Virus record (IMG/VR): IMGVR_UViG_3300025308_000347 | Location: 1 to 23,259 of that record | Reading direction: 5' to 3' (one strand) | DNA: 23,259 bases | Origin: a virus | In this document: piece after piece, positions 1 to 23,259 of the stretch | Layout: each line of letters opens with the position of its first letter | Numbering within the stretch: the stretch's first letter is position 1 | Notes under the pieces: model-generated | What the model saw: only the letters and a program-made list of their open reading frames with translations | Databases searched by the model: none | Told to the model about the DNA's origin: nothing | Translations under genes and position numbers: made by a program

Positions 1-3000
1 CAGGTCGCCGGTACCGCCGTCGACGGTCGCATTCGTGCGCGTGCCAGTGAAGCCGTCGGCGTGGCAGTCTTTGATGTAGATCACATTCGCCAGCAGCGGA
101 TCGCCGAAGTCTGTCACGATGGTGGCAGCAACGATGGATTCGTTGCCGATCACGTCGACCAGTTTGCCGAGCAGCGTTACCGCGCCGAGCGGCCGATTGG
201 TCAGTGGATATGGCTGCTGTACCAGCCCATCGTGCAGCGGATTCGCGTCGCCCCAGCTCGTGTTCGTGCCCGGCTGCCAGCGCCATTTCGCGCCGTCCAG
301 ATCCTGCTCGTCGGTCAGCCCCCAGCGCAGCACGTCGCCGGAAAGCGTGGCCCAGGGCATCGTGCCGGGTTTCGCACTCTTGCCGATGACGGTGTGGGGC
401 GCGGCCTGACCCCAGTCGCCGGGAACATAGAAGGTACTAACGGCGCGAGCTTGCACGTCGTAGAGCGCGCCCATCACCACCGGCGCGATCCAGCCCGTCG
501 CTGCGGCATCCGGCACCGGCTGAATGGCGCTCCATGCCGCCGATCCGGTCTCGCGCCAGCGCAACTCGAAACTGGCCACCGCGACGGCGCTCGCCGCCGG
601 TGCCGCGATGGTGACGCCGATTCTGTCCTGCAAGGTGCCATCGGCAAGGCGCAGGATGCACGTCGCGTCCGAGCGCAGCGCGATCACCGGCGCCGCGGGT
701 GCCTGGTTGCGTGGCGTGACGCCGCTGCTGATCCAGCTGGTGAAGGCGGGTATGGCGCCGTTGTCCGCATCCCATACGCCCGGCGCCGCATCGACCAGGG
801 TGAGCTTGGCGGTCAAGGCCGGGCCGCGTTCGATTTTCTTGATAATGGCGGGCATCGATTCGATATCCGCCTCGCCGAACTGGAACAGGTCGCCGGCGGC
901 CGGGCCCAGCGCCTCGACGATCGGGTTCTGGAGCGTCAGCACGGAATGTTCGCCGAAATCGTCGGCCACACCCATCACCACCGACGTGCCGTCCGAACGC
1001 CGGCAGCGGATGGCGTAGTTTGTCGCGGCGGCCATTTCCACCGGGCTGTCGATGGCCAGCTCGGTAATGTAGCCGGAGGCCACCGTGGTGCCGCGCACGC
1101 GGCCGCTGCCGAGGCCGACCAGGATGACGTCGTGAGAGAAGCGCACCAGGTCGCCCAGCGTGCAGCGCAAGGATTCGATGTCGAGATAAATCGTGTGATC
1201 TTCCGGCCGCAGCGTTCCTACCGCGTGCAGGTAGCGGCCGATGCGCCACGCCTGGTCGGATCGGCTGCAGCCGTAATACTCGACCGTCTCGAAGCGCGTC
1301 GCGTTCGACTCGTTGAAATCGTCCGCATAGACGGTGCAGACGTCCTCGACAAAGCCGCGATCGGCGTTGATGAACTTGATATGCAGCGCGTGCGGCAGGT
1401 CAATGAATTTCTTGACGCCGCTGTAGCTCCATGAGTTGCGCGGGCTGATGTGTTGAACCGGCACGGACTGCCAGGCGTCCATCACCACCGAATGCTTGCC
1501 GTCCTTCATCGTGCGCGTGGCGCGGCCGTGAGCCAGCACGTCCTTTACCGCGGTCCACACTGAGCCGCCATCGAGCACCCCGTCATAGGTCCAGTACGGC
1601 GCCGGGCCGTTCGGCGGGGCGGCATCGCAGGCCGTGGCAAAGGCCATATAACCGGGAAGGTCGATACGCCCGTCGGCGATCAGGGTCTGCGCGCCGCGCC
1701 GGCGCAACAGGTCGAGCGACTCCCAGGCCGGGTTGCGGGTCTTTTGCCACGCCCAGGCGCCGCCATCCCACACCGGGTGCCAGGCTTCGGCGGTGCAGTT
1801 GATCGAATCCGGCACACCGTTCAGCTGCTCGGAGGCCTTGATCCGAATCGCAATCGTGCACACCTGCGGCTGACGCACCGGGGTCTGGGTCTGAATGCTG
1901 CGCAGCGCCGTCCAGGTGCTGGTGTCGACCTGCTTGTCGGTGCCGTCGCCGGTGGTGCGTCGCACCTGCACTTCGTAGGCCGCGGCGAGGCCGGTATACC
2001 AGCGCGCGGCGCGCACGGCCGACGATTGCGTGGCCTCGGTCGCCGTGATCGTGCCATCGACTTCCAGCCCGGCATCGGTGCTGTTGGTCCAGACCGGCGT
2101 CAGCCAGGTGCTGTCGCCGACCTTGCGGTATTGCACTTCGAGTGTGACCGTGCGCGCGCCACGGCTGCCGTCGGCGCCGTAGCTGATCAGCCCGCGCGGG
2201 AAACTGATGTCGACGCTGATCTCGGCTGTCGCATCGCGCGTCTGCCGCATCTGCCAGCCGCCGGCGCTAGTCAGCGCGACCGATAGCAGGTCTTCGCGGA
2301 TCGACTGGGTATAGAGCGTGATCGCCGCATTGCCGGCCCAGCCGTCCGGGCCGCCCTCGTTGATCTCGATCTCGACCCCGGAAAATGCCGTGATCGGCGT
2401 CTCGCCGATGCAAATGTTCGAGATCGACAGCGGGCCGTACCCGGCGAGCAGCAGCAGGCGCACGTAGCGGTCGTTGCCCTGACTCTCGGTATAGGGCCGC
2501 GCCGCCATCAGCGGATAGTGCTTGCCCTTGCGCCCCAGCACGCGCGGGATGTTGGCGTAGGGCGCGTAGCGGTTGCTGGTGCCGGTGATGGCGTAGGTGG
2601 GGGCCGTCGCCTGTCCGGCGTTGAAGTTGTTGGCATCCGCCGCCGGCGCTGGGGTGTTCACCAGCGAATTGATCGCCATGTTGGCAACCAGACTGAATAG
2701 CCCGCTGAAACCCGCCGACCAGGCCGCGAATGACAGCGTGCCGGTACCGATCATTCCGGCTTCGAGCAGCGCCGACGTCATCGCCGACCCGATGCCTGGC
2801 GCGGCGATCATCACCGCCAAGGACAGCACCGTTACCAGCGGATCCTTGCCGCCTCCGCCGCCGCCCCCATGCGGATACACCTTGATGTAGACAATCCTTC
2901 CCGCCTTCGGCCGCGCCGTGGCCCACAAGTGGCGCGGCACCTCCCAGTCATCGACCCAGACGCGCGCATACGCGCCCATCACGGTAGGCAGCCCGGCAGC

Positions 3001-3108
3001 GAGTACTGCCTGCGCGATGGTCGATCCCGGCGGAGCGCAGGCATCGATGCGCGCCTGGCGGAAGGGGTGCGGCTGGATCACCAGCGGCAGAGTATTGGCC
3101 ATCAGCAT
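1..3108 (-). CDS. Tail-tip (gpJ-like) protein with gpI-like N-terminus, 3'-truncated by the window edge
   Basis: This minus frame is open from the start to base 1, 1036 codons without a stop, so the C-terminus lies outside the window. The protein should form the tail tip that contacts the host surface. The first ~80 residues look like a gpI-type beta-grasp domain (ARVWVDDWEVPRHLW, then GRIVYIKVYPH). They are followed by six glycines (81-86) and hydrophobic stretches at ~90-105 and ~119-145. The middle has the YAPYANIPRVLGRKGKHYPL region typical of J-like tail proteins, and later parts look like fibronectin-III or baseplate-hub domains. The first ATG (3108-3106) has GGAGG five bases upstream; a second in-frame ATG at 3102 overlaps the preceding stop as TGATG. 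The family assignment is by motif and position, the domain fusion is inference. Confidence 0.9.
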   Translation of the reverse strand, partial: MLMANTLPLVIQPHPFRQARIDACAPPGSTIAQAVLAAGLPTVMGAYARVWVDDWEVPRHLWATARPKAGRIVYIKVYPHGGGGGGGKDPLVTVLSLAVMIAAPGIGSAMTSALLEAGMIGTGTLSFAAWSAGFSGLFSLVANMAINSLVNTPAPAADANNFNAGQATAPTYAITGTSNRYAPYANIPRVLGRKGKHYPLMAARPYTESQGNDRYVRLLLLAGYGPLSISNICIGETPITAFSGVEIEINEGGPDGWAGNAAITLYTQSIREDLLSVALTSAGGWQMRQTRDATAEISVDISFPRGLISYGADGSRGARTVTLEVQYRKVGDSTWLTPVWTNSTDAGLEVDGTITATEATQSSAVRAARWYTGLAAAYEVQVRRTTGDGTDKQVDTSTWTALRSIQTQTPVRQPQVCTIAIRIKASEQLNGVPDSINCTAEAWHPVWDGGAWAWQKTRNPAWESLDLLRRRGAQTLIADGRIDLPGYMAFATACDAAPPNGPAPYWTYDGVLDGGSVWTAVKDVLAHGRATRTMKDGKHSVVMDAWQSVPVQHISPRNSWSYSGVKKFIDLPHALHIKFINADRGFVEDVCTVYADDFNESNATRFETVEYYGCSRSDQAWRIGRYLHAVGTLRPEDHTIYLDIESLRCTLGDLVRFSHDVILVGLGSGRVRGTTVASGYITELAIDSPVEMAAATNYAIRCRRSDGTSVVMGVADDFGEHSVLTLQNPIVEALGPAAGDLFQFGEADIESMPAIIKKIERGPALTAKLTLVDAAPGVWDADNGAIPAFTSWISSGVTPRNQAPAAPVIALRSDATCILRLADGTLQDRIGVTIAAPAASAVAVASFELRWRETGSAAWSAIQPVPDAAATGWIAPVVMGALYDVQARAVSTFYVPGDWGQAAPHTVIGKSAKPGTMPWATLSGDVLRWGLTDEQDLDGAKWRWQPGTNTSWGDANPLHDGLVQQPYPLTNRPLGAVTLLGKLVDVIGNESIVAATIVTDFGDPLLANVIYIKDCHADGFTGTRTNATVDGGTGDL

Positions 3109-3509
3109 CGCGGCCTCCAGAAGCCCAGCACGCGCCTTGACCAGGCCAAGCCGCGATAACTTTCCAGGCACACCGCCGCCGTCTCGTGCGTGTGGATCAT
3201 CCAGCCGGACGCCACCACCAGGCCGACATGCAGCGGCTCGCCGCGCAGGCGCAAGATAATGCCATCGCCTTCCCGCTCGCAGCCGGCGGCGATCTCATCA
3301 TAACGATCGAGATCCCGCTGCAGCGCCCGCCCGATCGTTGCCGCGTCCGCCCCGCGATGCCAGGTCGGCCCGTCGTAGGCCGGCAGATCGACGCCGTACT
3401 GCTCGCGCCAGATCAGCACCAGCAGGCCCCAGCAGTCGAGCCCGGCGCGATCGCGGCCGGATTCGACGTAGGGGATACCGATGTAGCGCTCGCACCAGGC
3501 GGGTATCAT
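3102..3509 (-). CDS. NlpC/P60 (C40) tail-assembly peptidase, lambda gpK-like
   Basis: A 135-residue cysteine peptidase of the NlpC/P60 family, the peptidoglycan-hydrolase part of lambda gpK without the JAB domain. It is expected to sit at the tail tip and help DNA entry by cutting cell-wall peptides. The nucleophile motif GLDCWGLL places Cys26, the histidine motif LHVGLVV gives His94, and His106 (MIHTHE) is a plausible third residue. Length and motif spacing are normal for the stand-alone phage form. An AGGGGG site lies five bases before the ATG. Its stop overlaps the tail-tip start, the usual K-I-J order. Its start is only 27 bases from the opposite-strand gene at 3537, so its transcription must come through that inserted gene from upstream. 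Confidence 0.93.
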   Translation of the reverse strand: MIPAWCERYIGIPYVESGRDRAGLDCWGLLVLIWREQYGVDLPAYDGPTWHRGADAATIGRALQRDLDRYDEIAAGCEREGDGIILRLRGEPLHVGLVVASGWMIHTHETAAVCLESYRGLAWSRRVLGFWRPRC

Positions 3510-3536
3510 GAATGCCCCCTGTCAGGAGCGACTGCC

Positions 3537-3809
3537 ATGCCCGAAATTACCCAGGAAGGTATTGAGAATGAGCTGAGACTGGTCATGGTTGAGACGGTTG
3601 CCGCTTTTTTGCTGGCGCGCGACGCAAAAGATCATGGGCGCAGCGTGAGAGAGCTGCACTCAGCCATGAGCGAAATGTTTGCCGCGGTCGCGAAGAAAAT
3701 GTCAGTCGGCTTCGGACTTGATCCAATGCAGACGGAGGTAACAGCGCAGCAAATAGTCGACGAGCTGTTTTCAAACGCTGAGCGGATTTTCGTGGGTAAC
3801 CCGCGCTGA
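3537..3809 (+). CDS. Opposite-strand moron-like gene, unknown function
   Basis: A 90-residue protein starting MPEITQEGIENELR, read against the surrounding tail operon. CAGGAG lies eight bases before the ATG. Codons are visibly more AT-rich at the third position (ATT, AAT, TTT, AAA, TCA, ATA) than in the flanking tail genes, which suggests a separate origin. Composition looks like a soluble helical protein, with acidic first residues and a heptad-like RELHSAMSEMFAAVAKKM at about 40-57. I recognise no family and see no signal peptide or membrane segment. Any promoter would lie inside the 5' end of the NlpC/P60 gene; TATCAT at 3504-3509 is a weak -10 candidate without a clear -35. Single inserted genes of this kind in lambdoid phages are often lysogenic-conversion or superinfection-exclusion genes; that role is not shown here. 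Confidence 0.7.
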   Translation: MPEITQEGIENELRLVMVETVAAFLLARDAKDHGRSVRELHSAMSEMFAAVAKKMSVGFGLDPMQTEVTAQQIVDELFSNAERIFVGNPR

Positions 3810-4032
3810 CCATTGCTTGCCACGCAGGAGAGTCAAATTGCTTCCGGATTTCGGCACGGATGAGCGCTCGGACATCACTCATGTCTGCCTGTGTCTGACG
3901 CTCCGGGAGCGACACCGCACCAGGGATGGTGATGCGGATGGAGCGCACTCCAGTAGCGTCTTCCGACTGCTCGATCACAAGCGGAACCGCGGCTGCATCG
4001 CGGCGTGCGTCGATGATGATCACCGCGGCCAT
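3583..4032 (-). CDS. Small tail-operon protein, 3' part uncertain (overlaps opposite-strand gene)
   Basis: The start overlaps the stop of the preceding gene as TGATG, and the first ~70 codons (from MAAVIIIDARRDAAAVPLVI) have the GC-rich third positions of the real tail genes. A small unknown gene is common between the DUF1833 gene and the NlpC/P60 gene. The frame stays open to 3583, 149 residues in all. The last ~75 residues (3583-3809) lie antisense to the plus-strand gene and look like a shadow: rich in R, S, A and L with no apparent fold. The likely reading is a genuine N-terminal half whose original end was replaced when the plus-strand gene inserted. Function is unknown. Confidence 0.5.
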   Translation of the reverse strand: MAAVIIIDARRDAAAVPLVIEQSEDATGVRSIRITIPGAVSLPERQTQADMSDVRALIRAEIRKQFDSPAWQAMVSAGYPRKSAQRLKTARRLFAALLPPSALDQVRSRLTFSSRPRQTFRSWLSAALSRCAHDLLRRAPAKKRQPSQP

Positions 4033-4502
4033 CAGAACAACCCCGGAAACATGGCCGGCGTCAGCGTCGTCGCCACCGGCTCGGTGAGAATTTCCTCGAA
4101 CGCCAGATCGCCGCTGATGGTGCCGGCGTCGTAGGGACAATTGCGCAGCACCAGGCCGGTGAACTCGACTTCCACCACGTTCGGCGTGGAGGACAGCACC
4201 ACCTGGATGGTGACCTGCGGCGGGCCGGATGCCGCGCGCAGGGCGCGGATGATCGTCTGATCGATGTTCTCGATCGACAGCCGCGCTGTGTCCGGATTGT
4301 CCGGATCTTCGCCGGGCAGGACGATGTTGAACGCCCACGCGGCATAGAGATCGCCGTTGCTGGTGATGTTCTCGTTGTTGTCGACCACGCGGATCGGCGC
4401 GGACAGCGAACTGTGATCGATGGTCAGCAGAGTCAGCCAGGCCTCGCTGGTCGATTCAGCGTTCTGACTGGCGATGGCGTTGGCGGAGAGGGCGCGAGGC
4501 AT
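4032..4502 (-). CDS. Minor tail protein, DUF1833 family (lambda gpL-like position)
   Basis: A 156-residue protein with the DUF1833 pattern: an N-terminal SEAWLTLLTIDH strand, then ITSNGDLYAAWAFNIVLPGE, RLSIENIDQTIIRALRA, and a C-terminal FEEILTEPVATTLTPAMFPGLF. Family members sit in the tail-tip module between the tape measure and the NlpC peptidase and are thought to belong to the distal tail complex, in the place of lambda gpL. Length is full. It is co-transcribed with the gene before it (3-bp gap) and overlaps the next start. Family identity rests on remembered sequence pattern plus synteny. Confidence 0.85.
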   Translation of the reverse strand: MPRALSANAIASQNAESTSEAWLTLLTIDHSSLSAPIRVVDNNENITSNGDLYAAWAFNIVLPGEDPDNPDTARLSIENIDQTIIRALRAASGPPQVTIQVVLSSTPNVVEVEFTGLVLRNCPYDAGTISGDLAFEEILTEPVATTLTPAMFPGLF

Positions 4503-4505
4503 GGC

Positions 4506-4862
4506 TTACAACACCCAGAGATTCATGTCGATCTGCCAGTTCGGCCCGCCCAATGGCACATAGGCCGGGATCGGCTTCTTGAAGCGAAAGGTTTTAGCGG
4601 CTTGCGTGCGTGGACTGACCCAGGTGAAGTTCAACGTCCCGCTGGCCAGCGTGGTCAGCCAAAACGCATCAAAGATTTCCACCTGCGCCAACGTGCAGCG
4701 GATCGAACACTTGATCGGCCGCTGCGTGCCGGTCTGCCGGCGGCGCGACTTGCCGGGGCCGGCGTCGGTCGGCGTCTCCACTGCTTGGTCGGGCGGAGAT
4801 TCACCAAAGCCGGCGACATTCACCAGCGCGGGCAGCGTGCCAGGCCAGGTCGGATCTGGCAT
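4506..4862 (-). CDS. Minor tail protein (lambda gpM-like position)
   Basis: A 118-residue protein starting MPDPTWPGTLPALVNV, directly after the tape measure with a 1-bp gap. It has a basic middle (GKSRRRQTGTQRPIK) and a beta-rich second half (ALTTLASGT-like turns, LNFTWVSPRTQAAKTFRF, ending WQIDMNLWVL). Position and length match the distal-tail proteins that follow the tape measure in lambda-like siphophages, such as gpM, which help form the initiator complex. I do not recognise a named Pfam family with confidence, so the role is inferred from synteny. Confidence 0.8.
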   Translation of the reverse strand: MPDPTWPGTLPALVNVAGFGESPPDQAVETPTDAGPGKSRRRQTGTQRPIKCSIRCTLAQVEIFDAFWLTTLASGTLNFTWVSPRTQAAKTFRFKKPIPAYVPLGGPNWQIDMNLWVL

Positions 4863-4863
4863 C

Positions 4864-7311
4864 TCAGCCTCGCCGCGTCAGCACGGGCGTAACGCCGAAG
4901 CGCGCGCGCATCGCCGAATCCTGCTGCCCGCCGGTAATCTGACTGCGCACTTCGTCGCGGACGAACACCTTGATCTGCTGCATGCCATCCGGGCCGCTGC
5001 CTTGCTCGACGCTCACCGGCGCTGAAGTCGGCGCGGTGCGCTGGTCGTAGACGACTACTTGGATTGCGCCGGCGCTACTGGCACCCAGGCTGCCCGCTGG
5101 CGCTTCTCCGCCGCCGAGGATCTGCGCCTTGACGCCGAGATCACCGTCCGACATGCGGCTGAGAGGAATAATGGCTTCGCCGGGCGACCCGGCCTTTTCG
5201 CCCATCAATCCTTTCCGAAATGCTCCACCCTGGGCAAACTTGAACAGCGTCGGCGATGACACGATGGTGTTGCGGTAGCCGGCCAGATCGGCAGAATTGA
5301 AGACGTTGCCTTTCGCAAAAGGAAGTGCAGCCCACGCGCTCATCGCGGTTGTTTCAGCCGCGGCGGCTGCTCCTCCGCCGGAATTGAACAGGTTTCCGAT
5401 TCCAGGCAACAAGCTATTGATCAATTTCGATCCCTCCGAAACGATCGGTTTGGCGATGTTCTGGCGGGCCAGCTCGGTGGCGGCGAACTTGGCCAGCGAG
5501 GCAATGTCGAGCTTGCCGGTGACCACAAAGTTGGCGATCGCATCCTCGGCCATCTGGGCGCCGCGCTTGAAGGCGCTGGCCATCGCGTCGGCGGATCGGG
5601 CGGCCTCGTCGGCATAGGACTGCAGGCCGTCCCTGGCGCCGGCGATCCAGTCGCGCTGGCGCATCTCGATGGTGTCGTGGGCGTCCAGCCATGCGCCTTT
5701 GGCCTGCTCGGCGCCTTCGCGCAGCTTGGCCACGCCGGCGTCGATGCCGTCCAGGTCGCCAATCTTGCCCAGGCGATCGGTAAGCTTGGCTTCGTCCCTG
5801 GCTAAATCGGCGTCGATCTTGCGGAAGGCCGTGAGCCGCGCGCGCTCGGCGGCATTCTTGCCCATCAGCTCGATTTCCAGGCGCAGATCCTCGTTGCGCT
5901 GCGCATGGGCCTCGCCAGCTTTCTCGACCACCTCGCGCGAGGTGGTCTCGGCCGCGTCCACCTTGTTCAGCACGCGCTCTTTCGCCGCCAGCTCTCGGAT
6001 GGTCTCCTGCAATTCCTTGGTGGCGAAGGGCTGCTTCTGGATCAGCTTCTCGACGGTGCCGATGTAGGCTTCCTCGCTGATGCGACCGGCATCGAGTCCG
6101 CCCTTCAGTGCGGCGAGCTGCTCGGTGAAACCGCGATTGACGCCAGAGGTCTCGGCCACGGTATCGGCGAACAGATCGCGGCGCGACTTGGGCGCGGATA
6201 TTTTCTCCGCGAACAATTTTTCGCGCTCCTCGCGTTTCTTGGCGATGGCTTCGGCCTTGATGTCGGCGCGCAGGTCGGCAGCTTCTAACTGCTTGATCTC
6301 GTCGTCGATCGCCTCGGCGCGAGCGGTCTTCGACAGGGGGTTGGCCAGCGACCGCGCGGCTTGGTCACGACGGTTCTTTTCGGCGCCCTGCTGCTTGTCG
6401 AAGCTCTTCTGCGCTTCGGCTTCCAACTGATCCTGCAGGCGCAGGGCCTTCTGCATCAATTCCGGTAGCATGCCGCGCATCGTCGGGCTGTTCTCGGCGT
6501 CCTTGATCTGCGCCAGCACGGCATCCAGGCGGCCCTTGATGGCATCGTGCGGGGCGGCCTCGCGGCCGATGCCCATCATCGCGTCCCAGGCCTTCGAGGC
6601 GGCGCCACGGAGGTTGTCCCAAGCACGCTCGACTATGCCCAGCTTCGGCGCGATCTCTGCCAACCGGTCGCCGAGCAGGCTGGCAAGCTCGGTCTGCGCC
6701 TGCGTCACCTCACCCATGCGCTGCAGGTGGGCGATGTGGTCGAGTTCGGCGACGGACAGGAAGTGCAGGCGCTTATTGAGTTCCTCCGCGCCTTTGGCCG
6801 GCTCGTCGAACAGCTTGACCAGCTCGGGGCCAACCTTCGCCACGTCGGTGCCCATCACCAGCGCGAAGTTGCCGGCCAGGGCGGTGATCTGGCGGAAGGC
6901 CGCGGCGCCGACCTGGCCCGACGCGGCCAGCGCGACCTCTATTTCCTTGGCCTGCGCAATGGTCATCTGAGAGTGGTTCGCCATCTCGGCGGCGTTGGCG
7001 CGCATGCTGGCGGCACTCTCTCCCGCGATGTCGCCGCCCTGGGCGACGGCGAGCGTCATCTTCCTAACTTCGGCGGAGCCGTCGGCGTAGGCTTTGCCCA
7101 CCACCGCAGCCGCTGCGCCGGCGGTCAGCAGCGCGGGGGCCAGCCCGGCCACGGTGTTGATCAATTCCTGCGAGACACCGATCATCTGCGACGTCTTGTC
7201 GACCACCGCCGACTTCAGGTCGGCGATGGTGCTCTTGGCTTCGTTGACGGCCGGCCGCAGGCCGTCGGCATGGCCGCGAATATGGATATCGACGTTGTTG
7301 TTGTCGCTCAC
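4864..7311 (-). CDS. Tail tape measure protein
   Basis: An 815-residue tape measure, which sets tail length and runs through the tail tube. The order fits: it starts as ATGA overlapping the GT frameshift product. A hydrophobic segment at 52-72 (TVAGLAPALLTAGAAAAVVGK) is followed by a lambda gpH-like N-terminal region to ~260, then a long, charged, mostly helical coiled-coil region at about 280-600. The C-terminal motif near 690-770 (FKFAQGGAFRKGLMGEKAG, then EAIIPLSRMSDGDLGVK) is characteristic of gpH-type tape measures. At roughly 1.5 angstrom per residue, the length would fit a tail of about 120 nm, an inference only. Confidence 0.96.
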   Translation of the reverse strand: MSDNNNVDIHIRGHADGLRPAVNEAKSTIADLKSAVVDKTSQMIGVSQELINTVAGLAPALLTAGAAAAVVGKAYADGSAEVRKMTLAVAQGGDIAGESAASMRANAAEMANHSQMTIAQAKEIEVALAASGQVGAAAFRQITALAGNFALVMGTDVAKVGPELVKLFDEPAKGAEELNKRLHFLSVAELDHIAHLQRMGEVTQAQTELASLLGDRLAEIAPKLGIVERAWDNLRGAASKAWDAMMGIGREAAPHDAIKGRLDAVLAQIKDAENSPTMRGMLPELMQKALRLQDQLEAEAQKSFDKQQGAEKNRRDQAARSLANPLSKTARAEAIDDEIKQLEAADLRADIKAEAIAKKREEREKLFAEKISAPKSRRDLFADTVAETSGVNRGFTEQLAALKGGLDAGRISEEAYIGTVEKLIQKQPFATKELQETIRELAAKERVLNKVDAAETTSREVVEKAGEAHAQRNEDLRLEIELMGKNAAERARLTAFRKIDADLARDEAKLTDRLGKIGDLDGIDAGVAKLREGAEQAKGAWLDAHDTIEMRQRDWIAGARDGLQSYADEAARSADAMASAFKRGAQMAEDAIANFVVTGKLDIASLAKFAATELARQNIAKPIVSEGSKLINSLLPGIGNLFNSGGGAAAAAETTAMSAWAALPFAKGNVFNSADLAGYRNTIVSSPTLFKFAQGGAFRKGLMGEKAGSPGEAIIPLSRMSDGDLGVKAQILGGGEAPAGSLGASSAGAIQVVVYDQRTAPTSAPVSVEQGSGPDGMQQIKVFVRDEVRSQITGGQQDSAMRARFGVTPVLTRRG

Positions 7312-7981
7312 CGCCTCATCTCCTCAAGCGCCGCCCGCTCCATGGTCATCAGCTTCCAGAACATCCTCGTCAATCGCTTGCGCTTCACCCGCAGCAGGCG
7401 CGCGGTCGATTCGACCTGCGCCATATCCAGCCCGTCCAGCGCGCCACGCGGAGTGCGCCGCCAGCGGCCTTCCTGCATCAGGAACACTCGCACCGCCGGC
7501 CAGTTGTCCGGGGTGACCGGCACGTCGCCCGGTCTTCCGCCGTCCCCTTCCCCGCCGTACTGCGCCTTCAGCTTCGCCACTTCTTCCGGCGCCACCCCGG
7601 CCGCCGCCAGGTCGTCGCCATCCACCTCGTCGCCGCCACCGCTGCCGTTGACCCAGGCATGCGCGGCGGCGATCAGTTTTTTTCCTCGACCTCCATCAGC
7701 TCGCGCTGGTAGCGTTCGAACAGGGCGCGCGCGGCGTTCTTGTGGTAGCCGAAGAGCTTCGCCAGACCGTCCTCGTTGCAGGGTTCGTCGCCGTCCCAGC
7801 TGTTCACCAGACCGGCAAAGAACTGGGGGTCGGACTTGTCTTTGCCGTCCTTGCAGTAGGCGACGAACTCGTCGCGGGTCAGCCACTTGAAACCGACGTG
7901 GAGCACCCGCTCCTCGCCGTCGATGCACGCGAAGCGCACATCGGCGGGAAAGGTCTCCGGCGCTTGCAGCCTGAATGCCAT
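7308..7981 (-). CDS. Tail assembly chaperone GT, made by programmed -1 frameshift
   Basis: Upstream product G (102 codons) runs into a -1 frame that is open from the slippery site to 7308, giving a joined protein of about 224 residues. The T part begins LIAAAHAWVNGSGGG after the shift and ends VKRKRLTRMFWKLMTMERAALEEMRR. In lambda and most siphophages gpG and gpGT coat the tape measure and bring in tail-tube subunits, at a fixed ratio set by the frameshift. Order (tube, G, GT, tape measure), overlap with the tape-measure ATG, and the canonical A AAA AAC heptamer all support this. The T frame has no good independent start near the junction. Confidence 0.9.
7673..7981 (-). CDS. Tail assembly chaperone G (unshifted product)
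   Basis: A 102-residue protein (MAFRLQAPETFPADVRF to RELMEVEEKN) ending in TGA directly at the slippery heptamer. It starts two bases after the tail-tube stop. The sequence resembles small phage tail-assembly chaperones, with FKWLTRDEFVAYCKDGKD and a helical C-terminus. Most ribosomes would end here, giving an excess of G over GT. Confidence 0.9.
   Translation of the reverse strand: MAFRLQAPETFPADVRFACIDGEERVLHVGFKWLTRDEFVAYCKDGKDKSDPQFFAGLVNSWDGDEPCNEDGLAKLFGYHKNAARALFERYQRELMEVEEKN
7676..7682 (-). other. Programmed -1 frameshift slippery heptamer A AAA AAC
   Basis: On the minus strand seven A bases and a C precede the zero-frame stop TGA (7675-7673). In the zero frame the codons are GAA AAA AAC TGA, so the heptamer A AAA AAC is in the correct X XXY YYZ register. 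A slip of one base gives CTG as the next codon and opens the T frame. A purine-rich GGAGGTCGAGG lies 3-4 codons upstream and could act as the stimulating Shine-Dalgarno-like element known from other bacterial frameshift sites. Confidence 0.88.
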
Positions 7982-7983
7982 GA

Positions 7984-9150
7984 TCAGGACGCGATCAGCG
8001 CGAAGTCGTCGCCGCCGCCCACGGCAGACGGCAGGAAACGCGCGCTGAAACCTTCCAGCGCACGCTTGTTCACCTCGTCTTCCGACTGGTCCAGCAACTG
8101 CACGGCCGGGGCTTGCGCCAGCAGGCGGTAGCCGTCGGTGGTGCCATGTTGAAAGCCGAAGGTGTATAGGGTGTTGGCCTTGACGCCGGTATCGAAGGTG
8201 GCCGCCTGCGCGGCCGTCAGGTCCAGCCCCAGGTTGCCGGTGATGTCGCGCCCGGTGATGTCGATGGCCTGCCCACCCAAGAGCGGCGTGTAGCCAACCT
8301 CCTCGCCGCCGCTGACGGTGAAGCCGCGGCTGGGGTAGGCGACGCCGTTGATCAGAATGTCGCCGGTGTTCGGGTCGGTGATCACTGCCGGGGTTTTCCA
8401 GCCAGTCAGCGTCAGCGAGGGGTTCGCCACCGCCGCCACGCCGGCATCGATGCCCATGAGCCGCAGGCGGGCGGTGGGCCGCGCGCCGATGGCGAAATCC
8501 ATGTTCTCGATCTTGGCGCGGCAGTCGATCAGTTTTCGCTGCAGGCCGTCGCGCCAGTAGTAGACCGACAGCAGTTCCAGCGCGGTGGAGGTCGGCCGAT
8601 AGGCGGCGTTGGCGGCGATGCTGTAGGTGCTGGTGCCGTTCGGCGTCACGCTCCAGGCCGGGCCGATGGTGGCGACCTTGGTGCTGCCGACGTAATCGAG
8701 GATCTGCGCTGACTGCCCACTCCCGGTGCCGCCGGTGAGCGTGAGGCGCATGCCATTGTAGAAATCATCGACGGCGGAGGCGCCGGCGGCCAGCGTGATG
8801 GTGCCGGCCGCACCGGCCTGCGCGGTGCCGGTCACCGGTGCGGCGAGCAGGGTTTCGGCCCAGCCGGCGCCGCGGAACAGCGGCCCCCAGGGCGGCGCGC
8901 TGCCACCGGTGCCAGAGCCTTGTAGCTCGACCGGCAGTTCCATTTCGACATAGCCGGTGCCGACCAGTTGTTCGCTGGCGCCGAAGTAGCTGCGAATCAG
9001 GTCGCGCGGCACGTTGTTGGCCTTGAACGGCGTGACCTTGGGCATGCCGGCGAGCAGGATGGCGTTGGCGGCGCCAGTGGGTACGCTGTCGGTGCCGACA
9101 GTGGGCTGAATTTTGGCGAGGATGATGCGGGTGCGGTCGAGACGGCCCAT
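7984..9150 (-). CDS. Major tail (tube) protein
   Basis: A 388-residue protein immediately before the G/GT pair, the standard place for the tail-tube subunit. It opens MGRLDRTRIILAKIQPTVG and contains ELPVELQGSGTGG, the pattern of large siphophage tube proteins. Residues ~125-195 (GTITLAAGASAVDDFYNGMRLTLTGG to SVTPNGTSTYSI) form a Thr/Gly-rich beta region that may be an inserted surface domain, and the rest returns to tube-like sequence (KLIDCRAKIENMDFAIGARPTARL). GGAG lies seven bases before the ATG and overlaps the previous gene's stop. At 388 residues it is larger than the lambda gpV tube protein, in keeping with an insertion. Confidence 0.88.
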   Translation of the reverse strand: MGRLDRTRIILAKIQPTVGTDSVPTGAANAILLAGMPKVTPFKANNVPRDLIRSYFGASEQLVGTGYVEMELPVELQGSGTGGSAPPWGPLFRGAGWAETLLAAPVTGTAQAGAAGTITLAAGASAVDDFYNGMRLTLTGGTGSGQSAQILDYVGSTKVATIGPAWSVTPNGTSTYSIAANAAYRPTSTALELLSVYYWRDGLQRKLIDCRAKIENMDFAIGARPTARLRLMGIDAGVAAVANPSLTLTGWKTPAVITDPNTGDILINGVAYPSRGFTVSGGEEVGYTPLLGGQAIDITGRDITGNLGLDLTAAQAATFDTGVKANTLYTFGFQHGTTDGYRLLAQAPAVQLLDQSEDEVNKRALEGFSARFLPSAVGGGDDFALIAS

Positions 9151-9153
9151 GAT

Positions 9154-9366
9154 TTACTCCTTGATGACTGCAAAGGCCGGCGCAATCTGCAACATCGCCG
9201 GCGTGGAAGGTTCAGGCTCGCCAAAGCCGCGCCGGGTAGGGGCGGCGGCGGCGGGCGGATCGACCTGGCGGACGAAGCCGGCGGTCTCGGAGGCGATGTA
9301 GCTGCCGCCGGCGCTGGGCAGTTCGTTGCTGGCAGTCGCGGCGGGCGGTTCGGGTTTTCTGGCCAT
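9154..9366 (-). CDS. Small Pro/Ala-rich protein before the tail tube
   Basis: A 70-residue protein (MARKPEPPAATASNELP) rich in P, A and E with little predicted structure. It ends three bases before the tail-tube ATG, and its stop codon is part of the tube's GGAGTAA leader, so the two are probably translationally coupled. No family is recognised. It could be a small tail accessory protein or serve mainly as coupling. Third-position GC is like its neighbours. Confidence 0.65.
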   Translation of the reverse strand: MARKPEPPAATASNELPSAGGSYIASETAGFVRQVDPPAAAAPTRRGFGEPEPSTPAMLQIAPAFAVIKE

Positions 9367-9374
9367 GATGTCTC

Positions 9375-9653
9375 CTATCGGCGGGTTTCGATGTTGGCAA
9401 TGCGCCGCTCAAGATCGCCATCGCGCACGCGCATGAGTTCCATGTCGCGGCGGGCATCTTCACGGGTGTAGCGTTCCGCCCTGATCTCGGCGACCTGGGC
9501 GATGACGGAATCGAGCTTCTGCGAGAGCCCTGCAGCCCACCAGATGCCGCCGCCGGTCTGTACGGCCAGCATGACCAGCACGGCGATGGGAATCTCGCGC
9601 CCCACGTGCCACCGGTCCTTGCGTCGATTCGCGGCGTCATATTCGCTGGTCAT
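9375..9653 (-). CDS. Single-pass membrane protein with coiled coil, spanin-like position
   Basis: A 92-residue protein with ATGA overlap onto the holin-like gene. Residues ~21-43 form one membrane segment (IPIAVLVMLAVQTGGGIWWA). Before it is a charged N-terminus (YDAANRRKDRWHVGRE), and behind it a charged helix (KLDSVIAQVAEIRAERYTREDARRDMELM) that should form a coiled coil in the periplasm or cytoplasm. That shape, beside a holin-like gene, suits an inner-membrane spanin or a holin-associated protein, but no overlapping lipoprotein partner (o-spanin) is seen. The start fits the 4-bp overlap; the longer upstream reading in this frame is out of register with real coding. Confidence 0.75.
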   Translation of the reverse strand: MTSEYDAANRRKDRWHVGREIPIAVLVMLAVQTGGGIWWAAGLSQKLDSVIAQVAEIRAERYTREDARRDMELMRVRDGDLERRIANIETRR

Positions 9654-10243
9654 TGGCGCGCCCCCGATGTCCTGGCCACGAACCAGTAACCCGTGGCGGT
9701 GGTGGCGAGGAAGATGATCGACTTGGTGATCTCCATCAGCAGGCTCATCATCGGCACGGTGACGGCAGGATCGCGGGCGGCGAACAGCTTGGACAGGTCG
9801 CCCCACAGGAGCACCATCAGCGCGCCCCAGATGGCCAGCATGGCGAGGTCGAAGAGGATGGTGATGCCGGGCCGGATCAGGCCGCGCACGACATCGACGG
9901 CGATGAACCATGGGCTGTCTTTTGCGGCCTCGCCGGTGGCGTAGCTGGCCTTGTCGGCGGCGAAGCTGGCGGCGATGGCGTTGATCTGCGCCACGTCGGC
10001 GATGGCGTCGCCCTGTTCCTGCATCACCTTGAGGTTGGCGGCGGCTTCGGCCTGCATCAGGGCCAGATCCCTGTCGCGCATCTGCAGCTCGTGGGCGTTT
10101 CGTTCCTTCAGCACCTCGACTTCGCGCGCGATATCGGCGCGCTTGTTGAAGTAGTCGAGGCCCTGGCGCAGTAGCCCGCCGACCAGGCCCAGCGCGCCGC
10201 CGCCGGTGGCGGCCGAAAAGATACCTCCGAGAATTTCAAGCAT
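9650..10243 (-). CDS. Holin-like membrane protein (3TM / GTA-holin type)
   Basis: A 197-residue protein. Residues 4-26 are a Gly-rich hydrophobic or amphipathic stretch, 36-100 a long charged helix (EVEVLKERNAHELQMRDRDL), and two strong membrane segments follow near 130-150 (GITILFDLAMLAIWGALMVL) and 168-190. This layout, including the VVRGLIRPGIT sequence before the first strong segment, resembles the 3-TM holin family known from gene transfer agents and phages. It is thus a candidate for the pore that releases the endolysin. It overlaps both neighbours by a few bases. The call is by topology and local pattern; a structural membrane protein is the alternative. Confidence 0.72.
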   Translation of the reverse strand: MLEILGGIFSAATGGGALGLVGGLLRQGLDYFNKRADIAREVEVLKERNAHELQMRDRDLALMQAEAAANLKVMQEQGDAIADVAQINAIAASFAADKASYATGEAAKDSPWFIAVDVVRGLIRPGITILFDLAMLAIWGALMVLLWGDLSKLFAARDPAVTVPMMSLLMEITKSIIFLATTATGYWFVARTSGARQ

Positions 10244-10655
10244 TGCGGATCTCCAGGATGTGGGGTTCTCGATTCATGCAGGATTCGAACAGGCGCACCG
10301 CGGGCTTGGAGCGCAGTAAGGCGGCTTGCCGCTTGATGGTGCCCAGCGCCTCGCCGAAGGCGATGCAGCCGTTGAGCTGCGCGATATACCCGGCCTCCGG
10401 ATTGCCCATCAGGTTGGCGCTGTGCTCGAGTATCCCGGCGCGGACAGGCACATCCAGCAGGCGGTAGGTGTAGCGCTTCAGACGTGGGCTCAAAGCCCAC
10501 ACCACCCCGTAATCGCCCGGCGGGATGCAGCTGACGTTCGAGCGGTTGTCCTGCCACGGCAGCTCGCCGGTGAAGCAGGAAAACCCCGGCGCAGACAGCC
10601 GGCCGAACGTTCCCTGGTCGCTGGAGTGCATCCGGGTCAGGCGGACGCGCTTCAC
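10236..10655 (-). CDS. DUF5675-family protein, possible cell-wall enzyme
   Basis: A 139-residue protein with the DUF5675 pattern: GTFGRLSAPGFSCFTGELPW at about 15-34, VSCIPPGDYGV at 41-51, GILEHSAN at 74-81 and NGCIAFGEALG at 95-105. His78 followed by Gly96-Cys97 recalls the His/Gly-Cys arrangement of YkuD L,D-transpeptidases, so a role in peptidoglycan processing is possible; the family itself has no agreed function. The location, followed at once by a holin-like gene and a coiled-coil membrane gene, would fit an endolysin. No classic lysozyme, amidase or transglycosylase is seen in the window. Start and stop overlap its neighbours by four and eight bases. Confidence 0.78.
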   Translation of the reverse strand: MKRVRLTRMHSSDQGTFGRLSAPGFSCFTGELPWQDNRSNVSCIPPGDYGVVWALSPRLKRYTYRLLDVPVRAGILEHSANLMGNPEAGYIAQLNGCIAFGEALGTIKRQAALLRSKPAVRLFESCMNREPHILEIRNA

Positions 10656-11068
10656 ACCATCACCTCGATGTCGCAGGAAATCCAGCCGTAGGGCGCTTCG
10701 AGTTGCCCGGACTGGCGGAAGCCGCTCATGGTGATGCCGCCCAGCAGATCGCTGCCGGGGGCGCGGACGAAGGCTTTGATCTCTTCGGCCAGCAGATCCT
10801 CGGCGTCTTCTACGGCCGACGGCAGCGCGCCTTCGGCCAGGGCAAGCTGGCCGACGACAACCATCGGCACGGTGCCCAGCTGCGCGGCGCGACTCAGGTA
10901 GTTGGCGTAGTCCTTCTCACCGTTGCCGATGAGGGTGACGATGCCCTTGGTCAGGTCGGCCGGCGCGCGCTGGGCGAAGTCGAGAAAATCCCGCGTGACG
11001 ACACGGGTCGGCATGGCGGCGGCCATTTGCGTCTTGAGCGCATTGCGCAGATTAGCCAGCTCACCCAC
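10652..11068 (-). CDS. Tail terminator / tail completion-like protein
   Basis: A 138-residue protein (MGELANLRNALKTQMAAAMP) following the gp10-like gene, where siphophages encode the tail terminator that caps the tube (lambda gpU position). The pattern is an N-terminal helix, a central strand (KGIVTLIGNGEKDYANY), a variable middle (LGTVPMVVVGQLALAEG) and a C-terminal ending YGWISCDIEVMV, which resembles small Mu gp37-like or terminator folds. The assignment is by synteny and length. Start overlaps the gp10-like stop by eight bases. Confidence 0.7.
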   Translation of the reverse strand: MGELANLRNALKTQMAAAMPTRVVTRDFLDFAQRAPADLTKGIVTLIGNGEKDYANYLSRAAQLGTVPMVVVGQLALAEGALPSAVEDAEDLLAEEIKAFVRAPGSDLLGGITMSGFRQSGQLEAPYGWISCDIEVMV

Positions 11069-11546
11069 GGAAGGCCTCCTGCGCGCCGAGCAGCGCGGCG
11101 GCCTGCACCAGCGCGCGCAGTCGGCTCGTGTTCTCCTTCAGTGCCGGCTCCATGTAAAGCTGCGGGCGGATGCCCTTGATGCCGATGGCACGGGCGATGA
11201 CGAAAGTCTTTCGGTCGAGTTCCTTGCCCTGGAGACCGGTTTTCTGCCGGACCCATTCCATCAGGCCGTTGGCGGTGCCGGGTTGGCTACCGGGCTTGCG
11301 GCCGCGTTCGACCGGTGCGGCGTAATTGACACCCGGCGCGACGCGGTAGTGCAGCTCGCCTATCCGCTGCGCATGGATCGAATTGGTCAGTGTGGAAAAA
11401 GCCTTGGGGGCCTTCCCCCGCGCCGTTCTGGCGATCTCCACCGCGCCACGCCACAACGCCTGCTCAACCCGCGCGGCAACGCGACCGGGAAAACGGCGCA
11501 GACCTTCCTGTACCCGCGCATCGTCGAAAGTGACGGTGATCTGCAT
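11061..11546 (-). CDS. HK97 gp10-like head-tail / tail component
   Basis: A 161-residue protein starting MQITVTFDDARVQEGLRRFP. The gp10-like core is clear: a helical WRGAVEIARTARGKAPKAF, then TNSIHAQRIGELHYRVAPG and NYAAPVERGRKPG, a motif typical of this family (VxxGVxYAxxVExG). Members join the connector to the tail or act in tail completion. The ATG overlaps the previous stop as TGATG, which fixes this start rather than the longer upstream frame. The C-terminus (KGIRPQLYMEPALKENTSRL) matches the family's usual RPxLxPAL end. Confidence 0.88.
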   Translation of the reverse strand: MQITVTFDDARVQEGLRRFPGRVAARVEQALWRGAVEIARTARGKAPKAFSTLTNSIHAQRIGELHYRVAPGVNYAAPVERGRKPGSQPGTANGLMEWVRQKTGLQGKELDRKTFVIARAIGIKGIRPQLYMEPALKENTSRLRALVQAAALLGAQEAFRG

Positions 11547-12169
11547 CAGAACGATGCCTCGTATTCGTGCAGCATGGCTTCGTAGAGGTAGCTGGCGGTG
11601 CCGTTCTTCGGTGCGCCGGACAGGCCGTCGCGCATCGATACCGGCTTCGCGCTGTTGCGCATCGATATCTCGCGCAGCGCCTCGACCTGGGCGCGCAGCA
11701 GCAGCAGGCCGCGATCGCCGGGCTGGATGGTGGTGTTGGCCGCCGTCGCGTCGATGGTGTGCGCGGCGCGGTACATGAAGCTGTAGTCCGAACCCAGCGC
11801 GGCAATATGCAGGTCGCTTGGGGCCGGCGAGAACAGCAAGCTGCGCACCCCGACGACTTCCAGTAGCGATACCGACGGCAGCGGACCGGGCCAGGCCGCA
11901 TCCCATGGCGGCGGCAGATTGGCCGGGATGCCCCAGGAATCCTGGATCAGGTAAAGCATGCCGGATGGCGCCGGGTAATCCGGGGTGCCGGACACCAGCG
12001 TGATACTGGCCCGCAGCCGGCGCGGGCGTTTGTTGCCCAGATCCGCCGCGGCAAGATTCAGCAGGCGTTCGAAGTCCGCGTCCGCGGCAGCCGTGAAGAC
12101 GCTCGCCGCATCGTGCAGTGAGGCCTTCAGGTCGGCGACCAGGTCGGCCTTGGACATCGTGCCGGCCAT
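11546..12169 (-). CDS. Head-tail connector / adaptor-like protein
   Basis: A 207-residue protein in the connector position between capsid and gp10. Residues 5-50 are helical (SKADLVADLKASLHDAASVF, then DADFERLLNLAAADLG), like the helical base of HK97 gp6 or other adaptor proteins. A beta-rich section (LVSGTPDYPAPSGML) and a long connecting region follow, ending SYLYEAMLHEYEASF. The ATG (12169) lies six bases after the preceding stop. Function is inferred from position and partial fold resemblance. Confidence 0.78.
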   Translation of the reverse strand: MAGTMSKADLVADLKASLHDAASVFTAAADADFERLLNLAAADLGNKRPRRLRASITLVSGTPDYPAPSGMLYLIQDSWGIPANLPPPWDAAWPGPLPSVSLLEVVGVRSLLFSPAPSDLHIAALGSDYSFMYRAAHTIDATAANTTIQPGDRGLLLLRAQVEALREISMRNSAKPVSMRDGLSGAPKNGTASYLYEAMLHEYEASF

Positions 12170-12175
12170 GGCTTG

Positions 12176-12520
12176 TTACGCCTGCGCCGCCTCGGCGCGC
12201 GTCAGGGTGGCTTCGGCGATGGCGGACAGCACGCCCTTGCGCGCCGCGGCGCCCCTGGCCTGCTCCATCTCGCCCAGGCGGGAGAGGTCGTCGTCGGATA
12301 GGCCTGGAATCGCGGCGGCAATTGCCTTGACGGTACCTTCGATCAGTTCAGCCAGCGGGTCGAACTGCGTTTCGTCCGGTTCTGGTTCGACGATCGCCGG
12401 CCGCAGATGCAGCGGCACCAGGTCGTGGTCGAAGTGGCGTGTCTCGCCGGGCGGGATCATCAGGCCGGCGACGTACATCGGCATGGCGCCGCTGTTGGTG
12501 ACGGGGATTTTCTGGTTCAT
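12176..12520 (-). CDS. Small virion-associated protein after the capsid gene
   Basis: A 114-residue protein. The N-terminal half (IPVTNSGAMPMYVAGLMIPPGETRHFD) resembles short beta proteins encoded after phage major capsid genes. The second half is an acidic to basic helix (LAELIEGTVKAIAAAIPGLS, then ARKGVLSAIAEATLTRAEAA). The role is unknown; a head decoration, head completion or stabilising protein is possible. CCGGAGCG lies about nine bases before the ATG. It sits just behind the intrinsic terminator that follows the capsid gene, so its expression should be lower than that of the capsid. Confidence 0.75.
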   Translation of the reverse strand: MNQKIPVTNSGAMPMYVAGLMIPPGETRHFDHDLVPLHLRPAIVEPEPDETQFDPLAELIEGTVKAIAAAIPGLSDDDLSRLGEMEQARGAAARKGVLSAIAEATLTRAEAAQA

Positions 12521-12537
12521 GGTGGTGTTCGCTCCGG

Positions 12538-12569
12538 TTAAAAGACCGCCCCAGCTCGCGCCGGGGCGG
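12538..12569 (-). terminator. Intrinsic terminator after the protease-capsid gene
   Basis: On the minus strand CCGCCCC (12569-12563) pairs with GGGGCGG (12552-12546) across a 10-base loop, followed by TCTTTTAA. The seven-pair all-GC stem and the T-rich tail make a good, perhaps partly efficient, terminator, 34 bases past the capsid stop. Genes beyond it are still in the same direction and have no obvious promoter, so some read-through is needed. Confidence 0.8.
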
Positions 12570-12602
12570 GTAAATCTCTCCTGTCAAGAGAGGGATGAGT
12601 CG

Positions 12603-14603
12603 TTACCGGTCGACCCGCGCCGCACCGCCGTACAGCACGATGCTGGTGATGCCGGCCTTGAGCGGGCTCGGGGTGTGCAGGAACATGAACTGGTCGCCAT
12701 AGGCTTCCTTCTTGCCGGTGAAGCGGCCGTTGGAATCCTTCTGGTCCTGCAATTGGCCCATGGTCCATGCCTTGGCCATGCGGTAGCGGGTGAGCCCGCG
12801 CTCGCCGATCAGCACGCGGGTGTCGCCCATCGCCAGGCCGGGGGCGTAGCCCTTGTAGTTCGCCACGCCCTTGACCACGCCCAGGTTGCCCATGCTGTCG
12901 AGGTTCGTGCCGTTCCGGGCGCCGGACTCGATGAAGGCTTGCGCCTGCTCGATGGTGGTCATCACCGTGCCCGACATCAGGCCGAAGTTGCAGGCATGGA
13001 AGCGCTGATCCTCGATCACCGATTTGCGCAGGCCGTAGCGGTACAGAAAGGTGTTCCAGAACAGATCGGTGGCCACTGAGCCCTGGTCGGTGTCGAACTT
13101 GTACACGTTGGTGGTGTAGCTGTAGGACAACACAATGGCATGCGTGTTGGTCGGCGCGACCGCGGCGCCCAGCTCGCTGACGAAGCTGACCTCGCCCAGG
13201 TTGTAGTCGATCGAGTAGTACAGTCCGCCGGCCTGCGTGCCGGTGCCGTCGTACTCGCTGATCGTCACGGCGTTGCTCTTGACCACCACCGGGTAGAGCG
13301 TGCTGCCGACCTGGCTGCCCTGCATGTCGTAGATCTTCTTCGGCCGCACGATCGGGAAGCTGGTCGAGCAGAAGATGGTCTTGGTGCCGTCGGCCGTGGC
13401 CGTGGCTTCGTTGGTCACGGCGGTGACGGCGTACTGGTCGGAGGCGTCGAGCTGCTCGTTGAAGATCAGGCGCTCGGTGTCTTCGCCGACGATGCGGATG
13501 GCGTTGCGGGCGTTTTCGCCGAGTACGTCCCAGTTGAGCTGGCCGTTGCTGGTGAGGTAGCGCAGTTCGTCGCTGACTTCGAAGGCCAGCTTCTGCGGCA
13601 CGATGTAGGCCGTGTCCATCGCCTGCTTGACGCCGGCGCGGGCGATCGCCTGGCCTTCGTACTTGCGGGTGCTGTCGCGGCTGCCGGCGGTGGTGTCACG
13701 GTAGCTGTAGGGGATCTGGTGCGTGGCGGAGAACGGCGCGGTACCGGAATCGACGAACTGCATGCCGACCAGGCCATACAGCGCCTCGCGGATCACGGTG
13801 CGCTCGAAAGTGGCCGGTACCGAGACATCCGAGACCAGGCCGTCGCCGCCGGCGAGCATGATGTGCTCGCGGTGCAGGCGGTGCCCGTGCTCGGCGTCGA
13901 AGGCCGCCAGCACTTGCTCGGCCAGCACCCGATTGGGTTCCTGCAGCGCGCCGTTGGTGGCGCGAAAGCGTATGGCGTCGCTGCGGCCGGTGATGCCGAG
14001 GCGGCGGTCTGCGGCTTCCTGCAGCGCCTTGACCTCGTTGCCGGAATCGACGCTGATGTGCGCGTTGCCGGCGAACTGAAAGCCCATGCCGGAGAGCTTG
14101 CGCGCGGCCTGCAGGCGGTTGCCCATGCTGATCTGCGAGGCAGCGAGCTTACCCACCTGCTCGGGCGTCATGTCGGCGGTGACCAGATCGGCGACGGACT
14201 CGGTGAGTTCCTTGCGCAGGGTGTCGTCGAAGTCCTTGACGGCGGTGATCGTGTCGGTGAGCAGCTTGATGTTGGCGGCGCGACTGGTTTCAGCGGCGGT
14301 GCGTTCATCGTGCAGGCGCTTGGCTTCGGCGTGCATCAACTGGCGCACGTCGTCTTCGGATAGCGTCTTGCCGGGGGCGACAGCGGGTAGCTTTATGTCG
14401 AGCGTCACCACCTGGCTGCCGATCTGCGCGGCGAGCTGTTTGCCGGATTCTTCGAAGGAGGCGATCAGCAGCTTGGCCTGCGCTTCGTCGGTGACGGATT
14501 CCAGCGCCTTGGTGGCGGCGCCGGCGAGAGCTGCAATGACGGGCTCGGCCAGCTTGAAGCTGCCGAGGGCGGCGGTCAGGGCCGCAATGAGAGTTTTCCA
14601 CAT
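12603..14603 (-). CDS. Nested scaffold-capsid product from internal in-frame start
   Basis: Inside the fusion, Met191 (MWKTLIAALTAALGSFKLAE) has a full AGGAGG eight bases upstream. Translation from there would give a 666-residue scaffold plus capsid protein without the protease, similar in principle to lambda C/Nu3 and Mu I/Z, where the scaffold starts inside the protease gene in the same frame. Here the nested product also contains the whole capsid. The site is stronger than that of the full-length start, so the nested form may be the main capsid precursor and the full-length form a minor protease-bearing one. Confidence 0.68.
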   Translation of the reverse strand: MWKTLIAALTAALGSFKLAEPVIAALAGAATKALESVTDEAQAKLLIASFEESGKQLAAQIGSQVVTLDIKLPAVAPGKTLSEDDVRQLMHAEAKRLHDERTAAETSRAANIKLLTDTITAVKDFDDTLRKELTESVADLVTADMTPEQVGKLAASQISMGNRLQAARKLSGMGFQFAGNAHISVDSGNEVKALQEAADRRLGITGRSDAIRFRATNGALQEPNRVLAEQVLAAFDAEHGHRLHREHIMLAGGDGLVSDVSVPATFERTVIREALYGLVGMQFVDSGTAPFSATHQIPYSYRDTTAGSRDSTRKYEGQAIARAGVKQAMDTAYIVPQKLAFEVSDELRYLTSNGQLNWDVLGENARNAIRIVGEDTERLIFNEQLDASDQYAVTAVTNEATATADGTKTIFCSTSFPIVRPKKIYDMQGSQVGSTLYPVVVKSNAVTISEYDGTGTQAGGLYYSIDYNLGEVSFVSELGAAVAPTNTHAIVLSYSYTTNVYKFDTDQGSVATDLFWNTFLYRYGLRKSVIEDQRFHACNFGLMSGTVMTTIEQAQAFIESGARNGTNLDSMGNLGVVKGVANYKGYAPGLAMGDTRVLIGERGLTRYRMAKAWTMGQLQDQKDSNGRFTGKKEAYGDQFMFLHTPSPLKAGITSIVLYGGAARVDR

Positions 14604-15173
14604 GGTAGTTACCTCCTGGGTTAATTCGGAAAGAAGCGTGGGGTGCACGAAGGTCGGCATGTCGCCGGAGGCTTCGGACAACTGAATCGGATCGAGTTTC
14701 TTGATGCAGGGCCGAATCACCAGGCCCGCGCCCAGCAGCACCGGGCCGTGTTTCTTGCCGGCCTCGTTGTCCTGCCAGTTCTCGTGATACTCGGCGCTGA
14801 GATAGCGGAAACCCTTCTCGCGGATGGCTGTCAGCCCGAGGGCCGTCCATTCGACCAGCGCACGCAACCGGTCACCGTCAGCGGAGAGTTTGAGAATCTT
14901 CCCGGCGGCGCCGCCGCTGGGGTTGTGGGCGACGTCGATGAACACGTCCTGGCCGAAGGTGCGCGCGTCGAAATTCGCCACCATCGAAAGCAGCATCGCC
15001 TTGGTGATGTCGAACTTGCCGTAGCGCGGATCGGAGAAGCTGCCAGTGCGGGTTACCGTCACCCAGCTCGTGGTCGCGCCTTCCTCCAGATTCACATGAA
15101 GGCCGGTGAGCGCACGCAGCACACCGGAATATTGCGCATCGAGTCGAATGGTCCTGGGCCTGCCCTGATTCAT
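12603..15173 (-). CDS. Protease - scaffold - major capsid fusion protein
   Basis: An 856-residue polypeptide combining three normally separate head functions. Residues ~25-170 match the Mu gpI-like protease family: QDVFIDVAHNPSGGAAGKIL with His83, the LVEWTALGLTAIREKGFRYLSAEY signature, and the closing LGAGLVIRPCIKKLDP. Residues ~191-390 are helical with coiled-coil stretches and resemble a scaffold or delta domain. From ~395 a major capsid protein follows (AEVSDEL-type helix, RHACNFGL region, ending SIVLYGGAARVDR). The chosen ATG has GAGGTG six bases upstream; an upstream in-frame ATG at 15236 adds 21 basic residues and has no such site. The protease presumably cuts itself and the scaffold away after assembly. 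An internal start is described separately. Confidence 0.88.
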   Translation of the reverse strand: MNQGRPRTIRLDAQYSGVLRALTGLHVNLEEGATTSWVTVTRTGSFSDPRYGKFDITKAMLLSMVANFDARTFGQDVFIDVAHNPSGGAAGKILKLSADGDRLRALVEWTALGLTAIREKGFRYLSAEYHENWQDNEAGKKHGPVLLGAGLVIRPCIKKLDPIQLSEASGDMPTFVHPTLLSELTQEVTTMWKTLIAALTAALGSFKLAEPVIAALAGAATKALESVTDEAQAKLLIASFEESGKQLAAQIGSQVVTLDIKLPAVAPGKTLSEDDVRQLMHAEAKRLHDERTAAETSRAANIKLLTDTITAVKDFDDTLRKELTESVADLVTADMTPEQVGKLAASQISMGNRLQAARKLSGMGFQFAGNAHISVDSGNEVKALQEAADRRLGITGRSDAIRFRATNGALQEPNRVLAEQVLAAFDAEHGHRLHREHIMLAGGDGLVSDVSVPATFERTVIREALYGLVGMQFVDSGTAPFSATHQIPYSYRDTTAGSRDSTRKYEGQAIARAGVKQAMDTAYIVPQKLAFEVSDELRYLTSNGQLNWDVLGENARNAIRIVGEDTERLIFNEQLDASDQYAVTAVTNEATATADGTKTIFCSTSFPIVRPKKIYDMQGSQVGSTLYPVVVKSNAVTISEYDGTGTQAGGLYYSIDYNLGEVSFVSELGAAVAPTNTHAIVLSYSYTTNVYKFDTDQGSVATDLFWNTFLYRYGLRKSVIEDQRFHACNFGLMSGTVMTTIEQAQAFIESGARNGTNLDSMGNLGVVKGVANYKGYAPGLAMGDTRVLIGERGLTRYRMAKAWTMGQLQDQKDSNGRFTGKKEAYGDQFMFLHTPSPLKAGITSIVLYGGAARVDR
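14612..14617 (-). promoter_or_regulatory. Internal AGGAGG ribosome binding site
   Basis: A perfect anti-16S complement lying within the codons for Gln-Glu-Val, eight bases before the in-frame ATG at 14603-14601. Such a site inside coding sequence in the right place is unlikely by chance and supports internal initiation of the scaffold-capsid product. Confidence 0.75.
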
Positions 15174-15189
15174 AGCCACCTCGCGAAAT

Positions 15190-15226
15190 GCGCGGCGGGC
15201 TCGGGAGCGAACCAATCCCGCCGCGC
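15190..15226 (-). promoter_or_regulatory. 10-bp GC hairpin in the leader of the protease-capsid gene
   Basis: GCGCGGCGGG (15190-15199) and CCCGCCGCGC (15217-15226) are exact inverted repeats, separated by 17 bases. The structure ends 16 bases before the ATG and leaves the GAGGTG site free. There is no T-run, so it is not a terminator. It could protect the capsid transcript from decay, or hold the leader open for ribosomes. Confidence 0.65.
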
Positions 15227-15268
15227 GATGACCCACTGCGGATCACGCGACGAGTTTCAGGGGGATGC

Positions 15269-15298
15269 CAGGACGGAAAAAGGGGGATGCTTTGTCGC
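15269..15298 (-). repeat. 30-bp repeat, copy 1 (ahead of the protease-capsid gene)
   Basis: This copy matches 22445-22474 at 28 of 30 positions, in the same orientation. On the minus strand it contains TCCCCCTTTTTCCGTCCTG. It lies in the 134-bp gap between the 108-residue gene and the protease-capsid gene, 95 bases before that ATG. On the minus strand the short inverted pair GTCGC/GCGAC (15308-15294) runs into it. See the finding on the two copies. Confidence 0.8.
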
Positions 15299-15307
15299 GC
15301 GGAGCGA

Positions 15308-15634
15308 CTAATTCACGACGTATTGATCGAGATCAGTATCGTCGGCGAGAGCATCAGGCCCGGCCGTCGGGTACGCCTGCTGCAGCTCAGCGTCGAGCTG
15401 CCAGGACTGTCCCAGGAGAACCGCCATCTCGGCAGGACTCCGTAGCGGATCCTTGATGTCGAACGGCGTCGGGTACGGGTGTCCATTGACGTGTCCGATC
15501 TGCAGCGCACGTTCGCACATGTTGCGCACAATCCCGGCGCCGGCGCCGCGAAGATCGCCGGACTCCGGATCCCACTCGAACGCCAGCTCGACGTCGTGCT
15601 GTGTCTGTGGCTGCAGGGTAAATTTACGGTACAT
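15308..15634 (-). CDS. Small acidic protein directly after the MuF-peptidase gene
   Basis: A 108-residue acidic protein (MYRKFTLQPQTQHDVELAFEWD). The first part is beta-rich with acidic residues; the second half has NGHPYPTPFDIKDPLRSPAEMAVLL and a Trp-containing helix (GQSWQLDAELQQAYP). The start overlaps the MuF stop by 11 bases, so the two are coupled. No family is recognised. It may be a structural accessory protein. As the gene directly behind a MuF protein with a peptidase-like domain, it is also a candidate inhibitor of that domain. A GTCGC/GCGAC hairpin starts just at its stop codon. Confidence 0.75.
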   Translation of the reverse strand: MYRKFTLQPQTQHDVELAFEWDPESGDLRGAGAGIVRNMCERALQIGHVNGHPYPTPFDIKDPLRSPAEMAVLLGQSWQLDAELQQAYPTAGPDALADDTDLDQYVVN

Positions 15635-17477
15635 AACGATACAGTGCTCCGATTACCAGATTGAACATTTCACGATCATCCTTCAGCAGTTTTTCCAGGG
15701 TGCCCGGGTTGCCGCCCAGCACGCTTTCGAATGCCATGGTTAGGACTTCCATAGCGCCGTGCTTGCCGAGATACCCTGTCGATCGGGAGTAGATCTTGCC
15801 CTGGTAGGGGTTGATGTATTTGTCCTCCCTGGCTACTTCATTACGCCCATACGAGATTCCCGTCAAGCTGCGCAGGCTCTTGACCGGGTCGCCGGCTGTG
15901 CGGCGATGGTGAAGCTCCTGGAACAAATCGTCCAGATCGGGCAGGGCATGCTGCAGGCGATGGGCGTATTCATGCACGGCCGTGGTGTACCGGCCGGCAA
16001 CGATCATGCCGTCATTGCCATCCGCGGTGAAGCTGAAGCCCTTGTAATGGATCCGCTGTCCTGCCTTGGTTCCCGGCAGCGTTGACTGCCAGCCGCGGCC
16101 GGCCCCACCCTTGGCATAGAGCGGGCCGAAGGCGTCTGCGGCCTTGGTCCAGTCGTCCGGGAAAAGCCTGGATACGTTCCGCACCAGGTCGGCCCCGCGC
16201 CCGCCGCCGCGAACCTTTGCCTCGGCCGCTGTGGAGCGCACCAGGTTCAGATCCTTGAACAGCACCTCGGGCAGCCTGGCGGCCGTGTCGCCCATCGCCT
16301 GCGCTTTGGCGAGCAGCTCGTGGCCTTTGTCGGCCCCGAAGCCGATCAGCCCATCGAGGTCCAGCGGCCCCTTGGGTGGCGGTCGCGGCGGTGCCTTCGG
16401 TTTGGGTGCTACATAGCCGATGCGCTTTTGCACGGCCCGCCACGGTGCCCGGATCATGCCCTGGGTGAGCTTACCGGCGGCGAAGACTTCAGCTTTGCCC
16501 TTCCCTAGTACGCCCTGCCGCTGTGCCGGCGTGAGCCGTGCCAGGGCCTGCAGCGGGGTTTCCTTGCCAGCTTTGTCCTTGGCGCTGATCTCGTCCTTGA
16601 ATACGATTTCGACGAAGCTAAGGGTGTTCGGATGCGCCGGCCATGGGGTTTTTTCGCGCGAGGGATAGACTCCGGCTCCCAGTCCATGAAGGTTCTGCGT
16701 TGAGAGCAGGTCGCAGATATCAGCCTTCGGATGCGCCGGCGACAGAAGAAAGCGCCAGCCACCGAAATCAGGATGGTCTTCGCCGCCCATCATGTAGGCC
16801 TCGCCGTGGGCACGGTTGATCTCGGTGCGCATCAAGCGCATGGCGTTGTCCAGGGCGCTACCCTCACCCGTCAGCAGCGGATCCGTGGCGCCCCTGATCA
16901 GCTTGCGGGTGGCCGACGACTGCATGCGGTCCTGGATGTCGATAGGTACCGGGTCGCCGCGGGAAAGGAATTCCCGTGCCGCCTGGGCGGCGCTCTGCCC
17001 CTGAATGATCGCGCTCTCAATCGCATTGACCACAGCGTCGCGTGCGCCGCGGTCAATGCGCCAGATCCGGTCGGAGAGCTGCAGACCGTCGGCGGCCACG
17101 AAGTTGCGCACGAAGCGCAGGGCGTCCTCGGAAACCCGCATCGAGTCCAGGCTGGAGACCACGGCACCGGTATCCATCACCGAGCCCAGCACCGGTCGCG
17201 CGCCGTAATCTGCCGCCTTGGCCATCGCCTCGTTCAGCAACGCGTCACGCTCGGTGGTCAGGCGCTGCATGATCCCCTGCACCTGACCGAGCAGCTGCTG
17301 CAGCTCCTGCAGCGCCAGATTATCGTCAGGGCCGCTGTGGTTTCGGATCCGCGTGGCGATTTCGCCGGCCTGGGTCTTGTAAAGGTCGATCAGGGCCTGC
17401 TGCGTCTCGGCGTCGAGCTTCTCGATGGCTCGCTGCCCGATCAGCGTGGCACGCTTGATCTGGGCGCGGGTTTTCAT
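15624..17477 (-). CDS. MuF-family head morphogenesis protein with C-terminal HExxH peptidase-like domain
   Basis: A 617-residue minor head protein. The MuF core lies at about 205-295: LMRTEINRAHGEAYMMGGE, WRFLLSPAHPKADICDLL, and PWPAHPNT. A proline-rich linker (KPKAPPRPPPKGP, 359-371) leads to an extra C-terminal part. There, ~430-617 contains TTAVHEYAHRLQH, so His502, Glu503 and His506 form a zinc-peptidase HExxH site; Glu577 in KHGAMEVLTMAFE is the likely third ligand, with Glu584 as the alternative. MuF proteins carried in the virion are often fused to toxin-like enzyme domains in temperate phages, so this one may be injected with the DNA. It may instead process virion proteins. Portal stop and this start overlap as ATGA. 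Confidence 0.9.
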   Translation of the reverse strand: MKTRAQIKRATLIGQRAIEKLDAETQQALIDLYKTQAGEIATRIRNHSGPDDNLALQELQQLLGQVQGIMQRLTTERDALLNEAMAKAADYGARPVLGSVMDTGAVVSSLDSMRVSEDALRFVRNFVAADGLQLSDRIWRIDRGARDAVVNAIESAIIQGQSAAQAAREFLSRGDPVPIDIQDRMQSSATRKLIRGATDPLLTGEGSALDNAMRLMRTEINRAHGEAYMMGGEDHPDFGGWRFLLSPAHPKADICDLLSTQNLHGLGAGVYPSREKTPWPAHPNTLSFVEIVFKDEISAKDKAGKETPLQALARLTPAQRQGVLGKGKAEVFAAGKLTQGMIRAPWRAVQKRIGYVAPKPKAPPRPPPKGPLDLDGLIGFGADKGHELLAKAQAMGDTAARLPEVLFKDLNLVRSTAAEAKVRGGGRGADLVRNVSRLFPDDWTKAADAFGPLYAKGGAGRGWQSTLPGTKAGQRIHYKGFSFTADGNDGMIVAGRYTTAVHEYAHRLQHALPDLDDLFQELHHRRTAGDPVKSLRSLTGISYGRNEVAREDKYINPYQGKIYSRSTGYLGKHGAMEVLTMAFESVLGGNPGTLEKLLKDDREMFNLVIGALYRYVP

Positions 17478-18877
17478 TCGTCGTCAACCGCCCAGTGCTC
17501 GGAGAGCCTGTTCGAATGGGTAGCGCTGGTAGCCGACTCGCCTTTGGGGGCGTTACCCGGGGTGACCTTGATCCCCGGCGCCGGCCTCCCGGGTGCGCCG
17601 ATCGCCGCTGGGTCCGGGTATGGGTTGCCGTCCTTGGCTTCCTGGTCGAGCCGGGCGCGGATGTCCTGCGGGTTGTAGCCCATCTCCTCCCAGATCAAGC
17701 CTCGCGGCATACCCATGGCTTGCCACTTGAGCGCGCGGTCGGTGGTCTGGTTCGGCGTTTCGGTGCGGCGCTCGGCGAACTTGACCCAGTAGTCCTCGGC
17801 ATCCGGATTGATTCCCTTGAGCAGCAGATGCAGACGGAAGCCCTGGTCGTAGCCGAAGGCCAGCGTGTCCTGCAGGCTGTCCACTTCTTCGTAGTAGTCG
17901 CGCTTCAAGTCTTCCAGGATGTCGCGTGCGGCGTCGCCGGCATAGCCCATCAAAGCCTTGGGCAACGGCGATCCGGCGAAGAAGGTTTCCAGGAGATGCA
18001 CCACGTCGCCGATCTGGTCCAGGTTGGCGTCGCCCTGCACGGCGGTGACGCTGCCCTTGCGGTTCAGAAAATAGTCGGTGGTGATTTGCGTCTGATCGCG
18101 TTCGACGGAGGCACGATAGGCGTCGAGCGTTGCCTGGTCTGCTCCCTCCAGCACATGGGCTGTGCGCAGCGGAGCGCGCTGGCGGCGCCGGATGACCAGG
18201 TCTTCTTCGGTCATTCGCAGCTTCTTCCAGGTCTCGCGCGTGGCGTCGAGGAAGGGGCGGCCGAGCGATCCCATGTCGTCGAAGCTGTCAGGGTCGAAGC
18301 GCGCCATGGTGAGCTGGTAGAGGGCGAAAGCGGCCAGCTCGCGGCCCTGCACCGGATCGAACTGCACATAGGCGCGACGCGGATCCTTGAACTGGCCGTT
18401 GGTCGCCACCTGCGGGATGATGGTCTCGCTGGGCATGCGCACGGCAGCAACGACGTTGCTGCCGTCGTCGAGCACCCACTGCAGGCAGGCGGCGCCTTCC
18501 ATCACCAGGCCGCGGGCGTCGGAGCGCAGCTTTTCGGCACGCGTGAGCTGCAGGCGGCGGGCGTAGTCTTCCCATTCGCGGCGCAGGGTATCGGACGGCG
18601 TGATCTGGGAAAACACCAGGCCGCCCTTGACCACGTCGCGCGCCACCCGGGCATGGATGCGCTTGACCCGGCCGTCGCGGCGATCCATGTCGCGAATATC
18701 GAGGATGGCCTGGCGCTGCGCCGGATCTACCCAGAGCAGTCGGTACAGGTAGTCCATCGAAGCTTCCGGTGTAGCCCGGCTACCTCGTTCGAAGCCGGAG
18801 GACTCGCCAGGCCACAGCGCCCGCGCCCTGGCGCCGGCGACGCGCGCCATGGACTTGATGTCGTCAATGATGCCCAT
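17474..18877 (-). CDS. Portal protein
   Basis: A 467-residue portal, the dodecameric DNA entry ring at the capsid vertex. Family features include the N-terminal DYLYRLLWVDPAQRQAIL, AILDIRDMDRRDGRVKRI, a LQWVLDDGSNVVAAVRMP strand pair, PLRTAHVLEGADQATLDAYR and, at ~305-320, FFAGSPLPKALMGYAGDAAR, which precedes the helical stem and DNA-contacting part. The C-terminus is Pro/Gly-rich and disordered (PAAIGAPGRPAPGIKVTPGN). Length is normal. GAGG lies eight bases before the ATG; the start overlaps the previous gene by 14 bases. Position between terminase and MuF is standard. Confidence 0.93.
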   Translation of the reverse strand: MGIIDDIKSMARVAGARARALWPGESSGFERGSRATPEASMDYLYRLLWVDPAQRQAILDIRDMDRRDGRVKRIHARVARDVVKGGLVFSQITPSDTLRREWEDYARRLQLTRAEKLRSDARGLVMEGAACLQWVLDDGSNVVAAVRMPSETIIPQVATNGQFKDPRRAYVQFDPVQGRELAAFALYQLTMARFDPDSFDDMGSLGRPFLDATRETWKKLRMTEEDLVIRRRQRAPLRTAHVLEGADQATLDAYRASVERDQTQITTDYFLNRKGSVTAVQGDANLDQIGDVVHLLETFFAGSPLPKALMGYAGDAARDILEDLKRDYYEEVDSLQDTLAFGYDQGFRLHLLLKGINPDAEDYWVKFAERRTETPNQTTDRALKWQAMGMPRGLIWEEMGYNPQDIRARLDQEAKDGNPYPDPAAIGAPGRPAPGIKVTPGNAPKGESATSATHSNRLSEHWAVDDE

Positions 18878-19106
18878 TTTTTAACCTCACTTTGGGTGCC
18901 ATGGTGCTTTCCAGCACCAGGTGATCAGCGGTAATGCCTTTGGGGCCCGGACGCGCCGGCCCGGCATAGTCGATGTCGCGCCAGCCGGTGGCCATGCCCA
19001 GCGCGTGAATATCCTTGAAGAAGGCCGCGAAGCCCGGCAGGTGCGCCTTGATGTAGGCAACATTGGCGGCGATGCGATCGCGCTCGATGTCGGTCAATGT
19101 CGTCAT
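18864..19106 (-). CDS. Small conserved-looking protein between terminase and portal
   Basis: An 80-residue protein (MTTLTDIERDRIAANVAYIK) with one amphipathic helical region (ANVAYIKAHLPGFAAFFKDI) and a Gly/Pro-rich second half. The start overlaps the preceding stop as ATGA, preferred over an upstream in-frame ATG at 19145 lying inside that gene. I do not recognise a family. Codon use is like the structural genes on either side and unlike the AT-richer gene before it. Confidence 0.7.
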   Translation of the reverse strand: MTTLTDIERDRIAANVAYIKAHLPGFAAFFKDIHALGMATGWRDIDYAGPARPGPKGITADHLVLESTMAPKVRLKNGHH

Positions 19107-19546
19107 GGTGGGTCGATCGCCTTCGACCAGACATTCGCATCCCATCCCTCGATGACGTAGCGCTCGAACTTCCTCGCCATTGATGGGGACATCAAATACC
19201 CGTTTTCTTCCTTTGAATATTTCTCGTTCGTCATCACAGAAACCAAACGCCCGGCACGTGTCGCCGTTGCAGCACCATTGAACCTAGTGCGCACCACTAC
19301 AGCACCTTTTGTGTGTTTGGCATTGCTGAACGTAAAGGGAGCGTCTGGGGTGCCACCTTTGATTTCCCAATCACCTTTAGATGGGATCTGCATTTCTGCC
19401 TTCTTCGGCTTCTGCTTATCTTTTGCTGGGTCGGCGCCTCCTCCGGCCCACTGCCCACCATCCGGTGATCCTGCTGGATCGCGCGGCTGGTTCGGGTCGT
19501 ATCCGGAGAGACGAAAGAGGTCTTCGATGTAAAGGGGGGTTTTCAT
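19103..19546 (-). CDS. AT-richer orphan protein with a toxin-linker-like N-terminal motif
   Basis: A 147-residue protein (MKTPLYIEDLFRLSGYDPNQ). The N-terminal YDPNQPRDPAGSPDGGQWAG resembles the Asp-Pro/Gly-Gln-Trp motif often seen in phage head proteins just before variable, toxin-like or accessory domains. A lysine-rich linker (AKDKQKPKKAEMQ) follows, then an ~85-residue domain (WEIKGGTPDAPFTFS, then RTRFNGAATATRAG and RYVIEGWDANVWSKAID) that I cannot assign. Bases ~19150-19400 are clearly richer in A/T than the neighbours, suggesting transfer. The start overlaps the terminase stop as ATGA, so it is wired into the late operon. Confidence 0.75.
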   Translation of the reverse strand: MKTPLYIEDLFRLSGYDPNQPRDPAGSPDGGQWAGGGADPAKDKQKPKKAEMQIPSKGDWEIKGGTPDAPFTFSNAKHTKGAVVVRTRFNGAATATRAGRLVSVMTNEKYSKEENGYLMSPSMARKFERYVIEGWDANVWSKAIDPP

Positions 19547-21213
19547 GCGGCAATCCTTTCTGGTTCGCCCAGCAGCTGTTCGCGCGTGACGCGGCGATGC
19601 TCGATCACCGCCGGGCCGAAGAGTTCGATGCCGCGCGTGGCAAGTGCCCAGGTGGCGGCGCAGTCGGCGTCGAACAGGTCGTCGCCGATCTTCGGATCGG
19701 CCATCTTGAAGCTGGAGTAATCGGCCTTGGTGGCCTCGGCCTTGATGTTGGCCAGTTGGCGTGTGTAGCTCCGCCAGTCGGCCAGCGCGTCGGCGGACCG
19801 CTCCAGGCGAATCAGCGGAACTTCGTGCAGCCGGCCGTTGGCGCTGTCGGCCACCACCTCGGTGCCGTCGTCGAAATACGCGATCGCGGCCTGGCCGTTG
19901 TGGAAAGCGGTGCGCAGCGCGCTGGCCATGCTGTGCTTGACGTGGCCCTGGAAGCGGATCGGGGCGAAGGGCCACTGGTCCCAGGTGCTGGCGGTGCTCT
20001 CGCCCTCGCCGATGGTGCGCCGGTCGACATCGACCAGGCCGGCGGCAAAGAGCCGGTCGTTGAGACTGGTGAGCATACCCACGCCGTAGGCGTCGCCCAT
20101 CGCCACGTCGGGTCGGAAATACTCCCAGAATCCGTGCAGGTCCAGCTCGACCACCTTGTCGTCGGTGCCGGGCGGCCAGGTCTTCACGAACACGGTGCAG
20201 ATGAAGTTGCCAATCTGCTCCCTCACCACCAGGGCGGAGCGTGACGCGGTGAGGCTTTCGCCGTGGCCGGAATGGTCATAACCAAAAGCGACCAGGCCGC
20301 GCTTCTTGTAGCGCATGCCGGGCATCGGTTCCGCCGGCGCCAGGTTGGCGGCCAGACCGACCGCCATGGCGCGGCGAATGTATTTTTCCCAGATCCAGTT
20401 CTGGCTGGCGACGTTCTTGCACAGGAACTGGCGGATGTACTCGGCCTCGGACATCTGCCCGCGCATGTCGAGCATGAAGCTCTCATTAAGGATCCCAAGC
20501 TCGATGCCGAGATAGACATCAACCGCCGGCAGCAGGTGGTAACTGCCTGAATCGATCAGGCCCTGCAGCACGTCGGCGCCCTTGAAGACGCCGGTGATCC
20601 GTATCTGCGGACTGAATGAGGCGGTTCCGCGATCGACACCAAGCCGACGGGCCGACCCCAGCATGGGCAGGAAGCGCGACGTCAGCCGGTCGGCCGGCAT
20701 GTCGTCGGTCTCCTCCAACGACGCCGCGGTGAGCGAATCGCCGTCAATCTGCGCCATGATGCCGTAGGCCGCGGCGCCAGATTGGTTGGCGAACTGGTAG
20801 CGGGTGTCGGAAATCTGCTCCCGTCCCGACTTGTAGGCAATGAATGCCTTCAGCATCTCCGAGCGACGGATCGCGTCCAGGTGATAGTTAAGGTTGGTCT
20901 GCGACTGCTGCTGTCGCGGTGCGACGATGCCGACCGTCTGGTGCGGCATGGTGGCGTTGTGCTCAAGGAGGTACATTTCCTTGACCGCCGTCTTGCCCGT
21001 CCGCCGGCAGGACACGTCGACCGTATTTGGGTGCTGGTCCATCTCGATCATCTTCAGCACTTGCACCGGGTCCAGCTCGACGTTGTGCACGTGTTTATGC
21101 CACAGCCCGTGCAGGCGCATCCCCGTCTCCGGGTCCGCTCGGGCGTATTTCATGATCGCCTGCTCGGCCCGGTTGGCAACGGCGACACGATCGGAGCGTG
21201 AGATGCGAGTCAC
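19543..21213 (-). CDS. Terminase large subunit
   Basis: A 556-residue packaging motor. The ATPase part has the Walker A motif SCRRTGKT at 68-75 and an acidic Walker B-like LEETDD at 166-171. The nuclease part shows the RNase H-like aspartates: Asp313 in VAFGYDHSG, Asp374 in AMGDAYGVG, and Asp511/512 or Asp515/517 in KIGDDLFDADCAATWALA. The start codon is GTG, with GAGGAG nine bases upstream. The packaging mode (cos or pac) cannot be read from this alone. The gene overlaps the AT-richer orphan gene by ATGA. Confidence 0.94.
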   Translation of the reverse strand: MTRISRSDRVAVANRAEQAIMKYARADPETGMRLHGLWHKHVHNVELDPVQVLKMIEMDQHPNTVDVSCRRTGKTAVKEMYLLEHNATMPHQTVGIVAPRQQQSQTNLNYHLDAIRRSEMLKAFIAYKSGREQISDTRYQFANQSGAAAYGIMAQIDGDSLTAASLEETDDMPADRLTSRFLPMLGSARRLGVDRGTASFSPQIRITGVFKGADVLQGLIDSGSYHLLPAVDVYLGIELGILNESFMLDMRGQMSEAEYIRQFLCKNVASQNWIWEKYIRRAMAVGLAANLAPAEPMPGMRYKKRGLVAFGYDHSGHGESLTASRSALVVREQIGNFICTVFVKTWPPGTDDKVVELDLHGFWEYFRPDVAMGDAYGVGMLTSLNDRLFAAGLVDVDRRTIGEGESTASTWDQWPFAPIRFQGHVKHSMASALRTAFHNGQAAIAYFDDGTEVVADSANGRLHEVPLIRLERSADALADWRSYTRQLANIKAEATKADYSSFKMADPKIGDDLFDADCAATWALATRGIELFGPAVIEHRRVTREQLLGEPERIAA

Positions 21214-21237
21214 GATGATTGACTCCTCGCCCCCTCT

Positions 21238-21429
21238 TTACGCCTCCTTGATCACCAGGTAGCGCGTGCTGGTGATGTAGGTCTCATCGCCAGTCATGGC
21301 GGTGGGGCAGCCGAGAACATGCTCGCGCACCAGGGTGTCAGGTTCTCCGTTCTGCCCTTTGTCCCACGTCTGCACCAGCACCTTGTAATCGGCGTTATCG
21401 GCGTTTTCAACTCGCACTCGTTTTGTCAT
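21238..21429 (-). CDS. Small protein between the terminase subunits
   Basis: A 63-residue protein (MTKRVRVENADNADYKVLVQ) with a beta-rich pattern (VLVQTWDKGQNG, then TYITSTRYLVIKEA). GGAG lies eight bases before the ATG. Function unknown; position suggests an accessory head or packaging protein. Third positions are less GC-rich than in the terminase. Confidence 0.75.
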   Translation of the reverse strand: MTKRVRVENADNADYKVLVQTWDKGQNGEPDTLVREHVLGCPTAMTGDETYITSTRYLVIKEA

Positions 21430-21471
21430 CTCAATACTCCAGTTCTTCCGTGCCTTAAATTGGGCGCACGA

Positions 21472-22422
21472 CTAACCCACAACCCCGCTCTGCTGTTGGT
21501 GTTCTATCAGCACCGTATCGGTTCCACGCCTGGCGCCGGCACGATCCATCAGTCCGCGCAAATCCTCAATGGCCTTTGCCTGGCGCCGAGCAAAGTCAGT
21601 CAGGACCTCACGCGATTGTTCCTGCGTCTGCAGGCGCCCGAACTCCTGTTCGTCGTCGTCGATGACCTTCTGCGTCATACCCATGTCGGACAGGCTCAGG
21701 TTGTTGCGCGAGAGCAGTTCGCCCAAGGGCTTGAACAGTGGGTGCGCGCTGATGTCCTTGATGGTGTGCATGCGCCCGTCATCGCCCATGTACTTCGCGA
21801 TGATCAGCACCCCTTCCTTGTCGGTGTAGTACTGCGGCGCCTCGATCTTCACGCCGTCGGCGATGATGGTTTGCAGGATCTGCTGCAGAACCGCAAACAG
21901 CGCTGCCTGCAGATCAGCATAGATGCCGGAAAGGTGCTTCGGGTTTCGCTGCTCGAAGGCCGCGTGATGCTGCATGAAGAGCTGCGTCTGCTTGCTGCAG
22001 GCCGGCTGTGTGGCGCAATACACCCAATCCACGTCGCAACCGGCACAGAAGGAATACTTCCCGGGGCTGGCCGGAAAGTAAGTGGCAGTCTTGGCGGCCA
22101 GCCCGTGCTTCATGGCGTTGAAGCGCGTCCGCAGCGACTCTTCCGGGGTCGGGTGCCCTTCCAGGTTGGCCGCGGTGGCTGCCTTGCCCTCCGGCGTCTT
22201 CGGCCCGGTGGCGTTCTGCCACCCCTTCAGCAGCGATAGCCACCAATGCGCCACCCCCACCTCCTCGCCACAACCCGGGCAGGTGGCCACGTACTCGAAT
22301 GGATGCCACTCGCGCGCCGGGAAGTCCTCAACCCGCTCCGGCGGCCCGGAAAACGTCAGCCGGCACGGCCCACAGCGGAACGTTACCTCGTCAAGAGGCC
22401 TAGAATAGTCAGACTTTGCCAT
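21472..22422 (-). CDS. Probable terminase small subunit, with two zinc clusters
   Basis: A 316-residue protein at the head of the late operon, in the place of the DNA-recognition subunit of the terminase. It has Cys17/Cys20 and Cys48/Cys51, which should form a zinc ribbon, and a second cluster of Cys126, Cys129, Cys136 and Cys142 (FCAGCDVDWVYCATQPACSK). Between them is GPKTPEGKAATAANLEG leading to RFNAMKHGLAAKT, a motif seen in phage proteins of this position. The C-terminal third is a long helix (LSDMGMTQKVIDDDEQEFGR). It is larger than many small terminases, and no classic helix-turn-helix is visible. Assignment is by order and cysteine pattern, so a packaging accessory protein is possible. 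Confidence 0.7.
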   Translation of the reverse strand: MAKSDYSRPLDEVTFRCGPCRLTFSGPPERVEDFPAREWHPFEYVATCPGCGEEVGVAHWWLSLLKGWQNATGPKTPEGKAATAANLEGHPTPEESLRTRFNAMKHGLAAKTATYFPASPGKYSFCAGCDVDWVYCATQPACSKQTQLFMQHHAAFEQRNPKHLSGIYADLQAALFAVLQQILQTIIADGVKIEAPQYYTDKEGVLIIAKYMGDDGRMHTIKDISAHPLFKPLGELLSRNNLSLSDMGMTQKVIDDDEQEFGRLQTQEQSREVLTDFARRQAKAIEDLRGLMDRAGARRGTDTVLIEHQQQSGVVG

Positions 22423-22444
22423 CCTGCTGATTTTCGGCAGGAAT

Positions 22445-22474
22445 CAGGACGGAAAAAGGGGGAGGCGTTGTCGC
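22445..22474 (-). repeat. 30-bp repeat, copy 2 (ahead of the terminase genes)
   Basis: Second copy of the repeat at 15269-15298. On the minus strand it reads TCCCCCTTTTTCCGTCCTG and ends 22 bases before the small-terminase ATG. The two differences lie at 22464 (g against t) and 22467 (g against t), on either side of GC. In the plus direction it runs into the possible promoter for the rightward genes, so this gap may serve both directions. Confidence 0.8.
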
Positions 22475-22487
22475 TACAAGCTCAGTG

Positions 22488-22493
22488 TATAAT
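22488..22493 (+). promoter_or_regulatory. Possible sigma-70 -10 box for the rightward genes
   Basis: A perfect TATAAT in a GC-rich background. The -35 is poor: TTGTCG at 22468-22473 would leave a 14-base spacer, shorter than usual. Transcription would start near 22500 and read through the hairpin-rich leader into the yjdM-like gene. Confidence 0.4.
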
Positions 22494-22507
22494 TCAGCGC
22501 CTCAATT

Positions 22508-22657
22508 CCAGGGGCTCTTGACCTGGATTTAAGCAGCAATTCTCCAGCACCCAGGAAGTTCGATGCCAATGCTTGCGGTTCGTAACAAGCGTTGCTCGGG
22601 GAGCCACCGAATTGTTGTTGTGGTTCTTGCAGTTAGCCCGGCCATCGCGGTTGGGCT
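22508..22657 (+). other. Hairpin-rich leader or small RNA candidate
   Basis: On the plus strand four stem-loops follow each other. CCAGG pairs with CCTGG (22508-22526). CAATGCTTG pairs with CAAGCGTTG (22567-22594, one G-U). GAGCCAC pairs with GTGGTTC (22601-22626, one G-U). AGCCCGGCC pairs with GGTTGGGCT (22635-22657, two G-U). The last is followed by five T. With the TATAAT at 22488 this could be a structured leader or a ~160-nt RNA. The same bases also code for a 54-residue ORF, so only one of the two readings may be real. No known RNA family is recognised. Confidence 0.4.
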
Positions 22658-22727
22658 TTTTGCATTTTCGGGGGCGGTAGTCCGGAGGACGGTAATGCAT
22701 CGCCAGAACTTAGGAAACAGTCAATGA
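22563..22727 (+). CDS. Possible 54-residue single-pass membrane protein before yjdM
   Basis: An in-frame ORF ([16 protein letters not shown], then [20 protein letters not shown]) with a basic N-terminus and one hydrophobic segment at about 17-40. AGGA lies six bases before the ATG. Its stop overlaps the yjdM start as ATGA, as in coupled genes. A second in-frame ATG at 22695, with GGAGG six bases upstream, would give only a 10-residue peptide that could act as a translational lead-in. No family is recognised. A terminator-like hairpin lies inside the frame, which argues against it. Confidence 0.38.
22635..22661 (+). terminator. Terminator-like hairpin before the yjdM-like gene
   Basis: A nine-pair stem (two G-U pairs) with a five-base loop ATCGC, followed by TTTTT and then GCATTTTCG. 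It has the form of an intrinsic terminator for rightward transcription, placed 62 bases before the yjdM-like start. It could end an upstream RNA or act as an attenuator. It may also be fortuitous if the 54-residue ORF is real. Confidence 0.5.
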
Positions 22728-23065
22728 GCAGCTTCCCCAAATGCCCCAAGTGCGGCTCGGAGTACACTTACGAAGACGGAGAAATGTTCGTCTGCCCGGA
22801 ATGTGCCCACGAGTGGTCCAGGGAGGCCACCACGGAGGATTCCGAACGGAAGGCGGAAGTTCGCGATGCGGTCGGGAATGTGCTTCAGGACGGCGATACC
22901 GTGACCGTGATCAAGGATCTGAAGGTCAAAGGCTCATCGTCGGTGGTCAAGGTAGGAACGAAGGTCAGGAATATCCGTCTGGTGGAGGGCGATCACGATA
23001 TCGACTGCAAGATCGATGGTATCGGTTCAATGGGACTCAAATCGGAATTCGTGAAGAAGGCGTAA
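22724..23065 (+). CDS. yjdM: YjdM/PhnA-family zinc-ribbon protein
   Basis: A 113-residue protein nearly full-length against E. coli YjdM (formerly PhnA). Cys7, Cys10, Cys24 and Cys27 form an N-terminal zinc ribbon ([15 protein letters not shown], then [10 protein letters not shown]). The C-terminal half is the conserved SH3-like domain ([20 protein letters not shown], then [20 protein letters not shown]). The name PhnA has been attached to a different enzyme, phosphonoacetate hydrolase; this family is not that enzyme and its biochemical role is not settled. AGGA lies nine bases before the ATG, and an ATGA overlap joins it to the upstream ORF. It may be a host gene at a prophage edge or a gene carried by the phage. 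Confidence 0.95.
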
Positions 23066-23067
23066 CC

Positions 23068-23259
23068 ATGACTGCTCGCGCTACCCTCCACCGTATCAAA
23101 TTCAGCGATGTTGCCCTTGGTCAGCGTTTCTTTGATCCGATCAGCGCGGAGTACTTCATGAAGCTTAGCGACACCATGGCCGCCATGGTCACTGGCATTG
23201 GCGACGGCACTGTTCCGGACGAGTTCGAAGCTGACGACATCGTGGGCATAGACCAGTAG
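23068..23259 (+). CDS. Small 63-residue protein after yjdM
   Basis: A 63-residue protein (MTARATLHRIKFSDVALGQR) ending in TAG at the last base of the window. It starts two bases after the yjdM stop, so the two are likely co-transcribed. The pattern IKFSDVALGQRFFDPISAEYFMKLSDTMAAMV resembles short phage-borne proteins with a strand-turn-strand core, which suggests that yjdM sits in phage DNA rather than in the chromosome. No family name is known to me. The start is set by the short spacing; the same frame reads further upstream, antisense in style to yjdM. Confidence 0.75.
   Translation: MTARATLHRIKFSDVALGQRFFDPISAEYFMKLSDTMAAMVTGIGDGTVPDEFEADDIVGIDQ

What the first reader, a model, noticed from the sequence alone, without database searches (positions are those of the whole stretch)
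12603..15173. Protease, scaffold and major capsid joined in one reading frame, with an internal start for the capsid part
One 856-codon frame holds a Mu gpI-like protease, a helical scaffold-like part and the capsid. At codon 191 a perfect AGGAGG lies eight bases before an in-frame ATG, so two products are expected: a full-length protease-bearing form and a 666-residue scaffold-capsid form. Lambda and Mu nest the scaffold inside the protease gene, but the capsid is normally a separate gene. This arrangement would set the protease to capsid ratio by choice of start codon and builds the protease into the capsid lattice.
Basis: partly seen in the sequence, partly recalled or inferred. Interest (0 to 1): 0.6.

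Follow-up and report, generated by a model that had tools for sequence, protein, structure and literature searches.

The report
Two-start protease-scaffold-capsid phage gene
One phage gene makes a protein-cutting enzyme, an internal scaffold and the virus shell as a single chain, and a second start signal inside it, kept in nearly every relative examined, almost certainly also makes the shell without the enzyme, which would keep the enzyme a minority of the building blocks.

Summary
It is neither a sequencing error nor peculiar to this contig. Of 73 further loci fetched by a capsid-anchored search, 62 have protease and capsid in the same frame, 7 run off the contig, and none is split at the junction. 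The parts are a Mu-like prophage protease (PF10123), a helical scaffold-like region and an HK97-fold capsid (Foldseek probability 1.0).

The internal start is strongly supported. In 76 non-redundant relatives (median identity 44%), 75 keep an in-frame ATG at the junction and the 76th has GTG. 68 have a Shine-Dalgarno (SD)+ATG there, against 1.2% per bin elsewhere. The Met is invariant amid variable neighbours, the mRNA is less structured in 75/75, and the SD exceeds what codon choice explains.

The fusion itself is not new: Gifsy-2's tripartite capsid gene and S78-protease/capsid fusions are known. What seems undocumented is that the internal start recurs at the junction in fusions with three other protease types: ClpP (19/19), T4 gp21-like S77 (12/12 and 4/4) and HK97-type S78 (23/25).

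Best reading: a minor full-length form carries the protease into a shell built mainly from the 666-residue form. The two proteins and their ratio are inferred, not shown.

The parts
12603..15173 (-). Full-length frame: protease-scaffold-capsid, 856 aa, ATG at 15173, TAA at 12605-12603
   Evidence: same single frame in relatives
14703..15071 (-). Protease domain, residues about 35-157 (Mu gpI-like, PF10123)
   Evidence: 43.8 bits, cut-off 25.2; phrog_328; model pLDDT about 80-93; H83, S126, E137 invariant in 67 sequences
15176..15198 (-). Predicted hairpin covering the GAGG (15182-15179) of the full-length start; would weaken initiation of the protease-bearing form
   Evidence: fold (51-nt MFE -16.2 against -7.7 at the internal start); prediction only, conservation of this particular hairpin not tested
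14612..14617 (-). Internal Shine-Dalgarno AGGAGG, dG -11.6 to anti-SD
   Evidence: sequence; energy and conservation
14601..14603 (-). Internal start codon ATG (codon 191); begins the 666-residue scaffold-capsid form
   Evidence: start codon in 76/76 non-redundant relatives (75 ATG, 1 GTG)
14049..14603 (-). Helical scaffold-like region, residues about 191-375
   Evidence: AlphaFold2 helices 178-205, 210-224, 230-251, 273-310, 317-330, 337-362
12606..13991 (-). Major capsid part as modelled, residues 395-856; HK97-fold core from about 454
   Evidence: all listed Foldseek hits (top 50) are tailed-phage, satellite or tailed archaeal-virus capsid proteins, including 1ohg HK97
12546..12569 (-). G+C-rich hairpin followed by TCTTTT just downstream of the stop; possible terminator or mRNA 3' end
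   Evidence: 2 found, 2.7 expected by chance in shuffles, so weak

Best explanation
The gene is a tripartite head gene with two translation starts. Initiation at 15173 gives an 856-residue protease-scaffold-capsid chain. Initiation at the internal ATG at 14603, with its own perfect SD in a weakly structured stretch of mRNA, gives a 666-residue scaffold-capsid chain, like HK97 gp5 with its attached scaffold domain. The internal start is the stronger one, so most subunits lack the protease and a minority carry it into the procapsid through their own capsid domain. After assembly the protease digests the scaffold and presumably frees itself, as in other tailed phages. Shown here: the frame, the domains, the internal start and its conservation. 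Inferred: that both proteins are made, their ratio, co-assembly and the cleavage order.
For: Single frame in relatives found from the protease end and from the capsid end (62 same frame, 7 contig ends, 0 split at the junction). In-frame ATG at the junction in 75/76 non-redundant genes and GTG in the last; SD+ATG in 68/76 against a mean 1.2% (maximum 7.9%) in other bins. The junction ATG has the strongest SD of about 17 interior ATGs in 56/76 and ranks second in 14 more. SD stronger than synonymous-codon randomisation, mean -6.7 against -4.5 kcal/mol, Wilcoxon 1.5e-11. Met invariant while neighbours vary by 2.0-3.6 bits; SD spacing 5-11; 51-nt folding energy -5.2 against -13.6 for the gene, weaker in 75/75; 44% against 61% G+C after the ATG. 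The internal site beats the N-terminal site in SD (49/71) and openness (58/71). No other protease or capsid match among the window proteins scanned. Same feature at the junction in fusions with ClpP (19/19), S77 (12/12 with 5 GTG, and 4/4) and S78 (23/25) proteases.
Against: No protein-level data. SD strength and mRNA openness predict initiation only roughly, and in about a third of relatives the N-terminal SD is the stronger, so the ratio may differ among phages. Relatives share ancestry, so counts are not independent, and the synonymous test is significant in aggregate rather than gene by gene. Glu at -4 is common and alone makes GAG likely. The junction site was chosen as the best SD among ATGs within 20 residues, which favours it somewhat.
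Confidence: 0.87

Rival explanations
1. Single-product gene: all subunits carry the protease and the internal SD/ATG is not used; SD-like sequence merely pauses ribosomes after the protease domain has been made.
For: Fully fused subunits could in principle assemble, and the protease would be cleaved off. Internal SD-like sequences have been argued to slow ribosomes (general knowledge).
Against: A pause site needs no start codon. Here a start codon is kept at the junction in 76/76 genes with the SD core 5-11 bases upstream where one is found (70/75), Met is the only invariant residue in a variable linker, and GTG replaces ATG in one gene and in 5 of 12 Emery relatives. Loss of mRNA structure around it is typical of start sites.
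Confidence: 0.06
2. Fusion scar: protease and scaffold-capsid were separate genes, the stop codon was lost, and the old ribosome-binding site and start survive as relics.
For: It explains the origin of an SD+ATG exactly at the domain junction, and may well be how it arose.
Against: A non-functional relic would not persist across genes with median 44% and minimum 30% identity while the linker residues turn over, nor stay stronger than codon randomisation. So it may be the origin but not the present state.
Confidence: 0.04
3. Sequencing or assembly error removed a stop between two genes.
For: None found.
Against: Independent contigs, MAGs and an isolated phage (Microcystis phage yong1, 40% identity over the full length) share the frame.
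Confidence: 0.01
4. The internal start is real but serves mainly to supply free scaffold-capsid early or in a fixed order, with the protease later separated from the chain by self-cleavage in the low-confidence linker (residues 158-176), so that timing rather than ratio is regulated.
For: The linker between protease and junction is poorly predicted (pLDDT 34-62) and variable. Self-cleavage is usual for these proteases (general knowledge).
Against: Both products come from one mRNA, so timing control is less direct than ratio control. It is not exclusive of the best explanation.
Confidence: 0.15

Closest known systems
Salmonella phage Gifsy-2 tripartite capsid gene (Effantin et al. 2010, Virology 402:355; title seen via PMC8538268, paper itself not held)
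   Same: One frame with N-terminal protease, middle region and C-terminal HK97-type capsid; SD+ATG at the junction (ATG221) in 19/19 non-redundant relatives
   Different: Protease is ClpP-type (PF00574) and the capsid is PF25209; neither is found in the window protein. I could not check whether that paper mentions an internal start.
HK97-type S78 (U35) protease-capsid fusions, e.g. Pseudomonas phage PPpW-3 and Escherichia phage ep3
   Same: Protease and capsid in one gene, one record annotated as 'major capsid protein and peptidase U35'; internal SD+ATG at the junction in 23/25 related fusions
   Different: Unrelated protease and capsid families (PF04586, PF05065)
Brevibacillus phage Emery gp6 and Virus Rctr41k 'putative phage capsid protein and protease'
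   Same: One-frame fusion; capsid and scaffold distantly similar (23-28% identity); strong SD+start at the junction in 12/12 and 4/4 relatives
   Different: Protease resembles T4 gp21 (S77, PF03420; Emery only weakly, below the cut-off), and is longer
Lambda C/Nu3 and Mu I/Z nested genes
   Same: Internal in-frame start in the protease gene gives a scaffold without protease (general knowledge; overlapping C/nu3 noted in PMC11739229)
   Different: There the scaffold frame ends before the capsid, which is a separate gene
HK97 gp5 (scaffold domain attached to the capsid; PMC10275583)
   Same: The predicted 666-residue form has the same scaffold-capsid layout and fold
   Different: HK97 makes its protease from a separate gene

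Membership tests
Tripartite (protease-scaffold-capsid) head genes, Gifsy-2 type in the broad sense | Protease, scaffold-like and capsid parts in one uninterrupted frame | tested here: met
Tripartite (protease-scaffold-capsid) head genes, Gifsy-2 type in the strict sense | ClpP-type protease and PF25209 capsid | tested here: not met
   Only PF10123 matches the window protein; Gifsy-2 matches PF00574 and PF25209
Mu-like prophage protease family (PF10123) | Curated profile score above the gathering cut-off | tested here: met
   43.8 bits against 25.2; relatives also above it
Mu-like prophage protease family (PF10123) | Catalytic residues present and active | tested here: inconclusive
   H83, S126, E137 invariant in 67 sequences, but no catalytic assignment or activity test
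HK97-fold major capsid proteins | HK97 fold | tested here: met
   AlphaFold2 pLDDT 81, pTM 0.79; Foldseek prob 1.00 to HK97-fold capsids, target-normalised TM about 0.46-0.61 for most
Nested protease/scaffold genes (lambda C/Nu3, Mu I/Z) | Conserved internal SD plus in-frame start at the protease-scaffold junction | tested here: met
Nested protease/scaffold genes (lambda C/Nu3, Mu I/Z) | Second protein shown to be made | not testable with these tools
   needs proteomics or ribosome profiling

The most novel reading that the evidence does not exclude
A general rule for tailed phages: whenever the maturation protease is fused to the capsid protein, whatever the protease family, selection keeps an internal start at the junction, so that protease-bearing subunits stay a minority. 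It would have arisen independently at least three or four times, because a shell in which every subunit carries a protease is not viable.
Probability: 0.6. Interest if true: 0.7.

Novelty: new variant of a known kind. Interest (0 to 1): 0.55.

Why it matters
Protease-capsid fusion genes are usually annotated as one 'major capsid protein' or 'hypothetical protein' with one start, and they raise an old question: how a phage avoids putting a protease on each of several hundred subunits. A conserved internal start answers it, predicts a second abundant protein in many annotated phages (including E. coli and Salmonella phages that are easy to grow) and gives the correct N-terminus for capsid expression, cryo-EM and mass spectrometry. 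It also shows the lambda-style nested start and the HK97-style scaffold-capsid fusion combined in one gene.

Tried and rejected
NCBIfam has no model for it. The first viral scan with the single protein found only two relatives; the alignment scans found 80 kept of 117 and 80 kept of 225. Exceptions to the single frame were read: L151 and L143 have stops in the scaffold, downstream of the internal ATG; L134 and L109 have unrelated or scrambled 5' sequence; L022 is frameshifted inside the protease. None is a split gene. Five Emery relatives first looked like exceptions but use GTG after the same SD. Rfam and tRNA scans of the window were empty. Ten literature searches turned up no report of an internal start in such fusions; the Gifsy-2 paper is not held, so prior mention cannot be excluded.

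Full report
OBSERVATION. The finding gives no strand; on the + strand 12603-15173 is full of stops. On the minus strand it is one frame of 856 codons from ATG at 15173 to TAA at 12605-12603. AGGAGG at 14617-14612 is followed after eight bases by ATG at 14603-14601, codon 191. The window is a 23,259-base IMG/VR virus record. Order on the minus strand: a weak terminase match (21213-19546), portal (18877-17477), Mu F-like minor head protein (17477-15627), the fused gene, then neck, tape measure and tail genes. No other protease or capsid match was found among the window proteins scanned; phrog_595, a family named head maturation protease, matches the minor head protein only in its head-morphogenesis part.

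PARTS. Residues 53-297 match Mu-like_Pro (PF10123, 43.8 bits, cut-off 25.2) and residues 27-256 match the PHROG of head maturation proteases. AlphaFold2 on 67 aligned relatives gives a compact domain at about 35-157, a poorly predicted linker at 158-176, helices to 362, then the capsid. The capsid part (395-856) has pLDDT 81 and pTM 0.79. All listed Foldseek matches are HK97-fold capsid proteins with probability 1.00, including HK97 itself, although no sequence match exists in PDB.

NOT AN ERROR. An isolated phage (Microcystis phage yong1) encodes the same fusion at 40% identity over the full length. Three MAG contigs at 58-76% do too. An alignment scan of viral contigs gave 80 loci; the full-length matches are one open frame, apart from one frameshift inside the protease, L022. 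Because that scan used protease motifs, I repeated it from the capsid side. Of 73 further loci, 62 have protease and capsid in the same frame, 7 run off the contig, and 4 are decayed or chimeric. None is split at the junction. Some of these loci are the same contigs seen again from the other end, so the two scans are not fully independent.

THE INTERNAL START. After removing sequences at or above 90% identity, 76 genes remained, with median pairwise identity 44% and minimum 30%. An in-frame ATG lies at the junction in 75; the remaining one (L052) has GTG after AAAGGG. SD (anti-SD energy at or below -5) plus ATG occurs in 68/76 at this bin, against a mean 1.2% and maximum 7.9% over 82 other bins. 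It is the strongest interior SD-ATG in 56 genes and second in 14. The methionine is invariant while residues on either side vary (2.0-3.6 bits), an SD core lies 5-11 bases upstream in 70 of 75, the 51-nt region is less structured than the gene average in 75/75 (-5.2 against -13.6 kcal/mol), and the first eight codons are A+T-richer. Randomising synonymous codons with each gene's own usage gives a weaker SD (-4.5 against -6.7; Wilcoxon 1.5e-11). These counts share ancestry and are not independent trials, but divergence is high enough that an unused site would have decayed.

RATIO. Compared with the best candidate N-terminal start, the internal site has the better SD in 49/71 and is more open in 58/71. 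In the window the full-length SD lies in a predicted hairpin (51-nt MFE -16.2) and the internal region is less structured (-7.7). This suggests, but does not show, that the 666-residue form predominates.

OTHER FUSION FAMILIES. The same test was applied to fusions with other proteases. Gifsy-2 (ClpP-type): SD+ATG221 in 19/19 non-redundant relatives; the next strongest internal bin has 10/19, and the amino acids there are themselves conserved, so this case is less clean. Brevibacillus phage Emery (weak match to S77): AGGAGG or GGGAG plus a start in 12/12, five of them GTG; these were not reduced for redundancy. Virus Rctr41k (S77): 4/4 that cover the junction. S78-capsid fusions: 23/25 non-redundant within a 35-residue window, because the linker aligns poorly. 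So the internal start accompanies fusion across four protease types. The queries were fused proteins, so this says nothing about how common fusion is.

KNOWN AND NEW. Fusion of protease, scaffold and capsid is known (Gifsy-2, Effantin et al. 2010, title via PMC8538268; S78/U35 fusions in many phage records). Nested starts are known for lambda C/Nu3 and Mu I/Z (general knowledge). Attachment of the scaffold to the capsid is known for HK97 (PMC10275583). I found no report of an internal start in the fused genes, but the library holds only open-licence papers. I therefore call it a new variant of a known kind.

LIMITS. Production of two proteins, their ratio, co-assembly and the cleavage sites are inferred. 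The proposed mature N-terminus near 390-400 is untested.

Noticed in passing
window 12546-12569, minus strand: G+C-rich 10-bp hairpin followed by TCTTTT just after the capsid stop, possibly a terminator or a stabilising mRNA 3' end that would set the capsid gene apart from the genes downstream.
   Followed up: no
window 15627-17477, minus strand: Mu F-like minor head protein (617 aa) has a separate C-terminal part (about 486-612) that matches C-termini of several other minor head proteins in PHROGs but no Pfam family.
   Followed up: no
L003 and its relatives L251, L252, L254, L255, L256: In the Emery family five relatives use GTG instead of ATG after a perfect AGGAGG at the protease-scaffold junction.
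   Followed up: yes
L151 about 4498, L143 about 1192: Two relatives have an in-frame stop in the scaffold part, downstream of the internal ATG; both look like decay or sequence errors (L143 also breaks in the capsid).
   Followed up: partly
L002 (Microcystis phage yong1) 19717-19950 and 20001-22547: In the public record a 234-base gene is annotated 'major head protein' while the fused capsid gene next to it is called 'hypothetical protein'; likely misannotation.
   Followed up: partly
L088 22471-24561 (Gifsy-2): The well-known Gifsy-2 tripartite capsid gene has GAGGAG nine bases before ATG221 at the ClpP-scaffold junction, and SD+ATG there is kept in 19/19 non-redundant relatives.
   Followed up: yes
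window 19546-21213, minus strand: Likely large terminase by position and size, but it has only a weak PHROG match (E 0.002) and no Pfam match: a divergent terminase.
   Followed up: no

What the first reader, a model, noticed from the sequence alone, without database searches (positions are those of the whole stretch)
15624..17477. MuF head protein carries a zinc-peptidase-like C-terminal domain and is followed at once by a small acidic gene
After the MuF core (about 205-295) and a proline-rich linker (359-371), the protein has ~190 extra residues with an intact HEYAH (502-506) and a likely third zinc ligand at Glu577. Temperate phages are known to fuse MuF proteins to polymorphic toxin domains that may enter the cell with the DNA. 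The next gene (15308-15634) overlaps it by 11 bases and encodes an acidic protein, the usual place for an immunity protein. Together they may be a toxin-immunity or effector-inhibitor pair hidden in the head module. The alternative is a virion-processing protease with a structural neighbour.
Basis: partly seen in the sequence, partly recalled or inferred. Interest (0 to 1): 0.7.

Follow-up and report, generated by a model that had tools for sequence, protein, structure and literature searches.

The report
Phage head protease with partner gene
A virus of bacteria carries, on the back of one of its capsid proteins, a swappable zinc-protease domain that comes and goes together with a small acidic partner gene, most likely a protease meant for the infected cell and the protein that keeps it in check.

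Summary
The 617-aa MuF-type head protein (15624-17477, minus strand) ends in a zincin-type domain. His502, Glu503, His506 and Glu577 are invariant in all relatives covering them (202-205 of 208 aligned rows). Models of two homologous domains match Pro-Pro endopeptidases and the lethal-factor catalytic domain (best Z 8.6 and 10.1).

The 108-aa gene's family occurs at 10 of 10 MuF loci of this lineage with this tail and 0 of 56 without. A close relative (portal 87%, capsid gene 96% identical) lacks exactly tail plus partner gene. The same core elsewhere carries other tails, most with their own small gene: a polymorphic effector cassette.

Apparently unreported: partners of this phage zincin, across divergent families, share a C-terminal ending (hydrophobic-Tyr in 46 of 97, against 2 of 296 control small ORFs). 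Partner relatives also occur without the zincin, in two genomes near restriction genes, in two others in a housekeeping setting.

Best reading: a protease effector delivered with the DNA, plus its inhibitor. Toxicity, delivery and inhibition are untested; docking of the tail is unproven.

The parts
16578..17477 (-). MuF-type head protein core (residues 1-300 of the 617-aa protein)
   Evidence: phrog_1657 E 5e-35 and other head-morphogenesis PHROGs; next to the portal-type gene; no Pfam hit
16365..16403 (-). Proline-rich linker, residues 359-371
   Evidence: sequence
15627..16220 (-). Tail domain, residues 420-617; part shared with distant relatives 484-613 (15639-16028)
   Evidence: PHROG matches, HMM alignment, fold of homologues
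15960..15974 (-). HEYAH zinc-binding/catalytic motif, residues 502-506
   Evidence: H, E, H columns invariant in the rows that cover them, 202, 202 and 203 of 208
15747..15749 (-). Glu577, inferred third zinc ligand
   Evidence: invariant in 205 of 208 rows, the other 3 being gaps
15308..15634 (-). Small acidic partner gene, 108 aa, pI 4.4; overlaps the MuF gene by 11 bases
   Evidence: partner-family HMM at 10 of 10 zincin loci and 0 of 56 others
15311..15319 (-). Last three codons of the partner (Val-Val-Asn-COOH), the window's version of the C-terminal hydrophobic motif
   Evidence: C-terminal statistics; the window's own end is not the commonest form (Tyr)
15310..16419 (-). Cassette (tail + partner gene) that is absent as one unit from the close relative L006
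   Evidence: BLASTN homology stops at MuF nt 1058 and resumes at nt 2169, at the partner's stop codon
17474..18877 (-). Portal-type gene upstream (context)
   Evidence: Portal_T4 E 1e-7; 87% identical over 464 columns in L006
12603..15236 (-). Gene downstream: Mu-like protease domain with a C-terminal part matching phrog_22848, probably capsid (context)
   Evidence: PF10123 E 3e-11, phrog_328 and phrog_22848; 96% identical over 576 aa in L006

Best explanation
An exchangeable effector cassette in the phage head module. Shown here by sequence and model comparison: the MuF-type head protein carries a C-terminal zincin-type domain, resembling Pro-Pro endopeptidases and the lethal-factor catalytic domain, with an intact catalytic set; the small downstream gene is its specific genetic partner; tail and partner are present or absent as one unit; and the same MuF core elsewhere carries other effector-like tails, most with their own small genes. 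Inferred from what is known of MuF proteins: a few copies sit in the capsid and enter the cell with the DNA, bringing in a protease that cuts one or a few host proteins. Inferred: the translationally coupled acidic partner is its inhibitor (immunity protein), which keeps the protease silent in the producing cell or the lysogen. Speculative: because the bodies of the partners diverge while the extreme C-terminus keeps a hydrophobic, often Tyr-COOH ending, that tail is the part that contacts the conserved catalytic region of the zincin, perhaps as a product-like plug in the active-site cleft.
For: Catalytic residues invariant in 202-205 of 208 rows, the others being gaps. Fold matches of two homologous domains to PPEP-1/2/3 and the lethal-factor catalytic domain: best Z 8.6 and 10.1; the first rows outside this group stand at 6.8. 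Partner family at 10/10 zincin-tailed and 0/56 other MuF loci of the lineage (7 of the 10 contributed to the model). Independently of that model, an acidic coupled small ORF follows 10/10 zincin, 14/21 other-tail and 3/33 short MuFs that could be assessed. Exact absence of tail plus partner in L006 between 87% and 96% identical neighbours. Other tails on the same core: DUF6883 (E 2e-27), PBECR3 (6e-6, below its cut-off), PRTase-like (0.003) and JAB-like (0.025), both below cut-off, and other HExxH types. Pair adjacent in 10 of the 11 zincin-bearing genomes among 399 (4 of the 10 were already known from the zincin scan, and one pair is broken). Small coupled ORF after 97 of 109 non-redundant C-terminal zincin genes with enough sequence. 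C-terminal hydrophobic-Tyr in 46 of 97 partners against 2 of 296 control small ORFs, encoded by both Tyr codons and all three stops. Partner relatives without zincin beside type I R-M genes (G383) and about 2 kb from a McrBC gene (G832). [quoted passage not shown] MuF protein gp44 of phage 80alpha is called an ejection protein (PMC12323379, passages).
Against: No activity, toxicity, virion localisation or binding was or could be tested. In the first fusion model the partner's C-terminal tail was disordered (pLDDT under 50); in the second it was only moderately confident (about 70-74), and no coordinates are given, so docking was not seen. The window's own partner ends VVN, not Tyr; 11 of 22 members of its family end in hydrophobic-Tyr, and of the 10 zincin MuF loci of its closest lineage only 2 do. 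12 of 109 zincin genes have no small ORF by my rule, and 25 of 97 partners are not acidic (pI 5.5 or more). Partner relatives also lie behind an aminotransferase class-V (SufS-like) gene in two genomes, which is not an immunity setting. No integrase was seen among the roughly ten window genes scanned, so that this phage itself is temperate is not shown.
Confidence: 0.65

Rival explanations
1. Virion-processing or self-processing protease: the zincin cuts its own MuF protein (for example at the proline-rich linker, which would suit a relative of Pro-Pro endopeptidases) or a head protein during assembly, and the small protein is a chaperone, timer or propeptide-like cofactor for it.
For: Head-module location; PPEP-like fold next to a PPRPPPKGP linker; autoprocessing has been proposed for zincins of polyvalent phage proteins (PMC5512222, passages).
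Against: L006 lacks tail and partner but keeps portal, MuF core and capsid gene (87%, 77% and 96% identical), so assembly does not seem to need them; 34 of 66 MuF genes of the lineage have under 150 residues after the core; tails are exchanged for unrelated enzyme-like domains; partner relatives exist outside head modules.
Confidence: 0.2
2. The small protein is the protease's substrate or a targeting adaptor rather than its inhibitor: its conserved C-terminus is a recognition or cleavage tag.
For: The shared feature is the extreme C-terminus while bodies fall into families that profile searches do not join; partner-family proteins occur without the zincin, as a more general adaptor might.
Against: Pairing with this tail (10/10 against 0/56) and coupled genes fit a dedicated regulator; by inference, a free carboxyl end after Tyr leaves nothing for an endopeptidase to cut on the primed side.
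Confidence: 0.25
3. Anti-defence effector: the injected protease destroys a host defence protein rather than harming the cell, and the partner only protects the lysogen's or another element's own copy of that target; hosts and mobile elements keep partner copies as counter-measures.
For: A partner relative without the zincin lies beside type I R-M genes (G383) and another about 2 kb from a McrBC gene (G832); Jamet et al. suggest that peptidase MuF toxins may give resistance to defence or steer lysogeny (PMC5576092, passages).
Against: Only two genomes show restriction-gene neighbours, and mobile genes cluster anyway; no target is known.
Confidence: 0.2
4. Chance neighbour: an unrelated small ORF that happens to follow the MuF gene.
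For: Small ORFs are common in phage head modules (17 of 33 short MuFs are followed by some small ORF by my rule).
Against: Homologous partner at 10/10 zincin loci and 0/56 others, adjacent in 10 of 11 zincin genomes of 399 searched, absent together in L006.
Confidence: 0.01

Closest known systems
MuF polymorphic toxins of temperate phages (Jamet et al. 2017, PMC5576092; passages read)
   Same: MuF-type head protein with a C-terminal enzyme domain, metallopeptidases being one of the listed kinds, followed by a small ORF; exchangeable tails.
   Different: The core is not recognised by Pfam's MuF model; the partner family, its C-terminal motif, the exact absence of the pair in a relative and the partner copies without zincin are not in the passages I read. 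The main text holds no word beginning with 'motif'.
Apk2/IapK of MuF toxins (PMC12226406, passages) and Bxa/Bsi (PMC11699363, abstract and outline)
   Same: Prophage-encoded polymorphic effectors with cognate immunity proteins; IapK blocks the active site, Bsi blocks activity by binding.
   Different: Those toxins are a pyrophosphokinase and an ADP-ribosyltransferase with tested activity; here the enzyme is a predicted zincin and nothing is tested.
Pro-Pro endopeptidases PPEP-1/2/3 and the catalytic domain of lethal factor (fold matches only)
   Same: Overall zincin fold (best Z 8.6 and 10.1) and HExxH with a downstream Glu.
   Different: About 8-14% identity in the structural alignments; no Pfam match; fused to a phage head protein; substrate unknown.
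Zincin-like metallopeptidases of polyvalent phage proteins (PMC5512222, passages)
   Same: HExxH zincins fused to phage virion proteins; that paper also links its family to lethal factor by profile comparison.
   Different: In the passages I read it proposes mainly processing roles and mentions no small downstream partner; whether this domain belongs to one of its 12 clades was not tested.

Membership tests
MuF polymorphic toxins | MuF-type head protein encoded next to the portal gene | tested here: met
   phrog_1657 E 5e-35 and others; portal-type gene adjacent at 17474-18877. Pfam PF04233 itself does not match the window; it matches 48 of the 86 zincin-bearing proteins scanned, the window being one of the 86
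MuF polymorphic toxins | C-terminal extension of 100 aa or more with a toxin-type enzyme domain | tested here: met
   over 300 residues after the core model (317), with invariant HExxH and Glu; zincin fold in two homologous models; enzyme activity not tested
MuF polymorphic toxins | exchangeable C-terminal domains on related cores | tested here: met
   66 non-redundant cores with complete ends: 10 this zincin, 22 other tails of 150 residues or more, 34 shorter or none; Pfam on 10 of the 22 other tails
MuF polymorphic toxins | small ORF directly downstream | tested here: met
   108-aa ORF with 11-base overlap; acidic coupled small ORF at 10 of 10 zincin loci
MuF polymorphic toxins | toxicity neutralised by the small protein | not testable with these tools
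   needs expression assays
MuF polymorphic toxins | carried by a temperate phage | tested here: inconclusive
   relatives lie in bacterial contigs, e.g. L068 in a 578-kb Paucibacter contig; the window is a 23-kb virus record in which I saw no integrase among the roughly ten genes scanned
Pro-Pro endopeptidase / lethal-factor type zincins | HExxH plus a downstream Glu ligand | tested here: met
   invariant columns; that the Glu binds zinc is inferred
Pro-Pro endopeptidase / lethal-factor type zincins | overall fold | tested here: met
   Z 8.6 to 2n6j (141 residues, 3.1 A) and Z 10.1 to 9g0j (145 residues, 3.4 A), from models of homologues L030 and L149; Foldseek alone weak for the first (E 0.025)
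Pro-Pro endopeptidase / lethal-factor type zincins | detectable sequence relationship | tested here: not met
   no Pfam family at E up to 1 and only antibody chains in the sequence search of solved structures. So it is not filed as a member, only as sharing the fold
Pro-Pro endopeptidase / lethal-factor type zincins | cleavage between prolines | not testable with these tools
   needs biochemistry
Zincin domains of polyvalent proteins | membership in one of the 12 described clades | not tested
   the clade alignments are not at hand; no Pfam model matched

The most novel reading that the evidence does not exclude
The partner proteins are inhibitors that place their free C-terminus (hydrophobic-hydrophobic-Tyr-COOH) into the catalytic cleft of the phage zincin, like a product that is not released. 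One conserved tail on fast-changing bodies would thus neutralise a whole superfamily of injected proteases. Bacteria and mobile elements have captured partner genes, some near restriction systems, as stand-alone protection against phages that inject this protease.
Probability: 0.2. Interest if true: 0.82.

Novelty: new variant of a known kind. Interest (0 to 1): 0.62.

Why it matters
That MuF head proteins carry exchangeable toxin-like tails is known; how the metallopeptidase ones are controlled is not described in the passages I could reach. A defined partner family that goes with the tail, is absent with it and shares a C-terminal ending across divergent proteins gives a direct, small experiment: one protease domain, one inhibitor candidate, one three-residue tail. 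Partner copies outside phages would, if they protect, be a simple kind of defence against a protein that phages bring in with their DNA.

Tried and rejected
Pfam, NCBIfam and PADLOC gave no family for the window's tail or its partner; four Pfam families matched one of 38 members each at E 0.01-0.055, taken as chance. A sequence search of solved structures gave only antibody chains at E 0.3 or worse.

A search of the phage collection with the partner protein gave only short matches at E 1 or worse, so its relatives came from the virus contigs and genomes instead.

The idea that the C-terminal Tyr reflects a DNA constraint (overlap with the next gene) was rejected: TAT 30 and TAC 19, with stops TGA 21, TAA 20, TAG 8.

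A possible remnant of the partner gene's end in L006 turned out to be 7 of 8 bases and was dropped as weak.

A second weak match of the partner in L005 and L007 (E 0.002-0.004) falls inside the portal gene and was taken as chance.

Docking of the tail in the zinc site could not be judged: the tool returns no coordinates; tail pLDDT was under 50 in one model and about 70-74 in the other.

Limits of the counts. My partner rule prefers coupled ORFs of low pI, so acidity counts lean upward; it does not look at the C-terminus. A few chosen ORFs are probably not genes (pI 8-12). Control small ORFs are the longest non-overlapping plus-strand ORFs of 60-160 aa in the same loci and may include non-genes; in a smaller set, 0 of 32 small acidic control ORFs ended in hydrophobic-Tyr. 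Dropped before the counts: redundant zincins (207 to 120 at 80%), 2 not complete at the 3' end, 6 with an internal zincin, 3 cut off, 12 without a small ORF; for MuF cores 81 to 67 at 90%, 1 open-ended. Some of the 12 are explainable (tandem zincin genes in L042; L009 has a readable small frame). The residue counts include redundant rows. The partner model (A14) was built from 18 proteins, among them 7 of the 10 zincin MuF loci (or the same contigs); the other 3 are independent. Genome searches score only the best candidates of a first look per genome (e.g. 12), so misses are possible; 5 of the 13 genome places beside a zincin were known from the zincin scan.

Literature searches behind statements on print: (open-licence papers only).
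Full report
1. Observation. The MuF-type gene (15624-17477, minus strand, 617 aa) and the 108-aa gene (15308-15634, minus strand) are as described, with an 11-base overlap in different frames. HEYAH is at 502-506, Glu577 lies in AMEVLTM, and the Pro-rich linker is at 359-371. The core matches PHROG head-morphogenesis families (phrog_1657, E 5e-35); the tail (about 486-612) matches the C-terminal ends of three other PHROG families, among them a minor head protein, and an internal part of a fourth. Pfam recognises neither part.

2. The tail is a widespread phage domain. A search of phage records found the same tail at the end of head-module proteins of Flavobacterium, Bacillus and Streptococcus phages and in Planktothrix phage PaV-LD. 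Eight aligned segments share HExxH, a downstream Glu, an Arg-Thr pair and a YxGKxY stretch. Scans of virus contigs and bacterial genomes gave 207 zincin ORFs in 178 loci, 120 of them non-redundant at 80%. The columns of His502, Glu503, His506 and Glu577 are invariant in the rows covering them (202, 202, 203 and 205 of 208 rows). Of 86 N-terminal parts scanned, 48 match Pfam's Phage_Mu_F and 53 match phrog_595, with other head families beside them.

3. Fold. Two chains were modelled, each a zincin plus its partner read through the natural in-frame stop: L030 (of the window's partner family; mean pLDDT 77.9, pTM 0.60) and L149 (another family; mean pLDDT 82.5, pTM 0.68, zincin part mostly 88-97). 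The best structural matches of the zincin parts are PPEP-1/Zmp1 (Z 8.6, 141 residues, 3.1 A) and PPEP-3 (Z 10.1, 145 residues, 3.4 A), with the lethal-factor catalytic domain next (7.7 and 9.6) and the first rows outside this group at 6.8. The window's own domain was only a row of the first alignment (42% identical to L030 over that region). No coordinates are given, so docking was not seen.

4. The pair is a unit. (a) In relatives L003, L004 and L005 (54-55% identical) tail and partner are both present with the same 11-base overlap. (b) In L006, portal is 87%, MuF core 77% and the protease/capsid gene 96% identical to the window, but the MuF protein ends at residue 353 and no partner gene exists; DNA homology stops at MuF nt 1058 and resumes at nt 2169, at the partner's stop codon. 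(c) Among 66 non-redundant MuF genes of this lineage with complete ends, 10 have this zincin, 34 have under 150 residues after the core and 22 have another tail; the partner family is at 10 of 10, 0 of 34 and 0 of 22 (7 of the 10 helped build the model, and one gene of each other class has under 300 bases held downstream). Without any model, an acidic coupled small ORF follows 10 of 10, 3 of 33 and 14 of 21 assessable. (d) Among 399 genomes of one order, 12 hold the partner, 11 the zincin, and 10 hold both side by side; 4 of these 10 were known from the zincin scan, and one pair is broken.

5. Polymorphic tails. The 22 other tails include further HExxH types (L194, L206, L233; L225, L236; L243, L255; L256), JAB-like (L228 and relatives; Toxin-JAB1 E 0.025), DUF6883 (L231, L250; E 2e-27 and 1e-19), PBECR3 (L257; 6e-6, below its cut-off), a PRTase-like one (L201, L217; 0.003 for L201, below cut-off) and unassigned ones. 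Pfam was run on 10 of the 22; the remaining labels rest on my reading of the sequences. This is the pattern described for MuF polymorphic toxins (PMC5576092, passages).

6. The partner's C-terminus. Partners of the zincins fall into several families that profile searches do not join (22, 36 and smaller groups). Yet of 97 partners 49 end in Tyr, 46 in hydrophobic-Tyr, and 80 have a hydrophobic penultimate residue; of 296 control ORFs of up to 160 aa from the same loci 9, 2 and 58 do. Both Tyr codons and all stops are used, so the constraint is on the protein. In the window's family 11 of 22 end in hydrophobic-Tyr and 20 have the hydrophobic penultimate residue; the window's own partner ends Val-Val-Asn. 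A tail conserved on diverging bodies suggests contact with something conserved; the catalytic region of the zincin is the obvious candidate, but this is inference.

7. Partners without the zincin. Over, partner-family matches lie beside a zincin at 13 places (one broken; 5 known beforehand), without one in the sequence held at 9 places (one of them, G621, with only about 0.5 kb upstream), and at a contig edge at 2. Neighbours of those without: type I R-M genes HsdM/S/R (G383), an SRAP gene with a McrBC gene about 2 kb away (G832), the same kind of SRAP gene without McrBC among the neighbours listed (G887; Pfam run on G832 only), a small element with an integrase (G063), an aminotransferase class-V, SufS-like gene (G596, G700; Pfam run on G596 only), others unclear or near a contig end. 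Several keep the tail ending (EVIY in G063, SVLY in G832, PVVY in G887, DIVF in G676). This fits stand-alone immunity genes for some and shows that the family is broader than immunity for others.

8. Interpretation. Best supported: a protease effector carried on the MuF head protein, with its own regulator, most likely an inhibitor. Shown: zincin motif and fold type, pairing, joint absence, exchange of tails. Inferred: delivery with the DNA (MuF protein gp44 of 80alpha is called an ejection protein, PMC12323379, passages), proteolysis of a host target, inhibition. Comparable tested systems are Apk2/IapK (PMC12226406, passages) and Bxa/Bsi (PMC11699363, abstract and outline). The main rival, a processing protease for the virion, is weakened by the absence in L006 and by partners outside head modules, but PPEP-like folds and a PPRPPP linker keep self-cleavage possible as a release step within the effector model.

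9. Novelty. Metallopeptidase-tailed MuF proteins followed by small ORFs are known as a class. I found no description of this partner family, its shared C-terminal ending, or zincin-free partner copies in the listings of the searches made, which cover open-licence papers only. Hence: new variant of a known kind.

Noticed in passing
L006 3382-5253: The portal-type protein of the close relative L006 (623 aa against 467) has an insert of about 155 residues near its C-terminus (starting ...YDPNQPRDPGGEDGG) that the window's portal lacks, in the very phage whose MuF tail is missing; no Pfam match. The cargo may sit on the portal instead.
   Followed up: partly
window 12603-15236: A single 877-aa ORF joins a Mu-I-like protease domain (residues 74-318) with a C-terminal part matching phrog_22848, apparently a prohead protease-capsid fusion.
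   Followed up: no
L011, L042, L044: Planktothrix phage PaV-LD and relatives have two tandem zincin genes; a small gene ending in ...DEDIVY follows.
   Followed up: partly
L009 2357-4396: Bacillus phage vB_BboS-125 gene annotated as NAD(+)-arginine ADP-ribosyltransferase ends in this zincin; an unannotated small frame ending ...EGAIV follows.
   Followed up: partly
L302 8732-9148 and L303 312-632: Partner-family proteins directly behind an aminotransferase class-V (SufS-like) gene in two genomes, with no phage genes recognised among the neighbours listed (Pfam run on L302 only).
   Followed up: partly
alignment A13 (86 zincin-bearing proteins, N-terminal parts): Two members match 2'-5' RNA ligase, two the anti-CBASS family Acb1, two a portal and one an intein domain: other enzymes ride on some of these proteins.
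   Followed up: no
L201, L217: MuF proteins of the window's lineage with a phosphoribosyltransferase-like tail (Pribosyltran E 0.003 for L201, below cut-off) and no small ORF by my rule.
   Followed up: no
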